A stretch of DNA of 64,000 nucleotides from Chlorobiaceae bacterium (GTDB lineage: Bacteria; Bacteroidota; Chlorobiia; Chlorobiales; Chlorobiaceae): assembly GCA_013335405.1 (NCBI GenBank), contig JAAXVR010000001.1:124001-188000 (forward strand), in the 5' to 3' direction. This document shows positions 1 through 64,000 of this stretch, piece after piece (the stretch's first letter is position 1; each line of letters starts with the position of its first letter). Under the pieces are notes generated by a model that was given only the letters and a program-made list of their open reading frames with translations, was not told where the DNA came from and searched no databases. The position numbers and the translations under genes are program-made.

Positions 1-88
1 TCCGGCTACGAGCAAGGAAACGCAGGCTGTTTCGGAGTGGCTCTGGGATCAGGCCGGCGGTATACTGCCCCCTGTGAAGGGACGGTGA
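1..88 (+). CDS. Possible 3' end of an unidentified gene (partial)
   Basis: The second forward frame is open from the window edge and would encode a 28-residue C-terminus ending in LPPVKGR before a TGA at 86-88. The composition looks protein-like, with a Trp-rich amphipathic stretch (SEWLWDQAGG). The first frame is also open, to 163-165, but its predicted tail is rich in Cys and Phe and less convincing. No family is recognised. If real, the gene lies upstream of the rhamnose operon on the same strand. The call is weak because only the last residues are in the window. Confidence 0.3.
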   Translation, partial: PATSKETQAVSEWLWDQAGGILPPVKGR

Positions 89-136
89 CAGGCGAATTGA
101 TGCAGGCAGTAAAAAACTTCTCTGACGACTATGCTT

Positions 137-144
137 GTATATTG
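137..144 (+). promoter_or_regulatory. Candidate -10 octamer GTATATTG upstream of rfbA
   Basis: GTATATTG lies about 170 bases before the rfbA start. The same octamer occurs upstream of the small chlorosome-like gene (6478-6485) and of ileS (6838-6845), always in non-coding DNA before a + strand gene. It contains a TATATT -10-like hexamer. No good -35 hexamer is seen at 16-18 bases, so this is a suggestion, not a mapped promoter. Confidence 0.3.
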
Positions 145-313
145 TGCTTTCGTTTCGTAGACTGACGTAATATATCATTACCCTCTCCTTCCCCGGTTTT
201 CTTATTGGACAATGACGGTTCTGCGATGCCCGGAGGGCAGCATCAGAAGAGGTCGGGGAACAGTGGATCGGCAATGGTGCTTGTGCTGCTTTTTCATAAT
301 ACACTACAGGTTT

Positions 314-1192
314 ATGAAGGGAATCATACTTGCAGGAGGTTCCGGTTCGAGGCTTTATCCGGTGACGAGGGGCATATCGAAACAGCTCCTGCCCGTCTAC
401 GACAAGCCTATGATTTACTATCCGCTCACCACGCTGATGCTCTCAGGTATCAGGGATGTCCTTATCATAACGACCCCCGAAGACCAGCCCATGTTCATGA
501 AGCTGCTCGGAGACGGAAGCGACTGGGGCATTTCGCTTTCCTACACCGTACAGCCATCTCCCGACGGGCTTGCGCAGGCCTTTATCCTCGGTGATGCTTT
601 CATCGGGCAGGATGATGTCGCTCTCATCCTCGGAGACAATATATTTTTTGGCTACGCTTTCAGCATGATGCTCGAAGAGGCAGTCCGCACGGTCAGGGAG
701 GAGCGGAAGGCCAATATTTTCGGTTATTACGTGCGGGATCCAGAGCGGTACGGAGTCGCCGAGTTCGATGCCGAAGGCAATGTCCTTTCCATAGAGGAGA
801 AACCGGCGAAGCCGAAATCAAACTTTGCTGTCGTGGGCCTTTATTTTTACACAAATGATGTGGTGGGTGTCGCCCGGGAGGTAAAGCCTTCTGCTCGCGG
901 GGAGCTTGAAATCACCTCGGTGAACGAAGCGTTTCTGCGACTCGGAAAACTCAAATGTTCGATGATGGGAAGGGGTTTCGCCTGGCTGGATACAGGCACA
1001 CACGAATCCTTCCAGGAGGCGGGCAATTTTATACAGACTGTCGAGAAGCGGCAGGGCCTCAAGATAGCCTGCCCGGAAGAAATCGCATGGCGTCAGGACT
1101 GGATAGGTGACGCGGAGCTTGAAAAGCTTGCGAAGCCGCTCATGAAAAGCCATTACGGTGAGTATCTCATGCAACTTCTTGAGCAGCGCTGA
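314..1192 (+). CDS. rfbA: Glucose-1-phosphate thymidylyltransferase
   Basis: RfbA/RmlA couples glucose-1-phosphate to dTTP, giving dTDP-glucose, the first step to dTDP-L-rhamnose. The N-terminus [18 protein letters not shown] holds the nucleotide-binding signature, followed by [17 protein letters not shown] and later [11 protein letters not shown]-like and WLDTGTHES segments, all typical of the family. The chosen ATG gives 292 residues, the usual size. Upstream in-frame codons would add 34 unrelated residues. It is the first gene of a same-strand cluster A-C-D-B for rhamnose, so it probably supplies lipopolysaccharide or another surface polysaccharide. The enzyme is cytoplasmic. Confidence 0.95.
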
Positions 1193-1399
1193 GAAGCTGC
1201 AATCTCCGCCCGGTCCCCCAGTCACAACCGGGCAGCCAGTTTTCTGATTGTTTCAGGGAGGAGAATGGCGTTTTCTTTCATGTGTGAAAATGAAAACAAC
1301 GCACTCTCTTTTTCTGCATGTTTTCCGGGTCCGGGGGCATTGTTCCCGCATGGTCTCCAGCCGCTCTTTGCGGCCAAAACAACAAAGGTCAACTCTGCA

Positions 1400-1996
1400 A
1401 TGCAGGTTATTCCAACGGCTATTCCCGAAGTTCTTGTTTTTGAACCGGCAGTTTTCGGTGATGACAGGGGATATTTTTTCGAATCCTATCGCCAGGATGT
1501 ATTGGACCGGTATATCGGACAGGTCGCGTTCGTTCAGGACAACGAGTCGAAGTCGGGCCGCGGCGTGCTTCGTGGACTTCATTTCCAGAAACCGCCTTTT
1601 ACCCAGTCGAAGCTCGTGCGAGCCGTTTACGGGACCGTGCTCGACGTGGCGGTCGATATCCGCTCCGGATCCCCGTGGTACGGCAGGCATGTTTCCTGCC
1701 TACTCGATTCGGTCCGCAAGAATATGCTCTGGGTGCCAAAAGGATTTGCCCACGGTTTCGTGGTGCTTTCAGAGGAGGCGGTATTCGCCTACAAATGCGA
1801 TAATTATTATGCTCCTTCGTATGACGCGGGGATACTGTGGAGCGATCCATCGCTTGCGATCGACTGGCAGATACCTCGTGAAGAGATCAGGGTCTCGGCG
1901 AAAGACGCATCTCAACCCGGTTTTGGTGAATCCATTCATTTCCGGTATGAAGATTACCGGCAGGAAAAACTCTATCCGGGAATCGTCAAGCCATGA
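1400..1996 (+). CDS. rfbC: dTDP-4-dehydrorhamnose 3,5-epimerase
   Basis: RfbC/RmlC epimerises C3 and C5 of dTDP-4-keto-6-deoxyglucose. The cupin-fold signatures are present: FGDDRGYFFESY near the N-terminus, RGVLRGLHFQ with the catalytic His, and WVPKGFAHGF. The ATG at 1400 (MQVIPTAIPEV) gives 198 residues, slightly longer than common 180-190 residue forms. It has an AAAGG ribosome site about 12 bases upstream. The open frame extends to 1265, but those 45 residues are not family-like. It is the second gene of the rhamnose operon, 207 bases after rfbA, a rather long gap. Confidence 0.94.
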   Translation: MQVIPTAIPEVLVFEPAVFGDDRGYFFESYRQDVLDRYIGQVAFVQDNESKSGRGVLRGLHFQKPPFTQSKLVRAVYGTVLDVAVDIRSGSPWYGRHVSCLLDSVRKNMLWVPKGFAHGFVVLSEEAVFAYKCDNYYAPSYDAGILWSDPSLAIDWQIPREEIRVSAKDASQPGFGESIHFRYEDYRQEKLYPGIVKP

Positions 1997-2033
1997 AAAA
2001 GCTTATTGCCACACCCCATAAGACTATTCGTAC

Positions 2034-2915
2034 ATGAACATCCTTGTAACCGGCAGCAGGGGCCAGCTTGGCTCCGAAATACAGGAACTTTCATCACATT
2101 CCCCTTCTCACCGTTTTTTCTTTTACGACCTGCCCGAGCTCGATATAACTGACCCGAACCAGGTTGAGTCGATCTGCGCCTGCAACGAGATCCGGGCAAT
2201 CGTCAACTGTGCTGCCTATACTGCAGTAGACCGTGCAGAATCAGACGCGGATGCCGCGTATCGGGTCAACAGGGACGGTGCGGCAGTGCTCGCGACGTGT
2301 GCGGCCTCGATGAACGCTCTGCTGGTGCATATTTCTACCGATTACGTGTTCGACGGCAAAGCTTCATGTCCTTACCGGGAAACCGATCCGCCGAGCCCTC
2401 TCGGAGTGTATGGAAAATCGAAATGGGAAGGGGAAGAGCGTATCAGGGAAATAGCACCTTCCCATATGATCATCAGGACCTCATGGCTTTATTCCGGTTA
2501 TGGTGCGAATTTCGTGAAAACCATGCTGCGCCTTGGCGGTGAACGGGATACTCTGAACGTGGTTTTTGACCAGGCAGGTTCACCGACCAGCGCTGCGGAC
2601 CTTGCCTGCGCTGTTGTTTCGATTCTCGAACGGGCGGATCGGGATCGGCGGTATGCCCTGACCTATCATTATGCGAATGAGGGCGTCTGTTCATGGTATG
2701 ATTTCGCCGTATCGATCATGGAGATGGCAGGCCTCCATTGCAAGGTGTTTCCTGTCGACAGCACCCAGTACCCGCAGGCGGCACAACGACCGCATTTCAG
2801 TGTCCTGAACAAGTCCGCTATCAAGAGTGACTGGGATCTCGTCATTCCTCACTGGAGATCATCGCTCGCGTTGCAGGTCGAAAAAATTCTTCAGAGAGAG
2901 CCCGGCAATTCCTGA
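2034..2915 (+). CDS. rfbD: dTDP-4-dehydrorhamnose reductase
   Basis: RfbD/RmlD reduces dTDP-4-keto-L-rhamnose to dTDP-L-rhamnose with NAD(P)H. The N-terminal Rossmann motif is MNILVTGSRGQLGSEI. The short-chain-dehydrogenase active site is visible as ISTDYVFDG and YGKSKWEGE (Tyr-x3-Lys). At 293 residues it is the normal size. It lies 37 bases after rfbC on the same strand, and rfbB starts 18 bases later, so the genes are probably cotranscribed. Confidence 0.94.
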   Translation: MNILVTGSRGQLGSEIQELSSHSPSHRFFFYDLPELDITDPNQVESICACNEIRAIVNCAAYTAVDRAESDADAAYRVNRDGAAVLATCAASMNALLVHISTDYVFDGKASCPYRETDPPSPLGVYGKSKWEGEERIREIAPSHMIIRTSWLYSGYGANFVKTMLRLGGERDTLNVVFDQAGSPTSAADLACAVVSILERADRDRRYALTYHYANEGVCSWYDFAVSIMEMAGLHCKVFPVDSTQYPQAAQRPHFSVLNKSAIKSDWDLVIPHWRSSLALQVEKILQREPGNS

Positions 2916-2933
2916 ACCACAAAAAAGCATACG

Positions 2934-3983
2934 ATGCACATACTTGTCACCGGCGGAGCCGGATTCATCGGTTCCCATGTCGTCCGCCACTTCCTGAAAA
3001 GCTATCCTGCCTGCAGGATTACCAATCTGGACAGCCTGACCTATGCGGGGAACCTCGCAAACCTGAGGGATATCGAAACCTTGCCGAATTACCGGTTCGT
3101 GAAAGGAGATATCACCGATTCCGGATTCATTGAAAACCTCTTTTCGACGGAATCGTTCGACGGTGTCATTCATCTGGCTGCAGAGTCGCATGTCGACCGT
3201 TCGATTGCCGATCCGACAGCATTCGTGAAAACCAACGTACTCGGGACGGTGAACCTGCTGAACGCCGCAAAAACCGCCTGGAAAGGGAACTTCGAAGGGA
3301 AACGGTTCTACCATGTCTCGACCGATGAGGTATACGGTTCTCTCGGCACCGAGGGCATGTTCACCGAACAGACGCCGTACGATCCCCACAGTCCCTATTC
3401 CGCATCGAAAGCTTCGTCCGACCACTTCGTGAGAGCCTATTTCGATACCTACGGGCTTCCGGTGGTGATCAGCAACTGTTCTAACAACTACGGAGCATTC
3501 CAGTTTCCGGAGAAGCTCATACCGCTGTTCATCAACAACATCCGTCTCGGCAAACCGCTTCCCGTCTACGGCAAAGGTGAAAATGTCCGGGACTGGTTGT
3601 GGGTTGTGGATCACGCTCAGGCTATCGACGTGATCTACCATCGGGCGAAGACCGGTGAGACCTACAATATCGGCGGCCATAACGAATGGACAAATATCGA
3701 CCTGATCCGGCAGCTGTGCGCGATCATGGACCGTAAGCTCGGGCGCGAACCCGGTGAATCCGTAAAGCTTGTCACCTATGTGACTGACCGGGCCGGCCAT
3801 GACCTGCGCTATGCCATCAATTCGTCGAAGCTGCAGCGTGAGCTCGGCTGGGTTCCGTCCATCACCTTCGAGCAGGGACTCGAGGAAACGGTGGAGTGGT
3901 ATCTCGAGAACGAGGAGTGGCTTCGGAACGTCACCTCCGGAAGTTACACTCGTTATTACGAGGAGATGTACGGGGGGCGGTAA
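2934..3983 (+). CDS. rfbB: dTDP-glucose 4,6-dehydratase
   Basis: RfbB/RmlB converts dTDP-glucose to dTDP-4-keto-6-deoxyglucose, the second step of the rhamnose route. Visible features are GGAGFIGSHVVR (NAD binding), VSTDEVYG with the catalytic Thr-Asp-Glu, and YSASKASSDH (Tyr-x3-Lys). The length of 349 residues is typical. It closes the four-gene rhamnose set in the order A, C, D, B. That differs from the enterobacterial order B-D-A-C, while all four activities are kept together. Confidence 0.95.
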   Translation: MHILVTGGAGFIGSHVVRHFLKSYPACRITNLDSLTYAGNLANLRDIETLPNYRFVKGDITDSGFIENLFSTESFDGVIHLAAESHVDRSIADPTAFVKTNVLGTVNLLNAAKTAWKGNFEGKRFYHVSTDEVYGSLGTEGMFTEQTPYDPHSPYSASKASSDHFVRAYFDTYGLPVVISNCSNNYGAFQFPEKLIPLFINNIRLGKPLPVYGKGENVRDWLWVVDHAQAIDVIYHRAKTGETYNIGGHNEWTNIDLIRQLCAIMDRKLGREPGESVKLVTYVTDRAGHDLRYAINSSKLQRELGWVPSITFEQGLEETVEWYLENEEWLRNVTSGSYTRYYEEMYGGR

Positions 3984-4025
3984 CGCAGCATCATAACCTA
4001 TACGCAACCATCAATTTTTTTATTC

Positions 4026-5009
4026 ATGAAAAAAATACTGGTCATTGGCGGAGCCGGCTATATCGGCAGCCATGTGGCAAGAGCCTTTCTCGACCGGGGT
4101 TACGATGTCACGGTTTTCGACAACCTTCAGACAGGGGTCAGGGAAAACCTGTTCGACGAAGCGAAGTTCATTCATGGAGATATCATGCGTCCTGAAGCGC
4201 TCCGCTCCGCGATGGCTCCGGGCTTCGACGGATGTGTTCACCTTGCAGCCCTGAAAGCTGCCGGACAGTCCATGCTGAAGCCAGGGGAGTATGCCGAGTC
4301 GAATATTTCCGGTACGGTCAATATCCTCAACCAGCTTCTGGAAGCCGGGATCCCTGCGGTGATATTTTCCTCTTCGGCAGCTGTTTACGGGTCGCCCCGT
4401 TACCTTCCGATCGACGAGGAGCACCCTAAGGAGCCTGAAAACTTTTACGGCTTCACGAAGCTCGAGATTGAGCGGCTGCTCGAATGGTATGACAGGCTCA
4501 AAGGGCTCCGTTATGCCGCAATCCGCTATTTCAACGCTGCAGGGTACGACGTCAGGGGACGGATCAGGGGGCTTGAACTGAACCCGGAAAACCTTCTGCC
4601 GATCGTCATGGAAACTGCCGCAGGCCTCAGACCGAAGCTCTCGATTTACGGCAGTGACTACCCGACGCGCGACGGCAGCTGCATTCGTGACTATGTGCAT
4701 GTGAGCGATCTTGCCGAAGCTCATGTCACTGCTTTCGAGTATATCCTCAGAGAGGGAAGGAGCATATCGGTGAATCTCGGCAGCCAGCAGGGAGTGAGCG
4801 TGTTGGAAATGGTCGAAAGGGCAAGGGTGCTGACCGGAAGGCCTGTCCCTGCTGAAGTGACGGAACGGCGCTCCGGGGACCCTGCTGAACTTGTCGCTTC
4901 CTTTGCCAGGGCAAAGGAGCTTCTCGGATGGGAACCCAGATACAGTGATGTCGATACCCTGATCACATCGACCTGGAAAATGTATGAAAATCGAATCGTC
5001 AAAAGGTAA
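4026..5009 (+). CDS. galE: UDP-glucose 4-epimerase
   Basis: GalE interconverts UDP-glucose and UDP-galactose. It is an extended short-chain dehydrogenase: GGAGYIGSHVARAF at the N-terminus, FSSSAAVYG, and YGFTKLEIERLL with the Tyr-x3-Lys pair, followed by RYFNAAGYD and RDGSCIRDYVHVSDLA, which are characteristic of GalE. The length of 327 residues is normal. It follows rfbB by 42 bases and precedes manC by 18 bases, so it belongs to the same sugar-nucleotide operon. Activity on UDP-GlcNAc cannot be excluded from sequence. Confidence 0.92.
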   Translation: MKKILVIGGAGYIGSHVARAFLDRGYDVTVFDNLQTGVRENLFDEAKFIHGDIMRPEALRSAMAPGFDGCVHLAALKAAGQSMLKPGEYAESNISGTVNILNQLLEAGIPAVIFSSSAAVYGSPRYLPIDEEHPKEPENFYGFTKLEIERLLEWYDRLKGLRYAAIRYFNAAGYDVRGRIRGLELNPENLLPIVMETAAGLRPKLSIYGSDYPTRDGSCIRDYVHVSDLAEAHVTAFEYILREGRSISVNLGSQQGVSVLEMVERARVLTGRPVPAEVTERRSGDPAELVASFARAKELLGWEPRYSDVDTLITSTWKMYENRIVKR

Positions 5010-5027
5010 CAGCGAACAATCCGTTTC

Positions 5028-6443
5028 ATGATCATACCTGTCATTCTCAGCGGTGGCTCGGGCACCAGGCTATGGCCGCTTTCCCGTGCGCTTTATCCCA
5101 AGCAGCTCCTTCCTCTGGCTGGAGAGCATACCATGCTTCAGGATACCGTTCTCCGGCTCGAAAGCGTGGCGGAACGGGGTCCGGTCTACTGCATCTGCAA
5201 CGAGAGCCACAGGTTCCTCGTAGCTGAACAGCTTCGCGAAATTAATGCCGATACGGGGGGGATCGTTCTCGAACCGTTCGGCAGAAACACAGCTCCTGCT
5301 GCAGCTGTCGCAGCCATGCTGGTTGCAGCGAAGTATCCGGGATCCCTCATGCTCCTGCTTCCGGCAGACCACGTGGTGGTTGACCGCGGAGCCTTCGGTT
5401 CCGCGGTTGCCGCTGGAGAGCGTGCCGCGCGTGACGGCCGGCTCGTGACGTTCGGCGTTTTGCCGGTTTCGCCAGAAACCGGTTATGGCTATGTGAGGGT
5501 AACGGCCGAAGGCCGTGACGCGAATGGTGTATTTCCGGTCCGGGAGTTTGTCGAAAAGCCTGACACTCAAACAGCCGCAGGTTACCTTGCCTCGGGGGAA
5601 TATTACTGGAACAGCGGGATCTTTCTTTTCAGTCCCGAAACCTACCTCGGGGAACTCGGGAGGCTGAATCCTGAAATGATCATCGCATCGCGCCAGGCCC
5701 TTTCGAAGGCAAAGGAGGATCTTGATTTCCTCAGACTCGATGCCGGGGCTTTCGAGTCATGTCCATCGGATTCCATCGATTATGCCGTTATGGAAAAAAC
5801 CTCGAAGGCAGCGCTGGTACCGCTCGATGCCGGCTGGAACGACGTTGGCGCCTGGTCCGCGCTCTGGGATGTGCAGGAGCGGGACGAGGATGGCAATGTC
5901 CGGAAAGGGGATGTTCTCGTGCATGACGTTCAGAACTCCTATATTCAGTCAACACACCGCCTCGTGGCGGCAGTCGGGCTTGAAGGCCATATCGTGGTCG
6001 AAACGGCCGACGCCGTGCTTGTCGCCTCGAAAGACCGGGTCCAGCATGTCAGAAAGCTTGTCGAAGAGCTTCAGAAGAACAAGCGGGAAGAGGTGGTGAC
6101 CCACCGGAGGGTCTATCGTCCCTGGGGTTTTTATGAAACTGTCGATTTTGCGGAACGCTTCAAGGTCAAGCGTATCAACGTAAAACCGGGGGCTTCGCTT
6201 TCCCTGCAGAAGCACCAGCACAGGGCAGAGCACTGGGTCGTGGTCAGGGGCGAAGCGCACGTTACCCTGGACCGGAAGCTGATCGTCCTCTCGGAAGACC
6301 AGTCCACCTATATCCCTGTCGGCACCATCCACCGGCTGGAAAACCGGGGGTCTTTACCGCTGGAACTCATCGAGGTGCAGTCCGGAAGTTACCTCGGCGA
6401 GGATGATATTATACGGATTGAGGACAGGTACGGGAGGCTTTAG
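5028..6443 (+). CDS. manC: Bifunctional mannose-1-phosphate guanylyltransferase / mannose-6-phosphate isomerase
   Basis: Type II phosphomannose isomerase/GDP-mannose pyrophosphorylase of the ManC/AlgA/XanB family, making GDP-mannose. The N-terminal nucleotidyltransferase domain shows LSGGSGTRLWPLSR and YPKQLLPL, then FVEKPD. The C-terminal cupin domain shows RPWGFYETVD, GASLSLQKHQHRAEHW and IPVGTIHRLEN, which carry the metal-binding His residues of the isomerase. At 471 residues it has the full bifunctional length. It is the last gene of the cluster, suggesting that the polysaccharide contains mannose or a derivative as well as rhamnose. Confidence 0.94.
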   Translation: MIIPVILSGGSGTRLWPLSRALYPKQLLPLAGEHTMLQDTVLRLESVAERGPVYCICNESHRFLVAEQLREINADTGGIVLEPFGRNTAPAAAVAAMLVAAKYPGSLMLLLPADHVVVDRGAFGSAVAAGERAARDGRLVTFGVLPVSPETGYGYVRVTAEGRDANGVFPVREFVEKPDTQTAAGYLASGEYYWNSGIFLFSPETYLGELGRLNPEMIIASRQALSKAKEDLDFLRLDAGAFESCPSDSIDYAVMEKTSKAALVPLDAGWNDVGAWSALWDVQERDEDGNVRKGDVLVHDVQNSYIQSTHRLVAAVGLEGHIVVETADAVLVASKDRVQHVRKLVEELQKNKREEVVTHRRVYRPWGFYETVDFAERFKVKRINVKPGASLSLQKHQHRAEHWVVVRGEAHVTLDRKLIVLSEDQSTYIPVGTIHRLENRGSLPLELIEVQSGSYLGEDDIIRIEDRYGRL

Positions 6444-6477
6444 CTGTCTGTTTATTTTTGAAGGTCTGATTAAATAC

Positions 6478-6485
6478 GTATATTG
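6478..6485 (+). promoter_or_regulatory. Candidate -10 octamer GTATATTG upstream of the small chlorosome-like gene
   Basis: GTATATTG lies 52 bases before the preferred start at 6537. It matches exactly the octamers upstream of rfbA and ileS. No clear -35 box is visible at standard spacing. Confidence 0.35.
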
Positions 6486-6536
6486 ATCTCATATGTTCCA
6501 GTTCAGATGTCAATAACCCTTAATATCAGTATACAT

Positions 6537-6737
6537 ATGGCTGAAGAAATGAAATCTTCCGGGCGTGCGAGCGATGTCGTCAAAGGTGATTTCTCGACAA
6601 TCCTGGTTGGTGTAGGGACCATTCTCGACAGTGCGCTCACTCCTCTCGGCAAGCTTGTCGCAGAGACGCTCGATTCCCTCGCCGGAGTGGCGAAGCAGAT
6701 CCTCGACGGCGTCAGCACCACCCTCGGCAACAAATAA
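6537..6737 (+). CDS. Small amphipathic protein, candidate chlorosome envelope protein (CsmB/CsmF-like)
   Basis: A 66-residue protein if started at the ATG at 6537 (MAEEMKSSGRAS). ATG 6507 or TTG 6483 would add 10 or 18 residues, and none of the three has a convincing ribosome site. After a charged N-terminus come two hydrophobic or amphipathic helices, TILVGVGTILDSALTPLGKL and a second rich in Leu, Val and Ala ending GVSTTLGNK. The size, the absence of Cys and Trp, the central PLGK and the C-terminal VS-x-x-L-x-x-K resemble the CsmB/CsmF class of chlorosome envelope proteins, but this is from memory of the family and not an alignment. It has its own promoter-like octamer and a strong terminator, consistent with an abundant structural protein. 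Confidence 0.55.
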   Translation: MAEEMKSSGRASDVVKGDFSTILVGVGTILDSALTPLGKLVAETLDSLAGVAKQILDGVSTTLGNK

Positions 6738-6777
6738 GGACCTGGTATTCCGGGTTTTGGCTGCGGCGTAACAGCTT

Positions 6778-6824
6778 TTCAGGCAAGCTTTTCTTTTCAG
6801 GAAAGGCTTGCCTGAACTTTTTTA
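6778..6824 (+). terminator. Strong intrinsic terminator after the small chlorosome-like gene
   Basis: A perfect 11-bp arm (TTCAGGCAAGC, 6778-6788) pairs with GCTTGCCTGAA (6806-6816). The stem extends inward by further T-A and C-G pairs to a 7-base loop (6794-6800). It is followed by C and a run of T (6817-6823). It isolates the small gene from ileS. Confidence 0.85.
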
Positions 6825-6837
6825 TAAACGGATTCTC

Positions 6838-6845
6838 GTATATTG
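6838..6845 (+). promoter_or_regulatory. Candidate -10 octamer GTATATTG upstream of ileS
   Basis: This is the third exact copy of GTATATTG, 62 bases before ileS and just downstream of the terminator at 6778-6824, where a new promoter would be needed. That position makes it the best supported of the three copies. Confidence 0.4.
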
Positions 6846-6906
6846 CTTCTTTTTTTTATCACATGCAGGCAAAGAGCCTGTCTTGACCGAAAGATTCTGA
6901 AGAACA

Positions 6907-9900
6907 ATGGCTGACAAATTTGCAGAGTACCCATCCAGTAAATCATACAGTGAAGTAGAAACCGAAATACTGGCTTACTGGAATGAGAACGGGATTTTTC
7001 AAAAGAGCCTCGAAAAGAAACCGGCGGGGCCTATATATTCGTTTTATGAAGGCCCGCCGACCGTGAACGGCAAACCGGGCGTGCATCATGTTTTCAGCCG
7101 CACCATCAAGGATGTGGTATGCCGCTACAAGACCATGCAGGGCTTCCGTGTTCCGCGTATGGCAGGGTGGGATACCCACGGTCTTCCGGTGGAGATATCC
7201 GTCGAGAAAAAGCTGGGACTCAAGAACAAGGCGCAGGTCGAGGAATACGGCGAGGGGGAGTTCAACCGGGAAGCGCGTTCGCTTGTCTACCACCATATCG
7301 AGGACAACCGTGAAGGATGGGGAAAGCTAACCGAACAGATGGGTTACTGGGTCGATATGGACCACCCCTACATAACATGTGAAAACAACTATATCGAGTC
7401 GGTCTGGTGGGCACTCAAGACCATTTTCGAAAAGGGGCTGATCTACAAGGATTACAAGATCGTTCCGCAGGACCCGAAATCGGAGACAGTCCTCAGTTCC
7501 CATGAGCTTGCCCTCGGGTACCGCGAAGTGAAGGACCCGAGCATCTATGTGAAGTTCAGGCTGAAAGGTTCCGACGAATCGTTCCTTGTCTGGACAACCA
7601 CCCCATGGACGCTGATTTCCAACGTGGCGCTCTCGGTAGGGGCTGATATCGAGTATGTGAAGGTCAGGCACAGTGGAAGCGGGGAAGCGTTCATTCTCGC
7701 TCAGTCGCGCCTGCAGGTACTCCTTGAAAAGAACGAAGCGGGCGAATCGTTCTGGCAGGTCGAGAAGACCATGAAAGGCAGTGAACTGGAGGGCCTTGAA
7801 TACGAGCCGCTTTTCAGCTACATCCAGCCTTCGAGGAAATGCTGGTACGTAACCTGCGGGACGTTCGTTTCGACCGGGGACGGCACCGGTGTCGTGCACA
7901 TCGCTCCCGCGTTCGGGGCCGACGACTACGAGCTGGCGAAGAAGTACGATCTTCCGATGCTGCAGCCGGTTGCGAGAAACGGATGTTTCACGTCAGAGGT
8001 AAGCGATTACGAAGGCGTGTTTTTCAAGGATGCCGATCCCGATATCATCCGTCAGCTCAGGGAAGCCGGAAAGCTCTACCGAAAGGAGACCATTACCCAT
8101 ACCTACCCGTTTTCCTGGCGCTACGACGTGCCGGTGATCTACTATGCGAGGGAGTCCTGGTATATTCGGACGACTGCAATTGCCGACCGCATGGTGGAGC
8201 TGAACAAAACCATCAACTGGTGCCCTCCCGAGATCGGTTCGGGAAGGTTCGGCAACTGGCTCGAGGAAAACAAGGACTGGGCCCTCTCCCGTGAACGTTT
8301 CTGGGGATCCCCGCTTCCTCTCTGGGTTTCCGAGGAATTTTCCATCGGCGACAGCTCCGATTCGGGCAGAATCTTTGCCATAGGTTCCGTCGCAGAGCTG
8401 CGCGAAGGGTTCATCGACATTGATGGCGGGCGGCACGTGCTGGGAGAAGCGCTCGACGAAGGGCTGGTCGAGCTCGACCTGCACAAACCGTTCGTTGACC
8501 GCATCTATTTCATCAGGGAGGGCAAGCGTTTCAACCGAACCCCGGAACTCGTCGACGTCTGGTTCGACAGCGGTTCCATGCCGTTTGCCCAGCTCCATTA
8601 TCCATTCGAAAACCGGGAACTGTTCGAAAAGACTTTCCCTGCGGATTTCATTGCCGAGGGTGTTGATCAGACCAGAGGATGGTTCTACACGCTCCATGCC
8701 ATCTCGACCCTGATTTTCGACAAGCCGGCATATCGCAATCTTATCGTGAACGGCCATATCCTCGACCGTAACGGCCACAAAATGTCGAAATCGAAAGGTA
8801 ACGTCGTCAACCCGTTCGAAACCATGCAGCGTTACGGTGCCGATGCGCTGCGCTGGTACCTGCTTGTGACCAGCCCTCCCTGGAGGCCGAAGTCATTCAA
8901 TGCGGACGAGATCGAGGAAGAGCAGAGGAAATTCTTCCGTGCGTTCATCAACAGCTACAACTTCTTCGTGCTGTATGCGAACGTCGACGGTTTCCAGGGT
9001 TCAGAACCGCAAATCCCGCTTTCGGAACGTTCCGAACTCGACCGCTGGGTGCTCTCGTCCCTGAACACCCTCGTCGGTGGGCTCCACGCCCGCATGGAGC
9101 AGTACGATCTTACCGGTGCGGTGAGGCTGATCAACGATTTCATTGTCGACGACCTGTCGAACTGGTATATCAGGCGTTCCCGCAAACGCTTCTGGAAAAG
9201 CGACATGGGCCAGGACAAGCTCGCGGCTTACCAGTCCCTCTATACCGCTCTCGAAACCCTTTCGAGGCTGCTTGCGCCGTTCACACCGTTCATTGCCGAT
9301 CGCATCTGGCTGAACATGAATGGTGTCAGCGGGGTGGCCCGGCACACTTCGGTTCACCTCTCGGATTTTCCGATGATGGACCCCTGTGCCATAGACCTTC
9401 CGCTCGAGCGTCGCATGAAGAAAGCCCAGATCATCACCTCGCTTGTCCGCACCATGCGTGAAAAAGCCTCGATCAAGGTTCGTCAGCCGCTCAGGCGTAT
9501 CCTGCTCGCGGCGGGAGATGCGGCGGCGAGGGAGGAGTATGCACTGGTAGCGGATATCATCCTCGAAGAGGTTAACGTTCAGAAAATCGAATTTATCGAA
9601 GAGGAAGGCTCGGTAGTCAGCAAAAAGGTCAAGCCGAATTTCAAGGCCCTTGGCCCCCGGTTCGGCAAGGAGATGAAATCGCTCGCCGAATCGATACGGT
9701 GCATGAGCCACAAGCAGATCGGGAAGCTTGAAAAAGAGGGAATGGTTTCACTCGATTTCGATGGGAAGACGTTTGAAATTCTTCGCGGGGATGTCGAGAT
9801 CATGCACGAGGATATCGAAGGATGGCTCGTGGCATCCGATGAAGCTCACGGCATCATGGTGGCGCTCGATACTGAGATGAACGAGGAGCTCGAAATGCTG

Positions 9901-10164
9901 GGGCTGTCCCGGGAACTTGTGAGCCGCATCCAGTCACTTCGCAAGGAGAGCGGCCTGGAAATCACCGACCGCATCTGTCTTGCCATCGAGGGAACTGCGA
10001 AAGTTGTCGATGCAGTGAAGCGGAATGATGCGTATATTAAGGCAGAAACCCTCGCCACATCCCTCGAAATAACCCTGCTCGACGCATCAGTGCCGGTGTC
10101 GATGGATGAAGGGTCGGTGAACGGTGAAATATGCCGGTTATCGCTTGAAAAAAATGCAGGTTAA
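6907..10164 (+). CDS. ileS: Isoleucyl-tRNA synthetase, type 2, with altered HIGH motif
   Basis: Charges tRNA-Ile. Class I signatures are present, with KMSKS at residues 625-629 (HKMSKSKGN). The motif normally written HxGH reads GVHH at residues 58-61 (codons 7078-7089), with the first and third positions swapped relative to HxGH. The editing domain is recognisable from [15 protein letters not shown]. The 1085-residue length and the [18 protein letters not shown] region fit the eukaryote-like IleRS2 class, which tolerates mupirocin. Swapped GxHH motifs have been described in a subset of IleRS2 enzymes with extreme mupirocin resistance. The start ATG ([11 protein letters not shown]) is normal. 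The gene stands alone between a terminator and the dksA-like gene. Confidence 0.96.
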
Positions 10165-10173
10165 TCGTATAAT
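10145..10173 (+). promoter_or_regulatory. Sigma-70-type promoter for the dksA-like gene
   Basis: TTGAAA (10145-10150) and TATAAT (10168-10173) are separated by exactly 17 bases. The -35 box lies inside the last codons of ileS. Transcription would start near 10180, leaving a leader of about 45 bases before the ATG at 10224. Confidence 0.65.
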
Positions 10174-10223
10174 TAAAATCACTATTCTTACAGCATTTGT
10201 CAGAATCAGCAAATAGGTGCACT

Positions 10224-10658
10224 ATGACGAAAAAAAGCAACAGCGCCCTCAGGAAAGAAAACGAAATCGATGATGAACCGGTTCTCACCAAAACCTATCT
10301 GAGCGACGAAGAACTCGAGCATTTCAGGCAGATCCTGCTCAAGAGGCGGGACGAGGTTCTTCGCGACCTGGATATTCTTCGTTCTTCGCTTTCCGACGAA
10401 AACGTGGAGGATTCGATCAACTCGAACTACTCCATGCACATGGCTGACCATGGCACCGAAACCATGGATCGCGAACAGCGGTTCATGTTCATCGCAAGGG
10501 ATGAGAAATATATCGGCTATATCGATCAGGCCCTCGACAGGATAAGGAACAAGACTTACGGTGTCTGCGCAAAATCAGGCAAACCCATACCGAAGAAAAG
10601 GCTCGAAGCCGTTCCGCATACTGCAGTCCGTATCGAGTTCAAGCAGGGCAAGAAATAA
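10224..10658 (+). CDS. DksA/TraR-family regulator lacking zinc-binding cysteines
   Basis: A likely RNA-polymerase secondary-channel binding protein of the DksA/TraR family. The start at ATG 10224 has an AGGTG ribosome site 7-8 bases upstream and gives 144 residues. The coiled-coil N-terminal part (residues 27-60, LSDEELEHFRQILLKRRDEV) and the C-terminal TYGVCAKSGKPIPKKRLEAV block define the family. The usual Cys-x2-Cys...Cys-x2-Cys zinc finger is gone: only Cys115 remains, the second Cys position is Ser118, and no Cys follows. Such zinc-free forms are common in the Bacteroidetes/Chlorobi group. It has its own promoter and a shared terminator with purF. Confidence 0.85.
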   Translation: MTKKSNSALRKENEIDDEPVLTKTYLSDEELEHFRQILLKRRDEVLRDLDILRSSLSDENVEDSINSNYSMHMADHGTETMDREQRFMFIARDEKYIGYIDQALDRIRNKTYGVCAKSGKPIPKKRLEAVPHTAVRIEFKQGKK

Positions 10659-10700
10659 GACCGGGACGAATTGCTTTCCGGCCCCTTCCGCCAGAATATG

Positions 10701-10744
10701 AAAAAAGCCGGCTCACGACAGTGCAATCGTGAGCCGGCTTTTCG
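10701..10744. terminator. Bidirectional intrinsic terminator between dksA-like gene and purF
   Basis: AAAAAAGCCGGCTCACGA (10701-10718) pairs with TCGTGAGCCGGCTTTT (10728-10743) across an 8-9 base loop. There are A residues on the left and T residues on the right. It can end transcription of both convergent genes. Confidence 0.9.
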
Positions 10745-10767
10745 TTTGTGCGCCAAGCAGAGGCGGT

Positions 10768-12261
10768 TCAGTCGTTTTCTTCCTTGTCCGTGGTGGCGTC
10801 GGCAATCTGTATGGGATAATCGCCGCTGAAGCACGCGGTGCAATAGCTGCGGGTTTCGTTTTCAAATGAAGGGACGCTGTTCAGAAGGCCCTGCATGGAA
10901 AGGTATTTAAGGGAATCGACTCCGATGTACTCCCTGATTTTTTCTATTTCCTCATCGCTGTTTTCGTCACAGTCGAACATATGCGTCAGGAGCTGGCGCT
11001 TGGTCGGGAAATCCATGCCGTAAAAGCAGGGATTGGTGATGGGCGGAGAGCTGATATGCAGGTGAATTGCCTTCGGGTCGGCTTCGCGTATGAGCTTGAT
11101 GAGCATTTTCGCTGTCGTTCCGCGCACGATCGAGTCGTCGATGAGGATGATCGGTCTTCCCTGAAGAACGCCGCGAACGATGTTGTATTTTGATCGGACC
11201 TTGATGTCGCGGCTGTGAATGCCCGGCTGAATGAAGGTCCTTCCAACGTAGTGGTTCCGGATAAGCCCGTGCTCGAACCTTGCGGGTCTCTGCATCTTGA
11301 TGCTCTCTCTGACGAACCCGAGAGCGGCAGTATTTGAAGAATCGGGGACGCTTACCACGGTAAGTTCCTTGTCCCCTTCCTTCGGCTGTATGGTCGACTC
11401 CCTTGCGAGGTTTTTGCCGAGGTTGCGCCGGACCTTGTCGACAGAATTCTTGAAGATGAAACTGTCCGGTCTTGCGAAATAGACATATTCGAAGATACAT
11501 CGTGCCTTGTGGGGCACCGGAGGAAGGAACAGCGACATCGGTTTTTCGTTCGCAACGGCGAGATGGTCGATCAGGAGGATTTCGCCTGGCTCGATATCGC
11601 GGATGTATTCCGCCTGAATGATATCGAAAGCGCACGTTTCGCTGGCAACGATATAGGTAAGTTCTCCCGTGAGGGGATCAACCTTTTTCCCCAGAGCGAG
11701 AGGCCTGAAGCCATAAGGGTCTCTTGCTGCGATCATCTGGTTGTTTGCCAGGATGACCATCGAATATGCACCCTCAACCTGCATGAGCGCCTGGTAAATC
11801 TGCTGGACCGGTTCTTTTTCACGGCTCCGCGCTGCGAGGTGGGGGATGATTTCCGTATCGGAAGATGCCTGGAAAATGACACCAAGCTCGGTCAGTTCGC
11901 GCCTGATGGTCCTTGCGTTGGTGAGATTCCCGTTGTGGGCTATTGCAAGGCTTCCTGAGCGGTATATGAGGGAAAACGGCTGAATGTTGCTGGTGGATTT
12001 CGATGAACCTGTCGTAGAGTAGCGGTTGTGGCCGATTGCCGCATAACCGCCGAGGTTCTCGAATAACGTTTCGTCCTTGAAGACTTCGGCAACGAGTCCC
12101 ATTCCCTTGTGCTGCTTGAAGAGGGTCTTTTTTTTGACTTTGTTGTATTCTGCAACGACGATACCGGCGGCTTCCTGCCCCCTGTGCTGCAGTGAGTACA
12201 GGCCATAGAAAGTATCTTCCGCGGGAGTTTTTGAATTGAATACGCCGAAAACTCCACACAT
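10768..12261 (-). CDS. purF: Amidophosphoribosyltransferase
   Basis: PurF catalyses the first committed step of purine synthesis, PRPP plus glutamine to 5-phosphoribosylamine. The start at 12261 gives MCGVFGVF, placing the catalytic nucleophile Cys at position 2 after removal of Met. The two preceding in-frame codons (ML) are therefore not used. The N-terminal glutaminase domain shows LQHRGQEAAGI and GHNRYSTTG. The C-terminal phosphoribosyltransferase domain shows IILIDDSIVRGTT. It has 497 residues. It is monocistronic, convergent with the dksA-like gene, and transcribed away from the membrane-protein gene at 12485. Confidence 0.96.
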   Translation of the reverse strand: MCGVFGVFNSKTPAEDTFYGLYSLQHRGQEAAGIVVAEYNKVKKKTLFKQHKGMGLVAEVFKDETLFENLGGYAAIGHNRYSTTGSSKSTSNIQPFSLIYRSGSLAIAHNGNLTNARTIRRELTELGVIFQASSDTEIIPHLAARSREKEPVQQIYQALMQVEGAYSMVILANNQMIAARDPYGFRPLALGKKVDPLTGELTYIVASETCAFDIIQAEYIRDIEPGEILLIDHLAVANEKPMSLFLPPVPHKARCIFEYVYFARPDSFIFKNSVDKVRRNLGKNLARESTIQPKEGDKELTVVSVPDSSNTAALGFVRESIKMQRPARFEHGLIRNHYVGRTFIQPGIHSRDIKVRSKYNIVRGVLQGRPIILIDDSIVRGTTAKMLIKLIREADPKAIHLHISSPPITNPCFYGMDFPTKRQLLTHMFDCDENSDEEIEKIREYIGVDSLKYLSMQGLLNSVPSFENETRSYCTACFSGDYPIQIADATTDKEEND

Positions 12262-12484
12262 AAGCAAATAGATGTTTAAGTTTATAAACGCGCAAGCACC
12301 CTAATAATGGGAAATGCGGCACAATATTCAAACGGAATAATAAAAATATTCGTTGCAAGATTCTGTAACGGCCATGAAAGAGCGTGCAACTTCGATAGTG
12401 ACCGAAGACTAAAAACAGATAAATTAACGGGTTGCATTGCTTCTGACGCCGGGTTTTTCAATTCACTCCTCATTCATCGAACCA

Positions 12485-13012
12485 ATGGTATTATCGGCAA
12501 AAAAAGAACGGAGGCCGCCCGGTCCCGCTATCTGGATTTCAGTAACCCTGCTTTGGGGTACCGTTTTTTTCATCTCTTCGAGTTTTATGCTCAGGATCGC
12601 TTCAGGCATGCTCCGGCAGGGTTTCTTCAATCCCACGCCTCTTGATGCCCTGAACGTCTATTGTATCCACGCCGTCATCCTGGTATTGTTCTCGCTTGCA
12701 GCGATGCTCCTGAAACGCGGGATCGAACCGGGCAGCGAGAGCCAGATAGAACGCTGGCAGGCGATCGATGAAGGAAAGGGCGAAAAGATCTTCATTTCGT
12801 TTGCGGGAAGCATCGCGACGAGTTTTTTTTTCACCCTGCTTACCGCGATGACATTTTCGGTGGTCTCGGCAATGCTTGGAATGATTGTTGAACTGACACT
12901 GCCCGTTGTCTTTCTTGCGGCACTGTTCAACATTGCGGTCGGTCTGGCGGCCTCACTTGCGGTCGGTATCATTTTTCTCGCGGCGAACGTGGGGAAGAGG
13001 AAGCGCTCGTAA
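12485..13012 (+). CDS. Hypothetical integral membrane protein
   Basis: No family is recognised. From the ATG at 12485 it has 175 residues. An N-terminal polar stretch (AKKERRPPGP) is followed by about five hydrophobic segments, near residues 16-40, 56-77, 98-115, 118-140 and 144-166, and a basic tail ending GKRKRS. A longer start (TTG 12437) would add 16 residues. No good ribosome site distinguishes them. The gene is divergent from purF and is followed by a terminator and tRNA-Ala. The alternation of long hydrophobic stretches and normal codon use support a real gene. Confidence 0.7.
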   Translation: MVLSAKKERRPPGPAIWISVTLLWGTVFFISSSFMLRIASGMLRQGFFNPTPLDALNVYCIHAVILVLFSLAAMLLKRGIEPGSESQIERWQAIDEGKGEKIFISFAGSIATSFFFTLLTAMTFSVVSAMLGMIVELTLPVVFLAALFNIAVGLAASLAVGIIFLAANVGKRKRS

Positions 13013-13029
13013 AGGGCCGTTGGCAAATG

Positions 13030-13061
13030 AAAAAAGCGCAGTCGATGGCTGCGCTTTTTTT
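13030..13061. terminator. Intrinsic terminator after the membrane-protein gene
   Basis: AAAAAAGCGCAG (13030-13041) pairs with CTGCGCTTTTTT (13049-13060) across a 7-base loop and ends in a T run. Being symmetrical, it can also stop transcripts leaving tRNA-Ala on the other strand. Confidence 0.88.
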
Positions 13062-13074
13062 ATCGGTTTTTCCG

Positions 13075-13147
13075 TGGAGCTAAGGAGACTCGAACTCCTG
13101 ACCCTTTGCATGCCATGCAAATGCTCTACCAACTGAGCTATAGCCCC
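13075..13147 (-). tRNA. tRNA-Ala (anticodon GGC)
   Basis: A complete 73-base cloverleaf reads on the minus strand. The acceptor arm is GGGGCTA/TAGCTCC. The D arm is GCTCAGTTGGTAGAGC. The anticodon stem TTTGC/GCAAA encloses the loop ATGGCAT, so the anticodon is GGC at 13112-13114. The T arm is AGGAGTTCGAGTCTCCT and the discriminator is A. The 3' CCA is not encoded and would be added enzymatically. It reads alanine GCC/GCU codons. Confidence 0.96.
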
Positions 13148-13302
13148 GTTTTCACGTTCTAATTAAAAGAAAAAAAACTTGTTTTTGCAACTTGTTTTCT
13201 CATTCTTTTATTTCATGGGGCGGGGAGCAGGTGTTGAGGTTCCCGTTTCCTGGTACGCAGTACACGGAAAACCGGATGTCGTCAAAAATAAAAAGAGCGG
13301 AC

Positions 13303-14187
13303 ATGTCATTTTCATTTATCGTCAGGGAAGGGCTTTCGGGAATGGGGAGGGCGAAGCTTCCGGCCGCAATCACCCTTGTCATCAGTTTTTTCGCGCTTGT
13401 TCTTCTCGGCCTCTTCGGTTCGGTCTCACTGAGTTTTTATGATGTCATGCAGGAACTGCGGGGAAAGGTCCAGCTCGAAGTGTTTTTAAGCGACACGATG
13501 AGCGATGCCGATATTGCCGTTGCGGTAAAGAAGATGCAGGCAATGAACGTCGTAAGCGATGCGCAGTACGTCTCGAAGGATGAGGCTGCCAGGATTTTTG
13601 CAAATGAATTCGGAGAGGATGTCGTCAAAGTTCTCGGTTCAAATCCTCTTCCACATTCCGTCAAGATGCGTTTCAGGCAGGAATATGCGAGTTCTGACAG
13701 CATTGAACGGAAGATCGTGCCGATCGTCCGGAAAATTGTTCCCGATGCCGACATTCGCTACAGTCAGGGATTTCTTGGGCAGATCGAGCGTAACGCACGG
13801 ATATTCACCTTCCTTACCGGGGGTATAGGAATCCTGATATCCCTGTCAGCCATCGTGCTTGTCGGCTACACCATAAGGCTCGCCATGTACGCAAGGCAGG
13901 AGCGCATCCGTACCATGCGCTTCGTCGGCGCCACGGGCTGGTTCATCGGGGCACCTTACGTCATCGAAGGGGCATTGCAGGGAGTGATCTCGGGGTTGTT
14001 CGCTGCGCTTGCGATCTATCTGCTGCTCGACAAGCTGCTTTATTTCAACGAACCGGCAATCTACAGTATTCTGCAGCCATCCGCCATGTATGTCTACCCT
14101 GCGGTAATCCTGCTTGGCCTGCTGCTTGGCATTTTCGGCAGCGCACTGTCGGTCGGACAGTATCTGCGCGGCATTTCGAAGTGGTGA
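13303..14187 (+). CDS. ftsX: Cell division protein FtsX-type permease
   Basis: FtsX is the membrane subunit of the FtsEX transporter-like complex, which couples division to peptidoglycan hydrolase activation. The layout fits: a short cytoplasmic N-terminus (SFIVREGLSG), a first membrane segment (ITLVISFFALVLLGLF), an extracytoplasmic domain with QLEVFLSD and an ARIFANEFGEDVVKVLG-like segment, then three C-terminal membrane segments (IGILISLSAIVLVGY and two more) with ERIRTMRFVGAT between. The start ATG 13303 gives 294 residues. ATG 13276 would add nine. No ftsE lies beside it, which is unusual, so the ATPase must be encoded elsewhere. Confidence 0.88.
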   Translation: MSFSFIVREGLSGMGRAKLPAAITLVISFFALVLLGLFGSVSLSFYDVMQELRGKVQLEVFLSDTMSDADIAVAVKKMQAMNVVSDAQYVSKDEAARIFANEFGEDVVKVLGSNPLPHSVKMRFRQEYASSDSIERKIVPIVRKIVPDADIRYSQGFLGQIERNARIFTFLTGGIGILISLSAIVLVGYTIRLAMYARQERIRTMRFVGATGWFIGAPYVIEGALQGVISGLFAALAIYLLLDKLLYFNEPAIYSILQPSAMYVYPAVILLGLLLGIFGSALSVGQYLRGISKW

Positions 14188-14201
14188 TGATCGGGGACTG
14201 G

Positions 14202-14320
14202 AACGTGGGATTTGGGATCCGGGAATTCCCGCTTTCCACGTTCTGCAGCCCAGATTCCCATAAATAAGCTCCGGAGGAGCGGCATATCGGCAGCCCGGGG
14301 TGGGAACCCCGGGTAGAGGA
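14202..14320. repeat. Intergenic block of tandem hairpins, probable dispersed repeat
   Basis: The space between ftsX and nfo contains several palindromes: CGGGAATTCCCG (14220-14231) inside a CGTGG/CCACG stem, GCTCC-GGA-GGAGC (14268-14280), and CCCGGGG-TGGGAA-CCCCGGG (14294-14313). In translation the minus strand reads PGVPTPG-like, a pattern often seen in spurious open frames over dispersed intergenic repeats. Only one copy is in the window, so its repeat nature is inference. Confidence 0.5.
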
Positions 14321-14371
14321 ACAAATAAAAAACGGGTTTCCTTCCCCAAACCCCACATCCTCCCTCAGTCC

Positions 14372-15217
14372 TCATTGCTCGGAAAGCGAATAGAGCATTG
14401 CTATTTCCTCTTTCCAGTTGTCGGAATCGGGGGTTTCAAGAATGAGCGGTATCTCTTCGAAATCAGGGCTCGTGACGATATAGCGGAATGTATCCATGCC
14501 GATTGTGCCTTTCCCGATGGCAGCATGGCGGTCGAGTCGGCTCCCTGCAGGATGCAGGGCATCGTTCAGGTGCATGCCCCTGAGGTACTCCATTCCCGCG
14601 ACCCGGTCGAATTCCTTGAAAACCGTTACAGCAGCTTCTGTGTTCCCGAGATCATAACCGCTTGCATGCAGGTGGCAGGTGTCAAGACAGATGCCTGCCC
14701 TCGTTTTATCTTCAACCATAGCAATCAGGGCGGCGAGTTGTTCGAAGCGAAACCCGAGGTTGGTGCCCTGCCCGGCGGTGTTTTCAATGACAGCGGTCAC
14801 TCCCCGGGAATTATCCAGGGCAATGTTGATTGACTCTGCTATCAGCCGGAGGCAATCATCGGTTGTTACTCCGTTCAGGTGACTTCCCGGATGGAAATTG
14901 AGCATCGAAAGCCCGAGCTGTTCCACGCGGATCATTTCCTCGACGAATGCTTCACGTGAACGCTGCAGTTTGTCTGTTTCCGGACTTCCGAGATTGATCA
15001 GATAACTGTCGTGGGGCAGGATGTGCCGGGTATTGAAACCATGGTCGCCGCAGTTTCTCCTGAACGCTTCAACTGACGCCGGGGAAAGTGCGGGGGCTTT
15101 CCACTGGCGCTGGTTTTTCGTGAACATGGCAAATGCTTTCGCACCGATCTGCGCTGCGTTCAGAGGAGCATTCTCGATTCCCCCCGCGATACTGACATGT
15201 GCGCCGATACGTTTCAT
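14372..15217 (-). CDS. nfo: Endonuclease IV (AP endonuclease)
   Basis: Nfo cleaves DNA 5' of abasic sites in base-excision repair using three zinc ions. Diagnostic segments are MKRIGAHVSIAGG at the N-terminus, KNQRQWKAP, HDSYLINLGSP, NFHPGSH, VIENTAGQGTNLG, ICLDTCHLHASGYDL and HLNDALHPAGSRLDRHAAIGKG. These carry the metal-binding His, Glu and Asp residues. The length of 281 residues is normal. It is convergent with ftsX and lies just after the glycosyltransferase gene on the same strand, but with a 29-base gap and no functional link. Confidence 0.95.
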   Translation of the reverse strand: MKRIGAHVSIAGGIENAPLNAAQIGAKAFAMFTKNQRQWKAPALSPASVEAFRRNCGDHGFNTRHILPHDSYLINLGSPETDKLQRSREAFVEEMIRVEQLGLSMLNFHPGSHLNGVTTDDCLRLIAESINIALDNSRGVTAVIENTAGQGTNLGFRFEQLAALIAMVEDKTRAGICLDTCHLHASGYDLGNTEAAVTVFKEFDRVAGMEYLRGMHLNDALHPAGSRLDRHAAIGKGTIGMDTFRYIVTSPDFEEIPLILETPDSDNWKEEIAMLYSLSEQ

Positions 15218-15246
15218 TATTCGGGTAGTGGGGTTTGGAACGTGTT

Positions 15247-16323
15247 TTATTTCTCTTTTTCCGGTTCCCAGTCACCGGTTCCCAGTTTCCTCTTCTGCTT
15301 TTCCCCGAGATTCCGGGTTTCCCGGATAGCGAACGGTGTGCCTTTTGTCATGGAAGAGGAGAAGAGCTCTCCGAGAAGGCCGGTGGAAAAGAGCTGGACG
15401 CCGAGGATGAGGAGCAGGATGCCGAGGAAGAGGATGGGCCTGTTGCTGACCGGCTTGTGCAGCAGCAGCTTGTCAAGGGTTACGTAGAGACTGATCAGGA
15501 AGCCCGATACAAAACTGACCAGCCCGGCCATGCCGAAAAAATGCATGGGTCGCCGCAGATAGCGTGTGATGAAAAGCACGGAGAGAAAATCGAAAAGTCC
15601 CGGGAAAAAACGTGACGATCCGAACTTCGAATTGCCGAATTTGCGAGGGCTGTGCCTGACCGGCAGTTCGGTGATTCTGAATCCCATCCAGTCGGCAAGT
15701 ACGGGGATATAGCGGTGCATATCGCCATGCAGCTCCAGGCGGCTGGTCACCTCACGGCGGTAAATTTTCAGACCGCAGTTGAAATCATGGATGGTGATTC
15801 CTGTAAAAAGCCGGGTTGCCATATTGAAAACCTTCGAAGGGATGATTTTCGAGAAAGGATCCCTTCGGTTTTTTTTCCAGCCGCTCACGAGATCGAACCC
15901 TTCGAGAAGTTTCTCCAGCATGGGTCTGATTGCGAAAGGGTCATCCTGGAGGTCTGCGTCTATCGTGCAGACGTAGTCGCCGGTTGCTGCCATGAAACCG
16001 GCGGAGAGGGCCGCCGTCTTGCCGAAGTTTTTCTGGAAGGTGATAAGTCGCAGCTCGGGCTTTTCCTGGATAAGCTCGCCGATCATCTCGCTCGAACCAT
16101 CAGTTGAACCGTCATCGATCATGATGATCTCAAAACCGGAACTCTTGCCGAGAAGATCCTGCAACTCTTTTTCGCGCATGGCCGCATAAAGCCGGTCCAG
16201 CAGTTCGAAAAGCGATTCCCGTTCGTTGAACAGCGGGACGATGACGGAAAGAGTCGGCAAGTTCTTCAAGGGTGACAGGTTAGGCGAATTGAATGAAAGT
16301 AACGAGTAAACCTGCAAAATCAA
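15247..16323 (-). CDS. Family 2 glycosyltransferase with C-terminal membrane anchor (DPM1/GtrB/ArnC-like)
   Basis: The catalytic GT-A domain begins LSVIVPLFNERESL and includes IMIDDGSTDGSSEMI and the metal-binding DADLQDDP. A segment RRDPFSKIIPSKVFNMATR precedes two C-terminal membrane helices (around FGMAGLVSFVSGFLISLYV and PILFLGILLLILGVQLFSTGL). This layout matches enzymes that transfer a sugar from a nucleotide donor to polyprenyl phosphate. The start is uncertain: the longest frame uses TTG at 16323, and no ATG precedes the conserved LSVIVP block. It follows queE by 9 bases in a purN-queE operon, an unexplained grouping. Confidence 0.9.
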   Translation of the reverse strand: MILQVYSLLSFNSPNLSPLKNLPTLSVIVPLFNERESLFELLDRLYAAMREKELQDLLGKSSGFEIIMIDDGSTDGSSEMIGELIQEKPELRLITFQKNFGKTAALSAGFMAATGDYVCTIDADLQDDPFAIRPMLEKLLEGFDLVSGWKKNRRDPFSKIIPSKVFNMATRLFTGITIHDFNCGLKIYRREVTSRLELHGDMHRYIPVLADWMGFRITELPVRHSPRKFGNSKFGSSRFFPGLFDFLSVLFITRYLRRPMHFFGMAGLVSFVSGFLISLYVTLDKLLLHKPVSNRPILFLGILLLILGVQLFSTGLLGELFSSSMTKGTPFAIRETRNLGEKQKRKLGTGDWEPEKEK

Positions 16324-16332
16324 AAAGGAAGC

Positions 16333-16983
16333 CTAAACCCCTCTCTGTGCGGGATTCCAGATATATTTGTGCAGCTGCAGCTGCATTCTTATCCTGAGGC
16401 GGTCCGACAGAATCCAGCCAGCAAGCTCTGCCGGATCGAGGCGACCGTATACAACTCCCATGAGGACGGTGGAGACGTCAGGCAGGCCCGTGCTTTGAAG
16501 CAGCTCTTTCGCCCAAAGGTAGTCGTCCCTGTCTGCAACGACAATTTTGAACTCGCAGAGCCTTTTGCGAGCGAGCGCAAGCGCAACGTTTTCAGGATTA
16601 TTTTTTTCCGATACTCCCGATGACGGGGTTTTCAGATCGATGATGCAGTGGATGCGGGGATCGACATCAGCCACTGAAAGGAACCCTGCGGTCTCGAGCA
16701 GCACGGTTTCCCCCCTGTCACAGAGCATGCGCATGAGCAGAAGGGAATCCCTCTGTTCAAGGGGTTCACCCCCTGTAATCTCCACGATGGGCGCTCCGAT
16801 TTCGGCAACCCGTCGGACGATATCGTCCAGCTCCATCAGCGAGCCTTCCTCCTCGGCATAGCGAGTATCGCAATAGAGGCAACCATGGCCACACCCGGCA
16901 AGGCGCACGAAGACGCAGGGCCATCCGGCAAACGATGATTCCCCCTGGATCGAGTGGAAAATTTCACTGATTCTCAGACTCAT
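16333..16983 (-). CDS. queE: 7-carboxy-7-deazaguanine synthase (radical SAM)
   Basis: QueE converts 6-carboxytetrahydropterin to 7-carboxy-7-deazaguanine in queuosine precursor synthesis. The N-terminus MSLRISEIFHSIQGES is typical. The cluster-binding cysteines are C31-x3-C35-x2-C38 (CGHGCLYC), followed by DTRYA and the EITGGEPLEQ block. The length of 216 residues is normal. Its start codon overlaps the purN stop by 4 bases (ATGA), so it is probably translationally coupled. QueG of the same pathway is elsewhere in this window (32865-33827). Confidence 0.93.
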   Translation of the reverse strand: MSLRISEIFHSIQGESSFAGWPCVFVRLAGCGHGCLYCDTRYAEEEGSLMELDDIVRRVAEIGAPIVEITGGEPLEQRDSLLLMRMLCDRGETVLLETAGFLSVADVDPRIHCIIDLKTPSSGVSEKNNPENVALALARKRLCEFKIVVADRDDYLWAKELLQSTGLPDVSTVLMGVVYGRLDPAELAGWILSDRLRIRMQLQLHKYIWNPAQRGV

Positions 16984-17594
16984 GGGGCATCACTGGCGTT
17001 CATTTCCTCGAGGATTTTTCTGAGCGCGCGCGGGTAGAGTTCGTGTTCGCATGCAAGTACACGCAGTGCGAGGGTTTCCGGCGTATCTCCCGGAAGAACC
17101 GGTACTTTCTGCTGCAGCACAATCCTGCCCCGGTCATACTCCTCGTCAACCATATGCACGGTTGCACCGCTTTCGCTCTCTCCGGCGGCAAGCACCGCCT
17201 TGTGCACATTGATGCCGTACATGCCTTCGCCGCCGAATTTCGGCAATAAGGCGGGGTGGATATTGACGATCCTTTCGCGGTAAGCGTCCACGACCGCATC
17301 GGGAACTTTGCGCATATAGCCGGCAAGGATGATATACTCTATCCGGTATATTTTCAGCGCGTCAAGCATGGCTTCAGTAAAACTGTCATAATCAGAATAC
17401 TGGTTTTCAGCCATCTGTATTGCCGGAATGCCGTTTTCCCGGGCATAGTGGATTGCGCCGCAGGTCGAGCGGTTGGAAAGGCAGATCAGGAATTCAGCGT
17501 TGATTTTTTTTTCAGCGATGGAGCGGTGAAGGGCTTTGAAATTGCTGCCTGTTCCCGAGCAGAAAACGGCAAGCCTTGTTTTGTGATCAGTCAT
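16980..17594 (-). CDS. purN: Phosphoribosylglycinamide formyltransferase
   Basis: PurN transfers a formyl group from 10-formyl-tetrahydrofolate to GAR in purine synthesis. Motifs are LAVFCSGTGSNFKAL, the catalytic NIHPALLPKFGG, VHKAVLAAGESESGATVH, DEYDRGRIVLQQKVPV and the acidic DTPETLALRV region. The length of 204 residues is typical. It heads a minus-strand operon with queE (4-base overlap) and a glycosyltransferase. purF and purH lie separately in the window, so purine genes are dispersed here. Confidence 0.95.
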   Translation of the reverse strand: MTDHKTRLAVFCSGTGSNFKALHRSIAEKKINAEFLICLSNRSTCGAIHYARENGIPAIQMAENQYSDYDSFTEAMLDALKIYRIEYIILAGYMRKVPDAVVDAYRERIVNIHPALLPKFGGEGMYGINVHKAVLAAGESESGATVHMVDEEYDRGRIVLQQKVPVLPGDTPETLALRVLACEHELYPRALRKILEEMNASDAP

Positions 17595-17768
17595 CGGTTG
17601 TTTTCAGCGAAACTGCTATCGGTAACGTTTTCTTTTCCGGCAGGTTTTTCCTGTATATAGGGGAATATACCGTAAAGTAAGCAACTTCAGGTGATTGAGG
17701 AACCGAAAGCGTTTTCGTTGACAATGCCCGGGTTATGACTTCCGATCTGCGAAGGTGAATGGATTGTC

Positions 17769-17832
17769 ATGACAACTCTACAGGCAAGACCACCCTGACG
17801 GGATGGTTTTTTCTCGCCTGTAGAGTTGTCAT
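17769..17832. repeat. Perfect 17-bp inverted repeat enclosing a second hairpin
   Basis: ATGACAACTCTACAGGC (17769-17785) is repeated exactly as its reverse complement at 17816-17832. Inside, ACCACCC (17789-17795) and GGGATGGT (17800-17807) can pair around a TGAC loop with one bulged A. They are followed by T residues (17807-17812), like a + strand terminator. No + strand gene ends here, while both neighbours (purN and the PASTA gene) run on the minus strand. It could be a composite terminator or a small mobile repeat. Confidence 0.8.
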
Positions 17833-17834
17833 CG

Positions 17835-18185
17835 TTATCGTGTGGTCGGCAATGTTACCCTTCCCTTTGTGTCGGTGTCGGTTATAACAAGCTGGCCATA
17901 GATGTTGACCGAAGAACCTTTCATTGCTATTGATCCGGCAGCGGGTTCCTGCCTTATAATAACTCTGGCATTGCCGTCCCTGTCACTCATCTGGGTCACT
18001 GGAAGAAATCCGGCAGCCCTTAATGTCTGGATTCCCGGAACAAGCCTGCTGCCGACAACATTCGGCACGGCAACCCGGGATGGCAGATTAACAGGACCTT
18101 TTTCATCGGTTTCTGCATGTACGGCAGGAACGATTGTCAGCATCATGAAGAGAAGACTGACGAATGAAACGATATGTTTTTTCAT
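17835..18185 (-). CDS. Secreted single-PASTA-domain protein
   Basis: The start at 18185 gives 116 residues beginning MKKHIVSFVSLLFMMLTI, with signal cleavage probably after AVHA (residue 24). The frame is open further upstream, but the added 68 residues are not protein-like. One PASTA-type domain follows: VAVPNVVGSRLVPGIQTLRAAG, then RVIIRQEPAAGSIAMKGSSVNIY. PASTA domains usually occur in tandem on serine/threonine kinases or penicillin-binding proteins and bind peptidoglycan fragments. A free, exported single domain probably acts in the periplasm on the cell wall, but its partner is unknown. The 3' end abuts the inverted repeat at 17769-17832. Confidence 0.75.
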   Translation of the reverse strand: MKKHIVSFVSLLFMMLTIVPAVHAETDEKGPVNLPSRVAVPNVVGSRLVPGIQTLRAAGFLPVTQMSDRDGNARVIIRQEPAAGSIAMKGSSVNIYGQLVITDTDTKGRVTLPTTR

Positions 18186-18690
18186 AACCAGATTGATTTT
18201 TACAGGATAACTGACAAAGAAAAAACAGGAACAAGGTGTGATGGAGGCAGCGATGAAAACGACCGTAACAAAGTTACCATTTATAGTTAAAAAGAACAAG
18301 GCGGCGGTCTCAAAAGCAAAGCCGGAGTCTCTTTTTTGTGGTAATCCGTTTCCGTCTCCGGACATTCTGACTCTGACGACTTCGGGCAAAGTATCCGAAA
18401 TATTCCCATAAGCGTGTATTGATCAATGAGATCATGTGACGATCCGAATGCCGGATTCTTCACTTCGTTCAGCATGACAAACGAAACGACTCACAGACAA
18501 TGTATGGGATAACCCTTTTGAGAGCGCCTCTTCTTATCGTCAGTCAAGTTACAGGTTCATGGTGCCTGCTGCTCTTGAAGCCATGCTGGCCGGATGCTCC
18601 CGGCAATGACAGGTGGAAATGCAATGGGCCACCTTTCCAGGCAGCCCATTGTATCAATCCGGCTTTTCAAGACAGCCTCTTTCTCTGTTT
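18186..18690. other. Gene-poor stretch with dispersed-repeat-like sequence
   Basis: No convincing gene is seen. Around 18455-18490 the sequence GATTCTTCACTTCGTTCAGCATGACAAA resembles interspersed sequences found near genes in many bacterial genomes. On the minus strand it gives the spurious peptide MLNEVKNPAFGSS. The rest shows no clear hairpin, RNA or protein signal. It may include the promoter of the PASTA gene. Confidence 0.4.
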
Positions 18691-19008
18691 TTATCCTACC
18701 GTTCTGAGCCTGTGGTAGACTTTGAAAAGCATATGCTCCATTTTGCGGAGCTCGCTGGCTTCCTTGCCCGGGTCGCCATCGTTATCCTTTCGGTACATAC
18801 ATCCTTCACCGGTCAGCAGCCAATGGGGATCGATACCCCTTGAAAGTGCTTTGCGGATCAGGAGATCGAGCTTCGGGTTTCTGTGCTTCTTTGTTTTTGA
18901 GGCATCCGTTCTGCCGCCTGTTTCAGGAGCAGGTGCATTCACCCTGCATTCAGCAGCCTCGAGAGCGTGCTCCAGACGTTCGATGAGCTTGTTGCTGTTC
19001 ATGTTCAA
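18691..19008 (-). CDS. Small protein with repressor-type HTH tail (degenerate XRE-like)
   Basis: A 105-residue protein starting MNMNSNKLIERLEHALEAA, with a good AAAGG ribosome site 7 bases upstream. Residues 45-66 (NPKLDLLIRKALSRGIDPHWLLTGEG region) match the last helices of phage-repressor-like HTH domains, where x-W-L-L-T-G-E-G closes the fold. The first helix is also plausible, but the middle, where helix-turn-helix and recognition helix should be, is a polar linker rich in Pro, Gly, Lys and Thr. It may therefore no longer bind DNA in the usual way, or it may be a dimerising remnant. A basic-acidic tail follows. No neighbour suggests a target. Confidence 0.6.
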   Translation of the reverse strand: MNMNSNKLIERLEHALEAAECRVNAPAPETGGRTDASKTKKHRNPKLDLLIRKALSRGIDPHWLLTGEGCMYRKDNDGDPGKEASELRKMEHMLFKVYHRLRTVG

Positions 19009-19601
19009 CCTTTCGTATAAACGTAGTTATCAGATATCGAATGTAACGGAGGCGTCGGGTGTGAAAACAGTCCGGCGCGTTCCGCAAGTATTCACCGGTG
19101 AATAAGTAATGAATCATGCGCAGAAATCAAAACGAAACCGGCGGCAGGGTCGATAAATTTTCACAAATTATTTTCGGTATGCCTGACCGTGGTGATCAGC
19201 GTTCGAATAACCGTAACATCCTGGGAAACGGGTTCCCGAAGGAATAGTGGTCATCCCATCAGGTCAATGATGCGATGACGGCTTTTTTCAATCCTCCTGA
19301 GCGTTTTCCGCACCGCCATCATTATATCCATGATGGCGGAGAAGCGGAGAGGTGAAGAGAGGGGAACGAGTGCATGCATCTGATGCTTCCCCTGCCGATC
19401 CATCGGATGCGGGATCTCCCTGCGATTACGCCGGTCAGAAAACGTTTTTTCTGTTCTTACCTGCAACGGTAACCTGCCGGTGGTGACCACCGGGAACCAT
19501 GTAAGAAAACCGTTGGTTGCTTCTGAAAGAGGTTCAGCTGCAATCCGGTTGAAACCTGTCGGCAAAGGTCATGCCCTGCAACCCGGATAATTTCACTATC
19601 G
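19009..19601. other. Long intergenic region with a hairpin
   Basis: There is no supported gene between the HTH-tail protein and zupT. A 9-bp stem, CCGCCATCA (19313-19321) with TGATGGCGG (19331-19339), closes a 9-base loop. Several open frames exist on the minus strand, but they use TTG starts and have no family resemblance. Given that zupT is a metal transporter, a metal-responsive leader was considered, but no known riboswitch consensus was recognised. Confidence 0.4.
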
Positions 19602-20408
19602 ATGTTCCCTGACTCCATGATACCGGCAATAACCCTGACTCTTCTTGCCGGACTCTCGACCGGTGTGGGCAGTGCGCTGGCGCTGCTGGTCCACCATACG
19701 AACAGGAAGTTCCTCACTTTCGCGCTCGGATTTTCTGCCGGGATAATGCTTTACGTGTCATTCATGGAAATTATGCCCCAGGCGCGCGAAGCCATTCTCA
19801 GGGAAGCGGGTCCCCGCACCGCCGGATGGATAACGACCCTTGCCTTTTTCGGTGGTATCGGGCTAATCGGACTGATTGACCTGCTGATTCCGAGTTACGA
19901 GAACCCGCACGAGATGTCGATGATAGGGGGGATGGATGAAGAGCGTTCAAATGAAAACCGTCTCTACCGCATGGGTATCTTCACGGCGTTCGCCATTGCC
20001 ATACACAATTTCCCGGAAGGTCTTGCCGTATTTTTCAGCGCGCTTTCGAACCAGAACCTCGGCATCGTCATTGCCACGACCATCGCCCTGCACAACATCC
20101 CCGAAGGGATGGCTGTTGCCGTACCGGTCTATTTCGCCACGAAAAGCCGATCGAAGGCTTTTTCATACTCCTTTCTTTCCGGTCTGGCTGAACCTGCGGG
20201 TGCCATAATCGGTTATCTGCTCCTGAAACCTTTCCTCACGCCGCTGGTTTTCAGCATCGTGCTCGCCGGTGTCGCGGGCATTATGGTCTACATCTCTCTC
20301 GACGAGCTGCTGCCTACCGCTGAGGCCTACGGCGCGCACCATATAGCCGTATCCGGCCTGGTCTTCGGGATGGCGGTCATGGCTGCGAGCCTCCTGCTTC
20401 TTTCCTGA
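19602..20408 (+). CDS. zupT: ZIP-family metal transporter
   Basis: Inner-membrane importer for zinc and other divalent metals. Eight hydrophobic segments are visible. The metal-site motifs of ZupT are both present, HNFPEG at residues 135-140 and HNIPEG at residues 164-169. A variable loop (residues 98-124, [19 protein letters not shown]) lies between segments three and four. The length of 268 residues is typical. The start ATG 19602 is used; ATG 19617 is an alternative. It stands alone, with a long upstream region that could hold its control site. Confidence 0.92.
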
Positions 20409-20494
20409 TTACGGGGTATCAGCAGCTCCGTCACTCAGAACTTCTCCCTGCAAAGCATTGTTTCATGAGGGTAACCCAAATCCTGAGGCAGCGC

Positions 20495-22636
20495 ATGTCA
20501 AAAGAAGAACGCCATTCCAATCACCTTGTCGGGGAAACGAGCCCTTACCTCCTCCAGCATGCATCGAACCCGGTTGACTGGTACCCGTGGGGCGATAATG
20601 CATTTGATAAAGCCCGGAGCGAAGAGAAGCCGGTGTTTCTTTCTGTCGGCTACTCAACCTGCCACTGGTGCCACGTGATGGAGCGGGAGTCCTTTGAGAA
20701 CGATGCCATCGCTGCGGTGCTGAACCGCTCGTTCGTTGCTGTCAAGGTCGATCGTGAGGAATATCCCGATATCGACCGGATCTATATGAGCTATGTCCAG
20801 GCGGTGACAGGTCGCGGTGGCTGGCCGATGTCGGTATGGCTGACCCCGGACCGCAAGCCGTTCTACGGAGGCAGTTATTTTCCTCCCGAAGACCGTTTCG
20901 GGCTGCCGGGTTTCCTTTCCCTGCTGCTTTCGATCGCAGAGGCATGGAAAGAGCGCCGGGGACGGCTCCTGCATGCTGCGGACAGCATGTTCGATAAGCT
21001 GGCAGCCATATCGGTGAGTGCTTCCGCTCCTTCGCCAATCACCGGGAAAACCTTCAGTGATGCAGCCGCCTTTTTCGCCCGGAGCTTCGACGATTCCTGT
21101 GGCGGTTTCGGCGATGCACCGAAATTTCCCCAGCCGGCCATCCTCGATTTTCTTTTAGCATACTCGTTTTATTCCGGTGATATTTCCGCCCGGAAGATGG
21201 CGCTTTTCACCCTGCAGCGGTTGCATGCCGGGGGCATCCACGACCATCTCGGCGCCAGAGGGATGGGTGGAGGAGGTTTCTGCCGTTATTCGACCGACCG
21301 GCGCTGGCATGTGCCCCATTTCGAGAAAATGCTCTATGACAACGCGCAGCTGGCAACGACCTTCATCGATGCCTTCAGGATCTCCGGCGATTTTTCGTTT
21401 GCCGGAACTGCCGAAGATATCCTGAATTACGTACTCTTCGACATGACCGGAAGCGAAGGAGGTTTCTTTTCGGCCGAAGATGCCGACAGCCTTCCCGGCA
21501 TCGGGAGCAAGGCAAAGAAGGAAGGCTGTTATTATCTGTGGACACTGCAGGAAGTTGAAGCTGTTCTCGATCGACCGGAGAGGGATCTTTTCTGCTATGT
21601 TTACGGGGTGAAAGAGGAGGGCAATGTACGGGATGATCCTCACGGGGAGTTCGAAGGTCAGAATGTGCTGATGATCGAGCATGATCCTGACACGGCAGCT
21701 GAAACATTCGGCATACCGCCCGACAAAGCGAGGCAGTTTCTGCTCAGTGCGAAAAGGAAACTTTTCGACGCGAGGCAGTTGCGTCCGAGGCCTGACCGGG
21801 ATGACAAGATCCTGACTTCGTGGAACGGCCTGATGATCAGTGCTTTCTGCAAGGCTTACGGAGCGCTCGGGAACCGGTTGTACCTTGAAACAGCCGAAAA
21901 AGCAGCAGCGTTTATCCTTGAGAACCTTGTCCGGAGAGAGGACGGCAGGCTCCTCAGAAGATATCGGAACGGCAGGTCCGGTATCGAAGCGAGGGCCGAC
22001 GATTATGCGTTTTTCATCCGGGCACTGCTTGATCTCCATGGCATCACCTTCGAGTCACGTTATCTTGCCGCGGCGGCTTCCTTCATGGACACCCAGATCA
22101 GCCTGTTTTTCGACGAGGTATCGGGCGGCTTTTACAGCACTCCTTCGAACGATCCTTCAGTTCCCATTCGCATGAAGGAAGATTATGACGGCGCGGAACC
22201 TTCGCCCAACTCGGTGAGCCTCGCAAACCTCTGGAGACTTGCTGAACTGACGGATCGTAACGATCTGCGGCAGATTGCAGAAAAAACCATGTCATCGTTC
22301 AGCGAAATTCTCAATTCCGGCGGTTTCCGACTGCCGGCAATGCTTTGCTCGGCGATGCCGCTCCATTACGGCATTCGCAGGGTGACGCTCACCGGAGTCC
22401 CCCGGAGTGCGGCATTACAGCGTTTTCAGAAGTTGCTCGGCACCATGTACCTGCCGGACACGGTGGTCATGCATACCATATCAGGGAGCGGAAGTGAAGC
22501 AGCATTGCATGCAGCAGGAGCGGGAAACGAAGTGGCGGCACATGTCTGCGCCAAAAATACCTGTCATCTTCCGGTAACCGACCCGGAAAACCTGAAAGAG
22601 CTCCTTGATCATACCGGGGGGAGGTTCACAGCCTGA
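20495..22636 (+). CDS. DUF255 / YyaL-type thioredoxin-domain protein
   Basis: The preferred start at 20495 has a GAGG ribosome site and gives [20 protein letters not shown], the conserved family N-terminus. Starting at 20465 adds ten residues. The N-terminal thioredoxin-like domain has C56-x2-C59 in [14 protein letters not shown]. The remainder resembles the six-hairpin glycosidase fold, with conserved segments [22 protein letters not shown] and [13 protein letters not shown]. At 713 residues it is full length. The family (also spermatogenesis-associated protein 20 in animals) is nearly universal, but its reaction is not established. It is probably cytoplasmic, since no signal peptide is seen. 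Confidence 0.9.
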
Positions 22637-22838
22637 ACAATACCCAAGAAATGATTATTTTCAGGAGAGTGATTTTTTCTGATCTTTTCACTGCTGTCGG
22701 CCTTCAGGATCTGGTCCGGAACCATCTGCACGAACAGATCCTGCCGCATGCCGGGGCATATCCCCAGAGCTCCTGATGGACCAGAACAGTCATGCGCAGG
22801 AGTTGTTTTGGTCAGCCTGATGTTTTAACAATTCACGT

Positions 22839-23255
22839 ATGAAAAAAGCACTCTTCCTGTCGATAACAGTGCTTCTCATCGGCTTCATTGCCGCATGCAG
22901 CAGAAATGACAAGGCAGGTGTACAGGTCACGGAAGCAAAAAAATGGCTTTCACTGATAGACGGAGGTCACTATACGGAGAGCTGGAAGACCGCATCTTCA
23001 CGCTTTCGAGCGTCGGTGTCCGAACAGGAGTGGACAGCCTCCCTCGAATCAGCCCGGAAGCCGCTCGGCGAAACGATCGGAAGGGAACTGGTGCACTTGC
23101 ATGAAACAACAGCTCTTCCGGGTGCCCCGGACGGGCGGTATGCAGTCATGACCATGGAGTCGGTATTCGAGCATAAAAAAAGAGCGGAGGAAACCGTTAC
23201 CTTCATGTTCGATACGGACGGCACATGGAGGGCTGCCGGTTACTATATCAGGTAA
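22839..23255 (+). CDS. DUF4019-family lipoprotein
   Basis: A 138-residue lipoprotein. The signal MKKALFLSITVLLIGFIAAC ends in the lipobox IAAC, with the lipidated Cys at residue 20. The mature part matches the DUF4019 pattern: AKKWLSLIDGGHYTESWK, a repeated Trp spacing (EWTASLESARKPLGE), and a C-terminal GTWRAAGYYIR strand. The fold is thought to be NTF2-like; function is unknown. Export and anchoring in a membrane leaflet are inferred. It is upstream of the DUF2339-DUF3999 pair but separated by 198 bases. Confidence 0.82.
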   Translation: MKKALFLSITVLLIGFIAACSRNDKAGVQVTEAKKWLSLIDGGHYTESWKTASSRFRASVSEQEWTASLESARKPLGETIGRELVHLHETTALPGAPDGRYAVMTMESVFEHKKRAEETVTFMFDTDGTWRAAGYYIR

Positions 23256-23453
23256 TGTTCTTCTGAACACTATGTTGCGTTAAGTGAGCCTCTGCCGTGA
23301 ACGATGTTTGTCCGGCAGGATATGATCTTCCCCGGTTTCCCGGGAAGACCGGATTTTTCCTCCTTCATGCGTTTCCGGAAAAAAACCGGAGAGGGACGGG
23401 AAGAATCAGGTTTGTAGCGTTGAACGTTTCAACCAGACCGTTTAATAACCGCC

Positions 23454-25250
23454 ATGGAAACGCGAACCGACCGACAGCGTGACGAATGCATCGACAAGCT
23501 TCTCGGCAAAGTGCAGGAGCTTGAAAGGGAAGTTGTATCGCTGAAGGCTGAAATGTCCGTGAGAACTCCTGATGTTCCTGCTCGAAAGACCGATACGACC
23601 CCCTCATCGATACCGGTGAACCCGGAGCCTCAACCCTCTCCGGGTTCCGGTATTCCTTCAGCCAGACCGGGGAAATACTCGATCGAGAACGTCATCGGTA
23701 CCCGCTGGATCGGCCGGATCGGTATGGTGGCCGTTATCCTCGGCATCGGCTTTTTCCTCAAATACTCCTTTGACAGCAACCTGATCGGCGAGGCCGGGCG
23801 GATCATTCTCGGCATAATTGTTGCCTCGGCATTTCTTGGTGGGGGTGAGTACCTGCAGAAGAAGAAAAATCTCGGATTGTACGGACAGATGATCAGCGGA
23901 GGTGGCCTGGCTCTCTTTTATCTCTCGCTCTACGCTGCATATGCCTTTTACCACCTGATTCCCATGCCGCTTGCCACAGCGGGCATGATCGCGGTCACGA
24001 CCACCGGTATTACTCTGTCGGTCCGGTACTCGGCAGTGTCATTGTCCGGTATCTCCCTTCTCGGGGGTTTCCTTACCCCCCTACTGCTTTCGAGTGCCGA
24101 GAACCAGCCGCTGCTCCTTTTCATCTATATCCTGCTGCTCGATGCGGGAATACTGCTCCTGCAGCGTTTCCGCCGATGGCCCTCACTGGTGCTCTTCTCC
24201 CTTGTCGGAACGGCACTGCTCTACTTCTCCTGGCATGATGCTTTCTACACCGATGAGCAGCAGTGGTCTGCACTCGGGGCGGTTGCCGTTTTTTACCTCT
24301 GCTTCAATCTCCACGCCCTGCTTTCGGGCCGGAAACCCGAAAGCGATGCATCCAAAGCCGATCGGTTCGTCATATTCGTTGCCGCCGCTTTTTTCCTTCT
24401 CGCTTTCCTCGCGCAACAGCACTGGGTATATACCTGGCCGGTCAAGATCTTTGCGCTTCTCCTGTCGGGTGTCGAGACCGGCTTTGCCGAACTTGCCGTG
24501 AGCCGTTTGAAAACCGCACGCATAACAGCAGTCTCCTATGCGGCCGTTTCGGTTATCATGACCGTCACAGCGACCTTTATCGTTTTCGACCAGCACTGGG
24601 TCCTGCCTGCGCTGGCGATAGAGATGGCTGTCCTCGGATGGTGCTGGTTCCGGCTCGATTTACCGGAATTCCGGTGGGGCGTCTATCTGCTCGCGCTGGT
24701 CGTGCTTCAGGGATTTGCAGTCAACCTCGTTTATTTTCCTGAGCCATTCGAGCACTTTCTGCCGCTGTTCAACAGCCGTTTTCTTGTCTGCTCGGTCACC
24801 GTTGCCGCCTTTTATGTCCTGCTGTATACTATTTCACGTTACCGGGATACACTCGATGCCAATGAGCGTGCCGTTTCTATGATCATCTTTTTCATCACCC
24901 AGGCGCTCTCCCTGATACTGCTCTCTTTCGAGGTTCATGATGTTTTCATGCTCGCTTCGCAGGAAGCGGGTTACTGGGTCTATGCCCGTGAACTCTCCCT
25001 TTCCGTCCTCTGGGCACTCTACGCTTCGGTCTTGACGGGAGCAGGTATCTACAGACGGATCCGCAGGGCCCGTTTACTTGGCATCCTGCTGCTTGGCGTA
25101 ACGGTACTGAAGGTGTTTTTCCTGGACCTGTCGTCGCTGGAAACCATCTATCGCATTGTTTCCTTTATCGTTCTCGGTTTGCTGCTTCTGGCCGTTTCCT
25201 ATGCATACAACCGGTTCAAACACATCATTTTCGGAGAAGACCAGCCATGA
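23454..25250 (+). CDS. DUF2339-family polytopic membrane protein
   Basis: A 598-residue protein. The first 75 residues are soluble: a short coiled coil (RQRDECIDKLLGKVQELERE) and a Pro/Ser-rich linker. The conserved entry IENVIGTRWIGRIGMVAVILG follows, and then about 15-18 closely packed membrane segments up to the end. This is the DUF2339 layout. Members are very often next to DUF3999 genes, as here: the stop overlaps the next start by 4 bases. Function is unknown. The arrangement suggests an inner-membrane protein working with the periplasmic DUF3999 partner. Confidence 0.85.
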   Translation: METRTDRQRDECIDKLLGKVQELEREVVSLKAEMSVRTPDVPARKTDTTPSSIPVNPEPQPSPGSGIPSARPGKYSIENVIGTRWIGRIGMVAVILGIGFFLKYSFDSNLIGEAGRIILGIIVASAFLGGGEYLQKKKNLGLYGQMISGGGLALFYLSLYAAYAFYHLIPMPLATAGMIAVTTTGITLSVRYSAVSLSGISLLGGFLTPLLLSSAENQPLLLFIYILLLDAGILLLQRFRRWPSLVLFSLVGTALLYFSWHDAFYTDEQQWSALGAVAVFYLCFNLHALLSGRKPESDASKADRFVIFVAAAFFLLAFLAQQHWVYTWPVKIFALLLSGVETGFAELAVSRLKTARITAVSYAAVSVIMTVTATFIVFDQHWVLPALAIEMAVLGWCWFRLDLPEFRWGVYLLALVVLQGFAVNLVYFPEPFEHFLPLFNSRFLVCSVTVAAFYVLLYTISRYRDTLDANERAVSMIIFFITQALSLILLSFEVHDVFMLASQEAGYWVYARELSLSVLWALYASVLTGAGIYRRIRRARLLGILLLGVTVLKVFFLDLSSLETIYRIVSFIVLGLLLLAVSYAYNRFKHIIFGEDQP

Positions 25251-26539
25251 TGAAACATATTGCCTGCATTGTGTTCTGCATGATGATGATTCTTGCCGGA
25301 ATACCCGGCATCGCTGCACCTTTCGATGACCGGTTCTGGGAAAAATATGCCGGAATCGAATTGCCCGGGGATATCGGCAATGCATCGCTTGCCTTGCTTT
25401 CTCTCGACCCTTACCAGCTTGGCGATCTGCAGGCGAAGGTCCCTTTTGCGGATTTCAGGATCGTATCGGATCGAAAAGAGGAAATACCCTGTCAGATCAT
25501 AGCGAAAAGGCCGGTGAAACGTGAAGTGGAAATCCCGCATGAGATGCTGAACCTTTCGACAACAGCCGATGGAGCGACCTGGGTCGAGCTGCGGCTCAGG
25601 GAAAAAGAGGGATCGGCCAATGCAATGCAGCTCGTCACGCCGGACACGGACTATATCCGGCCGGTCGAGGTGCTTGGCAGCAATGACGGCAAAACATGGA
25701 ATGTCATTGGGGCTGCGGGGGTTCTGTTCGACATTGCCCGCCCGGAAAAAATGCAGAATGCACGCGTATCATTTCCCGAGGCCAGTTTTTCCCGACTCGC
25801 TCTCAAAATTGCCAACGGAGGGGGAAAGCCGCTTTCCATCACCGGTATCAGGGTTCTGAAGGAGACAGAGACTCCCGGACAGAGCTTTTTTATCGATGCA
25901 AAGGCAGAAAAACAGCAGATCGATGCTGCCAGGAAGGAAAGCAGCATCATCGTGCGGATGCAGTCGGTTTTTCCCGTTGACCGTCTTTCAGTCGAGACTG
26001 CCGAAACCAATTTCCATCGGGCGGTAACGGTCCAGAAGAAAAACGAAAGAGGTGACTGGTCCGAAATTGCCGCAGGGGCAATCTACAGTTTCGATACCCC
26101 GACCATGCATCTTAAGCAGTTTGCAATCGAGATGCCTGAAGTTGCTGCGAGGGAATTCCGGCTGGTTTTCAGGGATCATGACAGCCCTCCTCTTGTCATC
26201 AGTCGGGTGAATGGTGAAGGATACCGGAGGGCTCTGGTCTTCAAAATTTATTCAGGCCGGCGTCTCTTTCTGTTCTGGGGCAATCACTCTGCTGAAAAAC
26301 CGGTTTACGACCTGGCCGGTGCCATAGAAAAACAGGACCTGGATCGGCTTCCCGCAGCAATGCTTGGAACGGTGCGTAACAATACGAATTTTGCTGGTGC
26401 AGAGGCGCGTATGCCTTTCACCGAGCGTTACAGGTTGCTGCTCTCTGCTGTTGTTTTTCTTGCAATAGCGGGGCTTATGGTGCTGCAGTACCGGGTTTTC
26501 AGGCGAATGAAAGGAGAACATGGTGACCATGAAAGCTGA
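25247..26539 (+). CDS. DUF3999-family exported protein
   Basis: A 430-residue protein with a signal peptide (MMKHIACIVFCMMMILAGIPGIAA). A beta-rich extracytoplasmic body with discoidin-like segments follows, then one C-terminal membrane helix (LLSAVVFLAIAGLMVLQYRVF) and a short basic tail. It is coupled to the DUF2339 gene by an ATGA overlap and overlaps the N-acetyltransferase start by 20 bases. The predicted topology is a periplasmic domain tethered to the inner membrane. The molecular function is unknown. The pairing of the two families is known from other genomes. Confidence 0.82.
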   Translation: MMKHIACIVFCMMMILAGIPGIAAPFDDRFWEKYAGIELPGDIGNASLALLSLDPYQLGDLQAKVPFADFRIVSDRKEEIPCQIIAKRPVKREVEIPHEMLNLSTTADGATWVELRLREKEGSANAMQLVTPDTDYIRPVEVLGSNDGKTWNVIGAAGVLFDIARPEKMQNARVSFPEASFSRLALKIANGGGKPLSITGIRVLKETETPGQSFFIDAKAEKQQIDAARKESSIIVRMQSVFPVDRLSVETAETNFHRAVTVQKKNERGDWSEIAAGAIYSFDTPTMHLKQFAIEMPEVAAREFRLVFRDHDSPPLVISRVNGEGYRRALVFKIYSGRRLFLFWGNHSAEKPVYDLAGAIEKQDLDRLPAAMLGTVRNNTNFAGAEARMPFTERYRLLLSAVVFLAIAGLMVLQYRVFRRMKGEHGDHES

Positions 26540-27299
26540 AAACTTCAACCTTGCCGCTTATCTCGAACGAATCGGCTTTCAGGGGGAAGCATCGCCCGAT
26601 TTTGAAACGCTGAAGCGCCTGATGCGCTGCCAGCTTTTTTCGGTGCCGTTCGAAAATATCGACGTGCAGTCGGGCAAGGTCGTCTCGCTTGTCCCTGAAA
26701 GGATTTACAGGAAAATCGTGCAGGACATGCGAGGCGGTTACTGCTACGAAGTGAATGGTCTCTTTTCCATGGCGCTTGACGCGCTGGGGATTCCGCACCG
26801 ACTGATTGCCGCAAGGCCGATGACCTATGCTGTCAGACGTCCGAAAACGCATATGGCGATTGTTGCGGAAGTTGACGGAGCCATGTGGCTCTTTGACACC
26901 GGATTCGGAAGCTACGGCATCCGCGAGCCATTGAACCTTGCCTGGACCGAACTTGAGATCAGGCAGGATTATGCCACGTTCAGGCTCGATAGGAGCGCAA
27001 AAAGCGATTATCTCCTGCAGTCGTTCACTGACGATGGATGGAAACCTCTTTACGAATTTGACCTCCATGCCCAGGAGTGGGTTGATTTCGAACCGGCCAA
27101 CTTCCTCAACTCCACCCATCCCGACTCTCTTTTCGTCAAGGGGCTTTTGGTTGTTCTGCAGAACCCGAAAGGGAAGGATATGCTCATCGGCAACAGCTTC
27201 AAAACGGTTTACGAAGACCGTACCGAAATCCGTCAGGTTGGCCCGGAGGAAATTCCGGCACTTCTTCTGGAAAAATTTCGTCTTTGTTATCCGCCTTGA
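26520..27299 (+). CDS. Arylamine N-acetyltransferase family protein
   Basis: Members transfer acetyl groups from acetyl-CoA to aromatic amines or hydrazines through a Cys-His-Asp triad. All three are visible: C75 in RGGYCYEVNG, H111 in THMAIVAEV and D126 in LFDTGFG. The length of 259 residues is near the usual 270-280. The start ATG 26520 has an AAGGAG ribosome site 5-6 bases upstream, embedded in the end of the DUF3999 gene, so translation is coupled. The natural substrate is unknown. Placement after DUF2339-DUF3999 is unexplained. Confidence 0.9.
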   Translation: MVTMKAENFNLAAYLERIGFQGEASPDFETLKRLMRCQLFSVPFENIDVQSGKVVSLVPERIYRKIVQDMRGGYCYEVNGLFSMALDALGIPHRLIAARPMTYAVRRPKTHMAIVAEVDGAMWLFDTGFGSYGIREPLNLAWTELEIRQDYATFRLDRSAKSDYLLQSFTDDGWKPLYEFDLHAQEWVDFEPANFLNSTHPDSLFVKGLLVVLQNPKGKDMLIGNSFKTVYEDRTEIRQVGPEEIPALLLEKFRLCYPP

Positions 27300-27379
27300 A
27301 TTTTCGTTCCGGCAGTTTTGCATGTTCCCGTTTCTCCGAATTATTTTTACAGAGCTTCAATGGGTTGGAGATCATAGAG

Positions 27380-28036
27380 ATGATGCGCATTTTCCTGAAC
27401 GGTCTAACTGCGGGTCTGATCCTTCAGCTTGCTCTCGGACCGGTTTTTTTCCTCGTTGTGGACACGGTTTTGCAGCGGACAGTGTCCGACGGTTTTATCG
27501 CAGCTGCCGCAGTGACCGTTGCCGATTATCTCTATATCGTTCTGGCTGTTGCCGGGGCCGGTGTATTGCTGGCCCGAAGCATGGCCCGAAAGGTTGCGGG
27601 TCTTGCGGGCGGTGCAGTCTTCATGGCATACGGGATCTATCTGATGTTGTCGGGTATCGTTCCTCCACTTCGCAATGAGGTCGTCATTGCCGGTTCGTCC
27701 GATTACCGTTCGAGTTTCCTCGTCGCGTTCATCCTTACGCTGTCAAGCCCACTGACGATGGTATTCTGGACCGGTCTTTTTACTTCGAAAGCTCTGGAGC
27801 ATGGTTATTCCAGCAGTTCCCTCGCACTATTCGGCTTTTCCGCAGGCCTTGCTTCGCCGCTCTTCCTCTGTGCAACGGTGCTGGCTGTTTCCGTTCTCAA
27901 GCTATCGGCAACTCCGTCGACAATCACCTGTCTGCATCTTCTCGCAGGTGCAGTGATGATTGGTTACGGGATCGTGAGAACTGCCGCCATTGCCGGCAAG
28001 AGTTTTTCAATCCCTTCCGGCAAACCGAAAGGTTAA
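27380..28036 (+). CDS. LysE-family exporter
   Basis: An inner-membrane amino-acid or small-metabolite exporter. From ATG 27380 (GGAG ten bases upstream) it has 218 residues and about six membrane segments: MMRIFLNGLTAGLILQLALG, then GPVFFLVVDTVLQR, the mid loop with LSGIVPPL, and LTLSSPLTMVFWTGLF, which is the conserved NPxxxxxW-type region with Pro retained. The longer open frame to 27284 adds non-family sequence. It follows the N-acetyltransferase on the same strand, 80 bases away. The substrate cannot be told. Confidence 0.82.
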   Translation: MMRIFLNGLTAGLILQLALGPVFFLVVDTVLQRTVSDGFIAAAAVTVADYLYIVLAVAGAGVLLARSMARKVAGLAGGAVFMAYGIYLMLSGIVPPLRNEVVIAGSSDYRSSFLVAFILTLSSPLTMVFWTGLFTSKALEHGYSSSSLALFGFSAGLASPLFLCATVLAVSVLKLSATPSTITCLHLLAGAVMIGYGIVRTAAIAGKSFSIPSGKPKG

Positions 28037-28054
28037 ACCCCCGATCAGTGAGCG

Positions 28055-29149
28055 TCAGGGTTTTACTGTTACCGATAATCGGACGCCCATCTCCTGCATA
28101 TCGTCCCAGAAACGGGAAGGGTCCAGATAAAGCGCCTGCCTCCACAGCCCGGGTCTGCGGGGAGTATCGGCGTACTGCCTTATGCATGCTACAACAGGCA
28201 GAGCGGTGAAATCGTAAGGGTCGGGATATGATGCCGCCATTTCGATCGAGCCGCTTTTCCCTTCGCCCCTCAGGCGCAGCTCGGCCCATGCTCCATGGCT
28301 TCCGAAAGCACGCAGACCCCATACGAAAAAACTTGCGATGCGCCGTTCGGCTGCCGGGAAAAGCGCAAGGGCTGCAAGCGAAAGAGGCATGATGCCCCAG
28401 TCGATGATCCGGCCGAACCCGGCGATAAAGAATCCGGCGTTTTTCACAGACGGGATGAACTCTCCCAGCAGGCGGATCTCGTCCATCCCCATTGCCGCAC
28501 AATCTTTCACACCCCGTCCGTCAACGAAATCGAGACGGCGGAAGTTATTCCAGCTCGAACGCCAATGGCCATCTTTCAGGACAGCAATGTCCATGTTTTT
28601 CAGCTCGCGCACGAAATCTTCCATCGTTTCGGGAGAGAATCGCTTTTCTCGCCAGTTGAGGCCGAAAGAGCCGAAGATATCGACCGAATGCAGGCCTGGA
28701 GAGAGCTCTTCCGCCCGACGGGCCATGACGCCGGGAATACCGGGATGGTAACCGCCATCGGTGATGTAACATACACCCCGCTCTTTGAAATGTTGTTCAT
28801 GCGATTCGAGAAACTCTCGTTTTTCCCTGCTGCCGAGAAGAATGTCGAGACAGCAGATTCCTGTGTTCAATACCGCGCTGACGACGGCAGGAAGGTGTTC
28901 GGAGGAACTGAGGGCGATCACGAGGAAATCGATACTGCGAAATGCCTCTTCCATCGAATTCCGGTCGCGTACATCAAGGATTGCCGCTTCCGGTTGTTCC
29001 GATGAGAGAGGCTGCAGTGAATTACGGAGCGATTCGAGCTTTGCCGCATCACGGCCGAAGAGCACGGGCGTACCGGCTTTTTCGGAAAGCACTCTTCCGG
29101 CGATCTTTTTCCCTGCTTGTCCGGTAGCACCGAGAATTCCGATTTTCAT
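28055..29149 (-). CDS. Saccharopine dehydrogenase-like NAD(P)-binding protein
   Basis: From ATG 29149 (MKIGILGATGQAGKKIAGRVL) it has 364 residues. The N-terminal Rossmann motif is GATGQAGK, followed by FGRDAAKLESL and a SSSEHLPAVVSAVL segment of the saccharopine reductase type. The middle includes YITDGGYHPGIPGVMARRA. A C-terminal hydrophobic stretch (IDWGIMPLSLAALALFP) is unusual for a soluble dehydrogenase and may pack against a membrane. The substrate is unknown. The 51-residue upstream extension of the frame looks like leader sequence. It is divergent from the rhodanese gene. Confidence 0.8.
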   Translation of the reverse strand: MKIGILGATGQAGKKIAGRVLSEKAGTPVLFGRDAAKLESLRNSLQPLSSEQPEAAILDVRDRNSMEEAFRSIDFLVIALSSSEHLPAVVSAVLNTGICCLDILLGSREKREFLESHEQHFKERGVCYITDGGYHPGIPGVMARRAEELSPGLHSVDIFGSFGLNWREKRFSPETMEDFVRELKNMDIAVLKDGHWRSSWNNFRRLDFVDGRGVKDCAAMGMDEIRLLGEFIPSVKNAGFFIAGFGRIIDWGIMPLSLAALALFPAAERRIASFFVWGLRAFGSHGAWAELRLRGEGKSGSIEMAASYPDPYDFTALPVVACIRQYADTPRRPGLWRQALYLDPSRFWDDMQEMGVRLSVTVKP

Positions 29150-29485
29150 TGGTCTTGATACTGGATTGTCGGGGACTTTCTGCAGGATAAGAAATATTTC
29201 TTTCATGTCGGAGAAAGGCGATGAGCAGGGGATGGCCGAAAGGAGCGACAGACAGAACACCGGTAATTTCATCAGCCAGGGGGGATCTCTGTCCGCGTCC
29301 ATGGCGGCAGAAAATATACTTGGTGATCATTGAAAGTTTTTGTACTATAAATACCTGTACCGGGTATGGGTATACAGAAGTCTCGGGCACACCGCTTCAA
29401 ATGATTTTCAGCGTTTTCCCATACCTTCCGGGTTATCCGGAGCTCCGCTTGCAGGGTGTGCTGAAATAAAAGTGAGTAAAAAACC
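29150..29485. promoter_or_regulatory. Divergent intergenic region
   Basis: Separates the minus-strand dehydrogenase-like gene from the + strand rhodanese. It contains a TATAAAT box near 29345 and a pair of short near-palindromes (ATACCTGTACCGGGTAT and GTATGGGTATAC) at about 29350-29375. These could be an operator for either gene. No RNA gene or protein is supported. Confidence 0.35.
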
Positions 29486-29860
29486 ATGCAGACAATACAA
29501 GAGGTCACTCCTTCCGATGCCTATGCAATGATCGCCAAAGGCGCTGTTCTGGTGGATGTCAGGGAGGTTCGTGAAGCCGCAGCGAAATCGTTCGATATTT
29601 CTGATATGATGCTGATCCCGCTCAGCGACTTCGGAAAACGTTTTGGGGAAATACCCCGGAAGGGCAATGTGATTCTTGCCTGCCGCAGCGGCAATCGAAG
29701 CATGATGGCTGCCAGTTTTCTCGTTGATCAGGGCTATGGCCAGGTTTTCAACCTTCAGGACGGTATCGTCAGTTGGGAGCGGGCAGGACTTCCTACAGCA
29801 AGGGGTGCACAGGATGGTTTTCTTTCCAGGTTCATGCCGGGGTTTCTCCGGGAGTCCTGA
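29486..29860 (+). CDS. Rhodanese-domain sulfurtransferase-like protein
   Basis: A single rhodanese domain of 124 residues without a signal peptide. The active-site loop is C66-R-S-G-N-R (ILACRSGNRSMMAA), a catalytically competent six-residue loop of the GlpE/persulfide-carrier type. VLVDVREVREAA is the conserved first strand. In a sulfide-oxidising phototroph such proteins can shuttle sulfane sulfur or serve thiolation pathways, which is inference. It is directly followed by the degraded radical-SAM gene. Confidence 0.88.
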   Translation: MQTIQEVTPSDAYAMIAKGAVLVDVREVREAAAKSFDISDMMLIPLSDFGKRFGEIPRKGNVILACRSGNRSMMAASFLVDQGYGQVFNLQDGIVSWERAGLPTARGAQDGFLSRFMPGFLRES

Positions 29861-29861
29861 C

Positions 29862-30429
29862 GTTCGTTTCCTCAAAGGGACGGTGCAAAACGAAGGTATC
29901 CGCCTGCTTTTCCGAACCCGCTCCCTGCCGGCGGTCCGGTATAACCGGGGATTTCTCGACGGGGTCGTCATAACCGGGGGGGAACCGACAATCCATTCCG
30001 CACTTCCGGCCGCTTTGCGTGATTTCAGGAAGCTCGGCCTGCAGATCAAGCTCGATACGAACGGCACCAATCCCGGGATGCTCGGACAACTCATTTCCCT
30101 GGAGGCTTGTGGATACTGTCGCAATCGATATCAAAGCTCCTCTGGAGCCAGGTCGTTACAGCGAAGTCGCTGCTGTTCCCTGTACTTCCGCCATGATACG
30201 GGATATCGGGATATCGTGCGAACTTATCCTGTCATCCGGGATCGAAGCTGTTTTCAGGAGCACCCTCGTAAAAGGTCTGCATACTCCGGATGACTGCCGA
30301 AGCATGGCAGCCGCGGCAGGCGGCAGGCTCAGGCTGCAGCGCTTCAGGTCCGGCGAAACGATTGGAAACGTAGAAGGTGGTGTTTTCAGCGAAGAAGAAT
30401 TCCGGGCTTTCACCAGAATGATTTCATGA
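29862..30429 (+). pseudogene. Decayed radical-SAM activase (anaerobic ribonucleotide reductase activator-like)
   Basis: Two frames carry consecutive parts of one protein family. From 29949 the first reads GFLDGVVITGGEPTIH and LGLQIKLDTNGTNPGML. From 30106 another frame reads LVDTVAIDIKAPLEPGRY and continues to the stop at 30429. Removing one G from GGAGG at 30101-30105 would rejoin them. The expected C-x3-C-x2-C cluster motif before GFLDGV is absent: the upstream in-frame stretch has no cysteine and is too short. The blocks fit the NrdG/PflA-like activase group. No nrdD lies nearby. Because both the N-terminus and the frame are damaged, decay is likelier than a sequencing error. Confidence 0.8.
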
Positions 30430-30520
30430 GGTACCGGTCGGGCATCTGCCGTGATCAGGTGAAGTTGCAGCGGAAGCAATGGAAAGGGGAGTTTTATTGT
30501 TCTACATTTGAAATGAAGTG

Positions 30521-31072
30521 ATGTTTCCTGCAAATCCAACCAAAAAAACCATGGATGCACTGACGCTTCTTCGGGAACTTTCCGAACATACGGAATGGGC
30601 TGACTCCATTGTGTTTTCTGCAATTTCGGGCAATCCGGCAGCCGGAGGAGACGACATCCTGCTCAACAGGCTCCGGCATCTGCATCTCGTCCAGAAAGTG
30701 TTTCTCGATGTCTGGCGCGGTAACACCGTCAATCCGGAGGAAACGACGTCACTGGACCTGCCCTGCCTCATGGAGTTCGCACGCAGGACCCACTCCGGGA
30801 ACAGGGAGCATCTTTCCTCGCTTCTGCCCGGATCTCTCGACCTTTTCGTCCGTCTGCCCTGGGCCGGACTGGTTGAAAGAACCCTTGGTTTCAAGACTTC
30901 AGATCCGAGCATCGGGCAATCCGTCATGCAGGTTTATGCGCACAGTGCATACCACAGGGGGCAGGTCAATATGCGGCTGCGTGAACTCGGCATCGAACCG
31001 CCCATGACCGATTATATCGCCTGGGTGTGGTCGCACAAACCATCGCCCCAATGGCCTGACAATGCGTCATGA
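30521..31072 (+). CDS. DinB-family protein
   Basis: A 183-residue predicted four-helix-bundle protein. Helix one contains LLRELSEHTEWADSIVF. The later His-containing helix pairs include LRHLHLVQKVFLDVWRG and QVYAHSAYHRGQVNMRLREL, the typical metal-binding DinB pattern with HxxxH. Members include thiol-transferases and DNA-damage-induced proteins; the reaction here is not known. The start ATG 30521 is next to an in-frame GTG at 30518. ATG 30551 is also possible. It is monocistronic. Confidence 0.82.
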   Translation: MFPANPTKKTMDALTLLRELSEHTEWADSIVFSAISGNPAAGGDDILLNRLRHLHLVQKVFLDVWRGNTVNPEETTSLDLPCLMEFARRTHSGNREHLSSLLPGSLDLFVRLPWAGLVERTLGFKTSDPSIGQSVMQVYAHSAYHRGQVNMRLRELGIEPPMTDYIAWVWSHKPSPQWPDNAS

Positions 31073-31285
31073 ATGCTGATGAATGCCATGGATTCAGGCC
31101 GTTGCCGGTTACGGCCTTCCTGCCACGATGCCGGAATTCGCGACCGAATTGACCCTCTCTTGCCGTATCGTCCTGCCAGCGGAACGATTATCTTGACCGG
31201 ATAGGGAGGGCAATGCTGGATGCGACATATTATTTTCTTAAATTCCGCGTTTACGATTGCAACCAAACCGATAAATCCTTGCCAA

Positions 31286-32863
31286 ATGTCTGATCCTGTC
31301 ATCAAGCGGGCACTCGTTTCCGTATCCGATAAAACCGGCATCGTCAATTTCTGTCGCGAGCTGTCCCTGCTCGGTGTCGAAATCTTTTCGACCGGCGGCA
31401 CCCTCAACGCCCTTCAGGATGCCGGAATCGCAGCCGCTTCGATATCGACCATAACCGGCTTTCCTGAAATCATGGACGGCAGGGTGAAGACACTTCATCC
31501 GAAAATCCATGGCGCCCTGCTTGCCGTCAGGAACAACCAGAGTCATTTGCAGCAGGCCATCGACAACGGTATCGGTTTCATCGATATGGTCGTAGTCAAC
31601 CTTTACCCGTTCGAGGCAACCGTCGCCAAACATGATGTCACCTTCGAGGATGCCATCGAGAATATCGATATCGGCGGACCTTCCATGCTCAGGAGCGCGG
31701 CGAAGAACAACGAATCTGTCACCGTCATCACCGAAAGCACCGATTATGCCCGGATTCTCGGCGAGATGCAGACGAATGGCGGAGCGACAACCAGGGCAAC
31801 CCGTCTCATGCTTGCGCGCAAGGTTTTTGAACTGACATCCCGCTACGATCGGGCCATAGCCGATTACCTGATCCGCAGCGAGGCAATGCCGGATGAACAG
31901 GCGCCTGTCGCTATGACGCTGACGCTTCGCAAAGAGATCGATATGCGCTACGGGGAGAATCCCCACCAGGGCGCCGGTTTCTACAGGCTGACCGATAAAC
32001 AGGGAACCCGATCCTTTGGCGACTGTTTCGAAAAGCTGCACGGCAAGGAGCTCTCCTATAACAATATGCTCGACATAGCCGCAGCAACCTCCCTTGTCGA
32101 AGAGTTCCGCGGAGAGGATCCGGCTGTCGTTATTGTCAAGCATACGAACCCCTGCGGTGTCGCACAGGCATCGACACTCGAGGAGGCCTATCGCTTGGCG
32201 TTTTCGACCGACAAACAGGCCCCTTTCGGCGGTATAGTCTCCTTCAACCGTCCTCTTGATATGGCTGCAGCTGCTGCCGTCAATGAGATATTCACCGAGA
32301 TACTCATCGCCCCTGCATTCGAAGATGGCGTCCTTGAGCTTCTCATGAAGAAAAAGGACCGCCGGCTTGTCCTCCAGAAACAACCCCTTCCGAATGGAGG
32401 ATGGGAGTTCAAATCCACTCCGTTCGGGATGCTTGTCCAGGAACGTGATACGAAGAGCGTTTCGCTGGAGGAACTGACGGTGGTAACGAAAAGGCAGCCT
32501 TCGGCTGATGAGCTTTCCAACCTCATGTTTGCCTGGAAAATATGCAGGCATATCAAGTCGAACACGATTCTCTATGTCAAGGACCGCCAGACGTTCGGGG
32601 TCGGCGCGGGTCAGATGTCGCGTGTCGATTCATCGAAAATTGCCCGCTGGAAGGCTTCCGAAGCAGGCCTCGACCTCAGAGGATCAGTCGTTGCGTCGGA
32701 TGCCTACTTTCCCTTCGCTGACGGTCTTCTTGCTGCGGCAGAGGCTGGCGTTACCGCGGTCATCCAGCCAGGGGGTTCCATAAGGGACAACGAGGTTATC
32801 GAAGCTGCCGATGCGAACAACCTCGCCATGGTGTTCACCGGCATGCGCCATTTCAGACACTGA
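31286..32863 (+). CDS. purH: Bifunctional AICAR transformylase / IMP cyclohydrolase
   Basis: PurH carries out the last two steps of IMP synthesis. The N-terminal MGS-fold cyclohydrolase has [37 protein letters not shown] and VVNLYPFE. The C-terminal transformylase has [29 protein letters not shown] and [13 protein letters not shown] 31286 gives 525 residues, the usual length. Earlier in-frame codons add 22 unrelated residues. The gene ends one base from the stop of queG on the other strand. Confidence 0.96.
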
Positions 32864-32864
32864 A

Positions 32865-33827
32865 TTACCAGGGGCCATTCTGCTTTTTTTCGAGATTTCC
32901 GGCAACCGCGCGTGCGTTGCGTTTCAGTCGCCTGAGGCCGATCCGGAAGACGGGGGTTCCGTAAAACATGGCGCGGAACCCTGATTTTCCCAGCGAGAGT
33001 ATGGTTTCGGGAGAGATGCCGATGAGCTGTTTTTTCAGCGCAAATGCGCTGTCGGCCTGAATGTTCGCCTGACGGTTCCAGGGACAGACTTCCTGGCACC
33101 TGTCGCATCCGAAGAGGTTGCCGCCAATCGCATCGGCTTCTTCAGGCGTGAACTCTCGCTTCAGCTCAGTAGTGAGATAGGAGATGCATTTTCTCGCGTC
33201 AAGCTTTCCCCCTTCAAGGAGCGCTCCCGTAGGGCAGTTTTCGATACAGGCACTGCAGCCTCCGCAAGGGTAGGGAAGGGGGGGAGAGGCAGAGAAAATC
33301 TCCCTGTCAATGAACAGTTCCCCAAGAAAGACATAGGACCCTGCAGAAGGTACGATAAGCAGGGTGTTTTTACCGGTCCTGCCGATACCGGCCTGTTCTG
33401 CCCAGGCTTTTTCAAGAACCGGGCCGCTGTCGACACTGATTGCACTTTTCAGTGGTCCGTCCAGGAGCGTTTCAAGGAATTCACCGAGCGCTTCGAGTTT
33501 TTTTCGGACGACGGCATGGTAGTCGTCGATGAGGGCATACCTCGACATCTTCGCTCCCTCATCAGGAATTTCGTTCGAATGGTTGTAACTGATGGCGGCG
33601 GAAATGATGGTGCCGAGTCCAGGCAGAAGCATTTCCGGTTTCCGCCTCTTTTCTTTTTCAGTTTCAAGGTAAAGCATCTCGCCATGTCTACGATCGCAGA
33701 GCATTCTTTCAAAATGTTCCATCGCCTCCGTCCGGGTTTCGGGCCTTGAAAACCCGATGGACGAAAACCCAAGGCGGGCGGCCTCCCTTCTGAGTTTCCG
33801 TGCGATATCCCCGGAGTGATCTGGCAT
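32865..33827 (-). CDS. queG: Epoxyqueuosine reductase
   Basis: QueG reduces epoxyqueuosine in tRNA to queuosine with cobalamin and two 4Fe-4S clusters. The catalytic Asp is D133 in [17 protein letters not shown]. Cluster ligands are C188, C191, C194 and C198 ([12 protein letters not shown]), with C214, and C241, C244 and C248 ([11 protein letters not shown]). The length of 320 residues is somewhat short of the 350-380 seen when a C-terminal HEAT-like extension is present. Convergent with purH with a single base between stops and no terminator. Confidence 0.94.
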
Positions 33828-33953
33828 AGGCTGAAAAAAGCGTTCAAAGGTTTGTAAGGTAACTATTTATACTTTACCATAAATATACGGGCCTTTCCGC
33901 CAGATTGTTCCTGCGATAATTTCAATGGCTTTGTATCATTTTTTCTGTATTCC

Positions 33954-35876
33954 ATGGAAAGACGGGAGTTCATAAAAAAAATGTTTCTGCGTGCCGGGGT
34001 CGGTGCAGGGGTTCTTACGGCAGGAGCAGGGGGACTTATCGGTTACTACCAGCCGCGCAAAGGGGTGTACCGGAGGGAACCCCAGGACGACGAAGGCGGG
34101 GAAAAGGTTGAAATCACCCGCAAGGTTGCCGTTATCGGAGGAGGACTTGCAGGTATCAGTTCGGCACTCGAACTTGCGAGGAAAGGATTCGACGTTACGC
34201 TGGTGGAATCGTCACCCTCGCTTGGCGGAAAGCTTACCGGCTGGAACCTCGATGCGCTCGGGGAAACCTTTCCTGTTGAGCACGGCTTCCATGGCTTTTT
34301 CGATCAGTATTACAATCTCAACGAGATATTTTCCCTTGGCGGCGTAAAACGCGAAGTGTTTGGGGATTCGCCCGGTTACCCCGTAATTTTCAGGGATTTT
34401 CCGGCGGAAATATTCGGTCAGACTCCGAAGTACTTTCCTTTCAACGTTTTCTCGATTCTCGGACAGTCCAGACGGCTTGACCTGATGTCATTCCTGAAGA
34501 ATTCGAAAGGGCTGCTGTCAACCCTGAAACTCTTCGAATACGATTATTCCGAGGTGTTCAGTAAATACGACGGGATCGATTTCATGACCTTCTGCCGTAA
34601 AGGAGAGATTCTGCCGGCTTTTATCGACACGGTCCTGCATCCGTTCGCCGATGCCACCATGAACCGCATGGAGGTGCTTTCGGCTGCCGAAGCGCTCCGC
34701 TATTTCCATTTTTACTTTATGGGAAGCCCCGAGGGACTGGCATTCAGGATTACAAACCGCGACTGCATGAGCGCCCTGATCAATCCTCTTGAAGAGAGGA
34801 TGCGCGAACTTGGCGTGACGGTCCTTAAGGGATGCACGGCAAGAAAGCTTATCGTAGAAGGAAACAGGGTGACCGGTGTGCTGCTCGACCGCGGAAGCGG
34901 CGGAAGCGATCTGTTTTTCCAGATAGATGCCTCGGATGTTCCTCCGGAAGGTTTCGGCAGTTTTCATTCCCCCGACGGGACCCCTGTCCTGCTTGGAAGG
35001 AAGGAAGGGGGTTTTGCTGCTTTCGATGCACGATGTACCCATATGGGATGCCCTGTAAGCTATGATGCGGAATCAGGGGGATTTTACTGTCCCTGCCATT
35101 CCGGACGTTTCGATCTTTCAGGTCTTCCCGTGAGCGGTCCACCCGATCAGCCGCTCGCGTCGCTTTCAGTGACGGCTCATGGCGGAACGCTGGTTGTCAG
35201 ACGTTCCGGGAATACAGGTGGAGAGGTGCTTTCATGCGACTATTGTGTGTCGGCTTCCAACGTCCGTGGTACCCGCACTCTTCTGAAAGCATCAGCACTC
35301 GGCAGCCCTGCCTTCGAATCGCAGATAGCTTCACTCGGGGAGGCGGACCCGTATGCTGTTTTCCGTGTGTGGCTCGACAAGCCCCTCGATTCCTCCCATT
35401 TTCCTTTTTATACCACATCAGGATTTACCTATACCGATTCAGTCACCGTCTACTCTCATTTCCAGGAGCCGTTCATATCATGGGCAAAGAAGACCGGCGG
35501 GTCTGTCGTGGAGCTGCATGCCTATGCCGTGGCTCCCGGGGATATCAAACCTGAAGAGGAGGTGAAAGCCACGATGCTGAAGGAAATGCGGGCGATGATA
35601 CCCGAACTGGCAGGTGCGAAGGTACTGCACGGTCTCTTTATGCAGCAGTCCAATTTCACACGTTGGGCCCCCGGTGAACACGCTTCCAGACCGGGAGTCG
35701 AAACGCCGTTTTCAAACCTCTACCTTGCGGGGGACTGGGTGAAGGTCGATGCACCGGTATTTCTCATGGAGGCGGCCGCATTTACCGGACGGATGGCCGC
35801 AAATGCGATATTCAGGAGCGAATCACTGAAAACCGTTCCACTTCCAATCGTTCCGATGGAAGGGCTTTTCGCCTGA
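33954..35876 (+). CDS. crtU: FAD-dependent carotenoid desaturase-family enzyme with inserted Rieske domain, probable CrtU
   Basis: A 640-residue protein. The N-terminus MERREFIKKMFLRAGVGAG looks like a twin-arginine-type or membrane-anchor leader. FAD binding follows at residues 58-85 (VAVIGGGLAGISSALELARK), and the family block SLGGKLTGWN. A Rieske 2Fe-2S domain is inserted: C361-x-H363 in CTHMGC and C379-x2-H382 in CPCH, with extra C366 and C381 as in high-potential bc1/b6f-type Rieske proteins. The C-terminal FAD motif is NLYLAGDWVKVDAPVFLMEAA. In green sulfur bacteria the aromatic-ring-forming desaturase/methyltransferase CrtU belongs to this family; the assignment is from family resemblance and organism. 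The gene stands alone. Confidence 0.75.
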   Translation: MERREFIKKMFLRAGVGAGVLTAGAGGLIGYYQPRKGVYRREPQDDEGGEKVEITRKVAVIGGGLAGISSALELARKGFDVTLVESSPSLGGKLTGWNLDALGETFPVEHGFHGFFDQYYNLNEIFSLGGVKREVFGDSPGYPVIFRDFPAEIFGQTPKYFPFNVFSILGQSRRLDLMSFLKNSKGLLSTLKLFEYDYSEVFSKYDGIDFMTFCRKGEILPAFIDTVLHPFADATMNRMEVLSAAEALRYFHFYFMGSPEGLAFRITNRDCMSALINPLEERMRELGVTVLKGCTARKLIVEGNRVTGVLLDRGSGGSDLFFQIDASDVPPEGFGSFHSPDGTPVLLGRKEGGFAAFDARCTHMGCPVSYDAESGGFYCPCHSGRFDLSGLPVSGPPDQPLASLSVTAHGGTLVVRRSGNTGGEVLSCDYCVSASNVRGTRTLLKASALGSPAFESQIASLGEADPYAVFRVWLDKPLDSSHFPFYTTSGFTYTDSVTVYSHFQEPFISWAKKTGGSVVELHAYAVAPGDIKPEEEVKATMLKEMRAMIPELAGAKVLHGLFMQQSNFTRWAPGEHASRPGVETPFSNLYLAGDWVKVDAPVFLMEAAAFTGRMAANAIFRSESLKTVPLPIVPMEGLFA

Positions 35877-35898
35877 CAACACGGATTGAGCGAAGGAA

Positions 35899-37038
35899 TT
35901 ACCTGATACCGAGGCATTTGACCACCGTGTCGTGCAGCACCGGCCGGAACCTGCGGATTCTGATGTTTTCGGAAGTGGGGTAAACCCTGTTGCAGAGGAA
36001 AATGACGGCAAGGTTTTTCGTCGGGTCAATCCAGATGCTGGTGCCCGTGTAACCGAGATGCCCGTAGGAGGCTGTGGAAAAAAGGATCCCGGCCGAAGAG
36101 TTTCCGCCCGGCGAGCGTACGTCCCATCCGAGGGCGCGGATGCCCTCGGGATGGGAAAAGAACTGTTTCAGTGTGCTTTCCCGGATATAGGTTTTTCCGT
36201 CGAGCTTTCCCCCGTTCATGATCATCCTTACGAATCGGACAAGATCTTCCGTCGTCGAAAACAGCCCGGCATGGCCGGCAGCTCCGCCGAGAAGGGCTGC
36301 ATTCTGGTCGTGAACCAGAGGTCGGGGTGATGCGAGCGGCCAGTTGCGGTCTTTTTCCACCGGTGCGATACGGTTCGCAAGCGATTGCGGCGGATTGAAC
36401 ATGGTCGAGTTCATACCGAGAGGCATGCTGAAGCGTTCACTGAAATTCGATGCGAGGCTTCTTCCGGTTATGGCTTCAATTATTTTCCCGAGCGTTATGA
36501 ACCCGAGGTCGCTGTAGATGGTTGCGGTATTTGGTGGACAGACAAGGGTATCTGCACCGATAGCCCGGAGGACATCTTCAGGTGTCCTGCAGGTTTTCGC
36601 GAAAGAGGTATGCGCTCTCAGGCCCGACAGATGGCGCATCAGGTTTTCAATGGTGACTTTTTCCTTGCCGTTTGCGGCGAATTCCGGAAGATAACGGGTG
36701 ACCGGGGCCTGAAGAGAGAGCGAGTCCCGTTCGGCAAGCTGCATGGTGATGCTTGTCGTGCATACAGCCTTGGTGAGTGATGCAAGGTCGTACAGTGTTT
36801 GCGTATCGACCGGACGGCTCCAGCTGTCGTAGGTCATTCTGCCGAACGCTTCCTGAAGGACGACCTGGTCGCGGTATACCACAGCGATGCTCGCTCCGGG
36901 GAAAACCGAGTCCTTGACCGCTGTCCGGATAAGGGTGTGAAGTGGCCCGAAATCATAGCCGAAGGTTGTTGCCGGCAGGGAGAACAGGAGAAACCCTACA
37001 ACGCTCCAGCAAGCTGCGATGGTCCTGACTCTCAGCAT
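35899..37038 (-). CDS. Exported serine hydrolase of the beta-lactamase/EstB family
   Basis: A 379-residue protein with a signal peptide (TIAACWSVVGFLLFSLPATT). It has the class C-like catalytic set: S87-x2-K90 in LASLTKAV and Y175-S-D in ATIYSDLGFI. Late segments HAGLFSTTEDL and YGHLGYTGTSIW contribute the third motif. These proteins are usually peptidases or esterases acting on peptidoglycan or small esters and seldom antibiotic-resistance enzymes. It lies 13 bases after the MCE gene on the same strand, so it may share the lipid-transport operon. Confidence 0.88.
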   Translation of the reverse strand: MLRVRTIAACWSVVGFLLFSLPATTFGYDFGPLHTLIRTAVKDSVFPGASIAVVYRDQVVLQEAFGRMTYDSWSRPVDTQTLYDLASLTKAVCTTSITMQLAERDSLSLQAPVTRYLPEFAANGKEKVTIENLMRHLSGLRAHTSFAKTCRTPEDVLRAIGADTLVCPPNTATIYSDLGFITLGKIIEAITGRSLASNFSERFSMPLGMNSTMFNPPQSLANRIAPVEKDRNWPLASPRPLVHDQNAALLGGAAGHAGLFSTTEDLVRFVRMIMNGGKLDGKTYIRESTLKQFFSHPEGIRALGWDVRSPGGNSSAGILFSTASYGHLGYTGTSIWIDPTKNLAVIFLCNRVYPTSENIRIRRFRPVLHDTVVKCLGIR

Positions 37039-37051
37039 GGCGCCACCTTCT

Positions 37052-37930
37052 TCAGAAGAGCGAGAATTTCACATAACGGCCGGGTTTCCTTTTCAGGTCG
37101 ACCAGCACTGAATCCAGCGATGTGAGCGTATGGGTCAGGTTGTTGTACAGTGTCGGGTTCGATGTAAGCTGCCCGAGGGTACCCTTGTCGTCGTTGATTC
37201 TGCCGATAAGTGATTCGGTCTGTTGTGCCGCCTTGTTAAGCCGCTCGATCGTCTGTGTGGTATTGTTGGCCAGCGACTTGTCGTTCAGGAGTTTAGGGAG
37301 GAGTCCCTCACCGTGCGAGGCCTTTTTCGAGAGTGCGGAGAGTTCTGTTGTCGCAGCTTTCAGGTTCGAAACGGTTTCGACAAGGTCGGTGCCCATTTTT
37401 TCGTCCGAAACGATTCTTCCCGCCATGCCTTTACCGTTGTTGAGATGGTCGAGCAGCACGTTGATCTTTTCGAATGCCGCCGCAGCCTTGTCGGTAAGGT
37501 TCGCCATACCGTCTTCGGTCTGCAGGGCTATATAATCGCCGTCCTTGATCCTTTGTCCCTTCCCTGTCTTGATGTCGATGAATTTATCGCCGAGGATGCC
37601 GAGTGACTTGATGGTTGCCCTGGAATCTTTCGTGACCAGAGGAGCGAATTCGTTCTTGAGCCTGAGTTCGGCCACGACGAAGAGAGAGTCGTTCCTGTTG
37701 AGAAAACCCATTTTGGAAACGGTGCCGATCCTCTTGCCGGAAATGGACACGAAGTTGTTTTCGGCAAGGCTCTGCATATCCTGCGAGAGAACCTTGATGG
37801 TCGTGACGCCGGTGAACATGTTCGTGTTCTTGCCGATCACGAGACCGAGGTAAGCTGCAAAACCGATGCCAAGAATGAAAAAGATGCCGGTTTTCAGATC
37901 GCTCCATTTCAAAGCGTTCGGGTTTTTCAT
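37052..37930 (-). CDS. MCE/MlaD-family lipid-transport substrate-binding protein
   Basis: A 292-residue protein with one N-terminal membrane helix (residues 15-31, GIFFILGIGFAAYLGLV). One MCE domain follows, ISGKRIGTVSKMGFLN through LGILGDKFIDIKTG, and then a long helical tail with SSLIGRINDDKGTLGQLTSN-type repeats (NNGKGMAGRIVSDEKMG, KASHGEGLLPKLLNDKS). MCE proteins form periplasmic rings or needles that move lipids between membranes. It is third in the order permease (38690), ATPase (37951), MCE on the minus strand. The repeated G-x-G/L-x-x-L pattern in the tail probably builds the helical tube. Confidence 0.9.
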   Translation of the reverse strand: MKNPNALKWSDLKTGIFFILGIGFAAYLGLVIGKNTNMFTGVTTIKVLSQDMQSLAENNFVSISGKRIGTVSKMGFLNRNDSLFVVAELRLKNEFAPLVTKDSRATIKSLGILGDKFIDIKTGKGQRIKDGDYIALQTEDGMANLTDKAAAAFEKINVLLDHLNNGKGMAGRIVSDEKMGTDLVETVSNLKAATTELSALSKKASHGEGLLPKLLNDKSLANNTTQTIERLNKAAQQTESLIGRINDDKGTLGQLTSNPTLYNNLTHTLTSLDSVLVDLKRKPGRYVKFSLF

Positions 37931-37950
37931 ACAGGAAAAATCATTTGGTG

Positions 37951-38685
37951 TTATAATTCGAGAATCTTGTCAGACAGTATCGACCTGATGAACGGGTGTC
38001 GGGAATCATGAAGTTTTTCCGTCACGTCGTCGAATATGATCTCCCCCTGGTAGAGAACCGCGACGCAATCTGCGACATTGAACACGTCATCGATGATATG
38101 CGTGACGATAACAGCCCCGAGGTTGCTGTTGTGTCTCAGTGAACTGATGAGGGTCAGGATTTTTTTCGAACTTACCGGGTCGAGGCCTGCAGTGGGCTCA
38201 TCGAAAAGGATCATGCGCGGGTTGAACACCATGGCCCTGCCGATGGCGACCCGTTTGCGCATCCCTCCGCTGAGGCTTTCCGGGAGCAGGTCTTCGTACC
38301 CTTCGAGGCCGGCGAAACGGATCTGTTCTCCGACCATCCTGTTGACTTCTTTTTCCGGGAGCTTAAGGTTTTCGCGCAGAAAAAAGCCGATGTTCTGACT
38401 TATGGTGAGTGAATCGAACAGGGCGTTCCCCTGGAAAACCATACCCATTTTCCGCCTGATTTCGTAAAGCTCGGACTCCTTCAGGTGCGTGATATCCCTG
38501 CCGTCGATGAACACGCTTCCGCAGTCCGGCTTGATCAGGCCGAGCATGAGCTTCAGGATCGTGCTCTTTCCGACACCGCTGGGTCCGAGGATCGCCTTGA
38601 TGGTATTGTCCTGTACCTTCAGGGAGATATTTTTCAGGATCACCTTGTCCCCGTAGCTGAGGCAGACGTTTTTCAGCTCTATCAT
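37951..38685 (-). CDS. ABC transporter ATPase, MlaF type
   Basis: A 244-residue ATPase energising the MCE lipid transporter. Walker A is GPSGVGKST at residues 34-42. The signature is LSGGMRKRVAIGRA, and Walker B with the catalytic Glu is MILFDEPTAGLDP. It ends with a typical MlaF C-terminal stretch (DSRHPFIRSIL). The start lies 4 bases after the permease stop (38690), and the MCE gene follows 20 bases on. The lipid carried and its direction cannot be told from sequence. Confidence 0.93.
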   Translation of the reverse strand: MIELKNVCLSYGDKVILKNISLKVQDNTIKAILGPSGVGKSTILKLMLGLIKPDCGSVFIDGRDITHLKESELYEIRRKMGMVFQGNALFDSLTISQNIGFFLRENLKLPEKEVNRMVGEQIRFAGLEGYEDLLPESLSGGMRKRVAIGRAMVFNPRMILFDEPTAGLDPVSSKKILTLISSLRHNSNLGAVIVTHIIDDVFNVADCVAVLYQGEIIFDDVTEKLHDSRHPFIRSILSDKILEL

Positions 38686-38689
38686 GGCG

Positions 38690-39484
38690 CTACATGTTCT
38701 CCAGGACTATTTTGGAAACATAGAAATTCGCAACCAGAACGAGTCCCGAGGAAACGACAATACCTTTGATTGTCGAACGTCCCACCCCGGCGGTTCCGCC
38801 CCGGGCCGAAAAACCGTTGAAACTGCTGACGAGCGTGATGATGATGGCAAAGACCGGTGCCTTGAGAAAACCGACGACAAAATCTTTCGGCAGGAGGCGG
38901 GGATAGACCGAATTCCAGAATATGCCGGGATCGAGCTTGTGGTAGTGCTCGGCAAGGTAAGCCGCGCTGTGCAGGCCCGCATAGTCTGACAGGGCCGTCA
39001 GAGGGAAAAACATGACAAGTGCGGCGACAAGCCTCGGCATGACGAGTTTTGCTACGGGGTCTGTTCCGAAAGCCCTGAGCGCATCGATCTGTTCCGATAT
39101 TTTCATTGCGCCGAGCTCCGCGCCGTTGCGTGAACCGAACCTGGCGGACAGCATGAGCCCCATCAGCAGTGGTCCGAGCTCGCGGAGGACCGATATGGAG
39201 GTTGATCGTCCGAGCATGGTTTTCGCCCCGAAATCCTCCAGGAGGTTGCCGACCTCAATTGCAAGCAGGGCCCCGATGGATATGGAACTGACCAGTACAA
39301 TGGGAATGGAGTCCGTTCCGCAGATGGTCATCTGGTCGAGAACATCACGCCAGTATGTCCGGACTTTCGGAAAGGTGACAAACGCCCTCACCGAAAAGAA
39401 AAAAAACTCCTGGATGTTGAGCAGGAACTCTTTCAGGTCGAAGACAATCTGTCGGTACAGATTCCGCAGAATAGTTAACGGCAT
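38690..39484 (-). CDS. ABC transporter permease, MlaE type
   Basis: A 264-residue inner-membrane permease with five to six hydrophobic segments and the conserved MlaE blocks: SISIGALLAIEVGNLLEDFGA, LRELGPLLMGLMLSARFGSRNGAELG and MKISEQIDALRAFGTDP. It is the first gene of the minus-strand lipid-transport set. No MlaC or MlaB homologue is adjacent, so the system is the minimal MlaEFD type known from other bacteria. A promoter should lie in the 100 bases before 39485-39583, but none is clear. Confidence 0.92.
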   Translation of the reverse strand: MPLTILRNLYRQIVFDLKEFLLNIQEFFFFSVRAFVTFPKVRTYWRDVLDQMTICGTDSIPIVLVSSISIGALLAIEVGNLLEDFGAKTMLGRSTSISVLRELGPLLMGLMLSARFGSRNGAELGAMKISEQIDALRAFGTDPVAKLVMPRLVAALVMFFPLTALSDYAGLHSAAYLAEHYHKLDPGIFWNSVYPRLLPKDFVVGFLKAPVFAIIITLVSSFNGFSARGGTAGVGRSTIKGIVVSSGLVLVANFYVSKIVLENM

Positions 39485-39583
39485 AGAAAATCAATGATAA
39501 GGAGCACAGAAACAGTCCTGTGCGGCCTGAAAAACACGTTCGAATAATAGCAAAACTTGAATAAAAGCAAAATCACCTATTTT

Positions 39584-40453
39584 TCAGGCATTTACCAGCC
39601 TGCATTTCATTTTCGTCACCCACTGGTAGGGGATGGCCACTCTGCCGAAAGTGTCCTCGTCGCGATCCTTCATTCCATGGTAGTCAGAACCGCCGGAAAA
39701 GAGCAGAAAATACTCGTTCGCGATTTCTCGGTAGTAGTTCTGTTTGTAATTATCATGGGACGGATGGACGATTTCGATGCCATCCAGACCGAAGGTTATG
39801 AGCTGCTTAAGTGTTTCGTCGGGGACATTCTGTGCCGGATGGGCAAGGAACGACAGTCCCGATGCCTCGTTTATAAGCCTGATCACTTCGCCAGGATGCG
39901 TTTCAATGCTTTTGACATAAGCAGGACTGTGGGCGCCAAGGTATTTGCTGAAAGCCTCACTGAAGCTTTTCACATACCCGACGTCCTGCAGCACTGCAGC
40001 GATGTGCGGCCTTCCCACGCTTCCATTCTGGGCTTTTGTGATAATCTGTTCTATACCGATTTTCACGCCCATTCTGGCGAGCTTGTTCACCATGCGTTCA
40101 GCTCTTTCAGTTCGCAGCTGGCGGCAATGGTCGAGATATCTTTTCAGCTCGGAGTGCTGATAATTGAAAAAATAACCAAGGACATGAATATCATAACCCT
40201 TGTAGGTCGAACTCATTTCTACACCCGGAATAAGCTCGAGACCTTTCTCCAAGGCTAATGGCTTTGCTTTGTCGATTCCTAAAACAGAGTCATGGTCAGT
40301 GATGCTGATCGCCTTCAGGCCTGAACGAACCGCCTTGTCGACGATTTCCTCGGGCGTGAACAGGCCATCCGAACATTTTGTGTGTATATGTAAGTCTGCT
40401 TTTTCAAAGCCATTATGCCCTACGCCTGATGAGCTGTACGGCATGGCTGACAC
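39584..40453 (-). CDS. PHP-domain phosphoesterase (TrpH/RnaAM-like)
   Basis: A 289-residue metal-dependent phosphoesterase. Metal ligands are visible as H22-x-H24 in DLHIHTKCSDG, ITDHDSVLG, IPGVEMS, LAHPAQN and a late SGGSDYHG. Related proteins hydrolyse 3',5'-nucleoside bisphosphates or trim small RNA ends, so a role in recycling pAp or oligonucleotides is likely but unproven. An N-terminal tail of about 18 residues before the domain suggests that ATG 40444 (M4) may be the real start. It is monocistronic. Confidence 0.88.
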   Translation of the reverse strand: MSAMPYSSSGVGHNGFEKADLHIHTKCSDGLFTPEEIVDKAVRSGLKAISITDHDSVLGIDKAKPLALEKGLELIPGVEMSSTYKGYDIHVLGYFFNYQHSELKRYLDHCRQLRTERAERMVNKLARMGVKIGIEQIITKAQNGSVGRPHIAAVLQDVGYVKSFSEAFSKYLGAHSPAYVKSIETHPGEVIRLINEASGLSFLAHPAQNVPDETLKQLITFGLDGIEIVHPSHDNYKQNYYREIANEYFLLFSGGSDYHGMKDRDEDTFGRVAIPYQWVTKMKCRLVNA

Positions 40454-40644
40454 GTTATAAGGTTGATTGTAACATTTTTATATATAACAAAATTTCACAG
40501 TCCGTTTCAGAGAAAAGAGAATAATTTTTCAGGATAAAAAGTTGCTTTTTCAAAAAAGGATAAAAAAAGTCCGCCGGAACGGGAAATGCTTCGATAATTC
40601 GAAGATAGCAGCCGGAGGCAAGGGGTCAGGCGGTGGTATCGGGC

Positions 40645-41493
40645 TCAGGGTTTCAGCTGGCCGGCGGCAAGCATGAAAAGGATTGCCGTGCCGGCGGCGA
40701 TCCGGTAGACGATGAATATGGTGGTCGTGTGCTTTTTGAGGTAGTTGAGCAGGAATGCTATCGATGCATACCCGGATATGCCGGCGACAATCGTTGCGAC
40801 GGCGATGTTCGCCAGGCTTGCGGGAGATGACGCTATCCCCTGCCAGTTGTGGTAGAACTCGAGCAATGCTGCGGCAAACACCGACGGAAGGGAAAGCAGG
40901 AAGGAAAATCGGGCTGCGGCTGAGCGGTCGAGGTTCGCGAGAAGTCCGCCGGTAATGGTCACTCCTGAACGGGAAGAGCCGGGTATGAGTGCAATGCTCT
41001 GGGCAAAACCGATGAGAAGCGCTTCTTTCCATCCGATCTCTTCCATGGATTTCAGGGGCAGGCCCCGTTCCATCCGGTGCTTGATTTTCAGTTCGGCAAG
41101 GGTAAGAACAAGGCCGAGAATGATGAGCGCTCCGCTGATCCAGTAAAGAGAGCGGAGGGTCGTTTCTATCTGTGACTTGAAGAGAAGGCCGAAAACGACG
41201 ATAGGAACCGTTCCGGCGGCGATCATCCAGCCTGTTTTCGATTCCGTGGTTTCCAGCGGTCTTCCTCGGAGCATTCCGCGGATCACTGCCCGGGTGATAT
41301 CGAAAATGTCCCTGCTGAAATAGAGCAGAACCGCAGCCAGGGTGCCGAGCTGGATGATAGCGGTAAATGCTGCCCCCGGATCTTCCCATCCAAAGAGCGC
41401 GGGAACGATTCTTATATGGGCCGTACTGCTGATCGGGAGGAATTCCGTAAGGCCCTGGACAAGGCCGAGAAGTGCCGCTTCTGCAAGGTTCAT
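40645..41493 (-). CDS. uppP: Undecaprenyl-diphosphatase
   Basis: UppP/BacA recycles the lipid carrier for peptidoglycan and O-antigen synthesis by removing a phosphate from undecaprenyl diphosphate. It has seven to eight membrane helices and both conserved catalytic blocks: GLVQGLTEFLPISSTAH near the N-terminus and LIPGSSRSGVTITGGL after the middle. The length of 282 residues is normal. Its start overlaps the rdgB stop by 4 bases, making it third in the pdxJ-rdgB-uppP operon. A 190-base space downstream shows only AT-rich sequence. Confidence 0.94.
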   Translation of the reverse strand: MNLAEAALLGLVQGLTEFLPISSTAHIRIVPALFGWEDPGAAFTAIIQLGTLAAVLLYFSRDIFDITRAVIRGMLRGRPLETTESKTGWMIAAGTVPIVVFGLLFKSQIETTLRSLYWISGALIILGLVLTLAELKIKHRMERGLPLKSMEEIGWKEALLIGFAQSIALIPGSSRSGVTITGGLLANLDRSAAARFSFLLSLPSVFAAALLEFYHNWQGIASSPASLANIAVATIVAGISGYASIAFLLNYLKKHTTTIFIVYRIAAGTAILFMLAAGQLKP

Positions 41494-42203
41494 GGGCGTG
41501 GCTGGAATGCTGTTGTCGAAAAGCTGTGCATTTCGAGGATTGTTTTCAGGTCAGCCACGGCTTTTATTACAGCCAGTGCCCGATGGCTCATGGTGTTTTT
41601 TTCTGCAATACCCATTTCGGCATATGTCCTGCCTGTGCTGTCGGGCACGAAAAGAGGATCGTACCCGAACCCCTCGTTGCCTCTCTTTTCAGTGGTGATT
41701 GTTCCGCCGACCGATCCTGCGGAGGTTTGTTCGAAAGAAAAATCCTCCGTTTCTCCCGGAACGCGGCCTTTCATGGCGATGACGGTACGGAAGCGGGCAG
41801 TACGGTCCACGATTCCCTGCATGCGCTCGAGAAGGTGACGGACGTTGTCCTCATAAGACGGAGGTGTTCCGTCAGGCATGGGTGCATAACGGGCTGAATA
41901 AACACCGGGAGCTCCCTGCAGGGAGTCAACCTCGAGTCCGGTGTCATCAGCGAGGGCGATCATGTACCGGAAACGACCGGCAAGGTGGGTGAATATTGCC
42001 CGTGCCTTGAGCAGCGCATTTCCTTCAAGGGTTTTTTCGGTTTCGTCGACCTCGATTTCGGCTCCGAGGTCCCGGAGGCAGAATATCTCGATCAACGGTG
42101 AGATGTTTTCGAGAAGCGGGCGCATTTCTCTGACTTTGTCAGGGTTTCCCGTCGCGAGCACGATCGTGATCTTCTTCACTTCGGTTGTGTCTGTTGCCGT
42201 CAT
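41490..42203 (-). CDS. rdgB: XTP/dITP diphosphatase (non-canonical purine NTPase)
   Basis: Ham1/RdgB removes ITP, XTP and deaminated dNTPs from the pool. Signatures are [39 protein letters not shown] and [23 protein letters not shown], ending [11 protein letters not shown]. At 237 residues it is longer than the usual 195-205, mainly through an N-terminal leader ([11 protein letters not shown]) and a C-terminal tail. It overlaps both neighbours by 4 bases (pdxJ upstream and uppP downstream), so the three are translationally linked. Confidence 0.94.
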
Positions 42204-42910
42204 CCGATGATCGCTGTCATTTCCCTTACCGCTTCCCCCAGACCGATGAAAACCGCACGGGCTATGATGGCGTGGCCGATGCTGACTTCCTCGATTTCAG
42301 CTATCTGCGTGAACGGGGCTATATTGCCGTAACCGAGCCCATGACCCGCAACGACTTTCAGTCCGAGGTTTTTCGCGTAGGCTGCCGCTTCCCTGATTCT
42401 TCTGAATTCCCGTTCGGCGTTTTCTTTATCATACTGCAGTGCATACTTTCCGGTATGCAGTTCAACAAGGTCGGCACCCGCCTGGTGCGAAAGATCGATG
42501 GCTTTTTTTTCGGGTTCGATGAAGAGGCTGACCTCGATTCCCGATTCCCTGAAAGGTTTGATGAATTCGACGAGGGTATCGTAATGGGCGGTGATGTTGA
42601 ATCCGCCTTCGGTCGTGAGCTCTTCGCGTTTTTCAGGCACGAGCGTGACAAGCTCCGGTTTCGTGTCAAGCGCGATAGCCTGCATTTCGGAGGTCATTGC
42701 CATTTCAAGGTCAAGCTTCGTCCTGACAGAAGCACGCAGGTTTCGGAGGTCTTTGTCCATGATATGTCGGCGGTCTTCACGCAGGTGGCAGACGATGCCT
42801 GCAGCTCCGTTCCTTTCGGCGAGCAGCGCCGCTTCGACAGGATCGGGGATTCCTTCGCCCCGTGCGTTGCGCAGGGTTGCGACATGATCTATGTTGACGG
42901 CAAGTCTCAT
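42200..42910 (-). CDS. pdxJ: Pyridoxine 5'-phosphate synthase
   Basis: PdxJ condenses 3-amino-2-oxopropyl phosphate with deoxyxylulose-5-phosphate to make vitamin B6 phosphate. ATG 42910 ([18 protein letters not shown]) gives 236 residues, matching the family start. The frame extends upstream to 43015 without resemblance. Other blocks are [11 protein letters not shown] (here [11 protein letters not shown]), DIHTGKYA-like [10 protein letters not shown], and [10 protein letters not shown]. Its substrate deoxyxylulose-5-phosphate is produced by Dxs, encoded at 46814-48748. It is the first gene of the pdxJ-rdgB-uppP operon. Confidence 0.95.
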
Positions 42911-43218
42911 GGCGGTAAAACGGGTGAAATCTGATAAGTTGCAGTACCATTGGAGCGTTCGTAACGGAGCGCCTTTTCCGTGTTTTTCGAAAGTAATGAA
43001 AAAAGACAACAACAAACGTCAACTTTCATTTTTCTTCGATGCTTCACGGCGGAGCAGGGCACAATGCTCTTTTGTGAGGAAAGCGGTGCGGGGCAGAATG
43101 AATACAGTTCCCTCCTTTTCCGAATTTTGCTATGTTGGCTGTCCGGATGATACGGCGGCCTTCAGAAGCAGATGTCAGTCTGAAGGCATGAACAGGGCGA
43201 CAAACATACACTATCGAT
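42911..43218. promoter_or_regulatory. Divergent intergenic region with a hairpin before mutS2
   Basis: The 308 bases separate pdxJ (minus) from mutS2 (plus). A 9-bp stem, GCCTTCAGA (43158-43166) with TCTGAAGGC (43179-43187), encloses a 12-base loop and ends 31 bases before mutS2. It lacks a T run, so it is more likely a leader structure or operator than a terminator. No gene is supported here. Confidence 0.45.
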
Positions 43219-45597
43219 ATGAACAGTGTCACGTTGAAAAAACTTGAATTTGACAGGGTGGCTGATCATGCAGCCTGTCAGGCCCTCTCTCCGATGGGCA
43301 GGGACAGACTTCTCGAATCGGCTCCTTTTCACGCAAGGGATCTCCTGCTGGAGGAACTCGAGAAAGTGCTCGAACTGAAAAACATGCTTCAGAAAGGAGA
43401 TGCCCTTCCGTTCTCGTTTCTTCCCGATACCCGTCCCCACCTGAAAAAGCTCGAAATACTCGAGAGCTGTCTCGAACCGGAAGAGCTGCAGGATGTTTTC
43501 AATCTTCTCCACGCTTCGGCGGAATTGCGCAAGTTCATGTCCCGGAACAGGGAGCTCTATCGGCGCCTGAATGATCTCACGACAGGTATCTGGCTCGAAA
43601 GGAGCCTTCAGGGGGCAATCCGCACGGTTATCGACGAGCAGGGCAATATCAGGGACACTGCCAGCGACGCACTCAACCAGATTCGCCGGGAACTTGGCGA
43701 AAGAAGGGAACTGATCCGCAGAAAAATGGAACGCCTGCTCAGGCATTGCTCGGCGAACGGGTGGCTGATGGAAGATGTCGTCGCCGTGAAGAACGGACGG
43801 CTTACCCTGGGCCTGAAGATCGAATACAAGCACAAGCTGAACGGCTATATCCAGGATTATTCGGGTACCGGCCAGACGGTATTCATCGAGCCGGCAGACA
43901 CGCTCGAGATCAGCAACAGGGTTCAGCACCTCCAGATTGCCGAACGCAGGGAGATCGACAGGATCCTCAGGGAGGTGTCCGGCAAACTGCGCTCGGAACT
44001 CGAAAACATCAGGCATAATGAAAACCTGCTCGGTGAGTTCGACTCGATCTATGCACGCGGGCGTTTTGCCCTGGAAGTCGGTGGCGTGCTCCCTGCGGTT
44101 TCCGACGGACATACACTCCGTATCATCAAGGGTTACCATCCGTGGCTTCTCATTTCCCATCGCGACAAGAAGGTGGTTCCTCTCGATCTCGACCTCGAAG
44201 AGAACGAGAAGGTTCTTGTCATATCCGGCCCGAACGCAGGGGGCAAGACCGTCGCCATGAAAACAGCAGGCCTGCTCTGCTGCATGCTGCTTCACGGTTA
44301 TCTGCCTCCATGCAGCGAGAGTTCGGTTTTTCCATGTTTCGGAGACATTTTCATTGAAATCGGCGACGACCAGTCCATCGAAAACGACCTGTCAACCTTC
44401 AGTTCCCATCTCGGCGAGATACGGAAAATTCTCGAAGCGGCAGGGCCTTTCGATCTGGTGCTTATCGATGAACTTTGCGCGGGCACCGATGTTGAAGAGG
44501 GAGGTGCGATAGCCCGGGTCATTTTCGAAGAACTGCTTGCAAGGGGTTGCAAGGCCGTGGTCACGACGCATATCGGCGAGCTGAAAGCCTATGCCCATGA
44601 AAGGGAGGGGGTGCTGAACGGTGCAATGGAGTTCGACCGCACAGGTCTCCAGCCAACGTTCAGGTTCATCAAGGGTTTGCCCGGCAACAGCTTCGCTTTC
44701 GCGATGATGAAAAGGATGGGCTTCTCGCTGTCCATGGTCGAAAGGGCTGCAGCGTACATGAAGGGGGAACGGCTCGGGCTCGATCGGATGCTTGATGACC
44801 TCAGGTCTCTGCTGGAAGAGAACAGGCAGCTTCGCAGAACGCTCGGGGAAGAGCGTTCTGCGCTTGACGAGCGAGAGCGTTCCGTGACGGAGGAAGAGTC
44901 GATGCTCGCCAAGAAGCAGCGGGAGCTCAGGCTCGGTGTATCGAGGGAGATCATGCGCGAGGTCGAGCATGCCCGCAGGGAAATCAGGACCATTGTCCAG
45001 GATGTGAAAAAAGCTCCGGCAGATGAAGGCAACGTACGCGAAGCGAGGAGAAAACTCGGTGAAAAGCTGAAGGAAGCGGACCGGAAGGGCGAAGCGAAAA
45101 CGGAGGAGAGAGCTTTGGTTGCCGATTTGTCGATAAGGGAAGGCGACCTTGTCAGGTTCCTCGATTCAAGCGCGACCGGCGAGGTGGAAAGTACAGCAAG
45201 GGATACTGCGGTTGTCCGCTGCGGGAATTTCAGACTGACCACCTCCCTGAGGAACCTTGAGAAGATTTCCAGGAAACAGGATCGGAAACTACAGAGGGAT
45301 CCGGCTGAGCCGGCAGCGAAAAAAACCTCATGGTCGGTCACCTCTGCCGATTTTGAATCGACGAGGCTCGACCTGCGGGGGCTTATGGGAGACGAGGCTA
45401 TCATGAAGATCGACCGGTTCATCGACTCGATGAGGCTCGGCGGCATCCGTTCCGGCACGATCGTCCACGGAAAGGGTACGGGTTCGCTGCGCCAGAGAAC
45501 AGCGGAATTCCTTCAGCAGCATCCGTCGGTGAAAAACTTTCGTCTGGGCGAATGGGACGAAGGGGGAACTGGTGTCACCGTGGTGGAACTGAAGTGA
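43219..45597 (+). CDS. mutS2: MutS2-family ATPase/endonuclease
   Basis: A 792-residue protein. It lacks the MutS mismatch-recognition domain. The core and clamp region (residues 1-320) is followed by the ATPase with Walker A GPNAGGKT at residues 337-344, then DDQSIENDLSTFSSHL and ELCAGTDVEEGGAIA. A long charged coiled coil (about 520-640) follows. The C-terminal Smr domain shows LDLRGLMGDEAI, IVHGKGTGSLRQ and TGVTVVELK. MutS2 proteins suppress recombination or rescue collided ribosomes, depending on the organism. The gene seems to have its own leader. Confidence 0.94.
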   Translation: MNSVTLKKLEFDRVADHAACQALSPMGRDRLLESAPFHARDLLLEELEKVLELKNMLQKGDALPFSFLPDTRPHLKKLEILESCLEPEELQDVFNLLHASAELRKFMSRNRELYRRLNDLTTGIWLERSLQGAIRTVIDEQGNIRDTASDALNQIRRELGERRELIRRKMERLLRHCSANGWLMEDVVAVKNGRLTLGLKIEYKHKLNGYIQDYSGTGQTVFIEPADTLEISNRVQHLQIAERREIDRILREVSGKLRSELENIRHNENLLGEFDSIYARGRFALEVGGVLPAVSDGHTLRIIKGYHPWLLISHRDKKVVPLDLDLEENEKVLVISGPNAGGKTVAMKTAGLLCCMLLHGYLPPCSESSVFPCFGDIFIEIGDDQSIENDLSTFSSHLGEIRKILEAAGPFDLVLIDELCAGTDVEEGGAIARVIFEELLARGCKAVVTTHIGELKAYAHEREGVLNGAMEFDRTGLQPTFRFIKGLPGNSFAFAMMKRMGFSLSMVERAAAYMKGERLGLDRMLDDLRSLLEENRQLRRTLGEERSALDERERSVTEEESMLAKKQRELRLGVSREIMREVEHARREIRTIVQDVKKAPADEGNVREARRKLGEKLKEADRKGEAKTEERALVADLSIREGDLVRFLDSSATGEVESTARDTAVVRCGNFRLTTSLRNLEKISRKQDRKLQRDPAEPAAKKTSWSVTSADFESTRLDLRGLMGDEAIMKIDRFIDSMRLGGIRSGTIVHGKGTGSLRQRTAEFLQQHPSVKNFRLGEWDEGGTGVTVVELK

Positions 45598-45735
45598 GCA
45601 TTTTCCGGTTTTCGTCTGAAGGGACGGATTGAAAAACCGCTTTCAATGCACTATCTTAAGCCATAGGCAGCCCTGAGGGTCTGTGGACTCTTCAGTCTGC
45701 CTCTCTCAGTTCAAACTATCCAAAATCTCCCGGGC

Positions 45736-46353
45736 TTGAAACAGCAGTTACAAAAATATCTGACCATCCCAAACCAGCTGACAGCCCTGAGGATACTTCT
45801 CGTGCCGGTTTTCGTCATCCTCCTGCTCCAGGAAGATCCCCTCTCCAAGGTTTCCGGTGTCATCGTTTTCGCCATAGCTTCGCTGACAGACATATACGAC
45901 GGTTACCATGCCCGCAAGTATGGCGAGACCACCAGACTTGGCGCTTTTCTTGATCCCCTCGCCGACAAGCTGCTGATCACGGCGGCTTTTCTGCTCTACG
46001 TATGGCTCGGTTACCTTCAGCTCTGGATGGTCCTGCTTGTCGTTGTCAGGGACGTGGTCATAACCGGGCTGAGGGTTTATGCGGAAATGAAGGACAAGCC
46101 CGTCGTGACAAGCATGGAGGCGAAATACAAAACCCTCGCTCAGCACATTTTCGTCTATGCGGTCATGTTTCTCGTGCTTCTCAAGGAGACCGCCTTTCTC
46201 GGCAGGGCCGCGACGAACATGATCAGCAGCTTCCTCATGAACGATATCCTGAATTACACGATGCTTGCCGTCACGGTGCTTACGGTCTATACGGGCATCT
46301 CCTACCTTGTGAGCAACTGGAAGGTATACCTCGGAAAACCTTTTCAGGGTTGA
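45736..46353 (+). CDS. pgsA: CDP-diacylglycerol-glycerol-3-phosphate 3-phosphatidyltransferase
   Basis: PgsA makes phosphatidylglycerophosphate. The CDP-alcohol phosphotransferase motif is complete: D52-x2-D55-G56-x2-A59-R60-x8-G69-x3-D73-x3-D77. About six hydrophobic segments are present. The start is a TTG at 45736 (KQQLQKYLTIPNQLTALRI), as no ATG or GTG precedes the conserved N-terminus. The length of 205 residues is a little above the usual 180-190. pgpA, the next enzyme, starts 5 bases after its stop, so the pair forms a two-gene operon for phosphatidylglycerol. Confidence 0.93.
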   Translation: MKQQLQKYLTIPNQLTALRILLVPVFVILLLQEDPLSKVSGVIVFAIASLTDIYDGYHARKYGETTRLGAFLDPLADKLLITAAFLLYVWLGYLQLWMVLLVVVRDVVITGLRVYAEMKDKPVVTSMEAKYKTLAQHIFVYAVMFLVLLKETAFLGRAATNMISSFLMNDILNYTMLAVTVLTVYTGISYLVSNWKVYLGKPFQG

Positions 46354-46358
46354 GGGAT

Positions 46359-46835
46359 ATGAAGTTTTTCGCTGCACGGGTATTGGGAACCTGTTTCGGT
46401 GCAGGGTATTTTCCCTGGGCTCCCGGGACGTTTACAAGCCTGATCGCCGTCCTGTTCTGTTTTTTCTTTCCCCGGGTCCTTGAACTGCAGGTAATCCCGG
46501 TCATGATTGCCGTTGCCTGCATTGCGGGGGTATGGTCCGGTGGCGTCATGGAGGAGCATGTCGGCAGCGATCCCTCGATCGTCACTATTGACGAACTTGC
46601 CGGCCAATGGCTTGCACTTGTCGCTCTGCCTGCCGGTATTTTTCCCCTTGCGCTCGCTTTCGTCTTTTTCCGCCTGTTCGATATCCTGAAACCCGGGCCT
46701 GTCGATGCCGCACAGCGCCTGCCCGGCGGCTGGGGCATCATGGCAGACGACGTGCTTGCCGGTCTCCTGGCAAATATTTCGGTACAGTGCGTACTTGCGC
46801 TGCTGCCGCTCATTCACCTTCCTTCGGGCCTGTAG
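46359..46835 (+). CDS. pgpA: Phosphatidylglycerophosphatase A
   Basis: PgpA dephosphorylates phosphatidylglycerophosphate to phosphatidylglycerol. ATG 46359 has GAGGG (46352-46356) just upstream, lying over the pgsA stop, and gives 158 residues. Family blocks are FGAGYFPWAPGTFTSL, DPSIVTIDELAGQW and FRLFDILKPGPVDAAQRLPGGWGIMADD. Four hydrophobic segments are present. The end of the gene overlaps the dxs 3' end by 22 bases on the opposite strand, with no room for a separate terminator. Confidence 0.94.
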   Translation: MKFFAARVLGTCFGAGYFPWAPGTFTSLIAVLFCFFFPRVLELQVIPVMIAVACIAGVWSGGVMEEHVGSDPSIVTIDELAGQWLALVALPAGIFPLALAFVFFRLFDILKPGPVDAAQRLPGGWGIMADDVLAGLLANISVQCVLALLPLIHLPSGL

Positions 46836-48748
46836 AACTCCTTTATTTTCAAGGTCATCGCAGGAGTGTCGAAACCGGTTTCCCGGTAGAGATCGTCCAT
46901 GTGTCCATGCGTCACGAACGCGTCGGGAAGTGCAAGTTTCAGCACGGGTTGTTTGAGCCCGGCCGTGCAGAGGTGGTCGATCACGGCGGATCCGAGCCCT
47001 CCGATAGCGCTGTTCTCCTCGATAGTGACGAAATGGCTCGCCTTTGCAGCAATTTCACCGATGATCGACGTATCGAGCGGTTTGAGGAACCTCATATTGA
47101 CGACTGCGGCATCGATTCCGTTTTCCATCAGTACTTCGGCGGCCTCGAGGCCTTTCTGGACCATGTTTCCCATACAGAGCAGCGCGATTCCGCTGCCTTC
47201 GCGCACTGTTTTCGCCTTGCCGATCTCCACAGCGCAGAACTCCGGGCGCAGTTCAATCCCTGTTCCGTTGCCCCTCGGATAACGGATGGCGACCGGACCG
47301 TTCACCTGGTAAAGCGCGGTGTACAGCATGTCCCGAAGCTCCTGCTCGTCAGCTGGCGCCATGATCACCATACCGGGTACCGGCTGCAGATAGGAGAGGT
47401 CGAAGGTTCCGTGATGCGTCGGTCCATCTTCGCCCACGAGTCCCGCACGGTCGATCGCGAAAACAACATGGAGGTTCTGCTGGGCCACGTCATGGATGAT
47501 CTGGTCGTAAGCCCGCTGCAGGAAGGTCGAGTAGATTGCGCAGACCGGTTTGAATCCCTGGGACGCGAGTCCTGCGGCAAACGTGACGGCGTGCGGCTCG
47601 GCGATACCGACATCGTAGAAGCGTTTCGGTATGGCTTTCTGGAACAGGTCCAGTGATGTTCCGGTCGGCATCGCTGCGGTGATGGCCGTAATCCGGATAT
47701 CTTTCCGGGCCAGTTCCACAAGCGCTTCTCCGAAGATTTCCTGGTATTTCGGCTGTTGCGGTGCTGCCGATGTCCTGAGCGATTTGCCCGTAACGGTATC
47801 GAACCCGCCGCTGTGCGCGTGCCATTTGCTCTGGTTTTCCTCGGCGGGCTTGAACCCTTTTCCTTTTGTCGTCAGCACGTGCAGAAGCTTGGGGTGAGGC
47901 AGGTCCTTCATTTCCTGCAGGGCCTTGACGAGCTGTTCCATATTGTGGCCGTCGATCGGGCCGAAATACCTCAGCCCGAGCGCTTCGAAGAAAGCCCCCG
48001 GGGTAAGGGCGGCCTTGATGCCATCCTCGATTTTGTGGAGGGCTTTCTGGGCTGAATTGCCAAGGTCGTTGTTGAAAAGGGATACCGAGTGCCAGATAAG
48101 CTTGCGGAGCCTGTTGTAGGTCTTGTTGAGGCTTATATTCACCAGGTGGTTTTTCAGCCCGCCGGTGCTTGGGGAGATGGCCATCTGGTTGTCGTTGAGA
48201 ATCACGAGAACATCGGTTTTCAGGTCTCCGAGATGGTTCATCGCCTCGAACGCCATACCCCCCGTCATACTCCCGTCACCGATGACGGCAATCACTTTTT
48301 CCTTGCCGCCAGCCAGGTCTCTTGCTGCCGCTATTCCCGCCGCTGCCGAGATCGATGTGGAAGCGTGACCTGTCCCGAAGGCGTCGTAAGGGCTTTCGGA
48401 GATTCTTGGGAAACCGGCAAGTCCGCCATAGTGACGGTTACTCGGCATCCGACCCAGCCTTCCGGTCAGTATTTTATGCACGTAAGCCTGATGTCCCACG
48501 TCCCAGACGATTTTGTCGCGGGGCGAATCGTAGACATGATGCAGCGCAATGGTCAGCTCCACGACCCCGAGGCTCGAACCGAAATGCCCCCCGTTTATCG
48601 ATACCAGGTTGATCACTTCCCTTCGGCATTGTTCGGCAAGGGCGGCAAGTTCGGGTATATCGAGCTTTTTCAGGTCGTCGGGCGAATGTATATCGGCTAT
48701 ACGCGGGGGAGTGATGATGGCGGAAGGCACCGGATTGGAGTCGGGCAT
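46814..48748 (-). CDS. dxs: 1-deoxy-D-xylulose-5-phosphate synthase
   Basis: Dxs is the first enzyme of the MEP isoprenoid route, feeding carotenoids, bacteriochlorophyll tails, quinones and undecaprenol, and it also supplies PdxJ. Thiamine diphosphate binding shows GDGSMTGGMAFEAMNHLGD and NDNQMAISPSTGG. Other blocks are NGGHFGSSLGVVELT, DVGHQAYVHKILTGR and ATQPTFHHG-like EDGPTHHGTFDLSYL, ending IGEIAAKASHFVTIEENS. The length of 644 residues is normal. Its 3' end overlaps pgpA by 22 bases in convergent orientation. Confidence 0.96.
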   Translation of the reverse strand: MPDSNPVPSAIITPPRIADIHSPDDLKKLDIPELAALAEQCRREVINLVSINGGHFGSSLGVVELTIALHHVYDSPRDKIVWDVGHQAYVHKILTGRLGRMPSNRHYGGLAGFPRISESPYDAFGTGHASTSISAAAGIAAARDLAGGKEKVIAVIGDGSMTGGMAFEAMNHLGDLKTDVLVILNDNQMAISPSTGGLKNHLVNISLNKTYNRLRKLIWHSVSLFNNDLGNSAQKALHKIEDGIKAALTPGAFFEALGLRYFGPIDGHNMEQLVKALQEMKDLPHPKLLHVLTTKGKGFKPAEENQSKWHAHSGGFDTVTGKSLRTSAAPQQPKYQEIFGEALVELARKDIRITAITAAMPTGTSLDLFQKAIPKRFYDVGIAEPHAVTFAAGLASQGFKPVCAIYSTFLQRAYDQIIHDVAQQNLHVVFAIDRAGLVGEDGPTHHGTFDLSYLQPVPGMVIMAPADEQELRDMLYTALYQVNGPVAIRYPRGNGTGIELRPEFCAVEIGKAKTVREGSGIALLCMGNMVQKGLEAAEVLMENGIDAAVVNMRFLKPLDTSIIGEIAAKASHFVTIEENSAIGGLGSAVIDHLCTAGLKQPVLKLALPDAFVTHGHMDDLYRETGFDTPAMTLKIKEFYRPEGR

Positions 48749-48880
48749 GACTGGTATCTGTTTCAGGTTAAAGGTTACATTTTCCTATGCAGTAACCAAG
48801 ATCAGGGCTTTCCGGTTCCGTCCGGGATTTTCAATCGAAGCATTCTCCGGAAAAGGGAAATCGTGAAACAGGGAGAATTG

Positions 48881-49309
48881 TCAGATTCCCGAGACCTGCA
48901 GAAGCACGCTTCTTCTGTCGCGGGGCCCGTCAAGTTCGATGAAGAAAAGTGACTGCCACTCGCCGAGCAGCAGCTTGCCTCCGTCAACGGGGATGGTTGC
49001 GGAAGCGTTCATGAATAGCCCGAGGAGATGCGAGTGGGCATTGTCGCGGCCATCCACGGAAGTGAGGTTGTGGAGGTAGTTGCCGTCTTTGGGTACGAAC
49101 CGCTTCAGGAAGATTTCCATGTCTTCGAGGAGGCTCTCCTCTTTTTCATTGATGGCGATGAACGCTGTCGTGTGGCGGCTCATCACGTTGAGCTGGCCGT
49201 TCGTGATTCCGGAAGCCGAAACTGCGGCTGCAGCCTCGGCGGTAATATCGATAATCTCGATCGGCTTTGTCGTGCGAAGCGAGATTTTTTTAATGATGAA
49301 TTGCATCAC
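48881..49309 (-). CDS. yjbQ: YjbQ/UPF0047-family protein
   Basis: A 142-residue protein of the small, widespread YjbQ family, proposed to have a secondary thiamine-phosphate synthase activity. The true role is uncertain. Diagnostic residues are the cluster GQLNVMSRHTTAFIAINEKE, the His-containing DGRDNAHSHLLGLFMNAS and LLLGEWQSLFFIELDGPRDR. The His residues probably bind a metal. It follows dxs upstream on the same strand by 132 bases, and the GH13 gene precedes it. No shared pathway is evident, although Dxs product also feeds thiamine synthesis. Confidence 0.88.
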   Translation of the reverse strand: MMQFIIKKISLRTTKPIEIIDITAEAAAAVSASGITNGQLNVMSRHTTAFIAINEKEESLLEDMEIFLKRFVPKDGNYLHNLTSVDGRDNAHSHLLGLFMNASATIPVDGGKLLLGEWQSLFFIELDGPRDRRSVLLQVSGI

Positions 49310-49385
49310 GAATTCGTTATGGTTGGCGATCAGGCTCTACCGGAATGCACTCTCCGGGAAAAACGCGGGTAGCCATGCTGGTGCC

Positions 49386-50828
49386 TCAGGGGGTGATGAC
49401 AACGGCCTCGTGAGGTGAAAGCCTGACATGGAAAAACGGCGCATCGTAGGTCATGTCGGCGCTTTTGTCCACCTCTTCCGAACTGATGTAGTGCAGCGCA
49501 TTGATATCGAGATTTTCTGGCGAAGGGTGCCTGAACTCCATGGTTATGCCTGTGGCAGTGAAATTGGCGAGAACGAACGCGTAATCGCTGCCGAGAAAGC
49601 GCTGGAATCCGAAACAGTGCGAGGAGCAAGCGGTATTCACGTCAAGCCAGGATATCTGTCCTTCCTGGAAGAGGGTTTTTTTCTGCAACTGGAAAAGTTT
49701 GCCGTAGAGTTCCTCGAGATCGGTATCGTTCATTTCAGGAGCCTGTTTGAGAAGCTGCACGGGGATTTTCTTGTGGTATCCCGATATCTGGTCCTGATGC
49801 ACGAGGTGCATGCCCGGCGCAGCAAGAAAGACCAGCGCGGCGGCCTTGTTGTTCAGGCCTATTTTTTCCGCGGCTCTCGGTTCATCGTGATTTTCGATGA
49901 AACGGCAGAGGTGTTTCTGATATTCCCACTGTCCCCTCAAATGGCCCGATAGCTTTTCGACATTGACCGGAGCACTGCTGATATAATCATAAAACGGTTT
50001 GTCATAGGTGAAATCGAACCCGAGCTGCTGGAGCTCCCATTCCTTGTTCCAGTAGGATTCGGCAAGGAACAGGAAGCCGGGGTGCCGTTTTTTCACCGAG
50101 GTTATCGCATTGCCCCAGAACTCCTGGGTCATGGGGCCGCTCAGGCGGTTCCAGGTGCTGTTGAAAACGCTCTTGAGGATCAGCATCGCGACGTCGCACC
50201 GGACCGCATCACAGAGATCGCTGATTTTATGCAGGTTTTCAGTCATCATTTCGTGCGTTTCATGCCTCGCGTAGTTGAGCTGAAGCGTATCGGTCCACGG
50301 CGCGAAGAAAGGGTCCTTGCCGCATGCAAGGTACCTGCCCCTGGCATATTCGAATCCTGCACCGGGATCGTGGACCCATTCGGCACGCGGGAGGGATATG
50401 AAATATTCAGGGTGCTGCGGAAGCCACTCGTTATCGAGTGCAAGATGGTTGGGGACGAAATCGAGCATGAGCTTCAATCCGAACGAAAGCAGCTTTTCCC
50501 TGAATTTCAGCAACTCCTCTTTGCCCCCCAGCATGTCACTTACCGTGTACGACGGGATCGAGTAGGGCGAAGACGCAATGTCAGCAGGGCTGACTTCATC
50601 GACGTGTTCGAGGAAGGATGCCCGGAGACCGGAGTGCGCAGTCGCGATCGATCTGCTGAAAAGGCTGGGGTTCCATACTCCCATCAGCCAGACGATGTCG
50701 AATCCCGATGAAGCGAAGAATGCGAACTCGCTGTCGGGCACTGTGCCGAGGGTGACAGGCCTGTTGTGGAGAGTGCTCAGTTTTTTCAGCCAGATCCTCG
50801 TATTGATTTCGTAAACGAGAGGAAACAT
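49386..50828 (-). CDS. GH13 alpha-amylase-family glycosidase
   Basis: From ATG 50828 (MFPLVYEINTRIW) it has 480 residues. The catalytic set is intact: DFVPNH (region I), R210-C-D212 (nucleophile, AVRCDVAM), E257 (acid/base, FLAESYW) and ENHD with D315. The usual Ca-binding and C-terminal beta domains are present or short. No signal peptide, so it acts in the cytoplasm, probably on internal glycogen or maltooligosaccharides; specificity is unclear. The sequence is divergent from standard amylases, with a long N-terminal GVWNPSLFSRSIATAHS insertion. It is monocistronic and divergent from pcrA. Confidence 0.88.
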   Translation of the reverse strand: MFPLVYEINTRIWLKKLSTLHNRPVTLGTVPDSEFAFFASSGFDIVWLMGVWNPSLFSRSIATAHSGLRASFLEHVDEVSPADIASSPYSIPSYTVSDMLGGKEELLKFREKLLSFGLKLMLDFVPNHLALDNEWLPQHPEYFISLPRAEWVHDPGAGFEYARGRYLACGKDPFFAPWTDTLQLNYARHETHEMMTENLHKISDLCDAVRCDVAMLILKSVFNSTWNRLSGPMTQEFWGNAITSVKKRHPGFLFLAESYWNKEWELQQLGFDFTYDKPFYDYISSAPVNVEKLSGHLRGQWEYQKHLCRFIENHDEPRAAEKIGLNNKAAALVFLAAPGMHLVHQDQISGYHKKIPVQLLKQAPEMNDTDLEELYGKLFQLQKKTLFQEGQISWLDVNTACSSHCFGFQRFLGSDYAFVLANFTATGITMEFRHPSPENLDINALHYISSEEVDKSADMTYDAPFFHVRLSPHEAVVITP

Positions 50829-51134
50829 TGCGTGACTGTTATTTGAGAAATGCTTTGAATGTGAATATAGCAACTATCGGTGCAAACATGCGTAACCCTC
50901 TGTAAAATATTCCGGAAGCGCAACAAAGACGCTGCCTCCGGAATGAAGGCCGGCCGGAGAGACGATTTTCCCCGATACTCCCGGGGCCCCGGGGAGTGCC
51001 CGGAAGTCAAATATTTGCGGTTATTTGTAAAAAGGGTAAAGTTGTACGAAATTCATCAGGAGATTTTTCGGTGCCCGACCGGGTTTATCCCTGAAATACG
51101 GAGGCATCGCAACAGCATAACAGAGACAAGTGGT
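50829..51134. other. Intergenic region with a GC-rich palindrome
   Basis: Lies between the GH13 gene (minus) and the helicase (plus). ACTCCCGGGG (50977-50986) faces CCCCGGGGAGT (50987-50997), a nearly perfect palindrome with one extra G. The long open frame into the helicase covers this area but is not protein-like. It probably contains both divergent promoters. Confidence 0.4.
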
Positions 51135-53351
51135 TTGAGCGATTTTCTGAACGAACTCAACGAGGTGCAGCGCGGTGCGGTAACGGCAACATCGGGCCCG
51201 GTCATGGTTCTTGCCGGGGCCGGTTCCGGAAAGACCAGAGTCATCACCTACCGTATAGCCTACCTGATACGCAACGAAGGGGTATCCCCCTCGAACATCC
51301 TTGCCCTGACCTTCACCAACAAGGCGGCAGGCGAAATGCGCCACCGCGTCGATTCCCTGCTTCGACACGGCAGTGCAGGAGGATTGTGGATAGGTACGTT
51401 CCATTCGATTTTCGCTCGCCTGCTGCGAAATTATATCGACCTCCTCGGATTCAGCAGGAATTTTACCATTTTCGATGCCGACGACAGCAAGAGCCTGATC
51501 CGGCAGTCGATGACCGAGCTCGGCATATCGCACGACTCGCTCCCGGTGAATACCGTCCAGGGAATGATCAGCAGGGCGAAAAACAGCTTCGTGCTCCCTG
51601 GGGAGTTCCAGCGGAGCGCGGGAGACTACAACCGGCAGAAAACGGCGCAGATATACGAACTCTACAGCAGAAAGCTGAAGGAAAACAACGCCCTCGATTT
51701 CGATGACCTGCTCATCAAGCCCATCGAACTCTTCAACCTGCATCCCGAAGTGCTCGAAGAGCTTCAGGAGATGTTCCATTACATCCTGATCGACGAATAC
51801 CAGGATACCAACCGGGCACAGTACCTCGTCGCGAAAATGCTCGGCGCCCGCCGCCGGAACATCTTCGTGGTCGGTGACGACGCGCAGTCCATCTATTCAT
51901 GGAGGGGTGCGGACATCACCAACATCCTGAATTTCCAGGACGATTACAAGGATGTTTGCACCTTCAAGCTTGTCGAGAATTACCGCAGTACCGGAAACAT
52001 CCTCAAGGCTGCCAACAGCGTTATCAGCAGAAACGTCAGACAGATAAAGAAAGAGCTGATATCCAACAGGAACCAGGGTGAGCCGCTGACACTGATGGAG
52101 GCGCAGGACGAGCGGCGCGAGGCTGAAAAGGTCGGGGAGCGCATCAACTCGATGCGCATGAAGCAGGAATATGAATTCGGCAGTTTTGCTGTTTTCTACA
52201 GAACAAACGCCCAGTCGAGGGTGATCGAGGACGTCATGCGCAGACTGCGTATCCCGTACAGGATTTTCGGCAGTGTTTCGTTCTACAAGCGCAAGGAGAT
52301 CAAGGACGCCGTGGCGTACCTCCGGTTCATCCTCAACGATCGCGATGCCGAGTCGCTGCTCAGGATCCTGAATTTTCCTCCGAGGAAAATAGGTGATGTC
52401 AGCATCACCAGGCTCAGGGAGTTCGCGGAAGATAAAGGCATCACTCTCTACCAGGCAATCATCCGGGCTGATGAAGGGGGTTTCCAGCAGCGACTGGTCA
52501 ACGCTCTCGGTTCGTTCGCCGGAGTCATCGAAAAACTCAGGGAGATGTCTCAAGGCGCCACGGTTTACGAAGTGCTTTCGGAGCTTTTCACCCTGACCTC
52601 GATTCCCCTCCTGCTGCAGGCCGAAAATACCGCCGAATCCCTTGCTCGCTATGAAAACCTGCAGGAACTTCTTTCAATGGCGAGGGATTTTTCCGACCAC
52701 AACCCGGACGGCAACACGCTGGGTGATTTCCTGGAAAATATATCCCTTGCCTCGAACTATGACGAGGCGCAGGATTCGGACAATTATGTCTCCCTGATGA
52801 CGGTGCATGCGGCAAAAGGGCTGGAGTTCCCTGTTGTCTTCATTACCGGGCTCGAGGAGAGGCTTTTTCCTCTCAATTCTTACGAACCCGAACAGCTTGA
52901 GGAGGAACGGCGTCTTTTCTACGTGGCCATGACCAGGGCCCGGGAGAAGATATTTCTTTCCTGGGCGCAGACCCGCTACCTTTACGGACAGCCCCATTAC
53001 TGCCTGAAGTCGATGTTCATAGGTGAAATTGATTCGTCTATCGTCCAGAAAGAGAGCGGAACCTATCTGTCAGAGCTTGCCGGTAAAGAAAAGACCGATA
53101 CGGGCCAATCGCTCACGGAATTCCAGAGGCGGCAACAACAGGCATCGGCTCCGGCACTACCCGAAACGATGCAAAAAAAACAGCTGGACGCTATCCGTAA
53201 AGGTACGATGGTGCACCATGCCGTGTTCGGTTCCGGCACGGTGCTCGATGTCCAGGGGAGCGGATCAAAGCAGAAAGTCCGGATAAATTTCCGGAGCGCA
53301 GGCGAAAAGACGCTTATGGTCCAGTATGCAAATCTTTCGGTACAGAGGTAA
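51135..53351 (+). CDS. pcrA: UvrD/PcrA/Rep-family DNA helicase
   Basis: A superfamily 1A 3'-5' helicase for repair and replication restart. All motifs are visible: LNEVQRGAVTATSGPVMVLAGAGSGKT (Q motif and Walker A, residues 8-34), LTFTNKAAGEM, DEYQDTNRAQY (Walker B), GDDAQSIYSWRGAD, LVENYRS, LMTVHAAKGLEF and RLFYVAMTRA. A TTG at 51135 gives 738 residues, starting SDFLNELNE, the usual beginning. The frame is open to 50880, but that part is not conserved. The C-terminus (GTMVHHAVFGSGTVLDVQG) is the RNA-polymerase-interacting Tudor-like fold of PcrA. Confidence 0.94.
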   Translation: MSDFLNELNEVQRGAVTATSGPVMVLAGAGSGKTRVITYRIAYLIRNEGVSPSNILALTFTNKAAGEMRHRVDSLLRHGSAGGLWIGTFHSIFARLLRNYIDLLGFSRNFTIFDADDSKSLIRQSMTELGISHDSLPVNTVQGMISRAKNSFVLPGEFQRSAGDYNRQKTAQIYELYSRKLKENNALDFDDLLIKPIELFNLHPEVLEELQEMFHYILIDEYQDTNRAQYLVAKMLGARRRNIFVVGDDAQSIYSWRGADITNILNFQDDYKDVCTFKLVENYRSTGNILKAANSVISRNVRQIKKELISNRNQGEPLTLMEAQDERREAEKVGERINSMRMKQEYEFGSFAVFYRTNAQSRVIEDVMRRLRIPYRIFGSVSFYKRKEIKDAVAYLRFILNDRDAESLLRILNFPPRKIGDVSITRLREFAEDKGITLYQAIIRADEGGFQQRLVNALGSFAGVIEKLREMSQGATVYEVLSELFTLTSIPLLLQAENTAESLARYENLQELLSMARDFSDHNPDGNTLGDFLENISLASNYDEAQDSDNYVSLMTVHAAKGLEFPVVFITGLEERLFPLNSYEPEQLEEERRLFYVAMTRAREKIFLSWAQTRYLYGQPHYCLKSMFIGEIDSSIVQKESGTYLSELAGKEKTDTGQSLTEFQRRQQQASAPALPETMQKKQLDAIRKGTMVHHAVFGSGTVLDVQGSGSKQKVRINFRSAGEKTLMVQYANLSVQR

Positions 53352-53408
53352 CCCTTGTTTGAGCGTACTTCGAAGAGGGTGCGTTTCATTTAAAACTACA
53401 ACAGCAGC

Positions 53409-54449
53409 ATGAGGATCCTTTTCGGTGTTCAGGGAACGGGAAACGGCCATATCAGCCGCAGCAGGGAACTGGTCCGAAGGCTCAGGGAAGACGGGCACGA
53501 CATCAGTGTGATCATCAGTGGCCGGAAAGAGAGCGAATTGAAGGAAATCGAGGTCTTCAGCCCTTTCCGGGTGTTGAAAGGGATGACGCTGGTGACCTAC
53601 AAGGGCAGGATGAACTACATCGAAACCATGTTCCAGCTCGACCTCATGCGGCTGATGTCCGACGTCCTTCTGCTCGACACGTCGGGCATCGACCTTGTCA
53701 TAACCGATTTCGAGCCGGTCACATCGATGGTCGCAAGGATGAGGAATATCCCGTCGATGGGCTTCGGTCACCAGTATGCATTCAAATACGACATCCCTAT
53801 TGCAAGGGGGAATGTTTTCGAGAAATACACCCTCCTGAATTTCGCTCCGGCTCGCTATAACGCAGGTCTGCACTGGAGCCATTTCGATCAGCCGATCTTT
53901 CCCCCGGTCATTCCGGCCTCGCTTTACGACAGGGCAATCCTGCCCCGGGTGGAGGGCAAGATACTCGTCTACCTGCCATTCGAGGAAGTTGAGGATGTGA
54001 CGGAGTTCATAGCTCCATTCAGCGGATTTGACTTTTTTATCTACGGCAAGGTAACCGTGGCCGGCGATGAAGGACATATGCATTACCGTACCTATTCCCG
54101 CGAGGGTTTCCTCGCCGATCTCATGGAGTCAGACGGGGTGGTCTGCAATGCCGGTTTCGAACTGCCCGGCGAAGCCCTGCATCTCGGCAAGAAGCTTCTT
54201 CTGAGGCCTCTCGACGGCCAGATCGAACAGGAATCGAACGCCCTGGCCATGGCCCGGCTCGGTTTCGGCATGGTCATGCACGCTCTCGATCGAGAGGTGC
54301 TCGGAGAATGGCTGAAAAGGCCATGCAGGGAGCCGTTGAACTATTCCAGAACCGTGGATTATATTGCTGAATGGATAAAAAACGGTCGCTGGGAGGACTT
54401 GCAGAAGTATACCGATGCGGCATGGAGCGAAAAGCCTCAACCATTGTAA
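53409..54449 (+). CDS. GT-B glycosyltransferase-like protein, MJ1255 family
   Basis: A 346-residue protein beginning MRILFGVQGTGNGHISRS, a glycosyltransferase-like G-x-G-x-G-H opening (MurG/GT28 resemblance). DLVITDFEPVTSMVAR follows, then a C-terminal nucleotide-sugar-like site (VVCNAGFELPGEALHLGKKLLLRPL). The donor and acceptor are unknown. It is probably soluble or peripheral at the inner membrane. The nitroreductase gene starts 4 bases after its stop, which suggests cotranscription. Confidence 0.8.
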   Translation: MRILFGVQGTGNGHISRSRELVRRLREDGHDISVIISGRKESELKEIEVFSPFRVLKGMTLVTYKGRMNYIETMFQLDLMRLMSDVLLLDTSGIDLVITDFEPVTSMVARMRNIPSMGFGHQYAFKYDIPIARGNVFEKYTLLNFAPARYNAGLHWSHFDQPIFPPVIPASLYDRAILPRVEGKILVYLPFEEVEDVTEFIAPFSGFDFFIYGKVTVAGDEGHMHYRTYSREGFLADLMESDGVVCNAGFELPGEALHLGKKLLLRPLDGQIEQESNALAMARLGFGMVMHALDREVLGEWLKRPCREPLNYSRTVDYIAEWIKNGRWEDLQKYTDAAWSEKPQPL

Positions 54450-54453
54450 ACGA

Positions 54454-55041
54454 ATGTTTTTCAGGGATCTTGTAACGAAGGGCCGCAACTACGTGACGTA
54501 CGACGGTTCAGCAGCAGTTCCGGAAGAGCTGCTGCTCGACCTTCTGGAGCTTGCCTGTTACGTGCCTTCAAGGGGAAACCTCCAGCCCCTCAAATACCTG
54601 CTTGTAAGCGCGACTGCCGAAACCGGTGCGCTTGTTTCCATGCTGCTTCCGGAAGGCTCCTTTGCAGGGTGGGCCGGCGTTCCCGAAGGCGAACGGCCCC
54701 GTGCGTTCATCGTCATGTTCGGTGACCTGTGCCTCGGCAGTGAATTCGCCACGGACAGCGGGATTGCTGCCCAGACCATCCTGCTCGGAGCTGCCGATGC
54801 CGGTTATGGCGGCTGTATCGTTACCTCTTTCGACAGGGAGGGGCTTGCCGGTCATTTCGGCATTCCGGGTTTTTATCTTCCACTGCTTGTCATCGCCATA
54901 GGAAAACCCTCGGAAACCGTGGTTATCGAGCAGATGTCGGAAGATGATCCGATCTCCTGCCATACCGATGCAAACGGCATCAGGCGCATTCCCAAGCGGG
55001 TGGTCCGGGACGTCCTGCTCAGGGCACGCTGCCGGGAATAA
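54454..55041 (+). CDS. Nitroreductase-family flavoprotein
   Basis: From ATG 54454 it has 195 residues. The FMN-binding blocks are LACYVPSRGNLQPLKYLLVS (usual A-P-S-x-x-N-x-Q-P) and AAQTILLGAADAGYGGCIVTSF, with a late LPLLVIAIGKPSE. Members reduce nitro compounds or quinones, or dehydrogenate; the natural substrate is unknown. It lies between the glycosyltransferase-like gene and aat (15 bases before it). The C-terminal HTDANGIRRIPKRVVRDVLL tail is typical of a subset of the family. Confidence 0.87.
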   Translation: MFFRDLVTKGRNYVTYDGSAAVPEELLLDLLELACYVPSRGNLQPLKYLLVSATAETGALVSMLLPEGSFAGWAGVPEGERPRAFIVMFGDLCLGSEFATDSGIAAQTILLGAADAGYGGCIVTSFDREGLAGHFGIPGFYLPLLVIAIGKPSETVVIEQMSEDDPISCHTDANGIRRIPKRVVRDVLLRARCRE

Positions 55042-55056
55042 TGTCTCAGGCCTGCA

Positions 55057-55656
55057 ATGATTCGTATCGATGAACTTCTCAGGGCTTACCGTCTCGGCTA
55101 TTTCCCGATGGCAAACCCCGAAGACGGCAAAATTTACTGGTGTCAGCCGCATAAACGGGCGGTTTTTCCGCTCGAAAGCTATACCGCTTCCCGTCAGGTG
55201 AAGAGAGTCATCAGGGACAGGCAGTATACCGTCACCATCGACAAGGCTTTCGAAAAGGTGGTCGGGGAGTGTGCGGCGCCGAGGAAAAACGATTCCGGCA
55301 CATGGATTTCCGGCGAGATCGCCGAAGCGTATATCCTGCTCAACAGGATGGGAGTGGCCCACAGTTTCGAGAGCTGGCACGATGGGGAGCTTGCGGGGGG
55401 ATTGTACGGTGTTTCGATAGGCGGGGCGTTTTTCGGAGAATCGATGTTTTTCCGCCGCTCCTATGCTTCTCAGGTGGCGTTCGACCGCCTTGTTTTTCAT
55501 CTCAGAAGCAGGGGCTACCTGCTCCTCGACGCCCAGATCATGAACCCCCACCTCGAAAAGCTCGGAGCTTTGGAGATCAGCCATGAAGAGTATATGCTTC
55601 AGCTCCACCGGGCAATGAAGAAAAAGATAGTTTTTCTCCAAGCAGGGGAAAAGTGA
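55057..55656 (+). CDS. aat: Leucyl/phenylalanyl-tRNA-protein transferase
   Basis: Aat adds Leu or Phe to proteins with N-terminal Arg or Lys, marking them for ClpS/ClpAP. Motifs are LLRAYRLGYFPMANPEDG, W-x-x-P-x-x-R-A-V-F-P-L (WCQPHKRAVFPL), TWISGEIAEAYILLNRMGVAHSFESW, GGLYGVSIGGAFFGESMF and LLDAQIMNPHLEKLGALEI. The length of 199 residues is slightly short of the 230 seen in E. coli, because the N-terminal domain is reduced, as is common. Cytoplasmic. Confidence 0.94.
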   Translation: MIRIDELLRAYRLGYFPMANPEDGKIYWCQPHKRAVFPLESYTASRQVKRVIRDRQYTVTIDKAFEKVVGECAAPRKNDSGTWISGEIAEAYILLNRMGVAHSFESWHDGELAGGLYGVSIGGAFFGESMFFRRSYASQVAFDRLVFHLRSRGYLLLDAQIMNPHLEKLGALEISHEEYMLQLHRAMKKKIVFLQAGEK

Positions 55657-55686
55657 TACTTTCATCTAATCACGATTTTCATTTCC

Positions 55687-55700
55687 CTTCCCGCGGGAAG
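55687..55700. promoter_or_regulatory. Perfect 14-bp palindrome before the Get3d-like gene
   Basis: CTTCCCGCGGGAAG is a perfect inverted repeat with no loop, 37 bases before the Get3d-like start and 30 bases after aat. Its size and symmetry fit a dimeric-regulator operator. It has no T run and so is not a terminator. Confidence 0.45.
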
Positions 55701-55737
55701 CATTTAACGATCATTGACTTTTAACAGGGGATTTTTT

Positions 55738-57039
55738 ATGTCGTCGAGGGATTTAACCGAAAACGAGCTGCAGACAAGAGTTATCATCTATTCAGGCAAG
55801 GGGGGGACGGGAAAGACCACGATTTCTTCCTGCACGGCTGTCGCACTGGCCAGGCAGAACAAAAAAGTTCTTATCATGTCATCGGACCCCGCCCATTCGC
55901 TGTCCGATGTTTTCAATATGAAGATCAGCCGTAACGAGCCCCAGAAAATCGAGCACAACCTCTACGGGCTCGAGGTCGACACTATTTACGAGCTGAAGAA
56001 GAACATGTCCGGGTTCCAGAAATTCGTTTCTTCTTCCTACAAGAACAAGGGGATAGATTCCGGCATGGCCACCGAATTGACAACCCAGCCCGGCCTCGAC
56101 GAGATTTTCGCGCTGAGCCGCCTGCTCGACGAAGCGCAGTCAGGCAAATGGGATACCGTCGTGCTCGATACATCCCCGACCGGCAACACCCTTCGTCTCC
56201 TTGCCTATCCCGAGATCATCATCGGCGGGAACATGGGAAAGCAGTTTTTCAAGCTCTACAAAAGCATGTCGTCAATAGCGAGACCGCTGAGCGGCAATTC
56301 CATCCCGGACGACGATTTTTTCAACGAGATCAACCTTCTGCTCAAGCAGATGGAAGATATCAACAAGTTCATCCTGAGTCCCGAGGTCACGTTCCGACTT
56401 GTCCTGAACCCGGAAAAACTTTCCATTCTGGAGACGAAGCGGGCCTATACCTTCGTGCATCTCTACGGCATCAACATAGACGGGATTGTCATCAACAAAA
56501 TCCTGCCGACCTCCAAAACCGTTGGCGAATACTTCGAGTTCTGGGCGGACCTTCACAGCCGCTACCTCATGGAGATCGACAATTCATTTTATCCAACCCC
56601 GGTTTTCCGCTGCCAGCTCCAGAGGACCGAACCGATCGGTCCGGACGCCCTTCACGATATAAGCCGGAAGGTGTTCGGCGAACAGCATCCCGACAAGATT
56701 TTCTATACCGGCAAAAACTTCTGGATCGAGAGCAAGAAAAACGCTCTCACCGATGACCATCGTGAAATACTCTGCATCAAGATCCCCTTCCTCAAGGACG
56801 TCGAGGAGGTTTCCGTCGAGCGAATGGGCACGGACATTGTCGTGACCATCGACCGGGCGCAGCGCATCATCACGCTTCCGAGGGCTCTGTACAGCCTCGA
56901 GATGGAGAAATACTACAGGGAGGACAACCTGCTCAGGGTAGTTTTCAAGGAGACTCCGTCCGATAAGGAGGACAGCGAACTGAGCGTGAACAAGAACATG
57001 CTCGACAAGCTCCGCTCGATGAGAAAAATGAAGATTTAG
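55738..57039 (+). CDS. Get3d-like ArsA/TRC40 ATPase with C-terminal alpha-crystallin-like domain
   Basis: A 433-residue deviant-Walker ATPase. The start at ATG 55738 has AGGGG about 8 bases upstream. The P-loop is YSGKGGTGKTTIS with the signature Lys21 and Lys26, followed by MSSDPAHSLSDVF (A-type switch). The domain lacks obvious arsenite-binding Cys. The C-terminal part (about residues 335-420, beginning REILCIKIPFLKDVEEVSVE) matches the ArsA HSP20-like fold: alternating beta strands and RIITLPRALY. Proteins of this architecture (Get3d) are described in cyanobacteria, green sulfur bacteria and plastids. A role in targeting or protecting membrane proteins is suggested by homology, not known. 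Confidence 0.85.
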   Translation: MSSRDLTENELQTRVIIYSGKGGTGKTTISSCTAVALARQNKKVLIMSSDPAHSLSDVFNMKISRNEPQKIEHNLYGLEVDTIYELKKNMSGFQKFVSSSYKNKGIDSGMATELTTQPGLDEIFALSRLLDEAQSGKWDTVVLDTSPTGNTLRLLAYPEIIIGGNMGKQFFKLYKSMSSIARPLSGNSIPDDDFFNEINLLLKQMEDINKFILSPEVTFRLVLNPEKLSILETKRAYTFVHLYGINIDGIVINKILPTSKTVGEYFEFWADLHSRYLMEIDNSFYPTPVFRCQLQRTEPIGPDALHDISRKVFGEQHPDKIFYTGKNFWIESKKNALTDDHREILCIKIPFLKDVEEVSVERMGTDIVVTIDRAQRIITLPRALYSLEMEKYYREDNLLRVVFKETPSDKEDSELSVNKNMLDKLRSMRKMKI

Positions 57040-57176
57040 CTTCACGGCACGTGACCGGGAGAAGAAAAATAGCAGGGAAACAGTTTAAGTTTTCGCGGCA
57101 ATCTCGTATCTTCATTGTTTTAATTATTTGAAAAGGGTTTTTGCCCCCAGTTTCTGTTAAAGAATAAGCATATATC

Positions 57177-58058
57177 ATGTCCGAGAAAGCGCATTATGGT
57201 TTATTGAAAGGGAAAAAAGGCATTGTTTTCGGTCCTCTCGATGAAAGCAGTATCGGTTGGCAGATTGCCACGCATGCTTACAATGAAGGTGCCCGGATCG
57301 CCATATCCAATGTCGCGGCCGCCATGCGTTTCGGTAAAATCGATGAGCTTTCGGCATTATGCGGCAATGCTCCGGTAATCCAGTGCGATGCTTCGAAAAA
57401 TGAGGACGTTGACAGTTGTTTCCGGGAACTGAAAGAGACGCTGGGCGAGGTCGATTTTATTGTCCATTCGATAGGCATGTCGCAGAACATCCGCAAACAG
57501 TTGCCCTATGAAGATCTCAATTACGAGTGGTTCATGAGGACACTCGATGTTTCGGGCCTGTCGCTGCACCGTATTGTCTCATTAGCGCTCAAGAACGAAG
57601 TGATCAACGACGGCGCCAGCATCCTTGCGCTTTCCTATATAGCTTCACAGAGGAACTACTGGACCTACTCCGACATGGGCGACGCGAAATCGCTTCTCGA
57701 ATCGATCGTTCGCAGCTACGGTCCGAGGCTTGCCAGGAGAGGCATTCGCATTAATTCCATTTCCCAGAGTCCTACGTACACAAAAGCCGGCAGCGGTATA
57801 CCCGGTTTTGAAAAGATGTACGAATACAGCGATCTCATGTCACCACTTGGAAACGCTTCCGCCGAGGAGTGTGCCGAATATGCAATAACGCTTCTGAGCG
57901 ATCTTACCAGGAAGGTGACCATGCAGAACCTTTTCCACGACGGCGGGTACAGTTGCATGGGCGCTACCATTCCCATGATCAAGCTTGCCCACGAGGTGTT
58001 GACTGACAAGGAGCTGGCAGCAAGGGTAGGTCTCGACGAATTTTATTCCTCCAGGTAA
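57177..58058 (+). CDS. fabI: Enoyl-[acyl-carrier-protein] reductase (NADH), FabI
   Basis: FabI reduces enoyl-ACP at the end of each fatty-acid elongation cycle. The nucleotide motif is GPLDESSIGW at residues 19-28 (usually G-V-A-N-x-x-S-I-A-W). Active-site residues fit: Y154, Y164 and K171 in a Y-x(9)-Y-x(6)-K arrangement within ALSYIASQRNYWTYSDMGD. The late block GIRINSISQSPTYTKAG is present. The length of 293 residues is above the usual 255-270. Its substitutions in the N-terminal loop are typical of the divergent members. The enzyme is cytoplasmic and is the target of triclosan-type inhibitors. Confidence 0.9.
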   Translation: MSEKAHYGLLKGKKGIVFGPLDESSIGWQIATHAYNEGARIAISNVAAAMRFGKIDELSALCGNAPVIQCDASKNEDVDSCFRELKETLGEVDFIVHSIGMSQNIRKQLPYEDLNYEWFMRTLDVSGLSLHRIVSLALKNEVINDGASILALSYIASQRNYWTYSDMGDAKSLLESIVRSYGPRLARRGIRINSISQSPTYTKAGSGIPGFEKMYEYSDLMSPLGNASAEECAEYAITLLSDLTRKVTMQNLFHDGGYSCMGATIPMIKLAHEVLTDKELAARVGLDEFYSSR

Positions 58059-58097
58059 ACGCCAGAGGAACCGGAGTTGTAGCAGGTTTCCCTGTTA

Positions 58098-58349
58098 TTA
58101 CGCGACATTTGCACCGGCAGAAGCCCGGAAAATATCCGGTTTGCAACTTTCCCTGTCCGCCTCCAAGGCAGGAAAGGGGATATCGGACGTACGCATCTTT
58201 ATCCCTGCCTGGCTGTAATCAGCTGCAAACCGGGCAATATCTATCTTTTCTTTAGTATAAAGCTGCGGCCAGTCCGCAGGGCTTTGACCGTTTGCTGTTG
58301 TCCGGATGACTGAATCCGGGCCGGGCTTCTTTTTTATGCCGTCAGCCAT
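58098..58349 (-). CDS. Possible small hypothetical protein
   Basis: An 83-residue open frame beginning MADGIKKKPGPDSVIRTT, with a mixed, non-repetitive composition and codon use like neighbouring genes. There is AAAGG about 17 bases upstream of the ATG, too far for an ideal ribosome site. No family is recognised. It lies in the 362-base space between fabI and icd on the opposite strand. It might be a genuine small gene or a chance frame; the rest of the space shows nothing else. Confidence 0.35.
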   Translation of the reverse strand: MADGIKKKPGPDSVIRTTANGQSPADWPQLYTKEKIDIARFAADYSQAGIKMRTSDIPFPALEADRESCKPDIFRASAGANVA

Positions 58350-58390
58350 GCTGACATGGTTTTCCTTTATACCCTTTCAGATGGATCTGA

Positions 58391-60646
<2,256 letters not shown>

Positions 60647-60670
60647 GCAGTATCAGCCAACTTGAAGCAC

Positions 60671-60714
60671 CAGAAGAGGCCGTCCCGGAAGTAAAACCGG
60701 TACGGCCTCTTCTG
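60671..60714. terminator. Bidirectional stem-loop after icd
   Basis: CAGAAGAGGCCGT (60671-60683) pairs with ACGGCCTCTTCTG (60702-60714), a 13-bp stem with a GC-rich base and an 18-base loop. It lies 25 bases after icd and 5 bases before the end of the convergent gene. T tracts are poor, but the convergent position and strong stem support transcription ending here. Confidence 0.75.
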
Positions 60715-60718
60715 CTTT

Positions 60719-61408
60719 CTACCTGTTCGCCCGAATGGCTGCAGTATCGGCCCAGGCGAAGATGAAGGCTCCCGCAGCAAACTTCGCCGTGACTTCATCG
60801 ATCTCCGAAAGGGATACGACGAAGCACCCGTTGCTTCTGCCTGTCATCGGGCCATTGAGCGTAACGAGATTGAGCAGGATGTAGGCCGGGGAAATGTACT
60901 TTGCGGAGTGCAGTACAATGTCACGGACGTAAGCGCTGTCGTTCACTGCCGGCTCTAGCCCTTCAAGTCGCATTGCTTTTCCGTGATCACCGTAATACGT
61001 TTCCAGAACCTTGTAAAGCCCCAGGCTGCTCATGTTCGACTGTGGAATGTTGGAGAACGCAACAGGGTAGAGCATGCCGGTTTTTCGCCCGTGCGAGACC
61101 CTGTAGAATGTGCGGTATCCACTCTGCAGATCGATGAGAGCCATACGTTCGACATAGGAGGGTTTCGAATAATCCACGACGGCAAGGATGCGGGGATTTT
61201 CGTCGGGATGCATACCGCGGTAGCGGTGGAGAGCCGCGAATGCCTGTCTGAAAGCCTCGGTGGAAATTCTTTCGGGTGGCTGAAGAAGGGTGCTTCCGGA
61301 GAACAGGAGGGCCAGAGCAAGCACTGCTGCAGCGATGATTTTGATTGTCAGCCGTTTGTCAGCTCCACGTCTCTCCATCTCTTGCAAATGTTCACCGGTT
61401 TTTGACAC
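60719..61408 (-). CDS. Murein L,D-transpeptidase catalytic-domain-like protein
   Basis: A 229-residue protein with one N-terminal membrane segment or signal anchor (IIAAAVLALALLFSGSTLL, residues 23-42). The catalytic region is the YkuD_2-type: NMSSLGLYKVLETYYGDHG, then H167 in VRDIVLHSAKYIS and C195 in GRSNGCFVVSL. Such enzymes remodel peptidoglycan cross-links or attach proteins; here the domain is recognised from the Gly-Arg-Ser-x-Gly-Cys pattern. The likely location is the periplasm. ATG 61378 (M11) is another possible start. Convergent with icd. Confidence 0.85.
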   Translation of the reverse strand: MSKTGEHLQEMERRGADKRLTIKIIAAAVLALALLFSGSTLLQPPERISTEAFRQAFAALHRYRGMHPDENPRILAVVDYSKPSYVERMALIDLQSGYRTFYRVSHGRKTGMLYPVAFSNIPQSNMSSLGLYKVLETYYGDHGKAMRLEGLEPAVNDSAYVRDIVLHSAKYISPAYILLNLVTLNGPMTGRSNGCFVVSLSEIDEVTAKFAAGAFIFAWADTAAIRANR

Positions 61409-62138
61409 GGATCAACCCTGTAAAAAGAATACGGATAATTACGGGATTTTGTTTTGCCGGCGTCCTGATAATGCCTTCGAACCGATGTTTTTTGAACGTG
61501 TTTCGATGCCAATCTGATCAATTCAAGGAGGGTAAGAGAGCGATGTTTCGTGACCGCTCACGTTCGGCAACTGCCGCCTTGTCTCCCTGCACGGTTATGA
61601 GCAGAAGTACCGGGATTTTTTTGAAACGCTTCCTGTCCGTTTTGTCAGAAGGCCGTGCAGAAAAAGTATCCTTCAGGACAGCCTTCTGCCACCCATGATG
61701 CTTCTGCTGGCGGAAACGCTGTTGCGGTTCCGTCATCACCTGAATTTCAGCACAATAATTCCGGTCTGCAACCCGTGGTTGCTGAATTGCTTTTACAGCA
61801 GCAAGCGCTTCGAGGAAGTCATCTCTTTCGATCAATGCTGCAGTATCGTTTATCGTATCCCTTCTTCAGGATGGTAATTCATAACCTTGACTGTTTTATC
61901 CGTTTCATCCGATTATAAATCGAATCGGATATGCTCAGAAAAAGTTTTATCGATTGTAAATCTTTTGTGAACAATTATTCGGGCAGAATCTTGCACGGAG
62001 GCTGTAAATTAATGCTAACTGATTGATTTGCTTGATGTTGGGAAGTGTCTTCCGATTGTTAACAAAATTGATACAAAACATTGCGGTATATTCGTATCGA
62101 ATACTATGAAAGGAATCGATCAATAAACTATTTGTGAT
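61409..62138. other. Gene-poor junction entering an AT-rich region
   Basis: Nothing is firmly supported in these 730 bases. A strong AAGGAGG at 61525-61531 precedes ATG 61543, but only a 51-residue peptide results. On the opposite strand a 105-residue frame (61518-61835, TTG start) has coding-like codon use but no family. The base composition becomes visibly AT-rich after about 61890. GTATATTC at 62086-62093 is a possible -10 region for the next gene. This could be the scarred edge of an insertion. Confidence 0.35.
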
Positions 62139-62438
62139 ATGAGATACAAAGCTTTGAAATATGGTGAATATTTTGCCGGTACGATTATTTCATACAAGCA
62201 GAAAAGAGGATTGTTTGTTATTTTTAAAGAATGTATTGATCTGGAAAATTATGAATGGAGTGTAAAGCTGGAAACAGATTCCGGAATAATGCCGGGATCT
62301 ATTCTGGAATTCGAAGATGGTGTTTTATGTGAAATTGTAAAAAAGAGAAGTTCCGTTTACTATTTGAGGTTTCTGAAAAAAGAGTCGGATAAAAGCAGCA
62401 TATGGATAGCGAAAAATATAATGGCAAGCTCCAATTGA
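62139..62438 (+). CDS. Hypothetical protein in AT-rich island
   Basis: A 99-residue protein without a recognised family. It has beta-strand-like segments FAGTIISYKQKRGLFVIF and PGSILEFEDGVLCEIVKKRS, which loosely recall small beta-barrel folds such as those in QueA or PUA-like proteins; this is only an impression. No Cys pair, signal or membrane segment. Codons and base composition are much more AT-rich than those of the genes to the left. No good ribosome site is seen. It is followed 45 bases on by another orphan gene. Confidence 0.6.
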   Translation: MRYKALKYGEYFAGTIISYKQKRGLFVIFKECIDLENYEWSVKLETDSGIMPGSILEFEDGVLCEIVKKRSSVYYLRFLKKESDKSSIWIAKNIMASSN

Positions 62439-62483
62439 ACGGAATGCCTCTGAATTTCTGCAGATTGATCAAGTAATCAGGTA

Positions 62484-62732
62484 ATGATATTTCTGAATGA
62501 GAACGTTGGCGGCGACTATATCGAGGTCATAAGGATGAGGGTTTTGAAGGATATCTGGGATGCGAAAAAAATTGGTCGGAAGCCGAAGTCGATCGTTGCC
62601 TCTCCGAATAACTACCACCTTTGTTTAATAGCTTTTATGCATCAGGTGACGATTTCCGAAAAAGGGGTCGAGTTGCTGGGGGTGCCTTTTATTGTCGATC
62701 ATGGTATTACTGATATTCAGGTGCATTTCTGA
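62484..62732 (+). CDS. Hypothetical protein in AT-rich island
   Basis: An 82-residue protein without a recognised family, starting MIFLNENVGGDYIEVIRM. It has an AGG-type ribosome site a few bases upstream. The middle KPKSIVASPNNYHLCLIAFMHQ and the end VELLGVPFIVDHGITDIQVHF resemble, in style, short phage structural proteins; no firm match. It shares the AT-rich composition with the previous gene and is probably cotranscribed with it. Possible cargo of an integrated element. Confidence 0.5.
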   Translation: MIFLNENVGGDYIEVIRMRVLKDIWDAKKIGRKPKSIVASPNNYHLCLIAFMHQVTISEKGVELLGVPFIVDHGITDIQVHF

Positions 62733-63120
62733 CGATAAATCCTGTAAAAATACCGGATTTCTTTTCTCCCGGCAATTCCTTTCGGAAGAAAAACGCGCTC
62801 CGATAGACGTCGCTTTAAAAAAAACATTTTCCCCCCTGAATTGTTTGTTTGGACAGTATCTCGGATCTTTTATGTATACGTATATATATAAACCGGAGGA
62901 TCATTCGGTTTAACGATAATAAATCATGATAGAGTATATCGTGTTTGTTTCGTTTCCGGTGTTATGATGTAAAAGGATGGAAAGGTTATATTTTTATAGC
63001 ACACTCCGGAATGCCCCTTTGTGATATGATCGAACATTTTGGTGAGATAATTTTTATTCTGATCGTACATAAATATATCTGCATGAAATGAATATTGGAT
63101 AACTATTCCTCTTTTCAGCC
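62733..63120. other. AT-rich intergenic stretch
   Basis: No supported gene. AAACCG (62890-62895) and CGGTTT (62906-62911) can form a 6-bp hairpin after a TATATATATA run. A 73-residue frame overlapping the previous gene (62692-62913) is unlikely to be real, because it has no ribosome site and poor composition. The stretch may contain the promoter of the RadC-like gene. Confidence 0.35.
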
Positions 63121-63615
63121 ATGAAATCTCCTGATACCCTTCCGCTTTTCACTATCGAGGAACAGCATATCGTTATTCCTCGCTACTCGATAAGACTGGT
63201 CAGGGAAACAGAGGTTTATTACGGCAGAAGGAGAATCAAAAGTCCGGAAATGATCTGTGAGCTCTTCATGACGATAGGATTGCATGAAAAAGCAGGAGAA
63301 GAGTTTCATTCGGTGTATCTGAATACCAAAAATGAAATTATCGGTATGGAGATGATCAGCAAGGGAACCCTGAATGCTTCGCTGGTCCATCCGAGGGAGG
63401 TTTTCAAAGGGGCGTTGCTTGCAAATGCGAATGCGCTGATTCTTGTACACAATCATCCATCCGGACACGCAGAACCTGGAGACGCGGACAGGATGGTGAC
63501 GGAAAAGCTCGTGGAAGCCGGAAAGATACTGGATGTCAAAATCCTGGACCATGTCATTATCGCAAGCCGATCCTGTTACTTCAGCTTTTTCGAACACGCC
63601 CTTCTGAATTCGTGA
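63121..63615 (+). CDS. RadC-like JAB-domain protein (MPN only)
   Basis: A 164-residue stand-alone RadC C-terminal domain. The JAMM-type site is visible: E61 (GEEFHSVYLNTKNEII), H110-x-H112-P-S-G and D123. The residue usually Ser before x2-Asp is Gly120, which may weaken metal binding. The N-terminal helix-hairpin-helix region of full RadC (about 220 residues) is absent. Short JAB proteins of this kind are common in mobile elements and near phage or plasmid genes; their function is not established. It lies at the right edge of the AT-rich region. Confidence 0.85.
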   Translation: MKSPDTLPLFTIEEQHIVIPRYSIRLVRETEVYYGRRRIKSPEMICELFMTIGLHEKAGEEFHSVYLNTKNEIIGMEMISKGTLNASLVHPREVFKGALLANANALILVHNHPSGHAEPGDADRMVTEKLVEAGKILDVKILDHVIIASRSCYFSFFEHALLNS

Positions 63616-63667
63616 CCTTTCCGGAAAGGCATCATGCGTTATGTTCAATCCCAGTAAAGCCGGATTG

Positions 63668-64000
63668 TTATTTCCCGATTCGGCCGAGTGCAGAGGCTTC
63701 ATCGAGCCATTTTCTGCGCTGTCCGGTGTTCGAAGTCCTGATGGGGCCGAACTCGGAAATACGGACAGGATGTATGCCGCAGAAGTTCAGGATCGTGCGC
63801 TTCATCTGGTTGTGGCCGGGCATGCGGTACACAAGACGGTAATACCAGGGCGGGGTGTCCATCGTCACAAGCAGGCGGGCTGAACGGTTCGAAAGTAGAC
63901 GCTGCCATGAAACCGATTTCGCTCCGTCAAACCTGAACGCGAAACCGGGCAGGAAGAGTCGGTCGAAAAATCCTTTCAGGAGGGCAGGCGGCGCACCCCA
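63668..64000 (-). CDS. NAD(P)H-dependent oxidoreductase, flavodoxin-like fold (partial)
   Basis: The minus frame is open at the window edge and ends at TAA 63668-63670. It begins WGAPPALLKGFFDRLFLPGF, a typical NQO1/NAD(P)H-quinone-reductase block in which W-x-x-P-x-x-L-K-x-x-x-D is highly conserved. Later comes TMDTPPWYYRLVYRMPGHNQ and FCGIHPVRISEFGPI. About 110 C-terminal residues are present; the N-terminal flavin-binding half lies beyond the window. The likely role is two-electron reduction of quinones or similar acceptors. GC content returns to the usual level here, marking the end of the AT-rich segment. Confidence 0.82.
   Translation of the reverse strand, partial: WGAPPALLKGFFDRLFLPGFAFRFDGAKSVSWQRLLSNRSARLLVTMDTPPWYYRLVYRMPGHNQMKRTILNFCGIHPVRISEFGPIRTSNTGQRRKWLDEASALGRIGK

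Follow-up and report, generated by a model that had tools for sequence, protein, structure and literature searches.

G-x-H-H in place of HxGH in the type 2 isoleucyl-tRNA synthetase of a Chlorobium genome and across the sampled genomes of its phylum

The isoleucyl-tRNA synthetase (IleRS) encoded in the window, the whole stretch of 64,000 nucleotides analysed here, reads GVHH at the position of the catalytic HxGH motif, the first histidine of which class I synthetases as a rule cannot do without (PMC10485003). The locus raises the question of whether such an enzyme is a recently gained antibiotic resistance allele, a damaged or paralogous synthetase, a sequencing artefact or an ordinary housekeeping protein. 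Our analysis indicates that the gene almost certainly encodes the sole housekeeping IleRS of a Chlorobium, and that this type 2 enzyme (IleRS2), inherited vertically within the phylum, is an unremarkable representative of the G/AXHH subgroup. The features on which this reading draws are the following.

6907 to 10164, plus strand: ileS, type 2 isoleucyl-tRNA synthetase (IleRS2), 1,085 amino acids (TIGR00392, tree and single copy)
7078 to 7089, plus strand: GVHH replacing HxGH, residues 58-61 (sequence; in register with PDB 8c8w)
8779 to 8793, plus strand: KMSKS signature, residues 625-629 (sequence)
9553 to 10152, plus strand: C-terminal DUF5915 domain (PF19302), residues 883-1082 (Pfam, 180.9 bits)
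10197 to 10658, plus strand: DksA/TraR-like C4 zinc-finger protein, 3' of ileS (weak TIGR02890 and TIGR02420 matches, below cut-off)

The protein is a full-length match to TIGR00392: residues 10-875 score 941.7 bits, and the cut-off is 621.4. Bases 7078-7089 of the window, GGCGTGCATCAT, form the codons GGC GTG CAT CAT and encode GVHH, with the glycine at position 1 and the histidine at position 3 that define the G/AXHH subgroup at the sequence level (G or A at position 1, H at position 3). In phmmer alignments, the GVHH of the Chlorobium enzyme lies over that of PDB 8c8w (PGVHH over PGVHH), whereas 8c8u, 8c8v and 8c9d show PHVGH opposite the PGVHH of the window. A regular-expression search for H.GH finds nothing in the whole 1,085-residue protein, so that the exchange reported in a preliminary description of this DNA stands, and the residues it gave for GVHH and KMSKS are both correct, the former by its codons and the alignment to 8c8w, the latter by sequence.

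Several lines of evidence bear on the type of the enzyme. In phmmer searches with the window IleRS, the type 2 structures of P. megaterium and T. thermophilus reach 809-892 bits, more than twice the 369-381 bits of those of IleRS1 from S. aureus and P. megaterium. A maximum likelihood tree was built from 25 sequences, comprising 5 IleRS1, 2 HxGH IleRS2 (Paenibacillus and Sutcliffiella) and 18 GxHH sequences. The five IleRS1 are separated from the rest with support of 100/100, leaving the window IleRS among the IleRS2; the two HxGH IleRS2 split away at 99/98, and all 18 GxHH sequences fall on the same side of one branch (94/92). Two independent origins of GXHH have been inferred from a tree larger than the present one (PMC10485003). 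The window enzyme also contains, as LHYPFEN, the HYPFE motif of the eukaryote-like IleRS type (PMC4861432), and carries NGHIL where IleRS1 has HGF before KMSKS. Judged from the tree, the scores against structures and the presence of HYPFE without HGF, the window enzyme is a type 2 IleRS, as the preliminary description had proposed.

Within the tree, the window IleRS sits inside Chlorobiaceae, grouping with Chlorobium ferrooxidans and then with Chlorobaculum, Chloroherpetonaceae and Thermochlorobacter, and the ileS tree agrees with taxonomy inside the phylum. The nearest named relatives are Chlorobium, in line with the green sulfur bacterium suggested previously, and the organism is a Chlorobium. 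Its genome (2.47 Mb, 99.99% complete) holds a single ileS: searches with the protein and with TIGR00392 found no second copy, the other matches being far below the cut-off and corresponding to open frames of 906, 853, 727, 594 and 510 amino acids, the first three of which we interpret, on the grounds of their size and the way they match, as ValRS, LeuRS and MetRS. Elsewhere in the window lie its only tRNA gene, a tRNA-Ala (GGC) at 13074-13147 on the minus strand, and, at 14255-14330, one member of a repeat scattered through the host genome. The repeat measures about 50-75 bases and occurs there at least 20 times, with many copies near contig ends. Read on one strand, five copies score above the gathering threshold of the Rfam family Acido-Lenti-1 RNA (RF01687); the repeats may form a mobile family at which the assembly breaks off.

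The distribution of the motif was surveyed at increasing taxonomic breadth, the phylum being understood as Bacteroidota in the broad sense, including Chlorobiota and Ignavibacteriota. All 30 first-fetched ileS loci of the family encode GVHH. Among 80 named ileS loci, 64 have GVHH, 11 GIHH and 3 GLHH, and the other 2 begin downstream of the motif, while 60 ileS genes spread over the phylum comprise 49 with GIHH, 10 with GVHH and a single GMHH. Within the green sulfur bacterial order the form is GVHH; outside it, GIHH is commoner. A DNA pattern describing the motif in its context recovered G-x-H-H in 393 of 393 phylum genomes, representing 179 of 179 genera. The same pattern with HxGH, designed around the P-S/T-x-N-G of the IleRS2 context and blind to the P-Y-A-N-G of IleRS1, matched none of the 393. 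IleRS1 was covered in 148 genomes by a protein search, which recovered one ileS in each at E <= 1e-100, a threshold that leaves room for a divergent, weaker-scoring second copy. One phylum genome with a full ileS also contains, on a 5.6-kb contig, another ileS start with GxHH; only a partial gene fits on this contig, and the extra start possibly reflects contamination or a second copy.

Gene order is conserved as well. A C4 zinc-finger-like motif occurs 3' of ileS in 68 of the 69 related loci with enough flanking sequence, and in Parabacteroides the gene downstream of ileS is annotated as TraR/DksA. The conserved succession of ileS and a DksA/TraR-like gene, combined with the single copy, is the pattern expected of a housekeeping gene passed on by vertical inheritance.

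Natural G/AXHH IleRS2, their mupirocin hyper-resistance and its structural reason have already been published (PMC10485003). In their survey of 163 bacterial IleRS2, Brkic and colleagues (2023) counted 86 G/AXHH and 77 HXGH enzymes, the former being widely distributed among bacteria in a housekeeping role (PMC10485003). Natural members from S. griseus and D. radiodurans preserve catalysis with mupirocin Ki values in the millimolar range; specifically, the ALHH enzyme of D. radiodurans is fully active with a Ki of 6.6 mM, which falls 823-fold upon the change from ALHH to HVGH, and GxHH raises the Ki of other IleRS2 as much as 1000-fold (PMC10485003). These data agree with the earlier statement that GxHH confers extreme mupirocin resistance while activity is kept. 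Structurally, the histidine at position 3 replaces the first histidine in the catalysis of GXHH enzymes because their motif helix is shifted away from the adenine, and it would clash with mupirocin (PMC10485003). The study also reports a solved structure of a GVHH mutant of P. megaterium IleRS2. Chlorobiota, Bacteroidota and Ignavibacteriota are unnamed in the main text of that study, the tree of which probably includes such sequences.

Three other explanations of the locus can be weighed against these observations. The window gene could be a recently gained resistance allele, brought in by horizontal transfer or arisen by local mutation under pressure from mupirocin-like compounds in the habitat, and both the up to 1000-fold effect of GxHH on the Ki and the existence of plasmid-borne, mobile IleRS2 genes such as mupA lend this idea some appeal. 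It is nevertheless very improbable, given that the ileS tree tracks the taxonomy of the phylum, the gene order is conserved, the motif is found in every phylum genome searched and the host genome has no older ileS1. Equally improbable is that the gene encodes a degenerate enzyme or a paralogue, inactive or regulatory, with damage to its catalytic motif. The importance of the missing first histidine in class I synthetases speaks for such a protein, but the window gene is the only IleRS of a nearly complete genome, retains its full length, KMSKS and every domain, and carries a G-x-H-H motif that is invariant across the phylum sample; published GXHH IleRS2 enzymes are active. A sequencing or assembly error hiding a true HxGH, which would need two wrong codons, can be dismissed for practical purposes because G-x-H-H is present in every related genome sampled, each an independent sequence.

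We thus return to an ordinary, vertically inherited housekeeping IleRS2. By homology with the published GXHH enzymes, the histidine at position 3 of GVHH would assume the catalytic function of the first one, and the same residue would be expected to clash with mupirocin in the Chlorobium enzyme. The Chlorobium IleRS is accordingly placed among those predicted to be mupirocin-insensitive, because its published GXHH homologues are. The preliminary description found the motif noteworthy in a green sulfur bacterium and raised the matter of mupirocin-like metabolites in its waters. This view is not supported: G-x-H-H is ordinary, being a normal published type 2 form present in all 393 phylum genomes, and its invariance there means that no such metabolites need be invoked as its cause. 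Phylum-wide fixation argues against recent antibiotic adaptation in green sulfur bacteria. On balance, we favour, with some reserve, the view that GxHH has been the fixed form of IleRS2 throughout the phylum from the common ancestor onwards, with no reversion among the 393 genomes. In that case, intrinsic insensitivity to mupirocin at the target is predicted for the entire phylum, and GxHH would be better understood as an alternative active site of ancient origin than as a resistance trait under present selection. The motif itself being already known, what is mildly new is that it is completely fixed among the sampled phylum genomes, an observation relevant to the choice between an antibiotic adaptation and an ancient neutral alternative.

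Among the closest known systems are the IleRS2 of Chlorobium ferrooxidans, Chlorobaculum and Parabacteroides, which share with the window enzyme the clade, the GxHH motif and the order of ileS followed by a DksA/TraR-like gene. The staphylococcal plasmid-encoded, mupirocin-resistant MupA and MupB are likewise of the IleRS2 type; however, they are mobile acquired resistance genes, whereas the window ileS is chromosomal and the sole copy, and its scores of 845.6 and 815 bits place it outside both families, the NCBIfam exception cut-offs of which are 1900. On a Variovorax plasmid lies a class I tRNA ligase resembling IleRS1, short (about 850 amino acids), long-branched and with HLGH, the annotation of which reads simply 'class I tRNA ligase family protein'. 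The GVHH form of P. megaterium IleRS2 (8c8w; 891.6 bits) has its motif in register with that of the window enzyme and a common domain layout, but its GVHH is a laboratory exchange of a natural HVGH, whereas that of the window is natural. Finally, the IleRS2 of Streptomyces griseus and Deinococcus radiodurans (ALHH in the latter) are, as in the window, type 2 housekeeping enzymes with positions 1 and 3 of HXGH exchanged; these two, with measured Ki values, belong outside the phylum of Chlorobium.
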